Positions 1 to 64,000 of a DNA stretch of 64,000 nucleotides are shown here, piece by piece (the stretch's first letter is position 1; every line of letters starts with the position of its first letter). The DNA is from Nitrospira sp. (GTDB lineage: Bacteria; Nitrospirota; Nitrospiria; Nitrospirales; Nitrospiraceae): assembly GCA_022226955.1 (NCBI GenBank), contig CP092079.1:1705053-1769052 (forward strand), in the 5' to 3' direction. Under the pieces are notes generated by a model. The model worked only from the letters and a program-made list of their open reading frames with translations, was not told where the DNA came from and searched no databases. The translations under genes were made by a program, and so were the position numbers.

Positions 1-2822
1 CATGCACCAGCTCCTGAATGCGGCTGATCAGGATGAGCGCGCCCTGCACCGCCACGCCAAACAGCGAGATGAACCCCACCGACGCGGAGATGCTGAAACT
101 GGTCCCTGTCGCAGCGAGCGCCAGAATGCCGCCGACCAGCGAAAACGGCACCGCAATCAACACCAGCACGGCATCGCGCATCGAATGGAGCACGAAATAG
201 ACCAAGAGGAAAATGAGGAAGAGCGTAATCGGCACAATCTTCGCCAATCGCCGTTTCTCATCCTGAAGCTGATCGTATTCCCCATGCCACTCGGTTCGAA
301 ATCCTTCCGGCAGCGAGACCTGCTCTTCGATGCGCCGCTGCGCGTCCATGACGGTGCTTTCTAGATCGCGCCCGCGCACGCTGAACTTGATCGGGATATA
401 CCGCTCGCTGTTCTCCCGATAGACGATGAATGCGCCGGTTTTTTCAGAAATCGTCGCCAATTGTCTGATGGGAATCCGCGCCCCATCCGGCGTGCTGATT
501 TGAATCCGGCCGATGCTGTCGATGTCGCGCCGGTATTCCGGCAGGAATCGCACCACTAGGTCGAACCACTTTTCCCCTTCGTAGACCTGCGTAACCGCCT
601 GCCCGCCGATGGCGGCTTGAATCACGTCGTTCACGTCGCCGACCTGCAACCCATACCGCGCGCACTCCTTGCGATCCACCTCAATAATCAAATTCGGCTG
701 CCCCATGAGGTGAAACGTTCCGAGATCCTTCACCCCCGGCACGTCCTTCATGACCCGCTCGATCTTGGCCGCCTCCGCTTCCAACTGCTGGAGATCGTTC
801 CCATACAATTTGATGGCGTTCTCGCCTTTGACACCCGACATCGCCTCCTGCACGTTATCCTGAATCGCTTGGGAAAAATTGAAATTGACGCCTGGAATGT
901 CGGCCAGCTCCTTCTCGATCTGCTCGATCAGCGCGCGCTTTGTGGGCACGGCGGGGCGCCATTCCTTGAAGGGTTTGAGCGTCACCAGAAATTCCGCGTT
1001 GAAGAAACTGGTCGGATCGGTCCCATCGTCGGGACGGCCCAGCTGCGAGGCCACGTCGATCACCTCGGGGTACTTGCGAAAAATCAGCCGCACGTCCGTC
1101 GCCAATTGCGCCGCCTGCTCAAACGAAATATCGACGGGCATCGTCGCCCGCATCCAGATATTCCCTTCCTCCAGCGCCGGCATGAACTCACCGCCGATAA
1201 ACGGCACCGCGGCCACCGCCACGGCCAGCGCCGCGCCCGCGCATCCGACCACCAGCCACTCGTGGCTGAGCGCCCATCGGAGCACCACCAGATAGTGCCG
1301 CTTAACCCAGGCCACGATCCACGTATCCCGCTCCTGGATATTCCCGTTGATCAGCAACGTGCAGAGCGCCGGCGCCAGGGTAAAGGCCATCAAGAGCGCG
1401 CCGGTCAGCGCCAAGCCATAGGTCATGGACATCGGCGCGAAAATCTTGCCCGGCACACCGGTCATAGTGAAGAGCGGCAAGAAAGCGACCACGATGATCG
1501 TCGTCGCAAAGAAGATGGGTCGGCCGACCTCACGCGCCGCCCGCATCACATGCATCGGCACCGTCAGTCCCTGCGAAGGCTTATGCGAGATGTGATAGAA
1601 AATGCTTTCCACCATAATAAGCGTCGAATCGACGATGATGCCGAAATCAATCGCGCCGAGCGAAATCAGATTCGCCGACTCCCCGCGCAGCACCATGACT
1701 CCGAAGGTAAAGAGCAGGGCGACCGGCACCGTCAACGCCACGATCACGGCGGTGCGCAAGTGCCCGATGAACACATAGAGAATCACAGAGACCAGCAGCA
1801 CGCCGGCGATGAGAATATCGATGACCGTCTCAATGGTGGTGTGGATCAGGACGGTGCGATCGTAAAAGGTCTTCAGCTGCACGCCGCTGGGCAGCCGGCG
1901 CTCGTTCAGCTCCTGCATTTTTTTGTGGACCCGGTCGAGGACCGGCAGCGCCTTTTCTCCGCGTTGCAACAGCACAACGCCTTCCACCACATCGTTCCGT
2001 TCATCGATACCGACTTTGCCCAGCCGAACGCGATAGCCTTCGCTGGTCTGGCCAAGGTTGCGCACAAAGATCGGCGTGCCGTCCTTTTCGGTCACGACGG
2101 TGTCGGCGATGTCGTCGAGATCCCGCATCAGCCCCATGCCGCGCACGTTGAAGCTTTGCGCTCCCATCGTGAGGTAGTTGCCGCCCACGTCGGCATTATT
2201 TTGTTTGAGTCCTTGGATGACCTGATCCAGCGACACGTTAAATCCCAGCAGGGCGCCAGGATCTAAATCGACGTGATACTCCTTGGTCGTCCCGCCGTAC
2301 GTGCTGACATCGATCACCCCCGGCACACGCTTGAATTCTCGCCGGATCTGCCAATCCTGAATCGTCTTCAGATCGGTCAGACTCTTGCCTGGCCCAATGA
2401 CTTCATAGCGAAAGATTTCGGCGACGGCCGACCAGGGCGAGATCGCCGGCTGCACGTTCTGCGGCAGCGTGATCGTTTGCAGCCGGTTGAGCACTTCCTG
2501 GCGGTCGCGGAAATATTCCGTCCCGAAGTCGAAGTACACTTTCACGTCGCTCAATCCGAAGATGGAGAGCGAGCGGATGTCGGCCAACCCAGGCATGCCC
2601 TGGAGTGCGATCTCAATCGGCAGGGTGATCGCCCGTTCCATTTGTTCGGCCGACCATCCGCTGTATTGGGTAATCACTTCGATCATGGGCGGAGAGGGAT
2701 CGGGATAGGCCACGACGTCCAGCACATGGAACGCGTAGAGCCCCCCGAACAGCAGGACGAGCCCGGCGACGCAGACAAACATCCGCTGTGTCAGCGCGAA
2801 GCCGATCACTTTATCGATCATG
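1..2822 (-). CDS. CzcA/CusA-family heavy-metal efflux RND transporter (3' end beyond window)
   Basis: Inner-membrane proton-driven pump of the HME-RND family, which exports metal cations (Cu/Ag or Co/Zn/Cd) with a periplasmic adaptor and an outer-membrane channel. About 940 residues are visible of a usual 1,030-1,050, so the C-terminus lies outside. The start MIDKVIGFAL is an ATG at 2822. Visible hallmarks are the first membrane helix, the porter segment reading YPDPSPPMIEVITQYSG, SLGAIDFGIIVDSTLIMVES in the helix that carries the proton-relay acidic residues, and the second membrane block beginning IVPITLFLIFLL. No adaptor or channel gene lies upstream, only a small ORF. The metal cannot be assigned from what is visible. 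The family is confident, the substrate is open. Confidence 0.93.
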
Positions 2823-2946
2823 GATTCTGCTCCTTCTCCACCATGCTGTATCGGTGCCGGCGACAGCAGACTTAACGCGAGCGTCCGCCCGTCACAGGCC
2901 GATTAAGAAACGACGTGACTCTGAATCGTGGAAACCAACGAGGAGT

Positions 2947-3276
2947 TCAGATCCGAAACTGCGACACCTGGAGGTAGAGAGGAGAAACCGTCCGCTGTTC
3001 ATGCGGCACAGATGAAACAGCCCAGCCTTGGGAAGGAGGACTCGCCGCCCGATCGCCGCGAGCCTCCGCCTCATGACGCAGTAGCGGCGACAAATCGTCG
3101 TCAAGCTCTTCGCTTTCAGACTCGACCCCGACACCTGCGACCGTGAGCGGTTGAAGCAATTCGTCGTGCAAGTCGCACAAATCGATGGCCGCGAACCCGC
3201 AGATGAGAATCCAGACGGCAATGATGAGATAGAGGCGATGGGAGCAGGCGAAGGAGGAAAGCATGGAGCGAACCAC
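2947..3276 (-). CDS. Small hypothetical protein with N-terminal membrane/signal segment
   Basis: I do not recognise this 109-residue product. It has a hydrophobic stretch near the N-terminus (LYLIIAVWILICGFAAI), then a polar, acidic and charged tail, so it is probably exported or membrane-anchored. It ends 124 bp upstream of the RND pump gene on the same strand and could be the first gene of that operon, a position where small metal-related periplasmic proteins often occur. The listed start is GTG; an ATG twelve bases further in (MLSSF) is equally possible, and neither has a clear ribosome binding site. It could be non-coding, but the signal-like N-terminus favours a gene. Confidence 0.5.
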   Translation of the reverse strand: MVRSMLSSFACSHRLYLIIAVWILICGFAAIDLCDLHDELLQPLTVAGVGVESESEELDDDLSPLLRHEAEARGDRAASPPSQGWAVSSVPHEQRTVSPLYLQVSQFRI

Positions 3277-3316
3277 GAGTTCTCTATCTTGAATTCGAAC
3301 TAACCTCTGCTGCCTG

Positions 3317-3342
3317 TGGAGCCGACGACCCGGATTGAACGG
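3317..3342 (-). repeat. Partial copy of the 3' end of tRNA-Thr (26-bp direct repeat)
   Basis: These 26 bases are identical to 3489-3514, the 3' acceptor and T-arm end of tRNA-Thr including CCA, and lie 172 bp downstream of that end in the same orientation. Beyond the identical block only loose similarity remains, so this is not a second tRNA gene. Such copies usually come from an integration event or a tRNA duplication that decayed. Confidence 0.85.
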
Positions 3343-3392
3343 AGCAACCTGTCATCGGTTCGGCTCTGAAACCTGCCTCACCGATTCCTACA

Positions 3393-3411
3393 AAGGGGGC
3401 CAAGCCCCCTT
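3393..3411 (-). terminator. GC-rich hairpin downstream of tRNA-Thr (1 of 2)
   Basis: Perfect 8-bp stem AAGGGGGC/GCCCCCTT with a 3-base loop. It lies about 80 bp downstream of tRNA-Thr on the minus strand. There is no clear T-run, so it may be a processing or weak termination signal. Confidence 0.5.
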
Positions 3412-3423
3412 GTACGATCCCCA

Positions 3424-3445
3424 CGAAGGGGGCACACCCCCTTCG
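3424..3445 (-). terminator. GC-rich hairpin downstream of tRNA-Thr (2 of 2)
   Basis: Perfect 9-bp stem CGAAGGGGG/CCCCCTTCG with a 4-base loop, about 45 bp from the tRNA 3' end. Its core resembles the neighbouring hairpin, so the two may be a small tandem repeat. It may end or process the tRNA transcript. Confidence 0.5.
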
Positions 3446-3488
3446 CATCCCCCACAGTCCGCCCGTTCAATACTCTGAATCCTGTGAA

Positions 3489-3564
3489 TGGAGCCGACGA
3501 CCCGGATTGAACGGGCGACCTGCTGTTTACGAAACAGCTGCTCTACCAACTGAGCTACGTCGGC
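3489..3564 (-). tRNA. tRNA-Thr (anticodon CGT)
   Basis: A full cloverleaf can be drawn on the minus strand: acceptor GCCGACG pairs with CGTCGGC, the D-arm contains AGCTCAGTTGGTAGAGC, the anticodon arm is GCTGT-TTCGTAA-ACAGC with anticodon CGT, and the T-arm holds GTTCAATCC. The discriminator is T and CCA is encoded. Confidence 0.95.
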
Positions 3565-3678
3565 GATCCAGACATGCGGCGAACGGTTCGGACATCCTGC
3601 ATGCTGTCCCTCGAACCGGATGCAATGATAGCGGCGCACCTGGCGGCCTGTCAACGAGGAGCGTCGCTCCATCGACAT

Positions 3679-5724
3679 TTATTGGCCTGGCCCGACTCCC
3701 GCCGTCGATGCGGCAGAAACCTCGCCTGGCCCGGACGCCTCTTTCTTCCCCGACGCCACCGGCTTGGGATTGTTCCCTTTCGCAAGGGGATGGATCCGAA
3801 CCAGCGCCCCTTGGCCAGGGGCCGGCAGACAGACCGGCTGCTGGCTGCTCCCGATCTGCTCACTCGTCATGCGGGCAACTTCTCCTCGGGCAAACGCGCA
3901 GAGCTCTCCCGCCGTCACGATCCCATCGCGATCGAGATCGGCCGGTCCTTGCAGACCTCGAAGAAGCTGATAGGTGAAGAGCCCGTGGCGGCCTGCTTCA
4001 AAGGCCTGAGCTTCTTGCAGCCCGTTATTTCCGATCATCCACATCATCGTGGCGTTCGCGCCCGTGGCGCCGGTCTCCCACATCGGAGCCGCTCCGGCCG
4101 CCGGATCGGCTCCAGCCATATGTTCCAATGAAACATCGAACATGAGAATAGTCCGTTGAATTGGCAGCCGCGCCAGCGATTCTTGCAATCGGCGGAGAGA
4201 ATACACGCGGCCCATAGACGCGGTCGTGCCATCGTACGGCACCAGCGAAACCGCGCCGGTCACGCCATCGACCAGCGCCCGCCCGGCAACGTACACGTAC
4301 ACGACAGTATTGGCATCGACACGCTTCGGCAGCCATTCTTCGAACGTCTCGGCAAAATCCTGCTTGAGCCCATGTCCGTCGGTCAGCACGCGCACACGGT
4401 CGGCGGGCAGCCCCGCGAGAGATTGCAGGGAGGCGCCCATGATCTCGGCATCCCGCGCCGCAAATTTCACCACCGGCACCAGCGGATCCCGATACCGGCC
4501 CACGCCGATCGCCACGACGACCGCTTTCGGTTGCTTGAGCGCCGCCGTTGCTTTCGGAAGCTGATCGACGTCGGCTACCGGCTGAGGCTCATCCGCCGCA
4601 CTAGGCTTGACGAGGACGGTGAATTTCTTAACCGGCGGGACCTGCGCCAAGGGCGACGAGGCTCGCAGGCCGAACAACAATTCTCCGCGCAACGATTCTT
4701 TCGCGCCGGTCATCGGCTTGGTCACGGTGACGCGCTTGATTTCTCCAGGCGGCACATCTCCGATCACGATCGTCGGAGGAAGTTGCGCTGTCAATGCTCC
4801 CGTCCCCCCGACGATAACCTCCACGCCTCGCGCTTCAGTCAGGCCTTCGTTCTTCACTTCAAGCTCGACCGTGAGGAGCTCATCGGACTGGATCATGTGA
4901 TCGCGGTTTTCATCGCGCAGGATCGCCCGGAAGGTCAACTCCGGGGAAGATCCGCTAGGTTGAGGATCCGCCGAAGCGGACACCGGCGGCGCTTGGGGCG
5001 CCGTATCAACCGGCCTTTCAGACATTCTTGCCGGAGCCTCAGCCACACTTGTCGGCAGCGGGGATGACGCAACCGCCACCCCTTCTATATTCGGTCTATT
5101 TCGTCGCGTGGCTTCGGCATAGTCGCGAATCTTGCTCGACTCGCTGGCTTGCAGGGCAAGACCCTGCGCAACAACATCCGCAGCGGCCTTCACCACCGCA
5201 TCAAGGCCGGTGACATCGCACGACGACTCCTGCACCTCCACGGCACCGGTCTCGACGCTCTTGATCTTCTTCGTCCACAGCTTGCTTCCATCCTCCGTCG
5301 TATACGCCGCTTCCAGCCCGATTCTGACGGTCACGGGATAGACCTTGGCCTTGGCCGTACGAGGTGAAATTTCCAGCTCAATCTGTTTTAGATTGGATGC
5401 CACGTCTATCACGCCATCCGACGTGACAGCGGGATCCACAGTAATTCGTTGAAATACCTGCCCCAGTTTCTGTTTGAGCGCGGCCGCGATCGGCTCACCG
5501 AGAGGCACGACAGCCTGGTCCCCGCAGGCATTATTGTACGAAAGCGTCATGGCAGCTGAATTGGAAAGACGCAACAGAGGCGCGAGGGGAATCGGCCTGT
5601 CTTTCTTTGCTGCATCGCCCCGTGCAGTCCAGGCACAGCCTGTCCAGGTGACCAGTAGTAGGCCCGCAAAGAGAAGCCTGGCTGGACCGCAGAAGGCAGA
5701 AGGCTGAAGTCGTCGTGGCATCAT
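3679..5724 (-). CDS. Lipoprotein with CARDB-like and inactive caspase-like (pseudo-peptidase C14) domains
   Basis: A 681-residue exported protein. The N-terminus MMPRRLQPSAF leads to a hydrophobic stretch ending LVTWTGC, a likely lipobox. The first ~200 residues look like a substrate/lipid-binding type fold that I cannot name. A middle section around residues 260-370 (ELTFRAILRDENRD to FTVLVKP) resembles a CARDB-type beta-sandwich. Residues ~395-630 have the shape of a caspase/metacaspase p20 domain (KAVVVAIGVGRYRD, ARDAEIMGASLQ). The catalytic His site, usually SGHG, reads VAGRAL, and the catalytic Cys site, usually D-A/S-C, reads FDVSLEH, so both catalytic residues are missing. DLDRDGIVTAGEL is EF-hand-like. 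A GTG at 5754 gives a longer frame, but the signal peptide fits the ATG at 5724. It is probably a non-enzymatic caspase-fold protein. Confidence 0.8.
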   Translation of the reverse strand: MMPRRLQPSAFCGPARLLFAGLLLVTWTGCAWTARGDAAKKDRPIPLAPLLRLSNSAAMTLSYNNACGDQAVVPLGEPIAAALKQKLGQVFQRITVDPAVTSDGVIDVASNLKQIELEISPRTAKAKVYPVTVRIGLEAAYTTEDGSKLWTKKIKSVETGAVEVQESSCDVTGLDAVVKAAADVVAQGLALQASESSKIRDYAEATRRNRPNIEGVAVASSPLPTSVAEAPARMSERPVDTAPQAPPVSASADPQPSGSSPELTFRAILRDENRDHMIQSDELLTVELEVKNEGLTEARGVEVIVGGTGALTAQLPPTIVIGDVPPGEIKRVTVTKPMTGAKESLRGELLFGLRASSPLAQVPPVKKFTVLVKPSAADEPQPVADVDQLPKATAALKQPKAVVVAIGVGRYRDPLVPVVKFAARDAEIMGASLQSLAGLPADRVRVLTDGHGLKQDFAETFEEWLPKRVDANTVVYVYVAGRALVDGVTGAVSLVPYDGTTASMGRVYSLRRLQESLARLPIQRTILMFDVSLEHMAGADPAAGAAPMWETGATGANATMMWMIGNNGLQEAQAFEAGRHGLFTYQLLRGLQGPADLDRDGIVTAGELCAFARGEVARMTSEQIGSSQQPVCLPAPGQGALVRIHPLAKGNNPKPVASGKKEASGPGEVSAASTAGVGPGQ

Positions 5725-5769
5725 CGTTTTATACAGATACACAGAGGCGATCACAACTCAGGCGGTAAA

Positions 5770-5798
5770 TTGACAGCTATTTCGTCCTGGGCTAAGGT
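5770..5798 (+). promoter_or_regulatory. Candidate sigma70-type promoter for the UbiA gene
   Basis: TTGACA at 5770-5775 is a perfect -35 match, followed after 17 bases by TAAGGT (3 of 6 against TATAAT). The same TTG is the start of the longest ORF, so the promoter reading supports the downstream ATG at 5806. It lies in the short divergent gap and the -10 is weak. Confidence 0.35.
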
Positions 5799-5805
5799 CC
5801 CGCTC

Positions 5806-6699
5806 ATGTCCGAGCGTCCGCCAGAAGTTTCTCCAGGCCCCGCGCCCGTTCCATGGAAAGCCGGGCTGCGACTCATCCGATTTTACAATCAAACCGGCAC
5901 CGCACTTCTCTTGCTGCCAATCTGCTGGACGCTCGCCCTGACTGAGCGTGGCTACCCATCGCTGCGCCTGCTCGCAATTTTTGCTGCCGGCTCATTTCTA
6001 ATGCGCAGCGCCGGTGTGGTGCTGAACGATCTCGCCGATCAATCGTTCGACCGCCGGGTCGCCAGAACAAAAACCCGTCCGTTGGCCTCAGGGGAGCTGA
6101 CGAGACGACAGGCCGTCGTTATCCTCGCAATACTTCTCGTTCCAGCGGCCGGCCTTTTGTGGCTGCTCAATCCATTGACACAGTGGCTCTCACCGATCGC
6201 ACTGGCCTTGGCTGCACTCTATCCATTTTCCAAACGCGTGCTGCACGTTCCCCAGGCGATGCTCGGGCTGGCATTCGGTTGGGGAACGATTATGGCCTGG
6301 ACCGCCGCCAGAGGAACGCTCGACCAAACCGCCTGGACCATCTTTGCCGCCACGATCGTCTGGGCCATTGCCTACGACACGATTTATGCCGTTCAAGATA
6401 TGGAGGACGACCGGCGGATCGGCGTGAAATCCTCCGCGCTGCTTTTTGGCTCATCCATCTGGCTTGCGGTCGGTTTGACACTGGGCGTGATGCTGATGCT
6501 GCTAATTGCAGCGGGCCTCCAGACTGGAATCGGCTGGCCCTACTTTCTGATGCTGGGCGCTGTGAGTGTATTTTTTGCGGCGCAGGCCAGAACCCTGCGC
6601 GGGGCGATAACCCCGTCGCAGGCATTCCGAATGTTTCAGGATCACGTGTGGGTCGGACTGGCGATCTTCGCTGGCACGATCGCCGGATTTCTCGTCTGA
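5806..6699 (+). CDS. UbiA-family prenyltransferase
   Basis: Integral membrane prenyltransferase of 297 residues, the usual family length. The first Asp-rich motif is NDLADQSFDRRVARTKTRPL (prenyl-diphosphate/Mg binding) and the second is YAVQDMEDDRRIGVKS; about eight hydrophobic segments surround them. UbiA-type enzymes attach a polyprenyl chain to 4-hydroxybenzoate, and relatives act on naphthoate, heme or other acceptors. The spacing and sequence of both motifs are most like 4-hydroxybenzoate polyprenyltransferases, but a quinone pathway is not confirmed by neighbours. It is transcribed alone, divergent from the pseudo-caspase gene and convergent with the cytochrome operon, with only 8 bp between its stop and that of the cytochrome gene. 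A TTG at 5770 is an alternative start. Confidence 0.88.
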   Translation: MSERPPEVSPGPAPVPWKAGLRLIRFYNQTGTALLLLPICWTLALTERGYPSLRLLAIFAAGSFLMRSAGVVLNDLADQSFDRRVARTKTRPLASGELTRRQAVVILAILLVPAAGLLWLLNPLTQWLSPIALALAALYPFSKRVLHVPQAMLGLAFGWGTIMAWTAARGTLDQTAWTIFAATIVWAIAYDTIYAVQDMEDDRRIGVKSSALLFGSSIWLAVGLTLGVMLMLLIAAGLQTGIGWPYFLMLGAVSVFFAAQARTLRGAITPSQAFRMFQDHVWVGLAIFAGTIAGFLV

Positions 6700-6707
6700 C
6701 CGTTCGA

Positions 6708-7727
6708 TCAGTTCGCCGGCTTGTCCGCCGCCGGCTCATCCGCCTTCGGTGCGCGCAAGGTGGTCAAATACATGCTGACGGCCTTGGCATCGACATCGCT
6801 CAGCCCCAACGCCGGCATCCTGGTCTCCGGCTTCATCGACTGCGGGTTCTTAAGCCATCGGTAGACCCAGGTCGCATTCAAACGGAACCCGGCGCGGTCC
6901 AATGCTGGGCCGACCTTGCCGCCCTCTCCGGCCAAACTGTGGCAGCCGTTGCAACCATACTTATTTTGATAGAGCCGCTTGCCCAACTCTATCTGCTGCG
7001 CGGCTTGCTCGGGCGTCATCGTCATGTCGGGTCGGGCGATGTTGAGTCCTTTGCCTGGCCGCGTGCCGAAATTGTTCAGCAGGACCTGTGCGGCATCGAA
7101 CGCCTTCTTCGCGGCAACCATCGCGGCCTGCTCTTTGGCATAGGACTCTTCATCGACTTCGACGTCTTTCTTGAGCGCTTCGCTCTTTTTCTCGGCTTCC
7201 TCGCTGGCTTTCTTCTCGGCCGCTTCGTAGACTTGCTTGGACTGATCGAAACTGTCCTGCGCGGTTTTAAGCGAGTCGGCCAGTTCTTTCTTGCGCTCTT
7301 CGACTTTATACTCCAGCTTCATGCCATGCAGGGTGCGCACATAGCCGACAATCGCCCAGACTTCATCTTCCGACAGCGTGTACTTGAACGTGGGCATCGT
7401 CGGAACGGCAAAGTCGTCGTCGCCGATCTTATCTCCGCCAGGGCTGGTGTCCTTCATGTCGCGGGAGATCGTATTGAAAATATCCTCGTCCTTGAAGGTG
7501 CTCATCTCGGACTTATTCGAAAGATCCTTGGGCTTCGGATCCGGCATGGAGGACCAGTTGAATCCCTCATTCTGCCGGCCGCTCTCTCCATGACAGTGCA
7601 TGCAGTAGTGGGCGTACAGCTCCTGGCCTTTTTTCTGCTGCTCGTTCGCGCAACCGCCCGCGGTCATGGCCCAGATTCCAATCAGGCCGGCGACCGCGCC
7701 TATGACTTGTAGCCTTGCCGCCTTCAT
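6708..7727 (-). CDS. Diheme c-type cytochrome lipoprotein with coiled-coil linker
   Basis: Periplasmic electron carrier of 339 residues, the last gene of the respiratory operon. A signal segment ends in TAGGC (lipid-anchored Cys about 26). Heme site 1 is CMHCH at 42-46 and heme site 2 is CNGCH at 259-263, each in a small cytochrome c fold; GPALDRAGF and ETRMPALGLS after site 2 give the usual distal Met region. Between them, residues ~140-215 are almost pure charged/Ala helix (KKELADSLKT, EEAEKKSEALKKDVEV), a predicted coiled coil. The ATG at 7727 overlaps the upstream stop by four bases (ATGA), which fixes the start and argues for translational coupling. It probably shuttles electrons among the complex subunits. 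Confidence 0.88.
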   Translation of the reverse strand: MKAARLQVIGAVAGLIGIWAMTAGGCANEQQKKGQELYAHYCMHCHGESGRQNEGFNWSSMPDPKPKDLSNKSEMSTFKDEDIFNTISRDMKDTSPGGDKIGDDDFAVPTMPTFKYTLSEDEVWAIVGYVRTLHGMKLEYKVEERKKELADSLKTAQDSFDQSKQVYEAAEKKASEEAEKKSEALKKDVEVDEESYAKEQAAMVAAKKAFDAAQVLLNNFGTRPGKGLNIARPDMTMTPEQAAQQIELGKRLYQNKYGCNGCHSLAGEGGKVGPALDRAGFRLNATWVYRWLKNPQSMKPETRMPALGLSDVDAKAVSMYLTTLRAPKADEPAADKPAN

Positions 7728-8563
7728 GCTGCCTGTCCTTTCTTCAATTTTCTGATCAGGACAAACTGGAATCCCAATGCCAGCGCCGTCGCAAAGGCCG
7801 CATAGTAATACCCGGAGTAATCGGGCGGCGCTTCCGCGCGGAAGTACCACCAGGAAGACACAGCCTTCTGCGAGCCCTTCTCGACCAGATCGCCCGACCC
7901 ATCTTTCCGCCCATCCCAGACTGCGAAGGCGATGTTGATGAATCCGCCCGGAATAAGTTGCGTATCTTCGTCGGCATGCTCGGTCGCCAAGGGTCTGGTG
8001 AAGACCACTTTCCAGGTGCCGTTCGAGAACGCCCCGGTGGCCTTGACGTCTTGGTGCGTCTGGATTTTCAGAGTGCCGAATCCCTGGGCGTTCATATCGA
8101 CGCCCTTTTTATCCTTGTTTTTCCAATACCAAATATTGACGGGACCGCCCTCGACCTGCATCATCGGCTGGCCGTGCGCGAAGTGGGCCTTTTTATCGCC
8201 GACCATGAACTCGATAGCGGCGGCGTCATCCGGGTCTTCCGTCGGATCGGCGTATTCCAGCAAAACGGCGACTTGCGTGCCATCGTGCAGCGCGCGCACG
8301 GAGAGATCCTTGACGGTGGTTTCCAAGATGCGATTCGGCCAGTGCACCTGCGGGGACATCGGGAATTTCGCCGGTTTGGCCGTACTCCAGATAGCCGCAG
8401 AAGGATCGTCAACGGGAAGCGTTCCCTTGACCAGCGGAGCGCTCACGGACACGCTCGCGCCTTCCTGCGCCAAACAGGGAGCCGCTCCGGACAGAATGAG
8501 AGCTGTCACTGCGACCGCTCCGACTCCGCTCACCCATTGTCTGACCTGATTCGCCGGTTTCAT
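7724..8563 (-). CDS. NxrC-like / ethylbenzene-dehydrogenase-type heme b protein with C-terminal anchor
   Basis: A 279-residue exported protein. A signal peptide (MKPANQVRQW to ~32) is followed by a beta-rich domain of the DMSO reductase family gamma-subunit type (EB_dh), seen in PVDDPSAAIWSTAKPAKFP, VAVLLEYADPTEDPDDAAAI and IAFAVWDGRKDGSGDL. It ends in one membrane helix (YYAAFATALALGFQFVLI) and a short basic tail. In Nitrospira, proteins of this type are proposed NxrC heme-binding subunits of nitrite oxidoreductase. Here no nxrA or nxrB is adjacent; instead it sits between cytochrome c genes of the bc/bd-like operon, so a role as an electron-transfer subunit of that complex is inferred. It overlaps the downstream diheme gene by four bases. 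Confidence 0.8.
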   Translation of the reverse strand: MKPANQVRQWVSGVGAVAVTALILSGAAPCLAQEGASVSVSAPLVKGTLPVDDPSAAIWSTAKPAKFPMSPQVHWPNRILETTVKDLSVRALHDGTQVAVLLEYADPTEDPDDAAAIEFMVGDKKAHFAHGQPMMQVEGGPVNIWYWKNKDKKGVDMNAQGFGTLKIQTHQDVKATGAFSNGTWKVVFTRPLATEHADEDTQLIPGGFINIAFAVWDGRKDGSGDLVEKGSQKAVSSWWYFRAEAPPDYSGYYYAAFATALALGFQFVLIRKLKKGQAA

Positions 8564-8615
8564 ACGGGCCTCGTATTCGATTCACAGAAGGACAACGACC
8601 AACGGTCGCGTCGCA

Positions 8616-9332
8616 TTATTCCCACGTTCTCGGTGATTGATGGGCGCCATCGTACTCGCCCATGATGATCTTCCAGATCCACTCGTCCGGCAGCTCCACT
8701 TCCCATCGCGGCATGGCGGACTTCCACGGCATGCCTTCGATCGGAAGCCCGACGCCGCCTTTCTTGATCCTCCAAAACAGATAGCTCTCCTGAAGCATGG
8801 CAATGGTCGTCGGATCTGAAAAATTCGCCGGCGGAGGATTGAACCCGCGCGCGGCTGGACCTTTTCCGTCGAAATTTCCACCATGGCAGGGCGAACAGAA
8901 CGCGGCGTAGAAGCCCTTTCCCTGCATGATGTTTTCCGGTGTCTTGGAAACTGGATTAGACAAGCCCGTATACTCCCCAGGAGGCGCCGGGTGAATAGTT
9001 CGATTCTCGGCCGGCGGCGCGTCGCTCACAGCGGTGCTGCCAAACGTCTGCCACCCAACGAGCAACGGAAACAGAATGAGAAGCGCGTAGCGAGCCGTCG
9101 ACAGCACGCCCAAATTCTCACCCGTCATGAACCGTTGAATCGGCCCCCAAAAAGCATCCTTGGATTCGCTGCTCATCGTATAGAAAATCACGATGCCGGC
9201 CGTGACCAGCATGAGATAAAGAAAAATCAAGCTGGCCGGCAGCGGGGCCGATCCTGGAATATTGGGCACCACGAACTTCAGAAACAAATACATGGCAACC
9301 AGTAGAATTGCCGGTTTTGTTAACATTCCCAT
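8616..9332 (-). CDS. Membrane-anchored monoheme cytochrome c
   Basis: A 238-residue protein with three N-terminal membrane helices (about 7-25, 32-52 and 80-98) and a periplasmic cytochrome c domain whose heme site is CSPCH at 146-150. The segment YLFWRIKKGGVGLPIEGMPW strongly resembles the cytochrome encoded at 17561-18100 (VWFWRISEGVPNTKMKAWKS), so the two are paralogous cytochrome subunits. GTGAGGAGG-type ribosome binding sequence precedes the ATG. It lies 10 bp before the next cytochrome gene (9343), so it is an operon member and likely a fixed electron-transfer subunit of the membrane complex. Confidence 0.88.
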   Translation of the reverse strand: MGMLTKPAILLVAMYLFLKFVVPNIPGSAPLPASLIFLYLMLVTAGIVIFYTMSSESKDAFWGPIQRFMTGENLGVLSTARYALLILFPLLVGWQTFGSTAVSDAPPAENRTIHPAPPGEYTGLSNPVSKTPENIMQGKGFYAAFCSPCHGGNFDGKGPAARGFNPPPANFSDPTTIAMLQESYLFWRIKKGGVGLPIEGMPWKSAMPRWEVELPDEWIWKIIMGEYDGAHQSPRTWE

Positions 9333-9342
9333 CGAAGCCTCC

Positions 9343-9966
9343 TCACTGTGCCTGTGCCACGGCGACGGGTGCCGCTTCCGCAGTCTTGACCGGCGCAGCC
9401 GGCGCCTTCCCAGGCATTTCGAGTTCAGACGGATTGACCGAAATCGGTTCTCCGCTCATCTGCTGCAAAAACGCGATGATCGACAGAATTTCGTTCTTGG
9501 ACAACCCGATTGGATCCTTATTGATGTACGGCATGCGCGCGGGATATTCCTTCGGAATGCCTTCGTGACGATAATCGAGATAGATATACGCCTGTGGCTG
9601 CGTCAGGCTTTCAAAGATGAATTCACGGCTCAGCTTGGCGCCGATGCCCTTGAGGTCAGGACAACGAGCCGATTCGCTCGGGCCGATGGAATGACATAAG
9701 GCGCACTGGCCCTTGCTGAAGAAAACCTTCTGGCCGATCGACGCCATGTCAGCCGGGGTCTTGATGCTGGCGATGTCAATGCTCTCTTCGGCCGGCGGCA
9801 ACGACGCCATTTGCGGAACGGCCAGCGCAACCAGGGAAAAGAGGCCAAGGACGATGAACACAAACCCGATCACCCGCAAAAATTGCGAGCGGATAAAGAG
9901 CAGGATGAGAATCCCCGATCCGACGACCGACAGGCCGATTAACTGTAATTTGACGACTTCACTCAT
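9343..9966 (-). CDS. Membrane-anchored monoheme cytochrome c
   Basis: A 207-residue protein with two N-terminal membrane helices (residues ~8-26 and 31-51), a periplasmic cytochrome c domain with heme site CALCH at 88-92, a distal Met candidate in PARMPYINKDP, and an Ala/Pro-rich tail. It follows the CydA-like gene by 27 bp and precedes another cytochrome by 10 bp. The double-helix anchor suggests a bound subunit of the CydA-like complex, possibly supplying it with electrons instead of quinol. Electron direction is inference. Confidence 0.87.
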   Translation of the reverse strand: MSEVVKLQLIGLSVVGSGILILLFIRSQFLRVIGFVFIVLGLFSLVALAVPQMASLPPAEESIDIASIKTPADMASIGQKVFFSKGQCALCHSIGPSESARCPDLKGIGAKLSREFIFESLTQPQAYIYLDYRHEGIPKEYPARMPYINKDPIGLSKNEILSIIAFLQQMSGEPISVNPSELEMPGKAPAAPVKTAEAAPVAVAQAQ

Positions 9967-9993
9967 AGGACTCCTCTGAGCAAGACGATCCGG

Positions 9994-11850
9994 TTAGATC
10001 TGCTTGTCCAATGTTTGAGATCCTCCTGCCATGGCCGGCAACGCTCCATGGCTGTCGGCGCCTTTTTCCTTGCTCCCATGCGCATTCTTGCCTTTATCGC
10101 CCATGGTGGCCACCCAGAAGATGAACGCCACGATCATACAGAAGAAGAATGTGTTGGCCGCCATGAGGACCGCCGCGTAGCCTAACGCGGGAGAGAAGGC
10201 GTATTGCGACGAATCGCGCATGACGCCATAGACATGCCAATGCACACGCGATGAGGACCTGGCATACCCCATCAAGGTCATCAGCAGAATGACCATCACT
10301 GCGTTCAAGACGAGCGCGTAACCAGCTCGCGGCGGCATGCGGCCCCAGACCATTTCCGTGGTGGTCTTGGCGCTCTTGAGAATCGCCGACGTCAATAGCG
10401 TGAAGGTCACCAACACGAAGAGCACGATGCCGACCTGCGAGGTCGAGAAGTAGTTGATGCGGATGATCGCCGGCACAAAGTACCCGTAGACGCCGAGCGC
10501 GATCACGGCAAGGCCGGCAATGACGAGCAGCGCGTTCATGATGGCTTTCGCGACGCGCGCCCATCCGACCGTAGCCTGCTTCCCGGCTTGCCAATACATC
10601 AGAAAGCTCATGAAGGTGACGAGCACCATCAGATTCGACACCGTCATCTTCGCCGACATGACGCCGAAGACACCCAGCAGCGGATGGTGCGTGCCGCCCA
10701 TCTTTTGAGCTTCTTCGAGGCTGGCAACCAGGGAGTGCGGCGTCATCCACACGCCAAGACACAGCAGGAGAATCACCAACATCGTCAGGATCGGCCGCTT
10801 ATACTGCGCCTCCGATCCTGGGATGCGATGGGTAATGCCCATCCAGAAATAGTAGTTCGAACCAAGAAAGAGCACGCCGATGAGCATGGCCTGCAGAATA
10901 AACAGCCAGGACAGGAATCCGCCCATCAGGGTGATGCCCATCTGCTGGTTGTACTGATAGATCTCGCGCATCAGCCAGTACCCGGCAAAAGGCAGCGGCA
11001 GCAGACCGAACACACCGATGAAGTTCCCGACGTAGCCCATCCAGTCGTAGTGCTCCCGCTCTTCGGGAGTCCTGGCGGAAAGGTAGCGAATGCCGGCGTA
11101 GGCACCGCAAATATACCCGCCTAGCACCACGTTGGCGATCAGACGATGAATATTGACCGGCCACCAAGTCGGGTTCCAGGTCGCCGCCCAGGCTCGGGCG
11201 AGATCGGATCCTTCTGCAATGACCACCGGACTGGCCTGGAAGGTGGCCCAGGAGTTCGGGATAATCATGATGAAAAACGCGAAGAAGTTGAGCATGAATC
11301 CGAGGAACAGATGGAACACTTTCGACCCGCCCTCGGACATCGCGTCCCACCCGTACCAGTACATATAGAGGGTTGCGGTTTCGAGCAGGAAGAGCGCGCA
11401 ATACACCATGAACGATGGGAAGAAAATATCGCTCAAGTACGCCATCAGTTTTGGATAGGCGCCGATGAGGATGAACAACAAAATACCGCCGAACAGAGCG
11501 GTCGTCGAATAGGCGGAACTCAAGAGCTTCGTGAATTCCTTCGCCAGCTTGTCGTACCGCTTTTCACCGGTCTTCCAAGCGACGACTTCGCAAAGCCAGG
11601 CGAAAATCGGCACGCCCAGCACAAAGCCGGCGAGCAAGAGATGCAACTGCGCAATCACCCACACCAGGTTTCGACTTCCGACCACCGGGACGTCCCGATA
11701 GGCGACCGCCGAGGTATAGCCGGTATCCGCCGCCATTCCGAGCACCGGAGCGGCAAGCGCTCCCAATGCCGCAACGAAGGCCGCCACCGCAGCGGGCGAT
11801 TCGGCTATCAGCCGAATAAGCCGTTGAATCATTCCAGGCCGTTCCATCAT
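9994..11850 (-). CDS. CydA-like (cytochrome bd superfamily subunit I) protein, copy B
   Basis: A 618-residue polytopic protein with about 14 hydrophobic segments. It aligns with CydA in the early QLHLLLAGFVLG helix, where the His matches the heme b595 ligand, in FLLETATLYMYWYGWDA and in VNIHRLIANVVLGGY, whose His fits the b558 ligand. Of the two helix-3 acidic residues known in E. coli CydA (E99 and E107), only the second appears; the first position is Val. I find no canonical quinol-binding Q-loop motif, and there is no cydB in the operon. The ORF can be extended to a GTG at 11859, but that lies inside the ribosome binding sequence GGAGAGGTG, so the ATG at 11850 is chosen. It is a clear paralogue of the gene at 15818-17521 and may be an oxygen-reacting or purely electron-transferring subunit. 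Confidence 0.85.
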   Translation of the reverse strand: MMERPGMIQRLIRLIAESPAAVAAFVAALGALAAPVLGMAADTGYTSAVAYRDVPVVGSRNLVWVIAQLHLLLAGFVLGVPIFAWLCEVVAWKTGEKRYDKLAKEFTKLLSSAYSTTALFGGILLFILIGAYPKLMAYLSDIFFPSFMVYCALFLLETATLYMYWYGWDAMSEGGSKVFHLFLGFMLNFFAFFIMIIPNSWATFQASPVVIAEGSDLARAWAATWNPTWWPVNIHRLIANVVLGGYICGAYAGIRYLSARTPEEREHYDWMGYVGNFIGVFGLLPLPFAGYWLMREIYQYNQQMGITLMGGFLSWLFILQAMLIGVLFLGSNYYFWMGITHRIPGSEAQYKRPILTMLVILLLCLGVWMTPHSLVASLEEAQKMGGTHHPLLGVFGVMSAKMTVSNLMVLVTFMSFLMYWQAGKQATVGWARVAKAIMNALLVIAGLAVIALGVYGYFVPAIIRINYFSTSQVGIVLFVLVTFTLLTSAILKSAKTTTEMVWGRMPPRAGYALVLNAVMVILLMTLMGYARSSSRVHWHVYGVMRDSSQYAFSPALGYAAVLMAANTFFFCMIVAFIFWVATMGDKGKNAHGSKEKGADSHGALPAMAGGSQTLDKQI

Positions 11851-11876
11851 GGATATCACCTCTCCGTCGCCCAGTC

Positions 11877-12872
11877 TTAGGGTGTTGCTGGAGCCTTCGC
11901 CGGTGCCTTGACATCGGCAGGCTTCGCCTTGCCGGCCTTCCCCTTGTCTTTTTCTTTTTCCGCTTCTTCTTCAGCCTTCTGCTTTTCTATCGCCTCTACC
12001 TGCGCGGTGAGCTGAGCCACCTGCTTTTCAGCTTTATTCAGTGTATCCACAGGCTTGTAGAGCGGAGCGGCTTTGGCTTCAGGCGGCTTGCAGCATTCAT
12101 GCGGATGCGGCGTGCTGACCGGAAGACCGGACCAAAACAACATAGAAAGGACCGCTCCTACGAGCGTGGTGGCCGTCAACATCAATCCTTGGTCGGCCGG
12201 CACGCGCATCAAATCCCATCGCGTCACCAGCGCTTGATACGTCCCAGAGGCAGGCGCGGCGCCTTGAGTTGCACGTCGAATCACACGTCCAACCAGGGAC
12301 ACGCCCAGCAGCATCATCGCAATCAGCACGCCACTGGAAATGCTTCCCCATATCGTCAGTTCGATCCCGATCTTTTCCGCAACCGGAACGTGTTTGAGCA
12401 TCTCCATCTCGAACAGACTATGCGAGAAGTCGATGGACGTTTGCGTGGCGAAGCTCACCACCATCCACAAAATCGGCATGAAAATAGCGCCCGCGATCGC
12501 GGTTTTCATCCAGACCGACAATCCCAAGCCATCCGGCGGTTCGAGCCGAAGCTTTTCGAGAAACAATGTTCTCGTTACAACCCCGGTCGCCCAAATATCG
12601 ATGGGAATGCAGATCAAAAACAACAGCGCGATCCCGGCCCCTTCACCGAGATGCGGCTCCGCGACCATGGCGAGAATCGGCATGGCAAACACGGTCACCG
12701 GACTAGCAAGATACATGAGAAACGCCAGGCCGATACGGGTCTCAAAATGAATAAGGCCTAGCGCCAGGAACAGAAGGCAAATGCCAACCTTGATTGGGAA
12801 CCCGGTCCAACAAATGGACCAAAGTGCGTTCAATCCAAGCTTGACGGGGGACGGCATTTCTCGCTCGGTCAT
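11877..12872 (-). CDS. Polytopic membrane protein of the respiratory operon, unknown family
   Basis: I do not recognise this 331-residue protein. It has about seven hydrophobic segments in its first 260 residues (for example PVTVFAMPILAMVAEP, IALLFLICIPIDIWATGVV, ILIAMMLLGVSLVGRVI-like stretches), a short His/Cys-containing patch HPHECCKPP after the last helix, and a charged coiled-coil tail rich in Lys, Glu and Ala. The ATG at 12872 with AGGTGAAAC ahead is preferred over a longer frame that starts at 12983 inside the cytochrome b gene. It sits between the cytochrome b and CydA-like genes, 26 bp from the latter, and so could replace CydB structurally, which is only a positional inference. Confidence 0.75.
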   Translation of the reverse strand: MTEREMPSPVKLGLNALWSICWTGFPIKVGICLLFLALGLIHFETRIGLAFLMYLASPVTVFAMPILAMVAEPHLGEGAGIALLFLICIPIDIWATGVVTRTLFLEKLRLEPPDGLGLSVWMKTAIAGAIFMPILWMVVSFATQTSIDFSHSLFEMEMLKHVPVAEKIGIELTIWGSISSGVLIAMMLLGVSLVGRVIRRATQGAAPASGTYQALVTRWDLMRVPADQGLMLTATTLVGAVLSMLFWSGLPVSTPHPHECCKPPEAKAAPLYKPVDTLNKAEKQVAQLTAQVEAIEKQKAEEEAEKEKDKGKAGKAKPADVKAPAKAPATP

Positions 12873-12910
12873 AGTTTCACCTGGAACGCGGTTCACGTCG
12901 CCTCGCTCAA

Positions 12911-14023
12911 CTAGTCCAAAAATTCCCGGTTGATAATGGCAGCCACGGTAAACAGCAGGATCATCGCCATCACGACGATCCAACCGATCAATGCGATGGG
13001 ACGTTTGAAAATATTGCGCTCAGGATCTTTATCGATAAACGGGAGCGCCGCCATGAGGGCCATGAATGCGCCAGGCAAAGCAATCGCGCCGAGAAACTGT
13101 CCGAACTCCCCGCCGAACATCTTGAGCCGCAGCAATTGAAACAGGAAGAGGAAGTACCACTCCGGTTCAGGGTGATAATCGCCTGGATCGGGCGTGGCTT
13201 CTTCAAGCAAGACTACAGGCTCCCAGAAGGCCAGCGCGCAGATCGTGAAAAACACGGCGATCATCCCGACGATATCCTTCCAGATCTGACGCGGGAAAAA
13301 GTAATCGGTCTTCGCCTTGATCTCTTCAGGTGTGCCGCGGAACGGACCGGCTGGACCGGCAGCTCTGAACAGGAAAATGTGCAAGCCCGCCAAACCCATC
13401 AATGCGGCCGGCAGAACCATGACGTGGATCACAAAGAATCGGCTCAGAGTCATCTGTCCTGGAATGGCCCCTCCCTTGAGGAACCGCGCCATGAAGTCTC
13501 CGACCAGAGGCGTCTTGTCCATGATCTCGACACCAACCGTGGTTGCCCAATAGGCTCGCTGATCCCACGGGAGCAAATAGCCGGTAAACCCGAATCCCAT
13601 GACGATCCCGAATAGGGCCAGGCCGACCAGCCAAATCAATTCACGTGGACTTTTGTAGGCGCCCCAGAGAAAGACCTGCGACATGTGCGCGAACACGCAC
13701 ACGACCATCGCGGTAGAACCCCAGAAGTGATAGCTGAGAAGGAACCACCCGTAGTCGACTTCATGAATGATGTATTGCGTGCTGGCAAACGCATGATCGG
13801 CGGTCGGCACGTAATAGAACATCAACAAAATACCGGTGACGGCCTGCATAATGAAGATGAATAGCAAGATGGAGCCGAAGACATACGCCCAACGCGAGCC
13901 TCCTGGAACCGGCTCATTGAGCATCTTCGCTTGAAGCGTCTTAAGGCCGACTCGCTCATCGACAAAGGCAAGGACCTTTTCGAGTGCGGTAAGCTCAGTG
14001 GAAGAAGACGGTGTCTGTTGCAT
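12911..14023 (-). CDS. Cytochrome b of a bc1/b6f-type complex
   Basis: Membrane diheme b subunit that oxidises quinol and passes electrons to the Rieske protein. 370 residues with about eight helices, joining the cytochrome b6-like and subunit IV-like parts in one chain. Heme ligands are visible: H99 and H113 in helix 2 (SYHFWGSTAMVV, 13 residues between) and H200 and H215 in helix 4 (VIHVMVLPAALMGLAGLH, 14 residues between). The 14-residue second spacing is the b6f pattern; bc1 has 13. The Qo-site motif PEWY is present in HPEPEWYFLFLFQLL. It begins 5 bp after the Rieske stop codon. Confident in family and role, less so in partner for onward electron flow. Confidence 0.95.
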   Translation of the reverse strand: MQQTPSSSTELTALEKVLAFVDERVGLKTLQAKMLNEPVPGGSRWAYVFGSILLFIFIMQAVTGILLMFYYVPTADHAFASTQYIIHEVDYGWFLLSYHFWGSTAMVVCVFAHMSQVFLWGAYKSPRELIWLVGLALFGIVMGFGFTGYLLPWDQRAYWATTVGVEIMDKTPLVGDFMARFLKGGAIPGQMTLSRFFVIHVMVLPAALMGLAGLHIFLFRAAGPAGPFRGTPEEIKAKTDYFFPRQIWKDIVGMIAVFFTICALAFWEPVVLLEEATPDPGDYHPEPEWYFLFLFQLLRLKMFGGEFGQFLGAIALPGAFMALMAALPFIDKDPERNIFKRPIALIGWIVVMAMILLFTVAAIINREFLD

Positions 14024-14028
14024 AATGA

Positions 14029-14964
14029 TCAGATGATCCGGATTTGAGTTTTAGTACCGGCCTTGAATTCCATATCGATAATTTCAACCTCGCCCGTCGC
14101 AGACACCTTAATGGGAAGCGCATCGAGCGCGCGAGGCGCCGGCCCATCAAGCACTTTCCCCGCCGCGTCGTAGATGCTCAAATGACAGGGACAGAGAAAC
14201 ACTTGCCCCAGGACTTTATGCTGGCGCCATTTGTAGCCGCAGCCAAGGTGCGGGCATTTCCCAGAAAAGGCCACGTACGGAAAATCCTTTTTGTTCGTCC
14301 AGACGGTCTTGCCTGCGGCGTCCTTAAACTCCATGTCCTTGCCTTGATAGACCTTCTCCATGACAGTCGGCGTGACTTTCAGCACCCAGACATTTTTCTC
14401 GATTTCCGATTCCGGCATGTACGCTTCTTTGACTTTGCGCTTGTACTTAAACTGGAAGCCAATATCGTCCTGCTTGATCTTGCTGACATTGCCGATCTTG
14501 AGCCAGCCGTTGTCGAACGGAGAGTACATGGGCTTCATGAGATAGCGCAAAACTGGATACGCGATCGGGAGGCCGATCAGGAATCCGATCACATGCGTAA
14601 AATTCATGAAGAATGTACGGCGCTTGACACTCTTCTCGAGCTCGGGGAATGGAACCAGCACTTCACCGGGCGTGACGTGAATGCGATCTTCCAGATGCGC
14701 AATCTCGACTTCGTGCGTCGTCACATAGTCGTCACGCTTGAATGGCGGCAATTCGAGAATGTCGCCGGCCGCCGCGCGCAACTCGACAAGATCATCGGCA
14801 ACAGACTGGACGAACGTCATGGCGACCTGGCGCTCTCCGCTGCCATTCATCGACACGACGATATGGCTGATTTCATGCGAGAGAGGATCGACAATGACCT
14901 TCGAGACTTCCCCGATTTCGCGATCCGTCGCGCGGACTCTTGATTTAAGTTTCGGCTGCATCAT
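14029..14964 (-). CDS. Rieske iron-sulfur protein with N-terminal PRC-barrel-like domain
   Basis: A 311-residue [2Fe-2S] protein. C-terminal Rieske signatures are CPHLGC (C237, H239, disulfide C242) and CPCHLS (C258, disulfide C260, H261); the last residue is usually G in CPCHGS. One membrane helix, about residues 120-140 (NFTHVIGFLIGLPIAYPVL), anchors it. The first ~100 residues have the pattern of a PRC-barrel-type beta domain (SRVRATDREIGEVSKVIVD, SHEISHIVVSMNGS), which is not part of a normal Rieske protein. It shares one base with the stop of the upstream cytochrome c gene (TAATG), so start and coupling are well defined. Proteins with this architecture are odd; the PRC part would be on the cytoplasmic side. 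Confidence 0.93.
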   Translation of the reverse strand: MMQPKLKSRVRATDREIGEVSKVIVDPLSHEISHIVVSMNGSGERQVAMTFVQSVADDLVELRAAAGDILELPPFKRDDYVTTHEVEIAHLEDRIHVTPGEVLVPFPELEKSVKRRTFFMNFTHVIGFLIGLPIAYPVLRYLMKPMYSPFDNGWLKIGNVSKIKQDDIGFQFKYKRKVKEAYMPESEIEKNVWVLKVTPTVMEKVYQGKDMEFKDAAGKTVWTNKKDFPYVAFSGKCPHLGCGYKWRQHKVLGQVFLCPCHLSIYDAAGKVLDGPAPRALDALPIKVSATGEVEIIDMEFKAGTKTQIRII

Positions 14965-15767
14965 TACTTCATCTTGATGGGTTTCGGTGTATTGACTGAC
15001 GCATTCTTAAACGTCGCGAGCCAGGCGGCCAAGGCCTGCACATCCTTGAGCTCCATCAGATCTTTATATTTATCCGGCATCTTGCCCTTGTCGTACTCCG
15101 CATCGAATCCCTCTGCCTTGTACGACTTGGGATCGAGAATCTTTCTCGCGATTTCCTCCTGCGACAAGAGCGTTCCGATATTGTCCAGCTCCGGACCGCG
15201 CTTCTTCCCGCCCTCGCCATTCAACTTGTGACAGTTGTAGCACTCCTGGAGCTGCCACTGCTCCTCTCCAATCTTGAGCACATCGCCACTCGATGCACCG
15301 GCAGCAACTGGAGCCGCTGCCGCACCGGCATCTTGACCTGCGGCACCCTGCACAGTCCCCAAAGCCTTGATCCGCTCGGTCAATTCCTTGGCCTTAAGAT
15401 CCAACTCCTTGGTGCGTGCAATCACTTCATCGGCCTTCCAAGGGTCGAGAATATTGGGCTTGCCTTTCAAAATCTTGACGATTTTACCCTTCTCATCCTC
15501 CGGATCGTATTGCGGCCAGAGCGACGCGCCTGAAATGAACACCGTGCAAAGAATGGCATAGAAAACCAGAAGCGAGACCAGCGCCTTCCCGCCGCTCATC
15601 ACCTTCATGGTCGGCGCATCGAGAATCAAGAAGACGACGGTGCCCAGCACGGCATACCCAAAGAAAAGCCATCGGAAGACAGGTGGAAAATCGAGCGCCA
15701 TCGTAGCCATATACAGGCCGACGCCGATCACGAGTCCGACGATAATCTTAACGATTGCCTTGCCCAT
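14964..15767 (-). CDS. Membrane-anchored monoheme cytochrome c
   Basis: A 267-residue protein with three hydrophobic segments in the first ~85 residues (GKAIVKIIVGLVIGVG, VFRWLFFGYAVLGTVVFLI, ALVSLLVFYAILCTVFISG), a helical Ala/Gly-rich linker, and a cytochrome c domain with heme site CYNCH at 176-180. GKMPDKYKDL gives a distal Met candidate. Immediately upstream of the Rieske gene, it is the likely cytochrome c1/f counterpart of the b/Rieske complex, although its N-terminal anchor and small size differ from both. GAGGAG four bases before the ATG supports the start. Confidence 0.9.
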   Translation of the reverse strand: MGKAIVKIIVGLVIGVGLYMATMALDFPPVFRWLFFGYAVLGTVVFLILDAPTMKVMSGGKALVSLLVFYAILCTVFISGASLWPQYDPEDEKGKIVKILKGKPNILDPWKADEVIARTKELDLKAKELTERIKALGTVQGAAGQDAGAAAAPVAAGASSGDVLKIGEEQWQLQECYNCHKLNGEGGKKRGPELDNIGTLLSQEEIARKILDPKSYKAEGFDAEYDKGKMPDKYKDLMELKDVQALAAWLATFKNASVNTPKPIKMK

Positions 15768-15817
15768 AATGCTCCTCGTTCTAAATCCCTATGAAGGCAC
15801 CAGGATAAATTCGACCA

Positions 15818-17521
15818 CTACTTCGCTCCAGCCGGAACCGGACTACCCTCAGACGCATGCTCTTTGGGATGCGAGGCGCGCAGCGTCACGATAATCGCGA
15901 AGCTAACCACGGCATAGAACACCACGGTAATACCCGTGATATACCAAGCCGAATAGGCCAGAGTCGGCGTAAAGGATTCCGCCGTGAAGTCTGGCAGCAA
16001 GTTATACGTGTGAAAGTACTTCCGCAGGAGCGAACGAACCGCACCCATCAAACCCATCGTCCAGATCGCACTAAAGGCTAAGAAAATCAAGACGAACTGC
16101 GACGCATAATCGATCTTGCCCCAGACAATGGTCCCCTGGGTCACGGCGCGATTATAAATAATGTAGTTGACCACGGTGACAAAAACGAGCGTGAAGGCCG
16201 CCGAATTCTTCGCCGGCATCAACGCCAGAAAATTCCAATCGGACGGCAATTCCAACTCAGCCACCAACTTGGCGCCCGTCGGCACAAAGCCGTGCGGCGT
16301 GAGCCAAATCGCATTGCCCACCACGACCATCAAGAAACCGATTTTGATAACCGTCCGCGAGGAAACCGTGATTGGAATAAACCGGCCGAGAACGGCCGGC
16401 GCCAGCAACATCGGCAAGAGGAACAGCAGCGACATGGGATCGGGCGCCGGATAATCCGTCAGCACCTTCGTCATCACCAAGGGAAGCGCGATCATCACAA
16501 TCGGGGCGATGATGGTCATGCGAACCTTCTCAACCCCTTCGATGCGCTTCATACTTAGCCAAATGTAATAGTTACTAGCTAAGAAGATGAGCCCGATCAT
16601 AGCCCCCTGCATCTCGAAGAACATCGACAACTGATCCGCCATCATGTACGGGCAGATAGAGGCATCGTAATCGCACAATTCATACGCCAGCAAATACCCC
16701 ATGAACGGCAGGAACAACAGCGCTCCCACACCGATCATATTGCCGATAAACCCCATCCAATCGTAATAGGCCCGCTCTTCGTCCTTCGTCGACCCCATGT
16801 ACATATAGGCGGCAATCAATCCAGCCACGAACCCGCCGAACGTCACGTTCCCAACGAGCCGGTGCATATTGAGCGGCATCCAGCTGTAATTGAACATCTT
16901 GTCCCAGATCGTGGCGGTCGCTAGGAACTCAACGGGAGACACGCCCTCGGCCTTCACCGGCGTATTCATGAAGGAGGTGGGGCCATCGATTACAAAGAGC
17001 GTAATCGATCCGATGAGGTTCAAGAGCACCCCGAGCGCGATGTGACGCGCCTTCTTATTCCCCTTCCATGCATCCCATGTATAAAAATACATGTAGAGCA
17101 CGAAGGTCTCTCCGATGAACAGCAGCGGATAAATGACGGCAAAGACAATGAAGAAGTGGTTGATCAACCAGGTCGTGAACTGCGGATAGGTCGCCAGCAG
17201 CACGAAAATGAAAAGTCCGCCGGTCAATGCGGTCATGCTGTAGAGAATGACCGTAACTTTCGTAACTTCCTTCGCCAACCGGTCATAGCGGGGATCCTGC
17301 TTGCGATACCCCAGCCACTCCGAAATGACCACGAAAATTGGAGCCCCAAGGATAAACCCTGCGAACAGGATATGGAGCTGAGCGACGATCCAGACCGCTG
17401 TCCGGTTCCCAGTATACGGAAACTCAACGGGCGGCGTGCCTGGTGCCTGCGCATAGGCCGCCCCGCCGAACAGCGCCAGAAGCGCAAAGAGAGCCATGAG
17501 ACCGCGCTGCCATGTTTTCAT
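15818..17521 (-). CDS. CydA-like (cytochrome bd superfamily subunit I) protein, copy A
   Basis: A 567-residue polytopic protein, paralogous to the 9994-11850 product over most of its length. Shared features are QLHILFAGFILGAPIF (His about residue 50, b595-type ligand), FIGETFVLYMYFYTWDA (E107-type Glu; the E99 position is Ile) and LNMHRLVGNVTFGGF (b558-type His). It starts with a cleavable signal-like segment ending AAYA, unusual for CydA. No Q-loop motif and no CydB partner are seen. It follows a lipoprotein cytochrome c by 39 bp and precedes the cytochrome c/Rieske/b genes. Together with copy B it frames the b/Rieske genes, so the two may belong to one assembly or to two alternative end-points. 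Confidence 0.85.
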   Translation of the reverse strand: MKTWQRGLMALFALLALFGGAAYAQAPGTPPVEFPYTGNRTAVWIVAQLHILFAGFILGAPIFVVISEWLGYRKQDPRYDRLAKEVTKVTVILYSMTALTGGLFIFVLLATYPQFTTWLINHFFIVFAVIYPLLFIGETFVLYMYFYTWDAWKGNKKARHIALGVLLNLIGSITLFVIDGPTSFMNTPVKAEGVSPVEFLATATIWDKMFNYSWMPLNMHRLVGNVTFGGFVAGLIAAYMYMGSTKDEERAYYDWMGFIGNMIGVGALLFLPFMGYLLAYELCDYDASICPYMMADQLSMFFEMQGAMIGLIFLASNYYIWLSMKRIEGVEKVRMTIIAPIVMIALPLVMTKVLTDYPAPDPMSLLFLLPMLLAPAVLGRFIPITVSSRTVIKIGFLMVVVGNAIWLTPHGFVPTGAKLVAELELPSDWNFLALMPAKNSAAFTLVFVTVVNYIIYNRAVTQGTIVWGKIDYASQFVLIFLAFSAIWTMGLMGAVRSLLRKYFHTYNLLPDFTAESFTPTLAYSAWYITGITVVFYAVVSFAIIVTLRASHPKEHASEGSPVPAGAK

Positions 17522-17560
17522 GATGACTCGCCGCTCCTCCTTACGAGATTAATCTGCCGT

Positions 17561-18100
17561 CTACTTGCCGGCTTCCGGGGCCGCCGCAGGGGCAGAGGCC
17601 GCTGCAGGTGCAGCCGCAACAGAAGCCGCATCAACCCAGGCCTTCTTACCTTCATCCCAACCCTTGCCGGCCAGCCCGAAGCTGCTTTCGAACAACACGA
17701 GCTTCCATCGATCTTCATCGGACAACTTGCTCTTCCAGGCCTTCATCTTGGTGTTCGGCACACCTTCGGAAATGCGCCAGAACCACACGGCATCAGAATA
17801 CAACTTCATCCGATCGCCGACGCGAAAATCGCGCGCACCCGCCTTGACCGGCTTGCCATCCTTACCGTGACAGCTGGCACAATTTACATCAGGATTTGTC
17901 TCGCCGATGAAAAGCTTCCGACCTTCTTCAAGCTTGGCAGCATCCGCCCACCAGCCCGCAGGCATGTGCTTATCAGCATACTCAGCAGGAGCAGGAGGAG
18001 GCGGAACCACCGGACCTTCACCGCCGCCTTCACCACCTCCGCAACCAGCCACCACTAAACCCAAACCCAGCACCATCATCAAATGCCACGACATTTTCAT
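17561..18100 (-). CDS. Monoheme cytochrome c lipoprotein, first gene of the respiratory operon
   Basis: A 179-residue periplasmic lipoprotein (LVVAGC lipobox, C20) with a Gly/Pro-rich linker, heme site CASCH at 74-78 and an Ala/Pro-rich tail. Its segment VWFWRISEGVPNTKMKAWKS is closely similar to the cytochrome at 8616-9332. GGAGG seven bases before the ATG supports the start. It is the first gene of eleven on this strand and is followed by the CydA-like copy A, so it is likely its electron donor. The upstream 200 bp should hold the operon promoter, but I see no box pair good enough to call. Confidence 0.88.
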   Translation of the reverse strand: MKMSWHLMMVLGLGLVVAGCGGGEGGGEGPVVPPPPAPAEYADKHMPAGWWADAAKLEEGRKLFIGETNPDVNCASCHGKDGKPVKAGARDFRVGDRMKLYSDAVWFWRISEGVPNTKMKAWKSKLSDEDRWKLVLFESSFGLAGKGWDEGKKAWVDAASVAAAPAAASAPAAAPEAGK

Positions 18101-18170
18101 ATAATTTCCTCCACTCCTTTTCTGCGACCCACAACACTTCTCAGCACAACCACATGCGCCATCAAGGCAG

Positions 18171-18210
18171 AAAAAAACGCCTCCGCAGGGGACTACCCCC
18201 TACAAAAGCG
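18171..18210 (-). terminator. Intrinsic terminator of the 18309-18875 gene
   Basis: On the minus strand, CGCTTTTGT-AGGGG / CCCCT-GCGGAGGCG forms a 14-pair stem with several G-U pairs and a 5-base loop, immediately followed by seven T. This is a classic rho-independent terminator that also separates the gene above from the respiratory operon. Confidence 0.8.
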
Positions 18211-18308
18211 CTTCTCTGCATTCACCCCAAAAACCACAGCTATACATTCCCCAAGATTTTAGGCCTTCCCCTTCAACGAGCACATTGCCGCGCCCACAGA
18301 TCGGCCGA

Positions 18309-18875
18309 TTATTTTTTCCGTCGCCCCTGCCCCTTCTCTTGCTTTCCATCCCGCTTGCGCTGAGACCGAGAGACCTTCACACCAATCAACAAAGCAACCA
18401 GTCCACCGATGGACGCTAAAACCACCCACAGCCACGTCGGAGGCGCCGATCGGTCCACGACACAGCCGGATCCGAAATTGACCTGAATCTTTCGCTCACT
18501 CTCAAGATCCTTCGGATCGAACTGAATCTTATGATGCTGCTGCTCGCCTCTCGTCTCAACCAGAAGCGGATCACCTAGGTTGTCATTATGCAGGTGAAAT
18601 GCTGCCTTGTAGTACCCGCCGTCATCCGTTGTGACGGTCTGCCCATATGAAATTCTCGTATCCTTAACTAAGACTTCTGTATTGATGCTCGGCGTCCCAT
18701 CGGCCTTACACACAAACCCTTCGACCGTATACCGATGGTCTGCCTCATGGGTAGCGTACAAAATACCGGGACGTTCAACGGAGGTGAAGATACAGGCTAT
18801 GGCGACAATAATTATCCACCGAAAGCCAGACGCTCTTCTTGATTTCCACTCCACTCGTCCGTGCCGATCTCTCAT
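18309..18875 (-). CDS. Exported hypothetical with carboxypeptidase-regulatory-like domain and C-terminal anchor
   Basis: A 188-residue protein. The N-terminus holds a hydrophobic signal segment (WIIIVAIACIFTS). Residues ~45-135 look like a transthyretin/carboxypeptidase regulatory-like beta-sandwich (YTVEGFVCKADGTPSINTEV, TDDGGYYKAAFHLHN, GDPLLVETRG). A C-terminal helix (WLWVVLASIGGLVALLIGV) and a strongly basic tail follow, so most of the protein faces the periplasm. It precedes the respiratory operon on the same strand but has its own terminator. The start is uncertain because no clear binding site is visible. I infer no specific function. Confidence 0.7.
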   Translation of the reverse strand: MRDRHGRVEWKSRRASGFRWIIIVAIACIFTSVERPGILYATHEADHRYTVEGFVCKADGTPSINTEVLVKDTRISYGQTVTTDDGGYYKAAFHLHNDNLGDPLLVETRGEQQHHKIQFDPKDLESERKIQVNFGSGCVVDRSAPPTWLWVVLASIGGLVALLIGVKVSRSQRKRDGKQEKGQGRRKK

Positions 18876-19116
18876 TCTTACCCATCAAATGACGCTCGGC
18901 AAGCCGACGATTCTCATCTGACGCACCAGTCATTTTTAAGGCCGATTCTTCTAACATAGCCCCTATTCTTTGTCAATTGCAGAGCAGCAAGGAAGGCCCC
19001 GTAGGACTACGAGTTTTTCAATACAGAGAAGATCGGTTGACGATGATAATGGAGTGCACTAAAGGAATGATGTGGAGGGCATGCAAGGCAAAACGGCGCG
19101 AAGATTTTTGAAGCGG

Positions 19117-19509
19117 CTAGAGCAGGCCGCGCGCCCGCGCGTCAGCCTCGACGCGATCGGCTTCAGCGCGCCGCTCCGACTCTTTTTTCGATGTCCAGGC
19201 TTCCCATGAGTTGCCATTCGCGGTGTCTTCGCCGGTAAAAGCGATCGCGGCAATATCGGCATAGGGAATTTTCCTAGGCACAGGATTATCGGCAGGAAAG
19301 ATCTCGATGGCGGGATTTGCGCCGGTCATATGCCTATTGTAAATGTAGCCGCTCAAAGACTCACCGGCACGAAGCTCGAGGGTGACATCACCCCGATAGT
19401 CGAACGCCAGGTCAATCGCCTCAATCGTTTCAGCAGCCGAGACAGGGCGAAACACCCGCCCTTCGAGCGATCCGCCGCCACCTGCCCCATGCTCAGCTGC
19501 GTCAGTCAT
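19117..19509 (-). CDS. Conserved-looking hypothetical protein downstream of hpnH
   Basis: I do not recognise this 130-residue protein. It appears soluble: a Gly-rich N-terminus, a beta-rich core (DLAFDYRGDVTLELRAGESL, AIEIFPADNPVPRKIPYADI, AIAFTGEDTANGNSWEAW) and an Arg/Glu/Ala-rich helical tail. It starts 20 bp after the hpnH stop codon on the same strand, which suggests co-transcription with hopanoid genes. The core with its repeating beta pattern might bind a nucleic acid or ligand, but nothing decides this. No signal peptide or membrane helix is seen. Confidence 0.7.
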   Translation of the reverse strand: MTDAAEHGAGGGGSLEGRVFRPVSAAETIEAIDLAFDYRGDVTLELRAGESLSGYIYNRHMTGANPAIEIFPADNPVPRKIPYADIAAIAFTGEDTANGNSWEAWTSKKESERRAEADRVEADARARGLL

Positions 19510-19528
19510 GATAACCCAGGCCTCTCAT

Positions 19529-20545
19529 CTACCGCGAAGTTGGCAACAGCGTGAGCTTGGCGGTTCGCGCAAATCCAGAAATAGTGCCGAAGGTGTCGCT
19601 CACTGCGGAAGCTTCGTACCCGCAATGAACCATGCACTCCACGCACTTCTCATTTTTGCTCGTGCCATAGTCCTGCCATTCCGTGGTATCCATTAATTCC
19701 TGGAACGTCTTGGCGTACCCTTCCTGCAAAAGATAGCAGGGCTTCTGCCAACCAAATACATTGTAGGTCGGGTTACCCCACGGCGTGCATTCATATTCTT
19801 TTTTCCCCATCAGAAAATCCAGGAACAACGGCGACTGATTGAACTTCCAACCCCGCTTGGGACGGCTAAGAATCCGCGAAAACAGTTCGCGCGTTCGGGC
19901 TTTCTTTAGGAAATGCTGCTGATCCGGCGCTTTCTGATAACTGTAGCCCGGAGAGATCATCATGCCCTCGACTCCCAGCGCCATCATCTCATCGAAAAAC
20001 TTTCTGACGCGGTCGGGATTGGCATCGTCAAACAAGGTCGTATTCGTCGTGACACGATGCCCGCGCTTCAACGCTTCCTTGATCGCCTTGACAGCAATCT
20101 CATAAACTCCGTCGCGGCAGACAGCCAAATCGTGCTCATTTTTCAACCCGTCCATATGCACGCTAAAGGTCAGATATTTGGAGGGCGTAAACTCCTTGAG
20201 CTTGCGTTCCAGCAAAATCGCATTGGTGCACACATACAAATACCGCTTCTGCGCGACCAAGCCCTCGACGATTCGCCCAATTTCAGGATGGATTAGGGGC
20301 TCACCGCCGGGGATCGCTACAATAGGCGCGCCACACTCTTCGGCTGCGGCCCAGCACTGCTCGGGAGTCAATCGCTTGTCGAGAATGTGATCGGGATATT
20401 GAATCTTCCCGCAACCGGCGCACGCGAGATTGCAGCGGAATAGAGGTTCCAACATCAATACCAGCGGATAACGCTTCACCCCACGGAACTTCCGGGCAAG
20501 CACATACGACGCAACCGTATACATTTGGGAAACCGGAACGGCCAT
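19529..20545 (-). CDS. hpnH: HpnH, adenosylhopane synthase-type radical SAM enzyme
   Basis: Radical SAM enzyme that couples adenosine to the hopanoid skeleton (diploptene) to make adenosylhopane, the first step of extended hopanoid side chains. 338 residues, the family length. The [4Fe-4S]/SAM cluster motif CNLACAGC (C38, C42, C45) is visible with the GGEPLIHPEI motif after it. A C-terminal Cys group (ECMVHCGYEASA) is typical of this family's accessory region. It fits the hopanoid genes shc and hpnG at 29-32 kb. It is separated from them by dxs, ispG and tRNA-Cys. The family call is strong. Confidence 0.93.
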   Translation of the reverse strand: MAVPVSQMYTVASYVLARKFRGVKRYPLVLMLEPLFRCNLACAGCGKIQYPDHILDKRLTPEQCWAAAEECGAPIVAIPGGEPLIHPEIGRIVEGLVAQKRYLYVCTNAILLERKLKEFTPSKYLTFSVHMDGLKNEHDLAVCRDGVYEIAVKAIKEALKRGHRVTTNTTLFDDANPDRVRKFFDEMMALGVEGMMISPGYSYQKAPDQQHFLKKARTRELFSRILSRPKRGWKFNQSPLFLDFLMGKKEYECTPWGNPTYNVFGWQKPCYLLQEGYAKTFQELMDTTEWQDYGTSKNEKCVECMVHCGYEASAVSDTFGTISGFARTAKLTLLPTSR

Positions 20546-20760
20546 TTCCCACTCCTTCCGATCAAGTTATATAAGTGGACGGCTGTGACGACAGCCGGAT
20601 ATAGAGGCACCAGAAAATCCGATAAATTTTAACACCTGCTTCAGACTCAGTCAATTTGGACACAAGCAGAGTGTTTGATGCGGGCCTCGCACGACAGGCT
20701 CGACCGGAAGCCACCAGTTATTCAACGACGCACCTTACGAGGAAATAGTAGGCTGGAAAT

Positions 20761-20835
20761 TGGAGGCGCCGAGCGGGTTCGAACCGCTGCATCGCAGTTT
20801 TGCAGACTGCTCCCTTACCACTTGGGTACGGCGCC
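20761..20835 (-). tRNA. tRNA-Cys (anticodon GCA)
   Basis: Minus-strand cloverleaf: acceptor GGCGCCG with CGGCGCC, D-arm CCCAAGTGGTAAGGG, anticodon arm GCAGT-CTGCAAA-ACTGC with anticodon GCA, T-arm GTTCGAACC, discriminator T and encoded CCA. Confidence 0.95.
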
Positions 20836-20923
20836 TCACGAAGGTGCGCATTATAGCGGCCCTTCGTCCAGTATCTCAACAACCGTTTTAAAAGAGATCG
20901 GCGTCGGAAGGTCTGAATATCGT

Positions 20924-22108
20924 CTACAGATTAGGCAGAACAGGAATTTCTTTGCCCAGCGTCGTCGATTGCGAAGGATCCGGACCCATCGACTCCCATC
21001 CCTCGTCAGAGGAGGAAGCGACAGTCTCTCCGCTCGCCTCGGCTTCTTTTTCTTTTGCCAAAATCTCTACTTCTTCGATCAGAGTATCCATCAGTTCTCC
21101 GATAGGAACCTTGCGAACGAGCTTGCCCTTCTTAAACAAAATTCCTTTGCCCTCGCCTCCGGCCACCCCAATATCCGCTTCCTTGCCTTCGCCGATTCCA
21201 TTCACGACGCATCCGAGCACCGAAACATTGAGTGGCGTCTTGATATGCCCGAGTTTCTTTTCGAGCTCGTTAGCCATCTTCACTACATCGATTTCGACAC
21301 GTCCACAGGTCGGGCAAGCGATCACGTTGATCCCACGATGGCGCAGCTCCAACGATTTCAAAATCTCAAACCCAACCTTTACTTCCTCGACAGGGTCTGC
21401 CGCGAGAGATACGCGCAACGTATCGCCGATCCCCTGCGAGAGTAAATAGCCAAGCCCCATGGCCGACTTCACGGCACCGGTCATCGCCGTCCCGGCTTCA
21501 GTGATGCCGATATGAAGCGGATAATCAGACTGATGGGCGAATAGCCAATAGGCATCGATCGCATGATGCACATCGGACGCCTTAAGCGAGACTTTCATAT
21601 TGGTGAAGCCGACATCCTCCAATGCGCGCACGGCATTCAGCGCGGACTCCGCCAGCGCTTCAGGAGACGGCCATCCATACTTGTCCAGCAGATGGCGCTC
21701 TAGCGACCCGCCGTTGACTCCGACCCGCAAAGGGATTCCGCGGTCATTTACCGCCTTGATGACTTCCTCAACCTTCCACCATGCGCCGATGTTGCCCGGA
21801 TTGATGCGTACGCAATCCACGACTTCCGCCGCCTTGAGCGCAAGCCGGTGATCGAAGTGAATGTCGGCGATCAACGGAACGGTCATCGCAGCTTTGATTT
21901 TTGGCAGAGCCGCAGCAGCCTCATCGTCCGGCACTGCGACGCGAATCACTTCACAACCAGCCGTCTCCAGCTGACGAATTTGCTCGACCGTCGCGGCAAC
22001 ATCGCGAGTATCGGTGGAACACATCGACTGCACGGAAACAGGTGCGTCCCCGCCGATCTTAAGAGCGCCGACTTTGATCTGCTTGGTTTTTCGTCTGGCG
22101 ATATGCAT
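20924..22108 (-). CDS. ispG: IspG, 4-hydroxy-3-methylbut-2-enyl diphosphate synthase
   Basis: MEP-pathway enzyme that reduces 2-C-methylerythritol cyclodiphosphate to HMBPP with a [4Fe-4S] cluster. 394 residues. The TIM-barrel part holds DAPVSVQSMCSTDTRDVAA-like substrate motifs (MCSTDTRD) and the reductase part has the three cluster cysteines in ACPTCGRVEIDV and LGCVVNGIGE. The last ~40 residues are an acidic, low-complexity extension (EKEAEASGETVASSSDEG) beyond the usual end. It starts 12 bp after the dxs stop codon, so the two are clearly co-transcribed. Confidence 0.96.
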   Translation of the reverse strand: MHIARRKTKQIKVGALKIGGDAPVSVQSMCSTDTRDVAATVEQIRQLETAGCEVIRVAVPDDEAAAALPKIKAAMTVPLIADIHFDHRLALKAAEVVDCVRINPGNIGAWWKVEEVIKAVNDRGIPLRVGVNGGSLERHLLDKYGWPSPEALAESALNAVRALEDVGFTNMKVSLKASDVHHAIDAYWLFAHQSDYPLHIGITEAGTAMTGAVKSAMGLGYLLSQGIGDTLRVSLAADPVEEVKVGFEILKSLELRHRGINVIACPTCGRVEIDVVKMANELEKKLGHIKTPLNVSVLGCVVNGIGEGKEADIGVAGGEGKGILFKKGKLVRKVPIGELMDTLIEEVEILAKEKEAEASGETVASSSDEGWESMGPDPSQSTTLGKEIPVLPNL

Positions 22109-22120
22109 GGCCTAGGTCGC

Positions 22121-24070
22121 TTAGCTCCCCTGCTCGTCCCCATGCGGAAGATGATCGATGGAGGCGCCGACGGCAAATCGATCCTGCTTTGAAACCGGAG
22201 CCTTCCCGACCAGCTCCTTGACGCTCTGATAAATACCTTCGGCCGTAAGCCCGTAGCGCTCCCGCAGAAGATCCTGCGGCCCCTGCTCAATATACCAATC
22301 CGGGAGGCCGAGCACCTTGGTCGTCACATCGGTGATGCGGGCATCGGACAACACCTCCAAGACGGCGGAACCGAATCCGCCCATCTTGCATCCTTCTTCC
22401 ACCGTCACCACGTACCGCACACGTTTCGCTACATCGGCAATCAATTCCTGATCGATTGGCTTCACAAACCGCGCGTTCACCACGGCGGTTGAAATGCCCT
22501 CTTTACTCAGCCGTTCCGCGGCTTGCATGGCTTGCCAGACGGAGACCCCAATGGCAACAATCGCGACATCGGAACCGTCCTTCATCAGCTCGCCTTTTCC
22601 GACCGGAAGCGCCGCCGGCGAGGCATCCATCTGGACACCGAGGCTCACTCCGCGCGGATACCGGATGGAGACCGGCCCGTCATGCTGAATGCAAGTCTTC
22701 ATCATATGCTGCAATTCATTTTCATCCTTCGGCGCCATCACCACCATATTCGGCGCATGGCGCAGATAGGCGTAATCGAACGCCCCGTGATGCGTCGTGC
22801 CATCCTCAGCAACCAGCCCGCCGCGATCGATGCAAAACACCACGGGGAGATTCTGGGTGGCCACATCGTGGACCACCTGATCGTAGGCCCGCTGCAGGAA
22901 GGTCGAGTACATCGCCACCACCGGCTTGATGCCCTGCGTCGCAAGCCCCGCCGCGAACGTCACGGCATGCTGCTCGGCAATTCCGACATCGTATATGCGA
23001 TCGGGGAATTCCTTTTCGAATCCGGTAAGACCGGTTCCTTCACACATCGCCGCCGTAATGGCAACGATCCGTTTGTCTTCGCGGGCCAGCTTCACCAACG
23101 AGTCCATGGCGATTTGCGTATAGGAAGGACGGGCGGCTTTCTTGGCCGGCACACCGGTCTCGCGCACGAACGGCGGACAGGCATGGAACCAGACCGGATT
23201 ATTGATAGCCGGCTCATACCCAAGCCCCTTCTTCGTGATCACATGCAGCAACACCGGCCCCTTCATCTTCAGCACATTCTCCAGGGTCGGAAGCAAATGC
23301 TCGAAATTATGGCCGTCGATCGGACCGGAATACTGAAACCCCAGCTCTTCAAACAGCAATCCAGGAAGAATCGCCCCCTTCGCCAACTCCTCAGCCCGAC
23401 GCGCCAGCTTCTGCATATCCTCTCCGATGTGAGGAATCTTTCGCAGAAGCTGCCCGGTTTCTTCCCGCATTTTCCCATAGAACTCACCGGTAATCGTCCG
23501 GCTCAAATAGGAAGAAATTGCACCGACGTTCTTCGAAATCGACATTTGATTGTCGTTCAAGATCACCAAGAAATCCTTGTTTAACCCACCGGCATGATGC
23601 AACCCTTCGAGCGTCATGCCCGCTGTCATCGCGCCGTCTCCGACGACACAGACGACTTTATTTTTCTGCTTCAGTTGCTCGCGCGCTTCAACAAGCCCGA
23701 ACGCCGCCGACACGCCGGTGCCGGCATGACCGGCATTGAAGGCGTCATAGGCACTCTCTTCCCTTTTACAAAAACCGCTCAACCCGCCGTACTGACGCAA
23801 TGTATGAAACTGCTCGCGGCGGCCGGTCAGCAATTTATGCGCATAGGCCTGATTGCTGGTATCCCAGACGATTTTGTCGGTAGGCGTCTTCAAGAGATAA
23901 TGCAGCGCCACAGTGAGTTCCACGACGCCGAGATTCGATGCGAGATGTCCGCCAACACTCGATACCGTGCTGATAATCTGTTCGCGAATTTCTTCGCATA
24001 GCGAGGGCAATTGGCTCACCGGCACCCGCTTGAGATCTGCTGGGCTTTGAATGGTCTTGAGGATCGACAT
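22121..24070 (-). CDS. dxs: Dxs, 1-deoxy-D-xylulose-5-phosphate synthase
   Basis: Thiamin-diphosphate enzyme that condenses pyruvate and glyceraldehyde 3-phosphate, the first and usually controlling step of the MEP isoprenoid pathway. 649 residues, normal length. The ThDP motif GDG...NDN is visible in CVVGDGAMTAGMTLEG and LVILNDNQMSISKNVG. The transketolase-type pyrimidine domain (DVGIAEQHAVTFAAGLA) and the C-terminal domain (MGGFGSAVLEVLSD) follow. It is followed 12 bp later by ispG, and preceded on the same strand by outer-membrane and Mla genes with a 176-bp gap. Confidence 0.97.
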   Translation of the reverse strand: MSILKTIQSPADLKRVPVSQLPSLCEEIREQIISTVSSVGGHLASNLGVVELTVALHYLLKTPTDKIVWDTSNQAYAHKLLTGRREQFHTLRQYGGLSGFCKREESAYDAFNAGHAGTGVSAAFGLVEAREQLKQKNKVVCVVGDGAMTAGMTLEGLHHAGGLNKDFLVILNDNQMSISKNVGAISSYLSRTITGEFYGKMREETGQLLRKIPHIGEDMQKLARRAEELAKGAILPGLLFEELGFQYSGPIDGHNFEHLLPTLENVLKMKGPVLLHVITKKGLGYEPAINNPVWFHACPPFVRETGVPAKKAARPSYTQIAMDSLVKLAREDKRIVAITAAMCEGTGLTGFEKEFPDRIYDVGIAEQHAVTFAAGLATQGIKPVVAMYSTFLQRAYDQVVHDVATQNLPVVFCIDRGGLVAEDGTTHHGAFDYAYLRHAPNMVVMAPKDENELQHMMKTCIQHDGPVSIRYPRGVSLGVQMDASPAALPVGKGELMKDGSDVAIVAIGVSVWQAMQAAERLSKEGISTAVVNARFVKPIDQELIADVAKRVRYVVTVEEGCKMGGFGSAVLEVLSDARITDVTTKVLGLPDWYIEQGPQDLLRERYGLTAEGIYQSVKELVGKAPVSKQDRFAVGASIDHLPHGDEQGS

Positions 24071-24246
24071 AGGATGGTCTCCCTTAAAATCGTATCTCAG
24101 CTATTCTGATTGATTTTCACGAACGACGAGACAGAAGGTCGATGCACCCGCATCACCGTGGATTGCAATAAAATTATCTGTCAGTTTCACATAAGAGCCC
24201 TTTGCTGTCAAGCAGTTAGGCGCGCCATCGATCGAATCGCCGCGCT

Positions 24247-25260
24247 TCATGACTCAAATTGAAACGTCATCACTGTAGAGAGCGTAAAATCGGCGGCACT
24301 CCCGACAATGAAGTCTAGATTTTCAACGGCATACACCTGCCAAAGCAACTGCGGGCGCAGGCGGTAATTAAACCCAAGCACTCCTTCTGTGACTCCCACA
24401 TCGAACACATGCGAACCAGTTCCATGTAGCGGCGACGAGTAATAGTCGAAATGCCCCACGATAGAGAAATTCTCCGACCAGAGATATTCCACTGCAACCA
24501 ACGCAGAAACGACCGGCTGCAACTCGAACCCTGCAATACGGCCGGTCGGAATGACTCCGTTGAAATTCACATAGGCCATCCAATTCTTGGCAAGATGTTT
24601 CTCCATGGCCACACCAACCCCGTAATCGGGGCTGCCGCTCCCCAAGAGATGCGACTCGTCTCCCGTCGGGAGCTTGATCGCGGCACGAAACGAAATCGAC
24701 GGCAACATATTCGTTTCGGTCAGCACCTGGTACTTTCCCAGAATAGAGGCATCGCCCAGGCCGACAGCGCCATTCCGCGTGTTGATCGCGGTTCGCCCAC
24801 GCGAGACCACGCTATACGCATAGTTGGTGTCTTCCAATGCTCTGCGATCCGGCGCTAGCCCGGTCGTCCCCCGCTCAACAGCCGAGATCATTCCATTCAT
24901 GATCCCCTGATACCGGTACAGCACCGGAATTTCCACCGCCATTTCCAGCCGCTCAGTCACACCGTATCGGAGAAACAATCCCGACCGAACACTTTCAAAC
25001 TTCATCGAGACCGACGCCTGCGGAGTCGTATCGGAAAAGACGTTGGCGGTATTGGCCAGTTCAACCCGCAAGTCGAGCGCGCCCGGCTTCAAGACCGTCG
25101 CCCGATCGCCAGCCATTCCGAGCACTAATTGGTGAAGCGGCTGGAAATTTCTGACTGGGAACGGACCAAATCCATCAGCCCATACAAACTGAGGGTTCAC
25201 TCCACCGGCTAGCGCAAGGCTCACGAACAGAATGACAAGAACAACCCGCCCCCAGAACAT
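24247..25260 (-). CDS. DUF3187-type predicted outer-membrane beta-barrel protein
   Basis: A 337-residue exported protein. A signal peptide (MFWGRVVLVILFVSLALAGG) is followed by GPFPVRNFQPLHQLVLGM, typical of the DUF3187 family. The remaining sequence alternates hydrophobic and polar residues (VSMKFESVRSGLFLRYGV, MAYVNFNGVIPTGRIAGF) and ends in VMTFQFES, with a C-terminal aromatic as expected for a BAM-inserted barrel. It lies 15 bp after the Omp85-like gene on the same strand. Function is not known; the company of lipid-trafficking genes suggests an envelope role. Confidence 0.75.
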   Translation of the reverse strand: MFWGRVVLVILFVSLALAGGVNPQFVWADGFGPFPVRNFQPLHQLVLGMAGDRATVLKPGALDLRVELANTANVFSDTTPQASVSMKFESVRSGLFLRYGVTERLEMAVEIPVLYRYQGIMNGMISAVERGTTGLAPDRRALEDTNYAYSVVSRGRTAINTRNGAVGLGDASILGKYQVLTETNMLPSISFRAAIKLPTGDESHLLGSGSPDYGVGVAMEKHLAKNWMAYVNFNGVIPTGRIAGFELQPVVSALVAVEYLWSENFSIVGHFDYYSSPLHGTGSHVFDVGVTEGVLGFNYRLRPQLLWQVYAVENLDFIVGSAADFTLSTVMTFQFES

Positions 25261-25275
25261 CTTCTGCCTCGCTCC

Positions 25276-26478
25276 CTAATAAGGAAAATCAAGCCCGGCG
25301 AAAATGGCGCCGCCTTCACGGCTGAATCCATAATCGAGACGCCCCACGACATTCGGCCGCACAATGCCGCGGATGCCGATCCCTGGCGTCATCCGGTAAT
25401 CTTTGGCGCTGACATCTTTGAAATTCCCAAAAACTTGCCCGGTATCCAGAAACGGCGCCAATTCAAAATCGGCCATGACTCCGGCCAGCCTCGTGCGGGC
25501 GATATGAATCCGCTCCTCAATACTGATGGCGATCAAATGTTTATCGATGTACCGGTCGACACCGAACCCGCGGAGATTGTTCTGCCCACCCAGCGAGCTT
25601 TGCTCAAAAAACGGAACCTGCGTGCCGATCGTCGCTTGTAAATTCGCCCGCACCACAAGAATGGCTCGCTTAGATTCGCTGGGAAACAGCTTCTTGATGT
25701 CGAGTTCATAGCGCGAATAGATCGGATGCTCTCCGTTTCTCACATTCTGATTCAACTCCGCGTAGGCCGTGATGGCCATCCCGTCCGTCGGCGTCACCAA
25801 GTTATTGCGCGTATCGTAATAAAAGCTCGCGCGATGCCCGACGATGATCGACTCCCCACTCACACCGTCCACCCCTCCAAATCGCTCGGCCGTATACGGA
25901 AGATTGGTCGCCCCGCGCTGGAGCTGCACATCGCGAACACGCTGCGCCAACGCGATTTGGGTCACCTCATTCATATAGACACCGAACCGCCAATTAGCCC
26001 GTATTTCCCGGTCGGTATAATTCGTCTCATTGCCTTCCACGGAATCCTGCCCAAGGCCGAAAAACCGGGACGTGGCATTCTTGAAAAACGATCCGCCGAA
26101 CTGCAGAAAATACCGCCCGTTACTGAAGGCGGGATCCACATAAGAAAAGACGAGCTTGCGTTCGATTTTTTCCGTAAGCGACGCGATAAACTGAATTTGC
26201 CGCCCGCCCGGCTCGTACTGAAAGAAATTGAATACTCCCCGGGTGCCGACGATCGAATTCCGAATCAGCATGGGAGCCATCAAATACTTCAGCTCTCCAT
26301 CGGGATCGGTGATCAGAATCGGCATGATCAGCCCGAGATCGTTCCCGTCGTTGCGCGTCGTCGACACCGAAGGGACAGGGATGACTTGCGTGCCTGCCCA
26401 GGCGGAAGACAAGCATAACCCGTCGTGCCCTATCCACAGACACAGGGTCAATACAGCAAGTCGATGCAGGAAAGACAT
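25276..26478 (-). CDS. Omp85/surface-antigen-type outer-membrane beta-barrel
   Basis: A 400-residue exported barrel of the bacterial surface antigen (D15/BamA-TamA) type without obvious POTRA domains. Signal peptide ends near SSAWA. Visible elements are FSYVDPAFSNGRYFLQFG, the motif SLGGQNNLRGFGVDRYID (the RGF/RGY-type lid loop of Omp85 proteins) and the C-terminal SREGGAIFAGLDFPY, ending in the Tyr expected at a barrel terminus. It is 15-21 bp from its neighbours in a mla-type operon. Such proteins often help move lipid or protein to the outer membrane; the substrate is unknown. Confidence 0.82.
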   Translation of the reverse strand: MSFLHRLAVLTLCLWIGHDGLCLSSAWAGTQVIPVPSVSTTRNDGNDLGLIMPILITDPDGELKYLMAPMLIRNSIVGTRGVFNFFQYEPGGRQIQFIASLTEKIERKLVFSYVDPAFSNGRYFLQFGGSFFKNATSRFFGLGQDSVEGNETNYTDREIRANWRFGVYMNEVTQIALAQRVRDVQLQRGATNLPYTAERFGGVDGVSGESIIVGHRASFYYDTRNNLVTPTDGMAITAYAELNQNVRNGEHPIYSRYELDIKKLFPSESKRAILVVRANLQATIGTQVPFFEQSSLGGQNNLRGFGVDRYIDKHLIAISIEERIHIARTRLAGVMADFELAPFLDTGQVFGNFKDVSAKDYRMTPGIGIRGIVRPNVVGRLDYGFSREGGAIFAGLDFPY

Positions 26479-26499
26479 GAACAGGCGGCCTGACTGGTC

Positions 26500-27156
26500 T
26501 TACGGAGATTTGAGCTTGTCGGATTTCTTCCGGAGTTGATCGACGAGATCGGGATACGACGAAGCGCGAAGAATCTTGGTAAACTGCCCGCGATAATTGT
26601 TGACCAAACTCACCCCATCGACCACCACGTCGTACACCCGCCAATCGGCGCCGTGATTGATGAGCCGATAGTCGAGCGGGATTTCCGTTTTCCCCGAGAG
26701 AATTTTGGTCCGCACTTCGGCGTACTCTTTTTCAGTCCGTTCGTTCAAATACTGCACACCCTCACCCGAATAAGACTCCACTTTCTCCGCATACGAATTC
26801 GTCAACAGCGTCTGAAACAAGGACACGAACTCCTGCTTCTCTTTATCCGACAGTTGATTCCAGGGAGCCCCAAGCGCCCGGCGCGACATTTCCTGGTAAT
26901 CGAACCGCTCGGCCACCGCTTTCTCCAGCAACGACCGCCGCTCGTCGGCCTTGGCCGTTTGCTTCAATTCCTTATCGTGAATGATGCGCAACACCTCGTC
27001 GATCGTGCTCTTCATCGAATCCGTCGGAGGACCGGCAAGAGCCTGAGACGGCACCAACCCAGACGACAGCCACAGCCCCACCAGCCCGATCAAAGCCAGG
27101 CGGCCAACCCGCCGCAGCATTGCGCCATCGAGAATCTTCATACCGTGCGTCGTCAT
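26500..27156 (-). CDS. mlaC: MlaC-type periplasmic phospholipid-binding protein
   Basis: A 218-residue periplasmic protein with a signal peptide (LALIGLVGLWLSSGLVPSQA), then the ABC-transporter toluene/hopanoid-associated MlaC fold. Diagnostic parts are LEKAVAERFDYQEMSRRALG, EFVSLFQTLLTNSYAEKVES, YRLINHGADWRVYDVVVDG and SLVNNYRGQFTKIL. MlaC carries phospholipid between the outer-membrane complex and the inner-membrane MlaFEDB transporter. It starts 57 bp after mlaD. Hopanoid operons elsewhere contain a homologue (HpnM) of this type, so either label would fit. GGAGG precedes the ATG. Confidence 0.9.
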   Translation of the reverse strand: MTTHGMKILDGAMLRRVGRLALIGLVGLWLSSGLVPSQALAGPPTDSMKSTIDEVLRIIHDKELKQTAKADERRSLLEKAVAERFDYQEMSRRALGAPWNQLSDKEKQEFVSLFQTLLTNSYAEKVESYSGEGVQYLNERTEKEYAEVRTKILSGKTEIPLDYRLINHGADWRVYDVVVDGVSLVNNYRGQFTKILRASSYPDLVDQLRKKSDKLKSP

Positions 27157-27212
27157 CGCAGACTCCTCCCTCTCGAACTGCCCACGAAATCGCGCCAGAA
27201 AGATCGAACGCG

Positions 27213-27656
27213 TCAGTTCACTTTACCATGAACGAATTGACTCACCACTTCCTCAAGGTCCAAGCCGGACTCGGTATCCCGGATGACATCGCCGGCCTTC
27301 AACGGATCGCCACCGCCGCCTGGCGACAGCGCAAGAAACTTTTCACCGATAATCCCTCTCGTTTTGATCGACGCAATCGTATCTGTATAGAGCTTCACCC
27401 CGTTATTGACCGCGAGCGTGACGAGCGCGCGGTCTTCTTTGAGCGAGATGCCTCTGACACGCCCCACTTCCACGCCGGCAATTTCAATGGCCGCTCCAGG
27501 CTTCAAGCCAGTCGCGGTATTGAACAGTGCCGTCACTTCATACAAATCGCCGCCGATCACCTCCAGCTTTCCCAGCTTAATGGAGAGATAGCCCAGACAC
27601 AGAATCCCGACCAAGACAAACGCGCCGACCACCAATTCGAGCTTGGTATTTTCCAT
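27213..27656 (-). CDS. mlaD: MlaD-type MCE-domain substrate-binding subunit
   Basis: A 147-residue inner-membrane protein: one N-terminal helix (LELVVGAFVLVGILCLGYLS) followed by a single MCE domain (YEVTALFNTATGLKPGAAIE, GVEVGRVRGISL, GEKFLALSPGGG). It forms a ring on the periplasmic face of the transporter. The open frame runs upstream to 27689, into mlaF, but GGGAG with seven bases of spacing fits the ATG at 27656, 13 bp after the mlaF stop. The C-terminus (VVSQFVHGKVN) is short compared with enterobacterial MlaD. Confidence 0.92.
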   Translation of the reverse strand: MENTKLELVVGAFVLVGILCLGYLSIKLGKLEVIGGDLYEVTALFNTATGLKPGAAIEIAGVEVGRVRGISLKEDRALVTLAVNNGVKLYTDTIASIKTRGIIGEKFLALSPGGGGDPLKAGDVIRDTESGLDLEEVVSQFVHGKVN

Positions 27657-27669
27657 CGCCATACTCCCG

Positions 27670-28428
27670 TTACGAGCTTGCAGCGGCACCGGACAGCACG
27701 ACCGGCCCCCCGACTGAAATAAACTCCTGGATCTCTGGATCTGTCGTGCGGATGAATTCGGCAGGCGGAGCCATCACCGCAATCCGTCCCTGCTTCAAAA
27801 TCGCGACGTAGTCGGAGAAGAAAAAAATCTCCGGGATCTCATGGCTGACCATGACCGCTGTAAATCCGAAGGTGCGCTGCATCGTCGTAATCAATTCATG
27901 GATAGCTTTCGCCATCAACGGATCCAGTCCTGTCGTCGGCTCATCGAACAAGACGATTTCAGGCCGCATCACTAACGCGCGGGCCAAGCCGACCCGTTTT
28001 CTCATCCCGCCGCTCAGTTCAGCCGGAAACTTGTGCCCCATGCCGGCCAAGCCGACTCGCTCGAGCATCTCGTTCACTCTCGCCGCCACATCGGGCCCCT
28101 TCATCCTCAACTTTTCTTTTAACGGGAAGGCCACGTTCTCAAAGACCGACATCGAGTCGAACAGCGCCGCTCCCTGAAACAACATCGAAAATCGCTTCCG
28201 CACATCGTTCAACGGCCGTCCACGCAAACGGGAAATATCGACATCGCCAACCCACACCTGGCCTTCGTCAGGCTGGAATAGCCCGATCATATGCTTCAAC
28301 AGCACACTCTTGCCTTCGCCGCTGCGCCCGATAATCGTCGTCAGTTTTCCAGTAGGGATCGTGAGATCGACCCCCCGTAATACAGGCTGCGTCCCCAGCG
28401 TCTTTTTCACCCCGACAAGCTTGATCAT
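27670..28428 (-). CDS. mlaF: MlaF-type ABC transporter ATPase
   Basis: Cytoplasmic ATPase of the Mla lipid transporter. 252 residues. Walker A GRSGEGKSVL, signature LSGGMRKRVGLARALVMRPE and Walker B EIVLFDEPTTGLDP are all visible, plus the switch His in MVSHEIPEIF. An open frame extends to 28623, inside mlaE, but the ATG at 28428 begins two bases after the mlaE stop and gives a normal N-terminus (MIKLVGVKKTLGTQ). The operon order mlaE-F-D-C is canonical. Confidence 0.95.
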   Translation of the reverse strand: MIKLVGVKKTLGTQPVLRGVDLTIPTGKLTTIIGRSGEGKSVLLKHMIGLFQPDEGQVWVGDVDISRLRGRPLNDVRKRFSMLFQGAALFDSMSVFENVAFPLKEKLRMKGPDVAARVNEMLERVGLAGMGHKFPAELSGGMRKRVGLARALVMRPEIVLFDEPTTGLDPLMAKAIHELITTMQRTFGFTAVMVSHEIPEIFFFSDYVAILKQGRIAVMAPPAEFIRTTDPEIQEFISVGGPVVLSGAAASS

Positions 28429-28430
28429 AC

Positions 28431-29198
28431 TTAGAGCAGAATCGATGTTAGGAAATAATCCCACACCAAAATGACCACCGAAGACAAGACCACCGCTTCC
28501 GTCGTCGCCGAGCCCAGCCCCTCGGCGCTCATGCGCGTGTAGAACCCCTTGTAGCAGCAGATCCAGCTGATGATCAATCCGAAGCTGATCGATTTGAGAA
28601 TGCCGCCGTAGATATCTTTCCATTCGACCGCAGACTCGATCGACGTCCAGTAGGAACCGGCATTGACGCCCAGCAAATCCACACCGACCAGATACCCGCC
28701 ATAAATCCCGACTACATCAAAGAGCGCCACCAACAACGGCACGCCGATCAAGCCTCCCACCACTTTGGGCGCAATCAAATATTGGAGCGGATTGATCGCC
28801 ATCGTATCGAGCGCATCGATCTGTTCTGTGATGCGCATGATGCCGATCTCAGCGGTCATGGCTGAACCGGCCCGCGCCGTCACCATCAGCGCTGCCAGCA
28901 CCGGACCTAATTCACGGATCATGCTCAGGGCCACGGCCGATCCGAGCAATCCCTCGGAACCGAACTTCCGCAAGCTGTAATAGCCCTGAAGCGCGAGCAC
29001 CATGCCGGTAAATCCGGCCGTCAGCACGACGACAAACGTAGATTTATACCCGATGAAATGCAGTTGCTTGACGAACTGAATAAATCGAAACGGCGGCCGC
29101 ACCAGCCATCCTAATGACGACACAAGGAAAATAAGCATCCGGCCCATTTCCCGGACATTCTTCAAGACCACCCGTCCTAACGCTGCAAGCATCGTCAT
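28431..29198 (-). CDS. mlaE: MlaE-type permease
   Basis: A 255-residue membrane permease of the Mla phospholipid transporter with about six helices. Conserved stretches are GMVLALQGYYSLRKFGSEG, LGPVLAALMVTARAGSAMTA and EIGIMRITEQIDALDTMAIN. It starts ten bases after the stop of a small ORF whose N-terminus resembles its own (see 29209-29343). The first residues MTMLAALGRVVLKNV are the duplicated part. Confidence 0.95.
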   Translation of the reverse strand: MTMLAALGRVVLKNVREMGRMLIFLVSSLGWLVRPPFRFIQFVKQLHFIGYKSTFVVVLTAGFTGMVLALQGYYSLRKFGSEGLLGSAVALSMIRELGPVLAALMVTARAGSAMTAEIGIMRITEQIDALDTMAINPLQYLIAPKVVGGLIGVPLLVALFDVVGIYGGYLVGVDLLGVNAGSYWTSIESAVEWKDIYGGILKSISFGLIISWICCYKGFYTRMSAEGLGSATTEAVVLSSVVILVWDYFLTSILL

Positions 29199-29208
29199 CG
29201 TGTCACAA

Positions 29209-29343
29209 TCATGGGCGAATCAGGCCTAACCCCAAGTCGACTCTACCTACAGCCGGTCTATGCATGGCACGCGCTTGCCGCAACCGGGCCAGCTTCGAAA
29301 CATACTTCAACGCCACCTGTCCTATCGCTACGAGAATCGTCAT
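29209..29343 (-). CDS. 44-residue ORF duplicating the mlaE start
   Basis: A short frame, MTILVAIGQVALKYVSKLAR onward, starting at an ATG that overlaps the hpnG stop by four bases (ATGA) and ending at 29209, ten bases before mlaE. The first ~21 residues align with the mlaE N-terminus (MTMLAALGRVVLKNVREMGR) and the DNA of 29300-29370 is about 77% identical to 29155-29225. After that the similarity ends. It may be a truncated duplicate of mlaE or a small coupling ORF. Which one is not decidable here. Confidence 0.45.
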   Translation of the reverse strand: MTILVAIGQVALKYVSKLARLRQARAMHRPAVGRVDLGLGLIRP

Positions 29344-30206
29344 GGTGTCACGGTCACAGGTGAATCCGACATGGCTCCGAACCGAGCCGTGAGCAAAGTC
29401 CGCAGCTGTCGCGTCAGCGCCGCTGACGCGATGGCGCTTTGCCGTCGCAGTCGATTGACCCCCAGCAGGCTCGACGGATGCGCGAGCACCGCACCGACGC
29501 CCTTCAGCCAGCCAGTGGGCCTGAGAAACAAATTGAAGTCAAGGGGCAGTTCTTCCGCCACCAAATCCGACACGGACCGCACGATGAGGAACGGCACCTG
29601 CGCTGCCTTGGCCTCGATCGCCAATGCCGCGCTCTCCATGTCCAACCCCGTCGCGCGCGTACGCTCTGCCAACGCCACTTTCTCCGTCGCGCGGCAGACA
29701 ATGCGATCCGAGGAAATGAACGGGCCGAATGCCGCGCGGGCAAGGGCTCTGTTCTCGTTCAACAGGGCGCACCACCGTTGCCGTTCGTCCCCTTCCATCT
29801 CAAAATAATCGAGCGGCCCGCCGGGATCAATCGCCGCCGCCTTCGTTCCAATCAGAATATCGCCAATGGCCGCCGGCATCAGCGCACAGGCAAATCCGCT
29901 CGACACCGCCAATGCAAACGTTTGCCGCGAAAACACCTCCTGCGCGGCGGCCTGCGCGTTCTGCGGGCCCACCCCAGTCTGAATCACCCAGTATTCCCCT
30001 CCGCCCGCCGACGCGCAATACTGCGGACGCCCCTGCGCCTTGTCCATGCGGCCGCCGGGAAGGGCTGCCCGCACCGCGGCAAACTCCCAGACCGTCGCAA
30101 CGAAAATGGCAATGCGGATAGGAACCAGAGAACCGCCAGGAGGAGAAGAAAAAGACGGTCCCGTCGTCGAAACGGACGCGTCCGTCAATGATCGAACCGA
30201 TAGCAT
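29340..30206 (-). CDS. hpnG: HpnG, hopanoid-associated nucleoside phosphorylase
   Basis: A 288-residue MTA/SAH-nucleosidase-like (PNP/UDP phosphorylase family) protein. HpnG is thought to remove adenine from adenosylhopane to give ribosylhopane. Visible elements are IRIAIFVATVWEFAAVRAAL, VIQTGVGPQNAQAAAQEVFS, SSGFACALMPAAIGDILIG, the substrate site TGLDMESAALAIEA and VRSVSDLVAEELPLDFNLFL. The start is uncertain: the ATG at 30206 overlaps shc by 22 bases, and a TTG at 30188 would overlap it by only four (TTGA). The frame upstream to 30536 lies inside shc. It follows shc directly. Confidence 0.88.
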   Translation of the reverse strand: MLSVRSLTDASVSTTGPSFSSPPGGSLVPIRIAIFVATVWEFAAVRAALPGGRMDKAQGRPQYCASAGGGEYWVIQTGVGPQNAQAAAQEVFSRQTFALAVSSGFACALMPAAIGDILIGTKAAAIDPGGPLDYFEMEGDERQRWCALLNENRALARAAFGPFISSDRIVCRATEKVALAERTRATGLDMESAALAIEAKAAQVPFLIVRSVSDLVAEELPLDFNLFLRPTGWLKGVGAVLAHPSSLLGVNRLRRQSAIASAALTRQLRTLLTARFGAMSDSPVTVTP

Positions 30207-32356
30207 CCGGAAGACTCGACTTGCTCCCGAAGCTCTTCGGCGCGCATGCAGCCTCGCGAGCGGAGATTGCGATACATCGCAAGCGCCCACAGGGGGAAAT
30301 ACTGGCAGTACCAATGATAGCGAAGATAGAACACGCGGGGGAACCCCGTGCCGGTATGCATGACTTCTTCCCACGAGCCATCCTTGAGTTGATGCCGCAA
30401 GAGAAACTGCACGCCTCGGGCGATGCTCAACGATTCCGTCACACCCGCGGACATCAACGCCATCAAGGCCCAGGCTGTTTGCGAAGGCGTACTCTGGCCT
30501 TTGCCGCAATGCGCGTCTTCCGCATAGGAAAGGCACGCCTCACCCCATCCGCCATCAGGATTCTGCTTGGACTCAAGCCAGGACACGGCCCGGCGAATGT
30601 ATGGAGACGAAACATCTTCTCCAATTGCGCGAAGACCGGCAAGCACCGACCAGGTCCCATAAATATAGTTGACTCCCCACCGTCCAAACCAGCTGCCGTC
30701 CTTTTCCTGTTCTTTCTTCAAGAAGGCAAGAGCCGGTTGCACCGCAGGATGAAAACGGTCATAGCCCAGCGCGGCCAGCATCTCCAAGCAGCGACCAGTC
30801 AGATCCGCTGTGCTCGGATCCAACAGCGCCTTATGGTCGGCAAATGGAATGTAGTTAAAGACCACCCGGTTATTATCTTTGTCGTAGGCGCCCCAGCCGC
30901 CGTCGGAGCTCTGCATGGCCAGCACCCATTGCATCCCGCGGCGAATGGATTCCCGCAGATCGGCCGGTTCCGGCATTTTCAGTTTCGCGAGCGCCATCAA
31001 CACGACGGCCGAGTCGTCCACATCGGGATACAGCTCATTTTCAAATTGGAAATACCACCCGCCCGGCTCGGCCTGGGGGGAAGAGATGATCCAATCGCCA
31101 ACTGTTTTTGTCTGCCGGGACATGAGATATGCTCCAGCCTTTACCAGCGCCGGATGATCTTGCGGCATGCCCGCTTCGATCAGCGCATTCATGAGCAGCG
31201 CCGTATCCCACACCGGAGAATGGCAGGGCTGCAAATGCAACGTCGGCACGCGCTGACCATCCACCACCGCCGTTTCATGCACTTCCAGCTCTTCAATTTC
31301 CCGCAGGGCTTTCTGCACCAGCGGGTCATTCATCTCGTAACCCAAGCACCGCAGCGCCAGCACGGAGTTCGCCATGGCCGGATAAATCGCGCCTAAGCCG
31401 CCACTCCCTTTCAGATGATCCAGCATCCAGGTGGCCGCCTTATGCATCGCCTTCTCGCGCAGCCAGATGAGTGGCATCCGGTCGTACAGCTTGAGCACCG
31501 CATCGAGCATGACAAAGAAATTATGCGGCGTGAACCAGGCCTGATCCTTATTGAAGGGCGGGTACTTCCAATACGGCACCTGCCCGCGCGGCACGAGATA
31601 CAACTCCTCGATGCCCTGCTCGCGGGGGATGCGGCAGACCGGTTGATGCGCGAAGACAATTAGCAACGGGATGAGCACGGCGCGGGACCAATAGGAAATC
31701 GCATAGATGCTGAAATAAAACCGCTTCGGCAGCAGCATGATTTCGACCGGCATGTGGGGCACGCCTTCCCAATCATACTGATCGAACAATGCCAGCGCGA
31801 TCTTCGTGAAGACATTCGCCTGCACGACCCCGCCCATCGCCATGATGCGCTCCCGCGCGCGCAGCAGGCAGGGATCGGTGGCAGGAATGCCACTGAGCTT
31901 CAACGCAAAGTAGGCCTTCACCGACGCGCTGATCTCCGCGGAACCGCCATAATGGATTGGCCAGCCACCATCGGGCAGCTGCATCGCCCTCAAATACCGG
32001 ACGGCGCGTTCTTCCTTGATCGGATCGACGCAATCGAGAAACCGCCGCAACATCAGATACTCCGACGTCAGCGTCGTGTCGGCCTCGAGTTCCGCCACCC
32101 AGAACCCCTCGGCAGGATTCTGCTTTGATAAAAACCAACTCTGACTGCGGCGAATCGCGTCGTCGATGGCATCGGGCTGGCTCACGGTATGAGCCGACGG
32201 CCGGCGCGATAGATCGGCCGCCAAAGGAGTCATTTTATCGGAAACGAGCCTGAGTGGAGATGTTTGCGTATACCCAACGGCCGGATTGTATCGCCCAGGA
32301 ATCGTCGCGAGGACACTACTGGAGATCCGGTCGAACAGCGTGCGAAAGAGCTTCAT
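30185..32356 (-). CDS. shc: Squalene-hopene cyclase
   Basis: Membrane-associated cyclase converting squalene to hopene/diplopterol. 723 residues, slightly longer than usual. The protonating motif DVDD sits at 445-448. Several QW repeats are seen (QLPDGGWPIHYGGSAE, QSSDGGWGAYDKDNN, QEKDGSWFGRWGVNYIYG, QNPDGGWGEACLSY, QLKDGSWEEVMHTG). The N-terminal ~60 residues are a non-conserved extension. It is the first gene of the minus-strand lipid operon that continues through hpnG and the mla genes. No promoter was identified upstream at 32357-32539. Confidence 0.97.
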   Translation of the reverse strand: MKLFRTLFDRISSSVLATIPGRYNPAVGYTQTSPLRLVSDKMTPLAADLSRRPSAHTVSQPDAIDDAIRRSQSWFLSKQNPAEGFWVAELEADTTLTSEYLMLRRFLDCVDPIKEERAVRYLRAMQLPDGGWPIHYGGSAEISASVKAYFALKLSGIPATDPCLLRARERIMAMGGVVQANVFTKIALALFDQYDWEGVPHMPVEIMLLPKRFYFSIYAISYWSRAVLIPLLIVFAHQPVCRIPREQGIEELYLVPRGQVPYWKYPPFNKDQAWFTPHNFFVMLDAVLKLYDRMPLIWLREKAMHKAATWMLDHLKGSGGLGAIYPAMANSVLALRCLGYEMNDPLVQKALREIEELEVHETAVVDGQRVPTLHLQPCHSPVWDTALLMNALIEAGMPQDHPALVKAGAYLMSRQTKTVGDWIISSPQAEPGGWYFQFENELYPDVDDSAVVLMALAKLKMPEPADLRESIRRGMQWVLAMQSSDGGWGAYDKDNNRVVFNYIPFADHKALLDPSTADLTGRCLEMLAALGYDRFHPAVQPALAFLKKEQEKDGSWFGRWGVNYIYGTWSVLAGLRAIGEDVSSPYIRRAVSWLESKQNPDGGWGEACLSYAEDAHCGKGQSTPSQTAWALMALMSAGVTESLSIARGVQFLLRHQLKDGSWEEVMHTGTGFPRVFYLRYHWYCQYFPLWALAMYRNLRSRGCMRAEELREQVESSGCYRFDH

Positions 32357-32539
32357 GAAATTCTAGCAACCCTGTGCAAATGGGAAAGAAGCGCGACTGC
32401 GCAGTACCCGCCCCGACATGACACCGACCGTCCCCTGCGCGAACGCTATCTATCGGTGGGGGATATAACAGACACCCCTACGTGAGTCAAGCCAGGAGAG
32501 CGGAAAGTTCTCTGCGATATTCAAGCTTTGCAACTTGCC

Positions 32540-35500
32540 TCAGGCCGGCTGGAGATCGCCCAATCGCACCGACACCAGCTTCGATACGCCCGGTTGCTCC
32601 ATCGTCACGCCGAACAACGAATCGGCAATGGCCATAGTACGTTTATTGTGGGTAATGACGAGGAACTGCGCGTTCTTCGACATCTCCCGCAACACACCGG
32701 TGAAACGCCCGATATTTTCCTCATCGAGCGGGGCGTCGATTTCGTCGAGCAAACAAAATGGCGTCGGCCTGATCAAAAAGCTGGCGAACAGCAACGCCAT
32801 CGCCGTCAATGTTTTTTCACCGCCGGATAACATCGTGATGCTCTTCAATCGCTTCCCAGGAGGTTGCGCCACAATATCCACGCCTGGGTCCTGCCCCCCT
32901 GCGCCTTCTCCATTTTCGCCGGCAGGCTCCTCCACTAACAATAACTCCGCGCGACCGCCGGGGAAAAACTGACCGAATACTTCAGCGAACTTCTGCTGAA
33001 GTTCGGCAAAGGTCGTAACAAACATATCCTTCGTCGTCTTATTGATCCGTTGAATAATTTCCTTGAGAGAACCGATCGACGTGGCTAGATCCTGCTCCTG
33101 CGTCGTCAAGAAGGTATAGCGCTGGTCGAGTTCCTGATGCTCGCTGATGGCCGCCAGATTGATCGGCCCCATGCGGTCGAGCCGGTCGCGCAGCTTCTGT
33201 AGTTGCTCCTTCAGCTCAGACTGAGGTGCCTGTGCCAACGGATTGGGAACCGCTTCAGCCACGTCTTCCCCTCCGGCATCGACAGCAGATTCCTGACTGG
33301 GCGCCGCACCGCTGGCAAGCGCGACCGGGTCTAACTGATACGTTCCCGTCAAGGTGCTTTCGACCGCGCTCAATTGCGTGCGCAACTCAGCCCGGCGGAC
33401 CTCGACCGCCATACGCGAGTCCCGCACCGCCAACATGGCGCGGCGCACCTCGTCCAAGCTGGCCTCCAGCGACTGTCCGACCGCCATCTCCTGGGCCTGT
33501 TGTTCTTGCGCCAGCACCAACTGCGCTTTAATCTGCGCCGCCGTGACGCCGAACTCCTGGCATAAGGCCTCCTGGCGGCTGCGCTCTTCCTGGCTGTGTT
33601 GAATATCGCGGACCAATCCCTCAAGATGACTTTGCAAAGCCTGCCGGCGCTGCTCGCTTTCGACTTGCTGCTGCCTAAGGCGAAGCCGATTCGCCTGCTC
33701 ATGCCCTTGCTTGGCGCGCAGCCCTTCCGACAACAATCGCGCTTCCGTCACCCGCTCTTGAAATGCGCGGCCGTCTCGATCGATGGCCGTCAGCCGCTCC
33801 CGCACATGCCCCAAACTAGCCTCTTGCCCGGCCTTCTCGCTGAGCCACTGCGCCAGCTGCGCTTGCGCCGATCGCGCATCCTGCTCGAACTTCTGCCGGT
33901 CCGCCATTCCCTTTTGAATCTCTGCGGCAATCCCAGCCAGACGCACATCGAGGTCCGCCATAAATTGACGGAGGTTTTCTTCGTCTTTCCGCAAGGACAA
34001 ATCCTGCATTTCCGTATCGCGCAGCGACTCGGCCAACTGCCGAATCTGCAGACTCAAACTCTGGCCGAGTCCCTGCAATTCAAGACGCCGTTGTTTGTCC
34101 GATTCAAGCGACAACGTCAGTTCGGTTCGCTTCGCCTCCAGGCTGACCACCTCGCGCCGGCGCTCCAGCAAGCCTTGTCCCGCATGGGCATGCCCCCCGC
34201 TGATGACGCCGGACGCATCCATGACTTCGCCTGCCAATGTGACCAACACCGGTCCATCGGACCCTGCCCAGAGCTGCCGCTCCCACAATCGCACCGCATG
34301 CTCCAGCGACTCCACGATCACCACACTATCGAACAGGCAATCTTTCGCCGCCGCCCTGGCCTCATCCGCTTGAATCAAATCGACCGCCCGACCCACCACC
34401 CCAGCTTGATCGGCGAGCGCCTGCCACCAGGCATGAGCGTCCGATCCTGCGCGTTCCCAACGCGGGCGTTGCGGGATGAAGGTTCCGCGGCCTAGCTCTT
34501 TCTCACGAAGAAAGCTAATTGCGCGCTGCGCCACGGACGGCTCATCGACAAACCACCCATGCACACGCTCTCCTAAGACCGCTTCGACCGCCCGGTCCAT
34601 GCCGGGAGGGATCACGAGCCATTCGGCAATCGCATCGCGAACGCCCTCGCAGGACTTGAGCGCTGTGCCTTCATCCTGGCCTTCCCGCCCGTATCCCATT
34701 TCCTCGCGCACGACACCTTGCAAAGCCTGCAAGCGCGAATCGACCGCCGCCAATTCCTCCGACCGCTGGAGAATCACCCGGTCGAGCTCCTGCTGCTCCG
34801 TCGCAACCTGCGCCGACTCCGCCTGAACACTCTCCTGTTGAGCGCGAATCATGGCGACCATGCGTCCCGCTTCGCCATACTCCTGCCGCAGGGCTTCGTG
34901 CCGGGTCAACGCCGTCGAACGATGGCCTTCCAGCTCCTCTTGTTCCGCAACCAGCTTGGTTCCCCGATCGGCCACTTCACCTGTTCTGGCGATCAACTGC
35001 GCGACCGTCTGCTCGGTATTCGCGACCAAGACCGCCAACTGCATGATATCGAGCCGTCCGCGTTCTTCTTCCGCAACAGCAGAGGCCCGCTGGTGCAGAA
35101 GACGCTCCATGTCCTGGTCAAGTTCCGCAAACGCCTGTTCACGCGACAGCAAATCCTCTTCCAGCGAAACCAGCGAGGCTTCGATCGTTTCCAGCGAGTG
35201 CGCTAATTCTTCCTGGGCGGCCGCCAGCCCTTCCAGCTCATGAGATTCTTGCTGCTGCTGTTGTTCGAATAACTGGCTCCGGTTCCGCTCGACCTCAGCC
35301 GCCGTCAAGGCCTGAGCCTGCCGATGTTCAACCTGGCCCAACTCCTCGCGGATCTTTCCGGTCGACTCGCCGATGTCAATCGCCCGCAAACGAGATTGCT
35401 CCAAATCGGTGGCAAATCGCGCCTGCCCAGCAGATGTTTCGGACTCTTGCTGATCGAGGCTCGACACCTCCGCTTCGACGTCTTTTAAACCTGCCCGCAA

Positions 35501-36241
35501 CGCGATAAATTCTCTGGTCAGCAACTCGATCTCGACGGAGCGCGCTTCCTGCTGCAACGTCTGGTAGGTGCGCGCCTGCCGCGCCTGCCGCTCCAGCGAG
35601 TTCAGCTGCTTCTTCACTTCCGCAATGATGTCGCGCACGCGCAAAATATTTTGCTGAGTCGCGTCGAGCTTGCGCAGGGCCTCGGCCTTTTGTTTTTTGT
35701 AGCGGACAATCCCGGCGGTCTCTTCAATCAATTCGCGCCGGTCTTGCGGAGAGGCGTTCAGAATCTGATCGATCTGCCCCTGCGCAATGACCGTATGCCC
35801 CTTGCTGCCGGCACGCGTATCCATGAGCAGCGTCCGGATATCTTTCAGCCGGCAAGCCGTTTTATTGATGAGATATTCGCTGTCGCCGTTCCGGTAGAGC
35901 CGCCGGGTAATCATGAGTTCCTGGAACTCGGTCAGTTCGCTCGGCAACCCCGATCCACCCTCCTGCGGCAACGCCGTGCGATCGAGCCCGCCGATGATGA
36001 GCGAGACCTCCGCCATCCCCAGCGGTTTCCGCAATTCGGTGCCGTTAAAGATCACATCTTCCATTTTTTCGCTGCGCAACGTCTTGGTGCTCTGCTCGCC
36101 CAACACCCAGAGAATGGCGTCCACCACATTGCTCTTGCCGCTGCCATTGGGACCGACGATCGCCGTCACCCCTTGCGGGAACTCAATCCTCGATTCGGCA
36201 AATGACTTGAACCCCAGCATATCGAGCGATTTCAAATACAT
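32540..36241 (-). CDS. smc: Smc, chromosome segregation ATPase
   Basis: Condensin subunit that shapes and segregates the chromosome. 1,233 residues. Head-domain parts at both ends: Walker [15 protein letters not shown] near residue 32-45, the Q-loop region, and C-terminal [18 protein letters not shown] (signature) with [13 protein letters not shown] (Walker B). Between them are two long coiled coils and a hinge around residues ~510-660 ([37 protein letters not shown]). The open frame runs to 36322, but the ATG at 36241 has AAAGGTGA ahead and the normal N-terminus [16 protein letters not shown]. It stands alone, with no scpA or scpB beside it. Confidence 0.96.
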
Positions 36242-36339
36242 CGATTCACCTTTAGTTGAGCAGCCGAATTGGCGAGCGAAAAACAGCTCGGCCCTTGTAA
36301 CATAGGGGTAAAAGGAAATCAAAATAAAATACCGCAGGT

Positions 36340-36365
36340 AGTGGGGAGCCTTTCAGCTCCCCACT
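36340..36365 (-). terminator. Hairpin downstream of ispH
   Basis: Perfect 10-bp stem AGTGGGGAGC/GCTCCCCACT with a 6-base loop, lying between the ispH stop and smc. T-rich sequence (TATTTTATTTTG) follows on the minus strand after about 12 bases. It is a probable terminator of ispH. Confidence 0.6.
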
Positions 36366-36393
36366 AGATATATGGATTTTCAAGGTGAGTGAG

Positions 36394-37356
36394 TTACCTA
36401 GCGACGCCAGCAGCGGACTTACCGGCCGATTCGATCTGAACAAGTTCCTTAGGCAGGAGAAACTCGACATCTTCTTCAATCACGGTCAGCTCTTCCACCT
36501 CTGAGGGGCCAGTGCTCTTAAGGAACGCCACGACTTCCGTCACGAGCACTTCCGGGGCAGATGCACCGGCCGCGATCCCGACCGCCTTGGCCGATGTGAA
36601 CCATTCAGGATGGATATCGCTGGCGGAATCGATCAGATAGGAAGGAATCCCGCATTGCTCACCCAGCTCGCGCAGACGATTGGAGTTTGAACTATTCGGC
36701 GAGCCGATCACGAGAATGACATCTACCAAGCGAGAGAGTTCCTTCACCGCATTTTGCCGGTTTTGCGTCGCGTAGCAAATGTCTTCCTGATGCGGGCCCT
36801 TGATATTCGGGAATCGTTTATTGAGCGCAGCGACAATATCCCGGCATTCATCCACACTGAGCGTCGTTTGGGTCACATAGGACAGATTCAGCGTATTCCC
36901 CACATGGAGCGTTTCTACATCTTCGACCGAAGAAACCAGGTGGAACTTATCGGGGATCTGCCCCAGCGTCCCGATCACCTCGGGGTGGCCTGCATGGCCA
37001 ATCAGAATCAATTCATAGCCCTGCGTATATTCCCGGTTCACTTCATTGTGAACCTTGATGACCAGCGGGCAGGTGGCATCGATGACGTGCAATCGGCGCT
37101 GATTCGCCTCGGCCCACACCGACTTGGCCACGCCATGCGCGCTGAAAATCACCACGGACCCTTCGGGCACTTCGCTCAGCTCTTCCACGAACACGGCGCC
37201 CTTTTGCCGCAGGGAATTCACCACATGGCGGCTATGGACGATTTCATGGCGGACATAGATGGGCGCGCCGTACTTCTTGAGCGACAGATCCACGATATCG
37301 ATCGCGCGATCGACCCCGGCGCAAAATCCCCGCGGATTGGCAAGGTATATCTTCAT
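36394..37356 (-). CDS. ispH: IspH (LytB), HMBPP reductase
   Basis: Last enzyme of the MEP pathway, giving IPP and DMAPP from HMBPP with a [4Fe-4S] cluster. 320 residues. The three cluster cysteines lie in [24 protein letters not shown] and, further on, the [10 protein letters not shown] region; the substrate motif NSSNSNRL is present, as is [11 protein letters not shown]. The CAGGAG box precedes the ATG at 37356; eleven more residues are open upstream. The ~20 residues after the fold are an Ala-rich tail. It lies near smc, not with dxs/ispG. Confidence 0.96.
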
Positions 37357-37674
37357 AGCGACTCCTGCTCCCTCACTAGTGGTTGACAAGGCACAGCCGA
37401 CTCCGGTCGGCTCACCGCACGCGTTTCACCTTACGTCAGATCGTCGAATGTCGTCAACAGAAGAGCCCCTGCCGAGCTGACGAACAACGGATCTGCACGG
37501 TCGTCCGCTGGTGCTGGCCATCGTGGATCATACCAGTCGCGCCGGTCTAGGTCTGGAGCGGTTGGCTGACTAATTGTCGTGCGACTAAGATAAAGACTCC
37601 CGACCCCTTTTTGTGGCCGACCCCTTTTTGTGGCGCCGCAGCGTTCTTCGTTTCTCTTTCGGCCATAGCAACCA
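37357..37674. other. 318-bp stretch without a gene; contains a 17-bp tandem repeat
   Basis: No supported coding frame on either strand. CCGACCCCTTTTTGTGG occurs twice head to tail at 37600-37616 and 37617-37633. The sequence becomes more AT-rich toward the accessory genes that follow. Nothing else could be named. Confidence 0.6.
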
Positions 37675-38073
37675 TCAGGAATTCAGCCTATCCTTACCTT
37701 CTTGACTATTACGAAACTTGTTAACCTGCAGCACGAAATTATTAGGATTATCTGGGGACATCAACAAAGTTCGGCTGATACCAGTTCGCTTTCGCACAAG
37801 AATTCCTTCCTTTGCAAAAGGCCTCCCTGGCCACTGTTCAGCATGAAACAAGACCGTTGGGTCTGGCAATTCCAGCCGTCGAACAACCTCTATTGACTCA
37901 ATTTCTTTAAGTAGCACTTTCCGCAAGGTAACAAGCCCGAATAAACGGACACGGATCACGTCTTTTGTGACCTCATGAACGTAGACGCGATGCATGAAAA
38001 AAAAGTAGAAACCAAATAGCGGCAGGACCACGAATATTCCAAAGAGGACCACAATTACTTCGTCGCCTCTCAT
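37675..38073 (-). CDS. Small membrane protein with PH-like beta domain
   Basis: I do not recognise a named family. 132 residues: an N-terminal hydrophobic helix (VIVVLFGIFVVLPLFGFYFFFM), then a beta-rich segment (VYVHEVTKDVIRVRLFGLV, LKEIESIEVVRRLELPDPTV) resembling a bacterial PH-type domain, and a C-terminal helix (NFVLQVNKFRN). The ATG at 38073 is preceded by GGAG at seven bases; a longer frame reaches 38169. It starts 13 bases after the stop of the Rhs-like ORF, so they are probably co-transcribed. The position next to a toxin-tip-like ORF makes an immunity role possible, but no sequence evidence shows it. Confidence 0.55.
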   Translation of the reverse strand: MRGDEVIVVLFGIFVVLPLFGFYFFFMHRVYVHEVTKDVIRVRLFGLVTLRKVLLKEIESIEVVRRLELPDPTVLFHAEQWPGRPFAKEGILVRKRTGISRTLLMSPDNPNNFVLQVNKFRNSQEGKDRLNS

Positions 38074-38086
38074 GTTTGCACTCCAA

Positions 38087-38692
38087 TTATTTCCGCTTGC
38101 CCAAAGGCAGAGGGATATGACTGAGAACCTGTGTTTCCGTCGACATTGAACTCCGTCCGATTCCAGCACCAGGTCCCGCTGTTATAGATAACTGCCAAAT
38201 ATAATTTCCCTTGGGATCGTACCCATCACCATATTGCAACGAAAAATTTATACCAGGAACGCCAATATCGTAGGAGGCAGTTCCAGCAGTATATTTAAGA
38301 TCAGCTGCGGAAGTTGCGTTTGTGATGTATGGCCCTATTCCAATTCCTCCAAAACCTCCCACAACCCAATTGGGGACATTGGGGTCTGGGCTTGGAAAGC
38401 CAATGCTTCCTAATGGCCCTCCGGCAAAAGCCCCAACACTGCGGGAAACAAAGGGGTCGGGAGTCTTTTCCAACGAGCCTTTTGGTCGGCCACGCTGCAT
38501 GCTGAGACAGAGTGATTTTAGCTCCAACGCTGTCTGCGGGCAATTCATTCGCGTCGGCCAGCCTCGGAGCCAGTCCATCCCTGTGGTAATGGACATGCCA
38601 GCGTTGCGTATGGGCGACGGTGATCCACCTCCATTTTCCCTCTTGGTTTCTTCCAGTGAGTGAATTGAGACAACTCGCTTGCGGCAGATCAA
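38087..38692 (-). CDS. Orphan Rhs-C-terminal-like fragment
   Basis: A 201-residue frame with a TTG start at 38692. Its last ~110 residues (FVSRSVGAFAGGPLGSIGFP, FGGIGIGPYITNATSAADL, YDPKGNYIWQLSITAGPGAG) have the Gly-rich, beta-hairpin pattern of tip regions of Rhs/YD-repeat-type proteins. The first ~90 residues are less convincing, and another overlapping frame upstream (38301-38822) reads plausibly as protein too, so a frameshift or decayed 5' end is possible. No Rhs core is nearby, hence orphan. It precedes a small membrane protein. Base composition is lower in GC than flanking genes. Annotation is tentative. Confidence 0.4.
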   Translation of the reverse strand: MICRKRVVSIHSLEETKRENGGGSPSPIRNAGMSITTGMDWLRGWPTRMNCPQTALELKSLCLSMQRGRPKGSLEKTPDPFVSRSVGAFAGGPLGSIGFPSPDPNVPNWVVGGFGGIGIGPYITNATSAADLKYTAGTASYDIGVPGINFSLQYGDGYDPKGNYIWQLSITAGPGAGIGRSSMSTETQVLSHIPLPLGKRK

Positions 38693-38762
38693 TCTCCATC
38701 AATAGATCAGCTCCTCGTACAGAGCGGCGCGGACCACGCGGTTGAATTATGTCTGTGCATGC

Positions 38763-38783
38763 ATCCCATGGCGAGCATGGGAT
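38763..38783. other. Perfect inverted repeat ATCCCATG-N5-CATGGGAT
   Basis: An 8-bp perfect inverted repeat with a 5-base spacer. It lies about 125 bp upstream of the PhoB-like gene and about 70 bp from the Rhs-like start. It could be an operator or the trace of a short hairpin; nothing else supports either reading. Confidence 0.35.
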
Positions 38784-38907
38784 ATTGGCGTCTGAGCATT
38801 GACGAATATCCGGCGCTCTCACACGTTACCACTCACACTGAAACCGAGTGAGCATTCCCCCTTCGCTTGACAGCGATCCTCCGTCTCCGTAGGCTGAGGC
38901 CGCGCTT

Positions 38908-39618
38908 ATGAGCACGGCCTCTGCCAAGAAAATCCTGATCGTCGAAGACGAGAAAGACATTCTCCAACTCGTCAAGCTCTACTTGGAAAAGGAAGGCTAT
39001 CGCACCGTCACGGCTTCGACCGGATCGGAGGGGCTGGCCCAGGTTCGCGCTGAAACACCCGATCTCATCGTGCTCGACCTAATGTTGCCCGAGATTGACG
39101 GACTCGAAATCTGCAAGCGCCTGCGCTCCTCCCCCGATACCGCGATGCTGCCCATCATCATGCTCACAGCCAAAGCCGAAGAATCGGACACAATTGTCGG
39201 TTTGGAGCTGGGCGCCGACGACTATGTCACCAAACCCTTCAGCCCGAAAACGCTGGTCGCACGGGTTAAAGCGCTCTTCCGGCGATTAGAGCGCAAGCCG
39301 GAAGATGGCCCAACCCGCTTTACCTATGGCCCGCTCACCCTGGATCTGACCCGTCATGAGGTCACGGTGAAAGGGAAAGAAATCCCTCTCACGGCCAAAG
39401 AGTTCGGCCTGCTGGAGCATCTGCTTCGCCACCCCGGACGGGTGCTGACGCGCGACGTGCTGCTGAATGCCGTCTGGGGCTATGAGTACTACGGAACCAC
39501 CAGAACCGTCGATGTGCATATCCGGCGGCTCAAGCAAAAGCTGCCTCTTCTGGATGACGCGATTCTCTCGGTGAAGTCTCTCGGCTATAAACTCAAAGAA
39601 GCGGACGGATCTGGATGA
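38908..39618 (+). CDS. phoB: PhoB/OmpR-family response regulator
   Basis: A 236-residue two-component regulator. Receiver domain: acidic pair in IVEDEKD, phospho-acceptor D57 in LIVLDLMLPE, LTAKAEESD and YVTKPFSP (Lys). The C-terminal winged-helix domain begins near residue 130 and contains LTAKEFGLLEHLLRHPGR and RTVDVHIRRLKQKL. The start has GAGG nine bases ahead. TTGACA at 38867-38872 with TAGGCT 17 bases later is a weak promoter candidate. The stop overlaps the kinase gene by four bases (ATGA). Linkage to the phosphate transporter downstream suggests phosphate sensing; the symbol is by that context. Confidence 0.9.
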   Translation: MSTASAKKILIVEDEKDILQLVKLYLEKEGYRTVTASTGSEGLAQVRAETPDLIVLDLMLPEIDGLEICKRLRSSPDTAMLPIIMLTAKAEESDTIVGLELGADDYVTKPFSPKTLVARVKALFRRLERKPEDGPTRFTYGPLTLDLTRHEVTVKGKEIPLTAKEFGLLEHLLRHPGRVLTRDVLLNAVWGYEYYGTTRTVDVHIRRLKQKLPLLDDAILSVKSLGYKLKEADGSG

Positions 39619-41450
39619 GACTCTCCATCCGCTGGAAGGTCGCCCTCGGCAGCCTTCTGGCTGTTACCTGCGGGCTGGCCATCGCGGGCCTGCTGGCCAT
39701 GCAATCGCTGGAGCAGCAGGAAATCGCCCAACTGAACGATATTCTGGACGCCAGAAGCAATCTGGTGGAATACAGCCTCCAGCCAGCGTTCGCCGCGCCG
39801 CCCTCCCCGGAACAACAGACGCATCTGAGAGACGTCGCCCGCCAGCTGGGAGCCAGAGCGCTCGCTCGCGTCACCGTCATCACCGCCGATGGCGCCGTCA
39901 TCGCCGATAGCGCCGTGGAAGACGCGGGACTCTCCGCAATCGAAAACCACCTCTCCAGGCCGGAAGTTCAGCAAGCACTCGCGACGGGGCAGGGGCGGGA
40001 CATTCGCGCCAGTCAAACAACCGGCAGCCGTACGATGTATCGCGCGCTTCGCACCGAACTGCGCTATGACGGCCAGCCGGTGATTCTGCGCCTCGGCCTT
40101 CCGATGACGCTGCTAGAGCAGGAAACCGCCAAGCTCCAGCGCCACCTGGCCATCGCCATCGGCGCCGCATTTCTCATCGCCCTCCTGCTCAGCCTCTGGA
40201 TGGCTCGCAGCATTACCAAACCGCTCTCGGATATCGCCGACGCAGCCCGCCGGCTCTCAGCGGGCGATGCGACCATCCGCATCCACACCCACTCGCATGA
40301 CGAAGTTGGCCTGCTGGGCGAAACCCTCAATCATATGACCGACCAGCTCCGCACGAAGATCGACGAGCTGTCGGAAGATCGCGCGCAGCTTCTGGCGATG
40401 CTGACGTCCATGGTCGAAGGCGTCATGGTTCTGGACTGCCGGGGGCGCATTCTCCAAATCAATCCGGCGCTCGAACGAATGTTCGACGTCCGCCGTACGG
40501 AGATCCGCGGGCAGATCAGCACCGAGGTCCTCGCGCATCCGGAGTTAAACAGCCTCATCACGACCATCCTCGCGAATCGAGCCGGCCAAGAAGCTGAAAT
40601 TACGCTCATGCCGGGAGGCCGCTGCCTGCATATCGAAACATCGGTGGCCGGGTGCGAGCGCGAGAACGAAGCCTGCGCCGTCCTGGTCTTCCACGACATC
40701 ACGGAGCTGCGCCGCCTGGAAAAAATCCGAAAGGACTTTGTGGCCAATGTGTCGCACGAACTGCGCACGCCCTTGACCTCGATCAAGGGCTACGTCGAGG
40801 CGCTCTTGGATGGAGGGAAAGACAACCCTGACACCGCCGTCAATTTCCTCACGATCATCCTGAAGCAAAGCGATCGGCTCAATCTGATCCTGGAAGATCT
40901 ACTGGAGCTGTCCAAGATTGAATCGGGAAGAGTCTCATTCAAAGAAGATCCGCTGGATCTCCGCAGTGTCATCGAACGAACACTCTCGATGATCAAACCG
41001 CTCGCCGACAAAAAAAAGCACCACTTAGTCTCCAGCATCGATGACCGGCTCCCGCCGATTGCCGGAGACGAAAGCCGGCTCACGCAGGTCCTGACGAACC
41101 TCCTCGACAACGCCGTGAAGTACACGCCGGAGCAGGGCACTATTACCGTCACCGCGAAGAGTCTGCCAGACCAGATGGTGGAGTTTGCCGTGACAGATAC
41201 CGGGCTCGGCATACCCGAACAAGACCGCCCGCGAGTCTTTGAACGCTTCTATCGAGTCGACAAGGCGCGCTCGCGCGAGATGGGAGGAACCGGGCTCGGC
41301 CTCGCCATCGTGAAGCATATTGTGGAAGGACATGGAGGGCAGGTGTGGGTGGAGGCTCACCCTCCGCAAGGCAGCCACTTTCTCGTCCGCCTGCCAATCG
41401 CCCGCCCGGCGAGAAGCGCCGCTCACACCATGGATGACAAAATCCAATAA
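39615..41450 (+). CDS. phoR: PhoR-like sensor histidine kinase
   Basis: A 611-residue membrane kinase that probably phosphorylates the preceding regulator. It has an N-terminal helix (VALGSLLAVTCGLAIAGLL), a periplasmic sensor part, a second helix (IAIGAAFLIALLLSLWMARS), a HAMP domain (ITKPLSDIADAARRLSAG), a PAS domain around residues 245-370, then HisKA with VSHELRTPLTSI (phospho-His H381) and the ATPase domain with N box NLLDNAVKYTP, DTGLGIPEQD and GGTGLGLAIVKHI. It overlaps the regulator by four bases. Its 3' end overlaps the convergent pit gene by 28 bp. The PhoR identity rests on domain order and the neighbouring transporter. Confidence 0.9.
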   Translation: MRLSIRWKVALGSLLAVTCGLAIAGLLAMQSLEQQEIAQLNDILDARSNLVEYSLQPAFAAPPSPEQQTHLRDVARQLGARALARVTVITADGAVIADSAVEDAGLSAIENHLSRPEVQQALATGQGRDIRASQTTGSRTMYRALRTELRYDGQPVILRLGLPMTLLEQETAKLQRHLAIAIGAAFLIALLLSLWMARSITKPLSDIADAARRLSAGDATIRIHTHSHDEVGLLGETLNHMTDQLRTKIDELSEDRAQLLAMLTSMVEGVMVLDCRGRILQINPALERMFDVRRTEIRGQISTEVLAHPELNSLITTILANRAGQEAEITLMPGGRCLHIETSVAGCERENEACAVLVFHDITELRRLEKIRKDFVANVSHELRTPLTSIKGYVEALLDGGKDNPDTAVNFLTIILKQSDRLNLILEDLLELSKIESGRVSFKEDPLDLRSVIERTLSMIKPLADKKKHHLVSSIDDRLPPIAGDESRLTQVLTNLLDNAVKYTPEQGTITVTAKSLPDQMVEFAVTDTGLGIPEQDRPRVFERFYRVDKARSREMGGTGLGLAIVKHIVEGHGGQVWVEAHPPQGSHFLVRLPIARPARSAAHTMDDKIQ

Positions 41451-42415
41451 ACCAGCGCGCCCAGCGCGCCCGCCCCTGGCATCGTGAAAATCCAGGCGGA
41501 GAAAATCTTCGTCGTCACTCCCCACCGCACCGCCGACAGGCGCTTGGTCGCCCCGACGCCGAGAATCGCCGACGTAATCGTGTGCGTGGTGCTGACAGGA
41601 AGCCCGAAATGCGCCGTGAACAAAAGTACGCTGGCCGCGCCGGTTTCGGCGGCAAACCCATGCACCGGTTCCAGCTTCACAATGCGCATCCCGAGCGTCT
41701 TCATGATCTTCCAGCCTCCAACCATGGTGCCTCCCCCCATGGCGAGCGCGCAGGCCACAATCACCCAGGTCGGCACTTCGGGAGACGTCAGCTGACCGGA
41801 GGCCACCAGCGCCAGCGTGATAATCCCCATCGCCTTTTGCGCGTCGTTCGACCCATGGCTGAATGCCATAAAACTGGCCGAGAACAGCTGCAACCGGCTG
41901 AAGACTTTCTGCGCGATGCCTCGCGGCACCTTGAAGAAGGACCAGCTGACCGCCACCATCACCAGCAGCCCCATCGAAAACCCGAAGAATGGGGAGAGAA
42001 TCATCGCTTCAAGAATCGCCCGCAGCCCCTTGAACTGCACGACCGACCAGCCTCCATGCGCCACCGCTGAGCCAACCAGCCCACCGATCAACGCATGCGA
42101 GGAACTTGTCGGCAATCCCAGACTCAGCGTCACCAGGTTCCACAAGATCGCGCCGGCCAGCGCCGCCGCCACCACCACACTTGTGATGGCTTCGGGAAAG
42201 ACGATGCCGCCTCCAATCATTTTTGCGACAGCCGTGGAAAAAAACGCCCCGGCAATATTGAGCACACCGGCCCACATCACGGCGGCCAAAGGGCTGAGGA
42301 CACGGGTCGACACGACGGTCGCCACGGCATTGGCGCTGTCGTGCCAGCCGTTCGAAAAGTCGAACAGCAGCGCCAGCACGACGGTCACTAACAGCATTCC
42401 GGTTAAATCAGGCAT
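41423..42415 (-). CDS. pit: PiT-family inorganic phosphate transporter
   Basis: A 330-residue membrane protein with about ten helices, the low-affinity metal-phosphate:H+ type. Duplicated signature motifs are visible: FSNGWHDSANAVATVVSTR and FSHGSNDAQKAMGIITLAL, with LPTSSSHALIGGLVGSA and PVSTTHTITSAILGVGA. It follows the DUF47 gene by 35 bp. The 3' end overlaps phoR, convergent. Substrate is probably phosphate; the family can carry sulfate in some members. Confidence 0.94.
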   Translation of the reverse strand: MPDLTGMLLVTVVLALLFDFSNGWHDSANAVATVVSTRVLSPLAAVMWAGVLNIAGAFFSTAVAKMIGGGIVFPEAITSVVVAAALAGAILWNLVTLSLGLPTSSSHALIGGLVGSAVAHGGWSVVQFKGLRAILEAMILSPFFGFSMGLLVMVAVSWSFFKVPRGIAQKVFSRLQLFSASFMAFSHGSNDAQKAMGIITLALVASGQLTSPEVPTWVIVACALAMGGGTMVGGWKIMKTLGMRIVKLEPVHGFAAETGAASVLLFTAHFGLPVSTTHTITSAILGVGATKRLSAVRWGVTTKIFSAWIFTMPGAGALGALVYWILSSMV

Positions 42416-42450
42416 GGTTGTCCAACAACAATTGAGGAGGGAGAATTCCG

Positions 42451-43068
42451 TTAGTTATGCTTCAGCACAATCCGCTCGAGAATATTCGCCACGTCTTCGC
42501 ACCGATCGGTCCCCTCCTCGAACGTTTCGTAAATCTCTTTCCATTTAATGACGGCAATCGGATCGGTTTCTTTTTCGAAGAGGCCGGAGATCGCATCGCG
42601 CGACACCCGGTCGGCTTCATTCTCCAGGCTGTTGACCTGCACGCTGCATTCGTTGATCTGCGCATGAGACTGCCCCACGCGATCGACCGCCCGCCCGACG
42701 GCGACGGACGCCTGATACAGAATATCGGCCAGACGAATCGCCGACTCGGTCGGCTTGGTGAGCTTATAGAGGACAAACCGGTCGGCAACGGCTTCAACCG
42801 CATCGAGAATGTCGTCCAGCGCGCTGGCCAGATCGTGAATATCCTCACGATCGATCGGCGTAATAAACGTCTGATTGAGCTTCGTGGCAATGTCATGCGT
42901 AATGCCGTCGCCGATATGTTCGACATCCTTGATCTGCTTGGCCTGCACCGCCGGATCCTGAAACTGCTCCATCATGACTTTGAGTAGGCGGCTGCCCTCG
43001 ATCATATTGTGAGCCGCCTTCTTGAACATCTCGAAAAAGGCTTCTTCTTTTGGAATGAGACTAAACAT
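42451..43068 (-). CDS. DUF47/PhoU-like regulator of Pit
   Basis: A 205-residue all-helical protein of the TIGR00153/DUF47 family, which resembles PhoU and is usually encoded next to pit. Recognisable segments are KDVEHIGDGITHDIATKLNQ, FITPIDREDIHDLASALDD and EGTDRCEDVANILERIVLKH with the acidic metal-site pattern ExxxD. Such proteins modulate Pit activity. It is first in a two-gene unit with pit. Confidence 0.92.
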   Translation of the reverse strand: MFSLIPKEEAFFEMFKKAAHNMIEGSRLLKVMMEQFQDPAVQAKQIKDVEHIGDGITHDIATKLNQTFITPIDREDIHDLASALDDILDAVEAVADRFVLYKLTKPTESAIRLADILYQASVAVGRAVDRVGQSHAQINECSVQVNSLENEADRVSRDAISGLFEKETDPIAVIKWKEIYETFEEGTDRCEDVANILERIVLKHN

Positions 43069-43163
43069 CGCAGTCCGCGCTCCTGAAATAGATAGATTGC
43101 CTCGTGCCCGTTATCGTCTCCGCGCCGCAGCCTGAGACCGCCCGAATGAGACCCGGCATATCG

Positions 43164-44162
43164 TCACCATCGCACTAACCCCGTCGCCCAGGTCAACCCG
43201 CCGCCGAAGCTTCCTAACAGCACTAGATCGTCGGCTCGAATTTTCCCCGCCCGCACCGCCGCATCCAGCGCAATCGGCAGCGAGGCAGAAGAGGTGTTTC
43301 CGTACCGGTCGATCACCGAGGTCAGCCGGTCGGCAGCAATACCCAGGCGGGTCGCCACGTTCGAGAGAATCCGGCCGTTGGCTTGGTGCAGCACCACTTG
43401 AGCGAGATCATCGCTCCGGATCCCGCACTCTTTGAGGATGTCCTGCACGGCTTGCTCGACCCGTCTGACCGCGGTGCGAAATAACGACGCGCCCCGCATC
43501 CGCAACACATGCTCACGATGCGCCACAGTCTCCGCCGACGCCGGCGTCCGCGATCCTCCGGCAGGCACGCGAATCAAATCGTGCTTCGACCCATCCGAAT
43601 GGAGCCGAATTCTGAGTACGCCGCGCCCATCCGGTCTCCGGGCCTCTTCGCCTCGCACCACGACCGCCCCGGCCCCGTCACCGAACAAGACCGCCGTCGC
43701 CGCATCGGCAGGATCTAAGAATCTCGACTTCACCTCAGCGGCCGCAACCAGGCAGGTCTTCGCCTGCCCGCTCAGAATCATGGCATTGGCCATCGACAGC
43801 CCATAGAGAAACCCCGAGCAGGACGCGGACACATCGAAGGCCGCCACACCACGGCATCCTAATTCGCGCTGGACCAAACAGGCGGTGGAAGGGAACGCCA
43901 TATCCGGCGACGTGGTGGACAGGATAATCGCGTCGATCTCCGTTGCCTCGCACCCGGCGGCCTGAAGAGCCTGACGACTCGCCTCTACCGCCAAATCGGA
44001 AGAAGCCTGCCCCTCTGCCGCCCACCGCCGCTCACGGATGCCGGTCAATCGTTCAATCGTGGCCGGCAATATCCCCAGCGGCCCTGCAACATCCTCATTC
44101 GAGACGATTCGTTCGGGCAAATAACTGCCGGTCCCTATTACACGCATTCGGTTCATGGTCAT
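43164..44162 (-). CDS. fabH: FabH, beta-ketoacyl-ACP synthase III
   Basis: Initiates type II fatty-acid synthesis by condensing an acyl-CoA with malonyl-ACP. 332 residues. The catalytic triad is visible: Cys115 in DVSASCSGFLYG, His in VLHQANGRI and Asn in YGNTSSASLPIAL. The N-terminal MTMNRMRVIGTGSYLPERIV is the family pattern. It stands alone, divergent from bamD. FabH normally works in the cytosol with acetyl-CoA, but the preferred acyl group cannot be told here. Confidence 0.94.
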   Translation of the reverse strand: MTMNRMRVIGTGSYLPERIVSNEDVAGPLGILPATIERLTGIRERRWAAEGQASSDLAVEASRQALQAAGCEATEIDAIILSTTSPDMAFPSTACLVQRELGCRGVAAFDVSASCSGFLYGLSMANAMILSGQAKTCLVAAAEVKSRFLDPADAATAVLFGDGAGAVVVRGEEARRPDGRGVLRIRLHSDGSKHDLIRVPAGGSRTPASAETVAHREHVLRMRGASLFRTAVRRVEQAVQDILKECGIRSDDLAQVVLHQANGRILSNVATRLGIAADRLTSVIDRYGNTSSASLPIALDAAVRAGKIRADDLVLLGSFGGGLTWATGLVRW

Positions 44163-44301
44163 GGATAACTCTCAGCGCAGCCATCCCTCGCCGACATTCA
44201 TTAGATGCGCGGCGGGATTATAGGGGGCAGCGGAGAACCGGTCAACCAAATCGGACTCAGCATTGCTTTTAGGCCCAATTCTTGTTATCAATTTTACAGT
44301 T

Positions 44302-45249
44302 ATGAAGAAAATCGACCAGTTGCCACGCCTCAGGAAACATCTTCAGCATCTGATCGGCGTGTCGACGGGCAGCCTGCTGCTCCTCTCATTGCTGGCGGTC
44401 GGATGCGCCAGCAAGCCTAAAGAGCCGGCCGTTGCGGGCGGCAAGGCGATCGGGGGCACCGACGAGCAAATCTTCCTCGGCGACACGATCGAAAAAAACT
44501 ACGACCCGAATGTCATCATGAAGCGCGGCGAAGCCTTCTTCGAGAAGGAGGAATATGCCGAAGCGCTGGTCGAGTACAACCATTTTCTCGACCTCCATAA
44601 GACCCATGTGCTGGCTCCCTATGCCGCCTTCCGAATCGGCGAGGCCCATTTCAAAATGGCCAAGTCCGTCGACCGGGACCCGGACCCGCTGAATAAGGCC
44701 ATCGCGGCGCTGGAGCGCATGCGCAAAGACTTTCCGGGAAGCCGGTACGATGCCCAAGCGCAACAAACGATCCAGGAATGCCATGATTGGCTGGCTCAGG
44801 TGCATCTGCTTGTCGGACAGTTTTATTATCGTCGCGAGTCGTACCTGGCCGCCGCTCACCGCTTTGAGCAGATCATGAAGATCTACCCGGACAAACCCGT
44901 GGCTCCCGACGCCCTCTATTTCCTGGCATTGAGTTACCATGAACTAGGCGCGGACGATTGGGCCGCCGACAACCTGACCATGCTGGCCGAAAAATATCCA
45001 ACCAGCAAAGTGGCGGCCGACGGACGAGCGCTGATGGCCAAGCTTGGCAACAAAAAGCCGGACACGATGATTGCTAAAGACTCGAGTGCCACCCCGTTTT
45101 CGGATGCTCGCCCGTATGTCGCCCCGAGCGACGGCGCAGCACGTCCAGACTCCCCGAACGCATCCTCCACATTCAGCACACTCAAACTACCCTCGGCCAA
45201 TGCCCTCGGCCAATCCTTCACCGCCTGCCGTCTCGGTGCCTGGTGCTAA
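44302..45249 (+). CDS. bamD: BamD-like outer-membrane assembly lipoprotein
   Basis: A 315-residue lipoprotein with TPR repeats, part of the BAM complex that inserts beta-barrels. The lipobox LLAVGC (Cys35) ends the signal. TPR-like helices are seen in IMKRGEAFFEKEEYAEALVE, LIVGQFYYRRESYLAAAHRF-like text and ALSYHELGADDWAADN. The last ~55 residues are a Pro/Ser-rich extension beyond the usual fold. A longer frame begins at 44263, but the signal peptide fits ATG 44302 (MKKIDQLPRL). The call is by pattern; a generic TPR lipoprotein of related type is possible. Confidence 0.82.
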   Translation: MKKIDQLPRLRKHLQHLIGVSTGSLLLLSLLAVGCASKPKEPAVAGGKAIGGTDEQIFLGDTIEKNYDPNVIMKRGEAFFEKEEYAEALVEYNHFLDLHKTHVLAPYAAFRIGEAHFKMAKSVDRDPDPLNKAIAALERMRKDFPGSRYDAQAQQTIQECHDWLAQVHLLVGQFYYRRESYLAAAHRFEQIMKIYPDKPVAPDALYFLALSYHELGADDWAADNLTMLAEKYPTSKVAADGRALMAKLGNKKPDTMIAKDSSATPFSDARPYVAPSDGAARPDSPNASSTFSTLKLPSANALGQSFTACRLGAWC

Positions 45250-45311
45250 GACAGCCGTCAGCCGCACATTACTTTCACTAGCCGAATCAAGTTTCCTGGT
45301 AGATCGAAGGT

Positions 45312-45397
45312 GAGAGCAGAATCGAGGCTACCCTTGAGGGTAGGTTGAGAGACTGAACGAGCCGAGAACGACGCTGGAACTCGTTTTTACCGTCCCG
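45312..45397 (-). repeat. Degenerate third copy of the post-stop repeat element
   Basis: Read on the minus strand, this element begins at the base after the ccdA stop codon. It contains TTCCAGCGTCGTTCTC and a hairpin CTACCCT-CA-AGGGTAG (45328-45343) in the same order as the copies at 47371-47490 and 52813-52934 (there CCAGCGGCGTTCTCAGTC and GTAC hairpin). The similarity is partial and the 3' half is missing. It lies between the convergent bamD and ccdA genes. Confidence 0.55.
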
Positions 45398-46144
45398 CTA
45401 CTGGCTGAGATACCAGCCGATGCCGTATCGTTCAAGAAAGCTGGTGACCATCGTGAGTGAATTCGCGTAGATCATGACGCCGACGACAATGAGCAACACC
45501 CCGCTCACGGTCGACACACCCCACAGATACGCCCGCACTTCTTTGAAATAGGCCAAGAATCGATCGACTCCCAGCGCCGTGAGAAACAATGGCAACCCCA
45601 ACCCCAAGGAATAGCAGGCCAGCAAGACCACCCCATTCCAAAGCGAATCGGTCGTGCTGGCGTACAGCAGAATCGTGCCCAGCACCGGGCCGACGCAGGG
45701 CGTCCATCCGGCAGCAAACGCGACGCCGATGAAGAACGACCCTAAATAGCCAGCTGGACGATTGCGGAACTGATACCGGTGTTCCACCTTCAAGAAGTTG
45801 AGATTCAGAATCCCGAGCAGGTAGAGGCCGAACACGATGATCATCACGCCGCCGATGCGGCGGATGTGATCTTGATACGTGATCAAAACTTGTCCGAGAA
45901 AGCTGGCAGAGGCGCCGAATGCGATGAAGACCGTCGAAAACCCACCGATGAACAAGAGCGCATTGAGGATGATGGCGGATTTGAATTTATTCCGCTCACT
46001 CGCATCTGTCAGTTGCTCGACCGAGAGCCCGGTGATGTAGGAAATATACGACGGGACCAGCGGCAGCACGCAGGGCGATACGAAAGACAACAGGCCGGCG
46101 GAAAACGCGGCGAGCAAAGAAATCTGTGGAATGGATTGCATCAT
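45398..46144 (-). CDS. ccdA: CcdA-type cytochrome c biogenesis thiol-disulfide membrane protein
   Basis: A 248-residue membrane protein of the DsbD-core/CcdA type with about six helices. It passes reducing equivalents from cytoplasmic thioredoxin to periplasmic apocytochrome-reducing thioredoxins. The two redox Cys are in FVSPCVLPLVPSY and GWTPCVGPVLG. It is the last of the System II genes on this strand, two bases after the upstream thioredoxin-like gene, hence co-transcribed. The start is ATG with MMQSIPQISL. Confidence 0.92.
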   Translation of the reverse strand: MMQSIPQISLLAAFSAGLLSFVSPCVLPLVPSYISYITGLSVEQLTDASERNKFKSAIILNALLFIGGFSTVFIAFGASASFLGQVLITYQDHIRRIGGVMIIVFGLYLLGILNLNFLKVEHRYQFRNRPAGYLGSFFIGVAFAAGWTPCVGPVLGTILLYASTTDSLWNGVVLLACYSLGLGLPLFLTALGVDRFLAYFKEVRAYLWGVSTVSGVLLIVVGVMIYANSLTMVTSFLERYGIGWYLSQ

Positions 46145-46146
46145 CG

Positions 46147-46704
46147 TCAGGATTTCATCAGCGCCTGAATTAATGCCCGCGCATCGGGGCCGCCCCAGTC
46201 ACGAGCACCCGGCACTTTCTGACGAACAATGCCGTTGCGGTCGACCATGAACGTCATCGGCAGGCTTCGCGCGCCGTACATTAGACCGATGCGATATTCG
46301 GCATCGTGCAGAATCGGAAACGTGAATCCCATTTCCTGCTGAAAGGGACGAGTCACCGCCGCGCCCTGCGGATCGGTGGAGACGGCAAGAATTTCAAAGT
46401 CTTTTCTGGAGTAACTCCGGTACAGCTGTTCCATGGCCGGCATCTCGATCCGGCAGGGGCCGCACCAGGTTGCCCAGAAATTGACCAACACCACTTTCCC
46501 GCGCAGCTGCGAGAGCGAGACCGTGTTCCCGTTCAAATCCCGCAGTTGAAAGTTCGGCGCTTCTTCGCCGACCTTGACGACGCCACGCTCGGCCGCAGGC
46601 ATTGCGGAAGGATTGCCTTCATGGCCTGTCCAGGCAGAAGCCCCGCTCGACACGTTCACAACACCCAGTCCGATGAAGAGCAGCGCCGATAATACTCGCA
46701 TCAT
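46147..46704 (-). CDS. ResA/TlpA-like periplasmic thioredoxin
   Basis: A 185-residue exported thioredoxin-fold protein. Signal segment LSALLFIGLGVVNVSSGAS precedes the fold. Redox motif WATWCGPCRIEMP, with YGARSLPMTFMVDRNG containing the cis-Pro loop. It reduces apocytochrome c heme-binding Cys or a partner. The ATG at 46704 overlaps the upstream gene stop by four bases (ATGA). A second paralogue lies directly upstream, so the pair may differ in partner. Confidence 0.9.
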   Translation of the reverse strand: MMRVLSALLFIGLGVVNVSSGASAWTGHEGNPSAMPAAERGVVKVGEEAPNFQLRDLNGNTVSLSQLRGKVVLVNFWATWCGPCRIEMPAMEQLYRSYSRKDFEILAVSTDPQGAAVTRPFQQEMGFTFPILHDAEYRIGLMYGARSLPMTFMVDRNGIVRQKVPGARDWGGPDARALIQALMKS

Positions 46705-47345
46705 AATGCCCCCTCGCGAATCCCCAGCTTCATCGTACCACGGTCCTGGGGCACTGCGGGAACGGGGGTCACATTCAGCAACGTCGCGAGCGTCTTGAGG
46801 TTGTCGATCCTCGTCCAATCCTTCGGCCCGATGATAATCTCCCGCACAATCCCCTGCTGATCGATAATGAAGGTTTCCGGCACGCCCAGCCGTTTATAGG
46901 GCTTGTCCGTAACGCCCCATGAATCGATGAGCACGGGAAAGGTCAAATTGAGACTTTTCACAAACGGAGGAATATCCTTCGTCGTCGTCACCCGGTCGAT
47001 ACTCACGGCAAGCACCACCAACCCGTCTTTCTCAAAACTCTTATTCAGCACTTCCATGGAGGGCATTTCTTCCCGGCATGGAGCGCACCACGTGGCCCAG
47101 AAATTCAAGAACACGACTTTCCCGCGAAAATCCGAAAGCCGGTGGGGCTTGTCATTCAAATCGGTCAGGGAAAAATCCGGCGCAGGCTTGCCCACCACTA
47201 GCGGCTCGTACTTCGAGCTCTGCATCCAGACAATGACAAACGTCACCGCAAGCACAACCGCCCCGGCAATCAGAATGAACAGACGCGAGCCGCCCTTCGG
47301 CTGGCCTTCCATGGTCGGTTGAGAAGAAGTACCCTGATCAGCCAA
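46701..47345 (-). CDS. Membrane-anchored ResA/TlpA-like thioredoxin
   Basis: A 214-residue protein with a helix (LFILIAGAVVLAVTFVIVW) and a thioredoxin fold with WATWCAPCREEMP and the cis-Pro loop VPETFIIDQQG. It belongs to System II cytochrome c maturation. The open frame runs to 47453 (an ATG at 47375 is also possible), but those extra codons are translated from a dispersed repeat. I choose TTG at 47345, with AGAGAGGA seven to eight bases before it; ATG 47312 is an alternative. The overlap with the next gene supports translational coupling. Confidence 0.85.
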   Translation of the reverse strand: MADQGTSSQPTMEGQPKGGSRLFILIAGAVVLAVTFVIVWMQSSKYEPLVVGKPAPDFSLTDLNDKPHRLSDFRGKVVFLNFWATWCAPCREEMPSMEVLNKSFEKDGLVVLAVSIDRVTTTKDIPPFVKSLNLTFPVLIDSWGVTDKPYKRLGVPETFIIDQQGIVREIIIGPKDWTRIDNLKTLATLLNVTPVPAVPQDRGTMKLGIREGAL

Positions 47346-47370
47346 AACTAAATCCTCTCTACCATCTTGC

Positions 47371-47490
47371 GGCATGCTCAAAATGGTCTTCCAGCAAGGC
47401 CGCAAGGAATGTGAAGGCCGAGGCGTACTCCTAGTACGTTGAGGCATTCGCATGACTGAGAACGCCGCTGGAAGCCATTTTCAGCGTGAC
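47371..47490 (-). repeat. Dispersed post-stop repeat element, copy 1
   Basis: About 120 bp, starting within a few bases of the ccsA stop codon and read on its strand. It has CTGAAAATGGCTTCCAGCGG near its start, then a GTAC-centred hairpin, then CGGCC...GGCC and TTGCTGG, ending CCATTTTGAGCAT. It matches 52813-52934 over almost its whole length. Outer ends are inverted (CTGAAAATG/CCATTTTGAG), so it can fold back on itself. It extends into the upstream part of the tlpA-like frame, which explains the spurious N-terminus there. Confidence 0.8.
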
Positions 47491-47491
47491 G

Positions 47492-48406
47492 CTATGCGTA
47501 AGCGTGCAAGCCGGAAAGCAAGAAATTCACTCCCCAAAAACAGAAAATAACCATCAAGAACCCGAACACCGCGTAGATGGCCGCCTTATGGCCTTCCCAT
47601 CCGCGCGTCATTCGAGCATGAATGTACGCACCATAAATCAGCCACACAATCAGCGACCAGGTTTCCTTGGGATCCCAACTCCAATAGCCACCCCACGCAT
47701 AATTCGCCCACATGGCGCCAAGAATGATCCCGAAGGCCAGCAAAGGAAATCCGACGGTGATGGCTTTGTACCCTAATTCATCGATGGTTTCGAGATCGGG
47801 AAATGCGGCATAGAAGCCGGTCGTTTTCCCCAAGCGCTCGGCCCGCTCCTTGAAAAGATACATCACGCCTAATCCGCCAGCCATAGCAAATGCCGCATAG
47901 CTCGTCAGCGTCACAGAGACGTGAATGTAGATCCAATAGCTGTTGAGCGCTGGCACCAGCGGCTCCGCTGTCTGGTAACGATAGGGCAGGAGCGACGCCG
48001 CTCCCATCGCGATGAACCCGATTCCGACGACAAAGGCTCCGACCGCCTTGATCTTGTACCGCATCTCCAGCAGCACGTAGCCAAGGATAATCGCCCAGGA
48101 GACATAGGCCATCGCTTCAAATTGATTCGACCAGGGCGCGAAGGTGCCGGAATGTTCCATCCGCTCGAATGCCCGGGTCAACAGCGCGCCGGTGTTCAGC
48201 ATCCACCCGAAAATGGTGACCAACGTCGCAACCTGCCCAAGCTGGGTTGCCCAGGCGCCGTCGCGTTCATCGAAATTCTCGGGGAGATGCCCCGCTGGAG
48301 CGAGCGCCATCGCCGGCCGGCGCGCAAACAAGTAACCGATGTAGAGCGCCAAGGCGGCCAGATACAGCCAGAACGTCATATCGAACAGAAACAACGATTT
48401 CATCAT
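47492..48406 (-). CDS. ccsA: CcsA/ResC-type cytochrome c biogenesis protein
   Basis: A 304-residue membrane protein with about eight helices of the CcsA/CcmC heme-handling family. The heme-binding WWD-type motif is WGGYWSWDPKETWSLIVW. It moves heme and, with Ccs1/ResB, attaches it to apocytochrome c. GGAGG precedes the start; the longer frame begins at a GTG at 48409, and ATG 48406 or 48403 fit the spacing better. resB lies 76 bp upstream. Confidence 0.93.
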   Translation of the reverse strand: MMKSLFLFDMTFWLYLAALALYIGYLFARRPAMALAPAGHLPENFDERDGAWATQLGQVATLVTIFGWMLNTGALLTRAFERMEHSGTFAPWSNQFEAMAYVSWAIILGYVLLEMRYKIKAVGAFVVGIGFIAMGAASLLPYRYQTAEPLVPALNSYWIYIHVSVTLTSYAAFAMAGGLGVMYLFKERAERLGKTTGFYAAFPDLETIDELGYKAITVGFPLLAFGIILGAMWANYAWGGYWSWDPKETWSLIVWLIYGAYIHARMTRGWEGHKAAIYAVFGFLMVIFCFWGVNFLLSGLHAYA

Positions 48407-48482
48407 CACATCCTCCGTCTATCGCCAGCGCAGAGACATGCGCTGCTGCATCATACCCAAGGATGGGGCCGGTCGCTACCGC

Positions 48483-49916
48483 TCAGGCCTTGAAGGTCTG
48501 GATTTTCTCCGTCAGCTTTCTGAATTCCTTTTGAAAATCGATCTGACTCTTGTGCGTCGTCCCGCCGAGATGGACCGTCACCCCTGTCGGCCCTGGCACA
48601 ATCTTGGCCCACAGGCGGCGATGGAAGATGAACGACGACAGGGTAATCCCCACCACGATCATCGTGCAGCCGGTCCACACAATATTGATCCCGGGATTCT
48701 TCGCGATCTGAAGCCCCGTGAACTTCCTCGGCTTATACCCGACCAACTCGAATTGATACTTGGAGTCTTTAATATTGAAGAGATCCGGGAATTGCTGAAA
48801 GAGCCAGGGAGTGGCCTGCACAGAATCCCGCTCGTTGATGACTAGTTTCACCGCGGGATTCGCATGCTCGATGGTCTTGGAATAGACCTTCTTCTCTGTG
48901 GAATTGAAGGCGAAATCCGCGACGAAATCTGTGATCGACAGTTTCACATTGAGATCGGGCAGCGCCTGCTCTTTCTGCCACTCGAGATCGACCGTCTTTA
49001 CAATCTTGTCGGTTCCCTTGTCCTTAATGTTCACCCGTGCGACTTCGACCTGATCCCATGCGTCTCCATAGCTGGATTGATAAAACCAGATACCCTTATA
49101 GACTAGTGGATCGTTCACTGAAATCGTCTTGGTCACCACTGACTGCCCGCCGTCCACCACCGTCAAGGTGCTGTTGTAGGATTTGACCGACCCGTTCTCA
49201 TGGTAGTCGATCCAAAACTTATCGATCTTCAAATCGAAGTTGCCGCGAGGGATGTGATAGGTCTGGCCTTCCAAGCACACGCCGAATTCCTGGAACCCAT
49301 AGTACGTCCCGATCAACCCACCAAGAATAATGACCGTCGCACTCAAGTGAGCCATGTGGGCGCCGACGCGCCCCATCACCCCTTTAGTCGCGTAGACAGT
49401 CACTTCTCCCGGATCGTTCTTAGCGAGAACACGGTAGCCCTTCGTCACAAAATGATGCACCAACTGCTGCGCCACCGCCTCCTTGGTATTATCGAGGGGG
49501 ATCTCCGCCTGCTGCTTGAGGTTCTTGATGAACGCCATCGTGACGCCCACCTTATCCTGCTTCATGGACCGCCAGACGGAGGGGAACCGTTTATAAAAAC
49601 AGGTCAATGAGTTGACGCAGAGCAGCCCAAGCAGACTAGTAAACCACCAGGTATGATAGACATCGGTGAACCCCAGGCGAAGAAACCACCGATAGGCATT
49701 CTCCCCATACTCCTGCACATAGACTTCCGCCCGTTCCCCTTGCTGGATCACCGTCCCAATCGTCGCGGTGATTGCAATGAATAGGAAGAGGAAGATGGCG
49801 AGTTTGACGGATGCAAAGAACTCGACGAGTTCTTTCGAGAATTCGTCCCAGCCAAGACCGGGAGTCGATGGACGGAGAACTGGCTCTTTGGGGGAAACGT
49901 CTGGTTGGCTGTTCAT
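48483..49916 (-). CDS. resB: ResB/Ccs1-type cytochrome c biogenesis protein
   Basis: A 477-residue membrane protein of the ResB/Ccs1 family, partner of CcsA in System II heme attachment. It has N-terminal helices (LAIFLFLFIAITATIGTVIQ, WFTSLLGLLCVNSLTCFYKR), a third (AHLSATVIILGGLIGTYYGF), a large periplasmic region, and one C-terminal helix (MIVVGITLSSFIFHRRLW). It is the first gene of the maturation cluster, resB-ccsA-tlpA-tlpA-ccdA. Confidence 0.93.
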   Translation of the reverse strand: MNSQPDVSPKEPVLRPSTPGLGWDEFSKELVEFFASVKLAIFLFLFIAITATIGTVIQQGERAEVYVQEYGENAYRWFLRLGFTDVYHTWWFTSLLGLLCVNSLTCFYKRFPSVWRSMKQDKVGVTMAFIKNLKQQAEIPLDNTKEAVAQQLVHHFVTKGYRVLAKNDPGEVTVYATKGVMGRVGAHMAHLSATVIILGGLIGTYYGFQEFGVCLEGQTYHIPRGNFDLKIDKFWIDYHENGSVKSYNSTLTVVDGGQSVVTKTISVNDPLVYKGIWFYQSSYGDAWDQVEVARVNIKDKGTDKIVKTVDLEWQKEQALPDLNVKLSITDFVADFAFNSTEKKVYSKTIEHANPAVKLVINERDSVQATPWLFQQFPDLFNIKDSKYQFELVGYKPRKFTGLQIAKNPGINIVWTGCTMIVVGITLSSFIFHRRLWAKIVPGPTGVTVHLGGTTHKSQIDFQKEFRKLTEKIQTFKA

Positions 49917-50289
49917 GCGGCTCTATATATTCGCCTTCGGCCCGAACGAAGCTTGCTCACGCAGAGAGTTTTGGATACGCTCCAAAATCAGATCATGCCG
50001 ATCTTCTCGGCGTCTCCGCCTGAACTACGTCGCGGCCGCGGGATTGTATTGCTAGCGTTCTTCTAAGTGCGCGAAAATTTTGTCATCTTACAAGTGGATT
50101 TTGCCGAGTGTCAAGCAAGGCGCCTCCATGGCTATTGGAGTCCTAAAGGGCTAGAAATGATGGACAAAAACAACTTAGTCCGCTAATATTCGATCACGAT
50201 CTACAGAAGCGAACCCGTCACGGGCACAGTACTCACCTGGCCAAACACCACACAGACGGCTTTCGACAACCAGAAACTAGAGGAAATTC
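49917..50289. other. Divergent 373-bp gap between resB and metK
   Basis: No supported gene. It should contain promoters in both directions. A candidate plus-strand pair is listed separately. No SAM or other riboswitch fold could be drawn by eye. Confidence 0.6.
50161..50189 (+). promoter_or_regulatory. Candidate promoter for metK
   Basis: TGGACA (50161-50166, 5 of 6 against TTGACA), 17-base spacer, TAATAT (50184-50189, 4 of 6 against TATAAT). Transcription would start near 50196, about 95 bases before the metK ATG. Confidence 0.4.
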
Positions 50290-51438
50290 ATGAGAAACAA
50301 TTATCTATTCACTTCTGAATCGGTTACTGAAGGGCACCCCGATAAGATCGCCGACCAGATTTCAGACGGAATCCTCGACGCGATCCTTGCCCAGGATAAA
50401 TACTCGCGCGTCGCCTGCGAGACGATCCTCACAACCGGCATCGCGCTCGTCGCCGGTGAAATCTCGACCAAAGCCTATGTGGAAATTCCCGATATCATCC
50501 GCGAAGTGATTAAGGATGTCGGGTACAACGACGCTTCCTGGGGATTCGACTCCCACACCTGCTCAGTTTTGACGGCCATCCACCAGCAGTCCGGCGATAT
50601 CTCCATGGGCGTGGACTCCGGCGGCGCCGGCGACCAGGGCTTGATGTTCGGCTATGCCACCAACGAAACGACGGAACTCATGCCGCTGCCGATCGTCCTG
50701 GCCCATCGGCTGACGAAACGTCTGGCCGAAGTGCGCAAGAAAAAGATTCTCAACTGGGTGCGCCCAGACGGCAAATCCCAAGTGACCGTCGAATACAAGA
50801 ACGGCAAGCCGGTGCGAATCGACACCATCGTAGTCTCCACGCAGCACAGCCCCGATGTGACCAACAAACAGATCGAACGCGACATTATGGAAAAGGTCAT
50901 CAAGCCCGTCATGCCAAAGGGGCTCTACAACCCGACCAGCGTAAAGCACCATATCAACCCGACCGGCCGCTTCGTGGTCGGAGGTCCGATGGGCGACACC
51001 GGTCTCACCGGCCGTAAGATCATCGTCGATACCTACGGCGGCCATGGCAGCCACGGGGGCGGCGCCTTCTCCGGCAAGGATCCGACAAAGGTGGATCGTT
51101 CAGCCTCGTATATGGCCCGTTATATCGCCAAGAACATCGTCGCCGCAGGGCTCGCCGATAAATGCGAAGTCCAGCTCGCCTATGCCATCGGCGTGGCCGA
51201 TCCGGTTTCGGTGCTGGTCGATACCAAAGGTACTGAAAAAATGGCCGTCGAGAACCTCGACAAGCTCGTGCGCAAGCATTTCCCGTTGACCCCGCGCGGC
51301 ATCATCGATCATCTGAAGCTCCGCCGGCCGATCTTCCGCAAGACCGCCGCCTACGGTCACTTTGGCCGGAATGAACCGGAGTTCACCTGGGAAAAGGCCG
51401 ACAAAGCCAAAGCCTTGCGCAAGGACGCAGGTCTTTAG
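50290..51438 (+). CDS. metK: MetK, S-adenosylmethionine synthase
   Basis: Makes SAM from methionine and ATP. 382 residues, family length. [36 protein letters not shown] and [20 protein letters not shown] are the family motifs. GAGGA precedes the ATG. It is followed by an intrinsic terminator and then ahcY on the same strand, giving synthesis and recycling of SAM side by side. SAM would feed radical SAM and methylation reactions, including HpnH nearby in the genome. Confidence 0.97.
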
Positions 51439-51467
51439 TTGCAGTAGTCTCTGACCGATAGGGCTGA

Positions 51468-52808
<1,341 letters not shown>

Positions 52809-52812
52809 CAGG

Positions 52813-52934
52813 ACACTGAAAATGTCCCCCAGCGGCGTTCTCAGTCGCCCGACTTCCTGCAACGTACCACAAGGGTACGCTTCGGCCGCCGGGCTCCCTG
52901 CGGCCTTGCTGGGATGCCATTTTGAGCATCCTGC
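52813..52934 (+). repeat. Dispersed post-stop repeat element, copy 2
   Basis: About 122 bp beginning five bases after the ahcY stop codon. It aligns with the reverse complement of 47371-47490 throughout: CTGAAAATG, CCAGCGGCGTTCTCAGTC, a GTACC...GGTACG hairpin, CGGCC...GCGGCCTTGCTGG and CCATTTTGAGCATC. The orientation relative to the upstream gene is the same as in copy 1 and copy 3. Confidence 0.8.
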
Positions 52935-53006
52935 ATTCAGATGGTGCTCGGTGAATGCGCGCAAATGAAAGCGCCACCCCACACCTGCTAGAGAGAAAAG
53001 AAGAAC

Positions 53007-53033
53007 GGCCGCCTCAGTTGAGGCGGCCTTTTT
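53007..53033 (+). terminator. Intrinsic terminator downstream of ahcY
   Basis: 9-bp stem GGCCGCCTC/GAGGCGGCC, 4-base loop, then five T. The stem could also be read from the other side because the flank is A-rich (GAAAAGAAGAA), so it may work in both directions. Confidence 0.85.
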
Positions 53034-53143
53034 GTTTCCGTTTCACCCAACCAGCTGCCTGTGAAACCACGGATCAAGATCTCTGGGCTTGATAATCTTG
53101 TCGTCCCGCTATAAACATCATTGCAAAGGCTTCTGAGGTCATT

Positions 53144-53866
53144 GTGATTACAAAAGAGCAAATCCTCTCCGACATTCGGCGCCTCGGTAAACAACGTGGG
53201 GGTCACATAAGCCTCGATGCCTTTCTTGCGGCCACTGGCATGAAGAAAGACCAGCTACTTGGCAAGTTTTGGGCTAAGTGGAATGATGCCATCGCTGAAG
53301 CGGGACTCCGAACCGTGGAATTTGCTCGTCCAAGAACGGAGGAGGAAACCGTCATTGACGCCTTTGCCCAGCTCATCGAGACGCTGAAGAAGTGGCCTAC
53401 CCAAACTGAGTTGCTCTTAGAGCGCAGTCGCAATAGCTCCTTTCCGAGCATCAAAGTCTTGCGTCGAGTACGGAATATGCCAAATTTCGTCTCAAAACTC
53501 TCTGCGTACTGCACAGCGAAGGAGAATCTCTCCATCGCGGCCAAGATCGCAGCTGAGCGAATGGAAGCAGAAGAAGTTGAACCTCGGCTTGATGGCCATG
53601 CTCCTATCAATGGCTACGTTTATATGATGCGGTCTGGGCGTCGGTATAAAATTGGCCGCACCACATCTCCATCTCGGCGTCATCGTGAAGTGCGGCTTGA
53701 TTTGCCTGACCCCACCATTCTGATTCACACGATCCCTACCGATGATCCTGTTGGAATTGAGTCCTACTGGCACCTTCGGTTTAGTTCTAAGCGCGTCCGG
53801 GACACTGAATTTTTTACACTCGATGCGTCTGATGTCGCCGCGTTCAAACGTCGGAAGTATCAATAG
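53144..53866 (+). CDS. GIY-YIG (T5orf172/MUG113-type) protein with homing-endonuclease-associated repeats
   Basis: A 240-residue protein. The N-terminal ~60 residues (GGHISLDAFLAATGMKKDQL, FWAKWNDAIAEAGL) resemble the homing-endonuclease-associated (HEAR) DNA-binding repeat. The C-terminal ~90 residues contain a GIY-YIG-like core of the T5orf172/MUG113 type: GYVYMMRSGRRYKIGRTTSP and SYWHLRFSSKRVRDTEFF (a Glu of the active-site type). GTG start (reads MITKEQILSD). No CDS is close upstream. Proteins of this sort are often solitary nucleases in phage or mobile contexts, so an accessory origin is likely. Activity is inferred. Confidence 0.75.
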   Translation: MITKEQILSDIRRLGKQRGGHISLDAFLAATGMKKDQLLGKFWAKWNDAIAEAGLRTVEFARPRTEEETVIDAFAQLIETLKKWPTQTELLLERSRNSSFPSIKVLRRVRNMPNFVSKLSAYCTAKENLSIAAKIAAERMEAEEVEPRLDGHAPINGYVYMMRSGRRYKIGRTTSPSRRHREVRLDLPDPTILIHTIPTDDPVGIESYWHLRFSSKRVRDTEFFTLDASDVAAFKRRKYQ

Positions 53867-53996
53867 GGCGAAAGAAACAGGGGCATTCAGAATTTCCAGT
53901 ACCGGAGGCGCGGCCAGAACTCGCACAGTGTTTGAGAGACGCGCAGGTATGGTAAAGTGAACGCAGGTGCTGAGGTCTTCCAGATCGGAGGCTCCT

Positions 53997-55199
53997 ATGC
54001 GATCAACCGCTTACGCTCCTCTCGCCCTCTCCGATTACGACATTTCTCCTGAACAGGGTTTTCTTCCACCGGACCCGCTCGAACGATTATCTGATTCGCC
54101 GATTCTGGATCGTCTTGCGCACGAGCTGCCGAAACTATTGAGTGCTCGTATGGTCCGGCAATTCATCGACGGGCAGCTCCAGCTACTTCCCTCTATTCCT
54201 ACTTCATGGCGGGATCAAGACTATCGAGCTGGGATGCGAATCCTTTCGTTTACCGGGCATGCCTATGTGTGGGAGGTGCCGGATCGGCCGGCGGCAACAC
54301 TCCCCTCGCAACTCGCGCAACCTTGGTACGACATCGCCGTAAAATTGGGCCGGCCGCCCGTGCTCTCCTACGCGTCCTATGCGCTCGACAACTGGCGCAG
54401 GTTAGATCCGGCTAAGCCTATTCAGCTCGACAACATCGTGCTCCTCCAGAATTTCCTCGGCGGCCTGGATGAAGAATGGTTTGTGGTCATCCACGTTCAG
54501 ATCGAGCGACAGGCAGGGCCTGGATTAGCCGGACTTGTTCGAGCCATAAACGGAGCGGCACATGACAACGTCAACGAAGTGCTGACCGGGCTTCAATCAC
54601 TGGCTGCCGCTCAAACCGCCATGAAGGACACGCTGCTGCGCATGAAGGAACGGTGCGATCCCTATGTGTATTACAACCGCGTGCGCCCCTACATTCATGC
54701 CTGGAAGAACAGCCCTGCGTTGCCCGATGGCCTCTTGTATGAAGGCGTCGCCACCTATGCCGAGAAACCTCAACAGTTTCGTGGAGAAACCGGCGCACAG
54801 AGTTGCATCGTGCCCTGCCTTGATGCCGGGTTGGGCATCGCCCATGCTCCCGATCCTCTGACTGCCTATCTTCAGGAAATGCGAGAGTACATGCCGCCGC
54901 AACACCAAGCCTTTCTCCGTGCCATCCAGCAAATGCGTGACGGGGATGGCAGACCACTGCTCTCCAGATATATCCGCGATCGGAGATCGCGCCATCCGGC
55001 ACTTTGGGATGCCTATTGCATCTGTGTCGATCTGCTAGCGCAATTCAGAGAAATCCATATCGGCTATGCGGATAGCTATATCCATCGCCAACACCAAGTC
55101 CACATCAGCAATCCCAGCGCAGTGGGAACCGGCGGGACGCCCTTCATGGCCTATCTCCAAAAGCATTTAGACGAAACGAAGCGCGCCCTCGTTGACTAG
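53997..55199 (+). CDS. Indoleamine 2,3-dioxygenase (IDO) family heme protein
   Basis: A 400-residue homologue of eukaryotic IDO, which opens the indole ring of tryptophan to N-formylkynurenine. The C-terminal half aligns closely with human IDO1: RPYIHAWKNSPALPDGLLYE contains the substrate Arg (231 in human), then SYIHRQHQVH region, the Gly-rich GTGGTPFMAYLQ, and the proximal heme His in FREIHIGYADSYI (H354). The frame opens at 53967, but ATG 53997 has GGAGG at five bases. No kynurenine-pathway gene is nearby. The family is sure by pattern; the physiological role in a chemolithotroph is unknown. Confidence 0.88.
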   Translation: MRSTAYAPLALSDYDISPEQGFLPPDPLERLSDSPILDRLAHELPKLLSARMVRQFIDGQLQLLPSIPTSWRDQDYRAGMRILSFTGHAYVWEVPDRPAATLPSQLAQPWYDIAVKLGRPPVLSYASYALDNWRRLDPAKPIQLDNIVLLQNFLGGLDEEWFVVIHVQIERQAGPGLAGLVRAINGAAHDNVNEVLTGLQSLAAAQTAMKDTLLRMKERCDPYVYYNRVRPYIHAWKNSPALPDGLLYEGVATYAEKPQQFRGETGAQSCIVPCLDAGLGIAHAPDPLTAYLQEMREYMPPQHQAFLRAIQQMRDGDGRPLLSRYIRDRRSRHPALWDAYCICVDLLAQFREIHIGYADSYIHRQHQVHISNPSAVGTGGTPFMAYLQKHLDETKRALVD

Positions 55200-55268
55200 A
55201 TCTGCCGAGCAGCGTATCGTTCCTCACGCTCAAGCTATTGGCGCGCCCTCCCATTTCGAGGCTTCACT

Positions 55269-56231
55269 GTGCATTCTGCGTCAACCTACGATCCTCGCCT
55301 GGCTCGCGACCTCATTCTCGACGAGTTATTCGATCTGTCTCTTTACAAAGCACTGCGGGACGTGACTCAGCCGGATATCCACGCAACACTCGATGAATTG
55401 ATCAAAATTGAAACGGCCCACCTGGCCTTCTGGCAGAAATTCTTCGATCTGAAGCTTTCCGATCTCGATCTTGGCCGGCGCATCAAACTGTCCGTCGTCA
55501 TGCTGGCCTGCAGGATCTTCGGCTCCACCGCAGTGCATCTCGTCCTTGAAGCGATTGAAGTCCACGGCGTGCGGAAGTACCTCGCCATCTGGCAAGCGTA
55601 CCAGGGCCAGCCGCTCGGAGACGCGCTGCGCGGAATTCTCATGGATGAGTTCAAGCACGAAGATGTGCTCGTCACAGCCCTGACGCAACGAAAGATCAAT
55701 CCGGAAAAGATCCGCAATATTTTTCTCGGCTTGAATGACGGCCTCGTGGAAATTCTCGGAGCCGTGAGCGGATTCTTCGGCGCCTTCGGCAGCACGACCA
55801 TGGTGCTGATCGCCGCCACGACTACCGCAGTTGCGGGAGCCCTCTCGATGGGAGCGGGCGCGTTCCTGGCGCTCAATTCTGAGAAGGAAGTGAAATCGAC
55901 CGAGGTGGCGAAGAAAGTCTTTTTGGGCGAGGAATCGGAGTTCGCTCCGATGGAGGAACAGCCACTGTCATCGGCGCTGGTCGTCGGCTCCGCCTACCTG
56001 ATGGGCGCCGTCGTGCCAGTGCTTCCCGTGCTGCTCGGCGCGACCGACGCGATGTCCTCGGTCCTGACGGCCGGGCTTATGGTTGTGCTGATTTCTACGA
56101 TTCTCTCGTTTCTATCCGGCATGGATATCAAACGGCGCATCATGCTCAACCTAGTGATCATCACCGCGGCGGTCAGCATCAGCTATGGGATCGGAATCGT
56201 GGCGAAGAACTACTGGGGGATTGCGCTGTGA
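55269..56231 (+). CDS. Erythrin-VIT1 (MbfA-like) ferritin-like iron transporter
   Basis: A 320-residue protein with an N-terminal ferritin-like (rubrerythrin-type) domain carrying the metal-site acidic/His residues in ILDELFDLSLYKALR, IKIETAHLAFWQKFF and GILMDEFKHEDVL, followed by a VIT1/CCC1 membrane part with about five helices (NIFLGLNDGLVEILGAVSGF, AALSMGAGAFLALNSEKEV-like text). MbfA-type proteins export iron from bacteria. GTG start (reads MHSASTYDPR). It is 69 bp downstream of the IDO gene and likely co-transcribed with it. A link through heme or iron status is inference. Confidence 0.88.
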   Translation: MHSASTYDPRLARDLILDELFDLSLYKALRDVTQPDIHATLDELIKIETAHLAFWQKFFDLKLSDLDLGRRIKLSVVMLACRIFGSTAVHLVLEAIEVHGVRKYLAIWQAYQGQPLGDALRGILMDEFKHEDVLVTALTQRKINPEKIRNIFLGLNDGLVEILGAVSGFFGAFGSTTMVLIAATTTAVAGALSMGAGAFLALNSEKEVKSTEVAKKVFLGEESEFAPMEEQPLSSALVVGSAYLMGAVVPVLPVLLGATDAMSSVLTAGLMVVLISTILSFLSGMDIKRRIMLNLVIITAAVSISYGIGIVAKNYWGIAL

Positions 56232-56234
56232 TTG

Positions 56235-57893
56235 TTACCGGGCCGAAACCATGGGAAGCTCCCGAGACCCTTCCGCCTCTCGCTGAATGCGTTCCCGTTC
56301 TGCGCGGGAAGCTTCCAAAACATCGTGCAGCATGTCGTCCGTCATTTGCGTCATCTGCGCCGCCGCGTCTTTCATATCGGCATGCTCCACGGCGCGCGTG
56401 AGCACCTCGGACTTCGTCGCGCCTTTTTTCTGTCCCATAAACGGCTTCGTAATCAGAAACACCACGTCGCGCACCGGCATGAACCGCAAGAATCGCCGGA
56501 GCAGCCGGATCGTCTGGACCGGGTAACAGAACAGTTTATACATGAACAGCTTCTGTAGCCCCTTTTGCCGCACTCGATTGATCGTCTCGCCTGGCAAGCA
56601 GGTGGGATCAATCTCAGAACACTTGAAATATTTGTACCAATCCGTCGATTCTTGTACCAGCCCGCGCTTCACATATTCCTGCCAGAGCGGCGTCCCGCGA
56701 TACACACAAAGCCGGTTGAAGCCGAATGTATCCAACGGCAGCTTGGCGGCAAAATCGAAGGTGGCCTTCATATCCTCGACGGTTTCGTCTGGATTGCCGA
56801 CGGTGAAGAACCCATGCACGATTTCGATACCGGCCTTCTTGGCATTCTTAACCGCGGTCGTCACCTCCGCCAGGGTCTGCTCTTTCTTCAGCCGGTCGAG
56901 GATCTTCTGACTGCCGCTCTCGATTCCGAACATGACCGTGCGGCAGTGGGCCTTGGCCATCGCGGGAAAGAGATGCTGAGCGACTGAATCGACCCGGCCC
57001 TCAATACCCCACTGAATGGTCAGCTTCTCGTCCGTCACGCCTTGGCAAATGGCCTCGATCCGCTTCGGCTGCAGCAGGAAGTGATCGTCCACGAAATAGA
57101 CCGATCCATAGCCATGCTCTTCGAGATATTTAAGCTCGGCCACGACATGCGCAGGAGTGCGCGCGCGCCATTTCCCTTCGTTAAAAATTGGAATGTCGCA
57201 GAACACGCAAGGCCAGGGACAACCACGTGAGGTCTGCATCGTCGTGAATCGCTCCATCGAGAGCACGGCCGGCACATCCAGCGGCATGGACTCGATGAAA
57301 TCGAGCTTGAGGCTCTCACGGTCAGGAAAAGGCCACTGGTCCAAATGGCGTTCCATCGGACGGTTGGGATTGTGAACGACTTTCCCGTCCTTCATCCAGG
57401 TCAAACCGGAAACGGCTTCCGGGCTGCCAAAATTCGCCAGCAGATCGAGCACTAACTGTTCGCCATCGCCGCGACAGATGAAATCGACTTCGGGACACTG
57501 CATTTTGACCAGCGGGGCATTGAGGCTGGCAAACACACCGCCAAAGGCCAGCTTGACCTTTTGATTAACTGCGCGAATCTGGCGCGCGAGGATTTTTGCG
57601 TAGGGGTAACTCGTAGTGCTCAGAAAGCTTAGCCCGACAAGATCCGGCTGCTCACGATTAATCTGATCGATGATCACATCGTTCGGCGTATCAGGGTTCG
57701 CCTGATCGAACATGACGCACTCGTGACCCGCCTGCTTCAAGACGGACGAGAGCGACATAATGCCGATAGGCGGAAAGCCCATGACACGAATATTGCCGTT
57801 TTTCGCGCGGGTTTTGGCCGGAAGCGCGTAAAACTGAGGATCGCGGACATGGATCAGAAAAACTCGCAGACAGACTCCTTGGTTCAGCTTCAC
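56235..57893 (-). CDS. B12-binding-type radical SAM protein
   Basis: A 552-residue protein. The N-terminal Rossmann-like part (residues ~25-150) is the cobalamin-binding shape (GFPPIGIMSLSSVLKQAGHE, VGLSFLSTTSYPYAKILA) but I do not see the DxHxxG motif. Radical SAM motif CPWPCVFC sits at about residues 210-217. The C-terminal ~150 residues have helices and hydrophobic parts. BchE-type and hopanoid-modifying (HpnP/HpnJ-type) enzymes share this layout; the substrate cannot be told. The start listed is GTG; AAGGAG lies inside the frame just downstream, so a later start is possible. Its 3' end lies 4 bp from the convergent MbfA stop. Confidence 0.85.
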   Translation of the reverse strand: MKLNQGVCLRVFLIHVRDPQFYALPAKTRAKNGNIRVMGFPPIGIMSLSSVLKQAGHECVMFDQANPDTPNDVIIDQINREQPDLVGLSFLSTTSYPYAKILARQIRAVNQKVKLAFGGVFASLNAPLVKMQCPEVDFICRGDGEQLVLDLLANFGSPEAVSGLTWMKDGKVVHNPNRPMERHLDQWPFPDRESLKLDFIESMPLDVPAVLSMERFTTMQTSRGCPWPCVFCDIPIFNEGKWRARTPAHVVAELKYLEEHGYGSVYFVDDHFLLQPKRIEAICQGVTDEKLTIQWGIEGRVDSVAQHLFPAMAKAHCRTVMFGIESGSQKILDRLKKEQTLAEVTTAVKNAKKAGIEIVHGFFTVGNPDETVEDMKATFDFAAKLPLDTFGFNRLCVYRGTPLWQEYVKRGLVQESTDWYKYFKCSEIDPTCLPGETINRVRQKGLQKLFMYKLFCYPVQTIRLLRRFLRFMPVRDVVFLITKPFMGQKKGATKSEVLTRAVEHADMKDAAAQMTQMTDDMLHDVLEASRAERERIQREAEGSRELPMVSAR

Positions 57894-58070
57894 CGTTCAC
57901 TGAGTGCACGGATACCGGAAGGATGCGACGGAGTGAGCGGGGGTGCAATGACGAGACGCAATCCTCAGGACGACACTAGCACGATACTAGGTTTGGTGGA
58001 AGAGAATAGTTCAGCCGCCGCCCTACTGCACCATATCGACAGAGCAATCCATGCCAGAGCCACATACAGA

Positions 58071-58103
58071 CCGGGGGTGTTGAGCATTGCTCAACACCCC
58101 CGG
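58071..58103 (-). terminator. Very strong hairpin downstream of sucD
   Basis: Perfect 15-bp stem CCGGGGGTGTTGAGC/GCTCAACACCCCCGG with a 3-base loop, ending 25 bp downstream of the sucD stop. A T-run is not obvious, but the stability suggests a transcription end or a 3' RNA protector. Confidence 0.65.
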
Positions 58104-58128
58104 TCACAATTACGACGAAAGGAATCTG

Positions 58129-59001
58129 CTAGCGACCAAGCGCCAGCTTGATGGCATTGCCGATCTCCGCTGGATTTTTTACAACCTTCACGCCAGCCGA
58201 CTCAAGCGTCTTCATTTTTTCAGCGGCCGTCCCCTTGCCGCCGGACACAATGGCGCCGGCGTGGCCCATGCGGCGGCCTGGAGGCGCCGTGATTCCGGCG
58301 ATGAAGCTGACAACCGGCTTCTTCACATTCTTCTTGATGAACTCAGCGGCTTTCTCTTCGGCATCGCCGCCAATCTCACCGATCATCACAATCCCCTGAG
58401 TCTCGGGATCTTTCTCAAACAGCGCCAGCACATCGACAAAGCCGGTTCCATTCACCGGATCGCCGCCGATCCCGACACAGGTGGTTTCGCCAAGACCCAA
58501 GGTCGACAACTGATGCACCGCTTCATAGGTGAGGGTCCCGCTGCGCGAGACGACACCCACGATGCCCTTCTTATGGATAAAGCCCGGCATAATGCCGATC
58601 TTCGCTTCGTCCACTGTAATCACACCGGGGCAGTTCGGGCCGATCAATCGTACATCGCGGCCGTAGAGCGCCCGCTTTACTTTCACCATGTCGTTCACCG
58701 GAATACCTTCGGTGATGCAGATAATCAGCTTCACACCGGCATCGGCGGCTTCCAAAATCGCATCGGCGCAGAAGGGCGGCGGCACAAAAATCAGCGAGGT
58801 GTCGCAGCCTTCTTTTTTAACCGCATCCCGCACTGTGTTGAAAACAGGAATGCCTTCCACTTCCTGTCCGGCCTTTCCGGGAGTCACACCGGCCACGACC
58901 TTTGTGCCATAGGCCTTGCACTGCGTTGCATGGAACGAACCTTCCTTGCCCGTAATCCCCTGCACCACTACCCGCGTGTTCTTATTGACCAAAATTGACA
59001 T
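58129..59001 (-). CDS. sucD: SucD, succinyl-CoA ligase alpha subunit
   Basis: Alpha subunit of succinyl-CoA synthetase. 290 residues, family length. [20 protein letters not shown] is the CoA-binding start, [16 protein letters not shown] follows and the phosphohistidine motif is [13 protein letters not shown]. It works in the TCA cycle, and in the reverse direction in a reductive cycle, with SucC. In this window a lipoprotein gene separates it from sucC. Confidence 0.96.
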
Positions 59002-59029
59002 AGTCTCGTCCCTTCACAGGCTCCCGTTT

Positions 59030-59602
59030 CTAAAAAAGGCCCTTTTGGTGCGCGTCTTCAATGGTGGCTCGATGCATGTCGTACTGTGCCGCGCTCAGCT
59101 TTGCTGCGGGACTGTCCGCAAACGGCATGGCGAACATCAAGAAAAACTGAATCCAAAACCCTATCTGTTCTCGCTTTTCAACAGTCCCAATCTCTTTCGA
59201 CTGGCGATCCCTATAACTCGTTTGCGTCGAAAGGTCTTGAGCAACATACCCTGGTATCATGGTGAACGTGATTGCCGACACGGCCGCGGACCAGGAGAAG
59301 CCATCGTCTCCCACCTCAAGCACGGTAATGTCTGCATGAAGGTCTGCGGGGGTTCCGTTGGTGATCACGGATGAGAACAAATCCGAATCTAGGTAGGCCT
59401 TGATCGCCTGTTCGCGAGAATTGTCGAGCCCTTCATTCCCCTGATGACCGATCCCTGCGACATGGAGTGCAATGGACTTCTTAGCCGACTGAACCGACTG
59501 CGTCGGACGCTGCCCTGACACCGATGACGCTCCATCCCGGGCCATGATGCATCCGGAAGTACTCATCGCTAAGAAAATCAATGTCAAGATCGCCCAAGGC
59601 AT
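59030..59602 (-). CDS. Hypothetical lipoprotein between sucC and sucD
   Basis: I do not recognise a family. 190 residues: signal with lipobox MSTSGC, then a soluble domain with several strands (SIALHVAGIGHQGNEGL, ADITVLEVGDDGFSWSAAV) and a hydrophobic helix later (FWIQFFLMFAMPFA) that may be a membrane segment. The shorter start (ATG 59602, MPWAILTL) has GAGGGAA ahead; a GTG at 59623 gives a longer version. It lies 28 bp from the sucD start and 76 bp from the sucC stop, on the same strand, so it is probably co-transcribed. Why an envelope protein sits inside sucCD is unknown. Confidence 0.7.
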   Translation of the reverse strand: MPWAILTLIFLAMSTSGCIMARDGASSVSGQRPTQSVQSAKKSIALHVAGIGHQGNEGLDNSREQAIKAYLDSDLFSSVITNGTPADLHADITVLEVGDDGFSWSAAVSAITFTMIPGYVAQDLSTQTSYRDRQSKEIGTVEKREQIGFWIQFFLMFAMPFADSPAAKLSAAQYDMHRATIEDAHQKGLF

Positions 59603-59678
59603 TTCCCTCGCACCGCCTTCCACTTGAGCACTAGCTCATGAACCAAAACGTTCTTGCCAGAACAACTGCAAATCTTGG

Positions 59679-60857
59679 TTACGCCGCTTTGCCTGTCAAC
59701 TTCACAATTTTCTGCGCCGCTTCCCACAAGTCGTTGGCGACTTCTAACTTCAGACCTGATCCAGCCAATAACGTACGGCCCTCTTCCGCGTTGGTCCCTT
59801 GCAGGCGAACCACCAACGGCACCGTGATCTTGACTTCCTTCGCCGCCTCAATCACCCCGTTGGCAATGCGTTCACAGCGCACAATCCCGCCGAAGATGTT
59901 GATGAAAATGCCCTTGACGTTCGGGTCCTTGAGGAGAATCCTGAAACCGGCCGCCACCGTTTCCTTGGTGGCGCCGCCGCCGACGTCCAAAAAGTTCGCA
60001 GGCTCACTACCAGCCAGCTTAATCACATCCATCGTTGCCATGGCGAGGCCCGCGCCGTTCACCATGCAGCCGATGTTGCCGTCCAGCTTTACGTAATTCA
60101 AATTGTTGGCGCCGGCTTCGATTTCCAGCGGCTCTTCTTCGTTGAGATCGCGCATCTGCTGCACATCGGCATGCTTGAACAGCGCATTATCGTCGAAGGA
60201 CACCTTACCGTCGAGGGCGACGATGGTTTTCTCTTTCGTGATGATGAGCGGATTGATCTCGACCATCGCCGCATGCTTCTCCATAAACAGGCGATAGAGA
60301 TTTCCCATCATCTGAATAAAGGGATTCATCACAGCCGGCTCGATCGTATTGAGACCGAGGGCGAACGCGACATTACGCCCGTTATAGCCCTGGAATCCGA
60401 CCGCTGGATCGATCAATTCCTTGATGATTTTCTCGGGTGTCTTTTCCGCCACTTCCTCGATTTCCATTCCGCCCTCAGTGCTGGCGATGAATACGGGCCA
60501 GCCGGAATCGCGGTCCACGAGGATGCTCAGATACAATTCCTTGCTGATATTCGCGCCCTCTTCGAGAAGGAGCCGATGAACCTGGCGGCCTTTCGGACCG
60601 GTCTGATGCGTCACCAGCGTCTTGCCGATCAATTCCTTGGCCAAGCCTGCCACGGCCGCCTTATCTTTGGTGATCTTGACGCCGCCCGCCTTGCCGCGGC
60701 CGCCCGCATGGATCTGCGCCTTCACGACGAACACGGGCGTATTCAACTCATTCGCCCAAGCCGTCGCCGCTTCCGGAGACGTGACTTCTTTTCCACGCGG
60801 AACCGGCACTCCAAACTGCGCAAACAACTGCTTCGCCTGAAACTCATGCACATTCAT
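59679..60857 (-). CDS. sucC: SucC, succinyl-CoA ligase beta subunit
   Basis: Beta subunit (ATP- or GTP-grasp) of succinyl-CoA synthetase. 392 residues. ATP-grasp opening MNVHEFQAKQLFAQFGVPVP, GKAGGVKITKDKAAV, MVEINPLIITKEKTIVALDG and GCMVNGAGLAMATMDVIKLA are the family motifs, with FINIFGGIVRCERIANGVIE near the end. It starts 12 bp after the frdA-like stop, so the rTCA-type genes form one run. Confidence 0.96.
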   Translation of the reverse strand: MNVHEFQAKQLFAQFGVPVPRGKEVTSPEAATAWANELNTPVFVVKAQIHAGGRGKAGGVKITKDKAAVAGLAKELIGKTLVTHQTGPKGRQVHRLLLEEGANISKELYLSILVDRDSGWPVFIASTEGGMEIEEVAEKTPEKIIKELIDPAVGFQGYNGRNVAFALGLNTIEPAVMNPFIQMMGNLYRLFMEKHAAMVEINPLIITKEKTIVALDGKVSFDDNALFKHADVQQMRDLNEEEPLEIEAGANNLNYVKLDGNIGCMVNGAGLAMATMDVIKLAGSEPANFLDVGGGATKETVAAGFRILLKDPNVKGIFINIFGGIVRCERIANGVIEAAKEVKITVPLVVRLQGTNAEEGRTLLAGSGLKLEVANDLWEAAQKIVKLTGKAA

Positions 60858-60869
60858 GCTGCACCCCTC

Positions 60870-62453
60870 TTAGCTCTCTTTTCTGGTGTAGGCCGGAAGG
60901 ACCATGGGCGAAATGACATTGCTCAGGTTGCCATGCTTTTTGGCATCGGCCCGGAACCGCTGCAGATGCTGCACGGTGAGCTTGCCTTGCTTCATCGAGC
61001 CGGCGCGCCCAGCGGCGGTCAAACCCGAGCGCTTGCCGAAAACCATCAAATCAAGCAGCGAATTGCCCATCAATCGATTGCGCCCGTGCAAACCGCCGGA
61101 AGCTTCACCGGCGACAAATAAATTCTTCACGTTGGTTTCTGAATTCGTATCGATCTTCACGCCGCCATTTTGATAATGCAGCGTCGGATAGATCAGGACC
61201 GGATCTTTACTGATATCGATGCCGAACCGGTCGAACTGCATCAGCATGGCTGGGAAATGCTTTTCAACAGTTCCTGGCCCATGTTCCGCATCGAGCAACG
61301 GGGTATCCAGCCAGACGCCGACCCGGCCCGACATCGTGCGAATACCGCGGCCTTCTTCGCACTCGCGAATAATCGAGGACGACACCACGTCGCGGGTATC
61401 GAGTTCGTTCACGAATCGCTCGCCCTTGGCATTGACTAGATGCCCACCCTCTGAACGAATGCCTTCGGTCACCAACTGCCCGACCAACTGCTCGGGGAAG
61501 ACCGCCCCTGAGGGGTGATATTGGAACGTATCGATGTGCGCCAGCTTCGCTCCCATTCGGTAGGCGAGGCAGAGCCCGTCTCCCGTCGCGCCGTAATGGT
61601 TGCTGGTCGGAAACCCTTGAATGTGCAACCGGCCGATACCGCCGGTCGCGAGAATCACCGACTTTGCCGCGACCACGACGTAGCGGTGATTGTCTAGATC
61701 CTTAAAAATAGCTCCGCTGCACTGGCCGTTCCCATCGCTAAGCAATTCCACCGCCGCGCAGAATTCAAGCAACTGAACCTTCTGGTTCAGGACTTCGTCC
61801 TTCAATACCCGCATGATTTCCAGGCCGGTGTAATCGGAACAGGTCAACAACCGCGGCTTGGAGCTGCCGCCGCCCTTCTTCACATGCAGATTGCCGTCCG
61901 CCTGCCGGTCGAATAGCACACCCAGGTCAATGAGCCACTTGGCGATTGCCGGGCCATCGTCCACCATGGTCTTCAACAGATCATGGTCGTTGTGCATGTG
62001 ACCGCCCTTGAGCGTATCGAGAAAATGCGTAACGGGAGAATCCTCCGGCGCCACGGAGATCTGCATTCCGCCCTGCGCCATCACGCTATTGGAGTCGCCC
62101 AATCTGAGCTTGGTGGCCAGAATGACTTTTGCTCCCGCGCCTTGCGCATGCAGCGCCGCGGCACAGCCAGCCCCGCCGCCACCGATCACCAACACATCGG
62201 TCGTATAATCCGGCGTCAGATCCACATCGTTCTGAATCAGGCTGTCCCCTTCGAGCAATGTCGCCAGCTCAACGACGGTTTTCTCATTGCTGTTGGGGCC
62301 GAACCGGATCGGGCGATAGGCGCTGGGCCGATAGTCGGGATGATATTTATGGATCAGCTGGTCGCGAACGGCAGGAGAAAATTTCGGAATGGTTTGCTTT
62401 CGGCGAGCATCCCGAGTGCTATGCACAATCTGTTGGAGCGCGTGAATATCCAT
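60870..62453 (-). CDS. frdA: Fumarate reductase/succinate dehydrogenase flavoprotein, non-covalent FAD type
   Basis: A 527-residue flavoprotein. The FAD-binding motif is VIGGGGAGCAAALHAQGAG; the substrate/active-site region contains FQYHPSGAVFPEQL, and VAGEASGGLHGRNRLMGNSL ends the fold. In covalent-flavin enzymes the sequence is S-H-T-V-A-A-Q-G-G; here it is SNSVMAQGG, so the histidine is replaced by Asn and FAD is probably not covalently bound. The longer frame opens at 62540, but ATG 62453 gives a normal start (MDIHALQQIVHST). An FeS partner lies 23 bp upstream. No membrane anchor subunit is encoded here. Confidence 0.9.
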   Translation of the reverse strand: MDIHALQQIVHSTRDARRKQTIPKFSPAVRDQLIHKYHPDYRPSAYRPIRFGPNSNEKTVVELATLLEGDSLIQNDVDLTPDYTTDVLVIGGGGAGCAAALHAQGAGAKVILATKLRLGDSNSVMAQGGMQISVAPEDSPVTHFLDTLKGGHMHNDHDLLKTMVDDGPAIAKWLIDLGVLFDRQADGNLHVKKGGGSSKPRLLTCSDYTGLEIMRVLKDEVLNQKVQLLEFCAAVELLSDGNGQCSGAIFKDLDNHRYVVVAAKSVILATGGIGRLHIQGFPTSNHYGATGDGLCLAYRMGAKLAHIDTFQYHPSGAVFPEQLVGQLVTEGIRSEGGHLVNAKGERFVNELDTRDVVSSSIIRECEEGRGIRTMSGRVGVWLDTPLLDAEHGPGTVEKHFPAMLMQFDRFGIDISKDPVLIYPTLHYQNGGVKIDTNSETNVKNLFVAGEASGGLHGRNRLMGNSLLDLMVFGKRSGLTAAGRAGSMKQGKLTVQHLQRFRADAKKHGNLSNVISPMVLPAYTRKES

Positions 62454-62476
62454 CTCGGGCAGCCTCGATAATAAAA

Positions 62477-63187
62477 CTATTTTACGGTCGCACAGTGGTC
62501 GGCAAGTTCTTGCTCGCTCATGGCGAGGATTTTCTTCCACTCGTCATTGAACCGGCCGTCTTGAATTTCCTGAATGCGAGTGTCCAATCCTTTGGGATTT
62601 TCCGCGAAATGCGCGCCCTGCGCGCGGCTCACGTACAGCGCCACCAAGTTCGGCGCAATGTCGGCGATGCAGACCGGCGTGCACATGCCACACATGACGC
62701 AGTCCATGAACATCTCAGATACGTTTTTAAAATCGCCGAAGACTGCTTTCCAGACACCTTCGCGCACATCGATTTTTTGAGGGCAGGCTTCGGTGCAGGC
62801 GTTACAGTTGCGGCACAACGGCGCTTCCGGATAAAGATTGAACAGGTCTTGCTTGGGATCCTTGAGCATCTGGATATCGTAGATGGCCTTCCGCGCAGGA
62901 AACGGCGGCATGATGGTAAACGACATCCCATCCTGCACAGCCATTTGACAGGCGAGGCACGTCCGCACCTTCGGATCGTCTTTGGTGCGGTAGTACGTCG
63001 CGCAGGCCCCGCAGAATCCGCCGAGGCAACCGACCCCTCGCACGACTTCCTGCCCCGTGTACCACAGAGCCTTGATGACCGTGATCCCCTCCGGCACATC
63101 GTACTTCTTGCCGGAAATTTCGATGGAGACCATCCGAGGCTTCATCACCTCAGGCTGATCGATAACGTTGGTGTCTTCTTGTGCCAT
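62477..63187 (-). CDS. frdB: Fumarate reductase/succinate dehydrogenase iron-sulfur subunit
   Basis: A 236-residue iron-sulfur protein. [2Fe-2S] domain: GCLGGFCGACATYYRT followed by RTCLACQM. Ferredoxin-like domain: CRNCNACTEACPQK and CVMCGMCTPVC with three- and four-iron cluster patterns. The first M (63196) gives a longer frame; ATG 63187 (MAQEDTNVID) is chosen as the more likely start. It precedes frdA by 23 bp. With no anchor subunit in the window it may be part of a soluble complex, or an anchor may lie elsewhere. Confidence 0.9.
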   Translation of the reverse strand: MAQEDTNVIDQPEVMKPRMVSIEISGKKYDVPEGITVIKALWYTGQEVVRGVGCLGGFCGACATYYRTKDDPKVRTCLACQMAVQDGMSFTIMPPFPARKAIYDIQMLKDPKQDLFNLYPEAPLCRNCNACTEACPQKIDVREGVWKAVFGDFKNVSEMFMDCVMCGMCTPVCIADIAPNLVALYVSRAQGAHFAENPKGLDTRIQEIQDGRFNDEWKKILAMSEQELADHCATVK

Positions 63188-63216
63188 GTTCCTCAACGCG
63201 GTGAGGGGTGAAACAT

Positions 63217-63254
63217 GAGGGGCAAGGAGAGAGAGACTCTCTGCCTTACCCCTC
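63217..63254 (-). terminator. Hairpin between icd and frdB
   Basis: GAGGGG pairs with CCCCTC and AAGG with CCTT, with AGAGAG and CTCTCT continuing the stem; the tip is short. It lies 55 bp downstream of the icd stop. No T-run is evident, so it may be a weak terminator or a processing signal. Confidence 0.45.
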
Positions 63255-63308
63255 GCTGCGTGCTCACACAGTATACGTTCCGCTTACTGCAAAAAAGAAC
63301 CCTCTATG

Positions 63309-64000
<692 letters not shown>

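Follow-up and report, generated by a model that had tools for sequence, protein, structure and literature searches.

To our knowledge, heme-copper oxidases are missing from most Nitrospira that oxidise nitrite, and what serves as their main terminal oxidase has been a matter of hypothesis since 2010. An operon in the genome of Nitrospira sp. GCA_022226955.1 encodes two CydA-like proteins together with c-type cytochromes, a cytochrome b and a Rieske protein, and raises the question of whether such proteins reduce O2 and from which donor they receive electrons. We analyzed this operon within a stretch of 64,000 nt, here termed the window (contig CP092079.1, positions 1,705,053-1,769,052 of the forward strand), of a single-contig Nitrospirales genome of 3.635 Mb that is 99.8% complete. 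Judged by its genes, the system is the respiratory operon that is standard in nitrite-oxidising Nitrospira, combining a predicted quinol-oxidising cytochrome b/Rieske pair with a putative bd-like oxygen reductase. We consider it likely that this is the Nitrospirales CIII/OR-N CydAA' operon and that it works as has been proposed for that system.

The operon consists of eleven co-directional genes, designated g1 to g11, at positions 18100-6708 of the minus strand (Table 1). The intergenic gaps range from -4 to 52 bp (from g1 to g11: 39, 50, -1, 5, 38, 26, 27, 10, 52, and -4 bp). Because the gaps are short and the strand is common to all genes, the layout fits one transcription unit, in line with the eleven-gene operon proposed at 6708-18100 in an earlier, sequence-only reading of this DNA. 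The starts adopted for g6 and g11 differ from those of the longest open reading frames. The same reading had counted six c-type cytochrome genes; there are actually five, with six CXXCH motifs in total since g11, at the end of the operon, is diheme; the NxrC-like gene g10 has no such motif. An additional gene, g0, lies co-directionally 208 bp upstream of g1, a position retained in most Nitrospiraceae loci, and is a possible twelfth member of the operon. A promoter scan performed no better on this DNA than on shuffled sequences, and terminator-like sites (24 vs 13.5 in shuffles) were scattered on both strands.

Table 1. Genes of the operon and the gene upstream of it, in order of transcription; positions refer to the window.
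Gene	Position	Strand	Product	Basis
g0	18309..18875	-	small protein, C-terminal membrane helix, weak carboxypeptidase-regulatory-like domain	PF13620 below cut-off
g1	17561..18100	-	monoheme c-type cytochrome, lipoprotein-like N-terminus, CASCH	motif and Pfam
g2	15818..17521	-	first CydA-like subunit, ortholog of bd-like_1 (N. moscoviensis, 94%)	Pfam, model, profile alignment
g3	14964..15767	-	monoheme c-type cytochrome, membrane-anchored, CYNCH	motif and Pfam
g4	14029..14964	-	Rieske [2Fe-2S] protein, CPHLG / CPCH, weak N-terminal PRC-barrel	Pfam/NCBIfam
g5	12911..14023	-	cytochrome b, b6/subunit-IV like, H-X13-H, H-X14-H, PEWY	Pfam/NCBIfam
g6	11877..12872	-	multi-helix membrane protein, no Pfam/NCBIfam family	sequence
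g7	9994..11850	-	second CydA-like subunit, ortholog of bd-like_2 (N. moscoviensis, 81%)	Pfam, model, profile alignment
g8	9343..9966	-	monoheme c-type cytochrome, membrane-anchored, CALCH; proposed donor of g7	motif, fusions to g7 homologs
g9	8616..9332	-	monoheme c-type cytochrome, membrane-anchored, CSPCH	motif and Pfam
g10	7724..8563	-	NxrC-like / DMSO-reductase type II gamma-like heme b protein, C-terminal membrane helix	alt_NxrC_1 ortholog, 73%
g11	6708..7727	-	diheme c-type cytochrome, lipoprotein-like N-terminus, CMHCH and CNGCH	motifs

Both CydA-like proteins identified earlier, g2 and g7, match the Pfam family Cyt_bd_oxida_I (PF01654; E 4e-21 and 1e-13), and neither matches any NCBIfam family. 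Their sequence similarity to canonical CydA lies mainly within the first half. A sequence search of solved structures returned a weak relative (5doq) for g2 and nothing relevant for g7, and a single-sequence profile comparison with E. coli CydA spanned the N-terminal half only; a profile of canonical CydA was therefore built for the alignment. AlphaFold2 models of the two proteins (mean pLDDT 76.5 and 81.3) aligned with CydA from end to end, that of g2 with 5doq (Z 31.0 over 350 residues) and that of g7 with 7ose (Z 32.1 over 349 residues). On these models, g2 and g7 are predicted to be complete CydA folds. In a phylogenetic tree they form separate clades (100/100 each).

Besides the fold, the window proteins share with E. 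coli CydAB the His ligands H19 and H186 as well as the residues E107 and R448, which the profile alignment placed at H50, H220, E138, and R500 of g2 and at H70, H235, E157, and R535 of g7; W538 is also kept in g7. The helix-1 His and helix-3 Glu (the E107 position) reported earlier for both proteins are among these residues. M393 corresponds to M435 of g2, which aligns with M398 of g7, the latter being placed by MAFFT only, since direct profile alignment left the g7 Met unplaced; from these alignments, the M393 ligand is probably kept in both proteins. No variation occurs at the His positions and the Met in 80 g7 and up to 60 g2 sequences, nor in a divergent g2 clade, and E107 is kept in 77/80 g7 and 52/59 g2 sequences. 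In contrast to E. coli CydAB, the window proteins have no CydB, no Q-loop, no GRQPW motif, and neither E99 nor E445. The E99 position is occupied by I130 in g2 and Y150 in g7 (Ile, Val, Leu, or Phe across the g2 family, Tyr across that of g7), the E445 position by Ser in both (S497 and S532), and the Q-loop residues K252 and E257 are unconserved. The alignment thus agrees with the earlier reading, which had found neither an E99-type acidic residue nor a Q-loop, and sets both proteins apart from standard quinol-oxidising CydA. In the models, additional helices separate the H186 region from that of M393; in bd-like relatives, helices have been described as replacing the Q-loop (PMC3578206). With E99 and E445 lost from both proteins, the heme b595/d site is no longer intact in its canonical form, and O2 reduction is uncertain. 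An invariant His seven residues past the E445 position (H504 in g2, H539 in g7) might, at a guess, be a replacement ligand.

The quinol chemistry of the operon can be assigned to cytochrome b rather than to the CydA-like proteins, because the Qo-site motif PEWY is present in g5 (at 287). The heme ligands of g5 (H99-X13-H113 and H200-X14-H215) have the b6f-type spacing that the earlier reading had described, and with these four His ligands, PEWY, and the Rieske cluster motif, g4 and g5 have the features of a bc/b6f-type complex III. Unlike in the cytochrome b6f and bc1 complexes, the cytochrome b6 and subunit IV regions are joined in one protein of 370 residues, the Rieske protein has a PRC-like extension, and there is no obvious dedicated cytochrome c1 or f. 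Of the PRC-Rieske assignment made earlier for g4, the Rieske part stands, whereas the PRC half scored under the Pfam cut-off (17.2 vs 21.2 bits). The membrane protein g6 contains an H-x-H-x-C-C motif in 37 of 67 orthologs and is absent from looser forms of the operon outside Nitrospirales. Pfam and NCBIfam classify g10 as ethylbenzene-dehydrogenase/DMSO-reductase II gamma-like. It scored 115.8 bits against the NXR subunit C family TIGR03477 (cut-off 169.85), and the operon contains no NxrAB; by its sequence, g10 is NxrC-like only. In the assembly of this genome, a search for NxrA gave no match. Two 100-N scaffold gaps interrupt the 375 kb checked, and nxr copies are known to be lost from assemblies (PMC12342949), so we did not adopt the conclusion that this is a Nitrospira without NXR. 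A search for AMO gave no match in any control genome and is therefore not informative.

The absence of CydB noted earlier extends from the operon to the whole genome, where PF02322 had no match; the same search was positive in 10 control genomes. The genome contains four CydA-like genes. Its sole COX1 match, a 430-residue protein aligned over positions 4-180 of 436 only, was not counted as a heme-copper oxidase. Among 118 near-complete Nitrospirales genomes, CydB was detected at cut-off in 66 and a full-length or nearly full-length COX1 in 13; by hand count, CydB and a full-length heme-copper subunit I are both absent from about 50, including that of the window. In view of this double absence, the operon very likely carries the O2 reductase of these genomes.

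The loss of E99 and E445 would also be consistent with a different role, in which g2 and g7 are quinone/cytochrome c oxidoreductase modules like the membrane subunits of alternative complex III, electrons flow in reverse from nitrite-derived cytochrome c to quinone, and O2 is reduced elsewhere. Such a role was raised as a possibility for the related bd-like_3 proteins (PMC3578206), a quinone-reactive cytochrome b is already present in the operon, and alternative complex III subunits are the next fold family matched by the models (Z 18-22). However, the match to the CydA fold is better by about 10 Z units, the equivalents of H19, H186, and probably M393 are invariant, and the Q-loop residues are lost. 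This role would moreover call for another O2 reductase, because the roughly 50 hand-counted genomes have neither CydB nor a full-length heme-copper oxidase. We consider it unlikely.

The order of the operon is not due to chance, since it recurs widely. All eleven genes are colinear in 14 of the 14 Nitrospirales loci first read, which come from two families (the last gene of L049 is cut off where its contig ends). Of 80 named loci, more than 40 show the same order, among them those of N. moscoviensis and N. defluvii, and most of the others are cut by contig ends. The single exception is the long locus L173, which has g7-g11 without adjacent g1-g6. The operon genes are 50-94% identical to those of N. 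moscoviensis and N. defluvii; in N. moscoviensis (NZ_CP011801, L188), g0-g11 are colinear with the window at 64-94% identity (67-94% for g1-g11). An ortholog of g2 is present in 117 and one of g7 in 116 of the 118 Nitrospirales genomes that are at least 95% complete, the comparison genomes being mostly MAGs. This strict co-conservation supports the earlier proposal that the operon may encode one or two linked complexes.

Outside Nitrospirales, partly on short contigs, g7-g8-g9-g10 occur without the rest of the operon, and g1-g2-g3 occur alone in L067. Because these modules occur apart, the g2/g7 pair may not be obligate. Two independent, homo-oligomeric single-subunit enzymes with differing functions could then be envisaged, g2 acting with g1, g3, and the Rieske/cytochrome b pair and g7 acting with g8-g10. 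The bd-like_3 and bd-like_4 proteins have no adjacent g2 partner, and in Nitrospira sp. RCA the g7 module alone appears to have been exchanged (see below). Against such a division stand the near-universal presence of both genes in Nitrospirales, where only L173 has g7 without g1-g6 beside it, and published trees that pair OR-N1 with OR-N2 (PMC12342949, PMC10839748), which makes two separate enzymes quite improbable. A conventional quinol-oxidising cytochrome bd whose partner is unusual would suit the Pfam match and the full CydA fold, but is scarcely conceivable in a genome without CydB and for proteins with no Q-loop or GRQPW, unconserved K252 and E257, and no NCBIfam match.

The electron donor of the CydA-like proteins was addressed through relatives in which g7 and g8 are fused. 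In-frame fusions retaining CALCH were found in seven loci, each as one open frame with 0 internal stops and 0 N. These are L050 and L051 of G101, Nitrospira sp. RCA (L091/L122, the same locus), Nitrospira sp. RSF151 (L124), a JACQBZ01 MAG (L125), a Nitrospinae MAG (L123), and an Omnitrophica MAG (L151, 5' end cut). In the two fusions that were searched with Pfam, both families were matched. As neighboring genes are naturally fused here, we argue that g8 binds to g7 and supplies it with electrons. Together with the lost quinol site, the fusions support the earlier suggestion that cytochrome c, not quinol, serves the CydA-like subunits, and cytochrome c is probably the direct donor of the putative bd-like oxygen reductase. 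What they support is contact between g8 and g7, not a g2-g7 heterodimer. Apparent fusions in L128-L131 and L154 were dismissed as artefacts, as the alignments ran beyond the stop codon. Grouping of all fusions as one clade was disfavored by the AU test (p 0.027, to be read with caution). In the L132 MAG, an ordinary g7 runs into g8 without a stop, which may be an error because it was seen in a single MAG.

The window pair resembles the OR-N type CydAA' oxygen reductase, reportedly the work of Murali, Gennis and Hemp in 2021, in having two CydA-like subunits with H19/H186 equivalents, no CydB, no quinol site, and cytochrome c neighbors. Its OR-N1/OR-N2 assignment was taken over via the NIDE0901-type ortholog, and our own tree separates the g2 and g7 families only. 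A NIDE0901-like OR-N2 subunit together with an OR-N1 CydA has been described as the probable terminal oxidase of most Nitrospirales (PMC12342949). The eleven-gene order is identical to that of the CIII_1 / bd-like_1 / bd-like_2 / alt_nxrC_1 locus of N. moscoviensis, with no essential difference. Mundinger et al. (2019) described that locus with its strong expression and co-expression, and suggested that complexes III and IV may form a supercomplex that connects to NXR via alt_NxrC_1 (PMC6606698). The CydAA' pairing and a donor role of cytochrome c have been put forward in print as hypotheses (PMC12342949, PMC10839748), and experimental proof of the donor is said to be missing (PMC10839748). 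The sequence-only reading, which took the operon for an incompletely described system, was therefore half right: since the locus, the CydAA' pairing, and the donor idea are all published, the first with its expression and supercomplex idea and the other two as hypotheses, the system is already known, and the window carries a further ortholog. What appears new relative to the published locus are the CydA-cytochrome c fusions of its relatives, as evidence on the donor. The enzyme is presumed to be the main cytochrome c-oxidising terminal oxidase of organisms for which no genetic tools exist (PMC10579370). A natural CydA-cytochrome c fusion is one expressible, assayable protein, so that the donor question becomes testable outside the organism without such tools.

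If the operon works as proposed for the CIII/OR-N CydAA' system, g5 and g4 would oxidise quinol at the b6f-type Qo site, or operate in reverse to reduce quinone, and would exchange electrons with the membrane-anchored c-type cytochromes g1 and g3. The NxrC-like heme b protein g10 and the cytochromes g9 and g11 would admit electrons from the periplasm, which in nitrite oxidisers presumably come from nitrite oxidoreductase; the suggested link to nitrite is based on the NxrC-like gene and the published expression. The cytochrome c domain of g8 would hand electrons directly to g7, which would pair with g2, the two CydA-like subunits replacing a CydA/CydB pair, and O2 would be reduced. Any supercomplex of these parts would likewise be a prediction.

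The g7-g8 unit may be exchangeable. In the operon of Nitrospira sp. RCA, g1-g6 and g9-g11 are of the Nitrospira type (65-88% identity), g7, which forms a fusion with g8, is only 58% identical (g8, 68%), and genes for two Proton_antipo_M proteins (E 6e-58 and 6e-41) separate the fusion from g9. The RCA g2 is placed beside that of N. moscoviensis (99/96), and the RCA g7 falls outside the g7 clade of Nitrospirales (100/100), close to sequences from Nitrospinae and Omnitrophica (89/65). Horizontal replacement of the g7-g8 module is the best reading of this pattern. Antiporter subunits lie upstream of the fusion in RSF151 and downstream of it in JACQBZ01. Two Nitrospira MAGs, RCA (L122) and RSF151 (L124), thus have the fusion and two Mrp/complex-I-type antiporter subunits inside an operon of the window type, and no report of Mrp-type subunits inside a Nitrospira complex III operon was found in the open-access papers searched. 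We tentatively suggest, at somewhat less than even chances, that the operon encodes an assembly of cytochrome c oxidase and complex III that is modular, translocates ions and has an exchangeable g7-g8 unit, with a CydA-cytochrome c polypeptide and two such antiporter subunits in RCA and RSF151, the RCA unit having been acquired by horizontal exchange. If so, proton or sodium pumping would be coupled directly to an oxidase of the bd family.

The TO_2 system of Ca. Manganitrophaceae likewise combines a bd-like protein with c-type cytochromes, and it has a periplasmic cytochrome b (PMC9040806). TO_2 also has two MrpD-like subunits, which the window operon lacks and L122 and L124 possess, and in this form has been described as restricted to Manganitrophaceae (PMC9040806). 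A TO_2-like cluster is present in G101 (L050), where the CydA-like protein is 58% identical to g7.

Within an otherwise Nitrospira-type complex III operon, Nitrospira sp. RCA carries a module in which a CydA-cytochrome c fusion is followed by antiporter subunits. In this strain the trees of the two CydA-like subunits, g7 and g2, are in conflict, and this incongruence between sequence-based trees points to horizontal exchange of the module. Mrp-like subunits also adjoin most of the fusions found at other loci (L050, L051, L123, L124, L125, and L151), with a variable gene order. At L132 (MAG JACQCB010000137; 7104-10352), no stop separates an ordinary g7 from the neighboring monoheme cytochrome c gene g8, leaving one continuous frame, which is possibly an independent fusion or a sequencing error.

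Features of the operon and of the comparison loci
Locus	Positions	Feature
L122 (= L091, Nitrospira sp. RCA)	9001-14804	CydA-cytochrome c fusion, then two Mrp/complex-I-type antiporter subunits
L124 (Nitrospira sp. RSF151)		CydA-cytochrome c fusion
L125 (JACQBZ01 MAG)		CydA-cytochrome c fusion
L123 (Nitrospinae MAG)		CydA-cytochrome c fusion
L151 (Omnitrophica MAG)		CydA-cytochrome c fusion
L050 and L051 (comparison genome G101)		CydA-cytochrome c fusions
Window	11877-12872	g6, membrane protein without assigned function
Window	18309-18875	g0, small membrane protein; weak match to a carboxypeptidase-regulatory-like domain
L036 (window's genome, 2636000-2655999)	10049-11929; 15414-17381	Two further CydA-like genes
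L005 (window's genome, 1448209-1451682)	1081-2373	430-residue protein, partial match to COX1

Among the loci compared, a single departure from the operon order was seen, in the Nitrospirota bin371 chromosome (L173, CP070743), where g7-g11 occur but the 9 kb upstream of them contain none of g1-g6. Nearly all Nitrospirales operon copies include g6, which is missing from the looser forms outside this order; an H-x-H-x-C-C motif, present in 37 of the 67 g6 orthologs, is a possible metal or heme site. The g0 gene, absent from the gene list of the sequence-only reading, holds a conserved upstream position relative to the operon across most Nitrospiraceae loci; a homolog also lies near the G101 cluster.

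One sub-clade assigned to the window's own genus by computed kinship (L043, L044, and L202-L220) has a divergent g2, at 67-70% to the window g2 versus 72-76% for the g2 of another family. The otherwise conserved TPH histidine (H410 in the window g2) is replaced in this sub-clade by Ala, Ser, Gly or Asn, and the proposed heme ligands are kept.

A search of the whole assembly of the window's genome gave no match to NxrA, which is carried by its relatives; this is likely an assembly gap, because the contig contains 100-N scaffold gaps (L107, 3526-3625 and 6943-7042). Elsewhere in this genome, the two further CydA-like genes are neighbored by a multicopper oxidase and c-type cytochromes, and apparently represent the published bd-like_3/bd-like_4 cluster. 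The protein partially matching COX1 is found again in many Nitrospirales and is probably not an oxidase.
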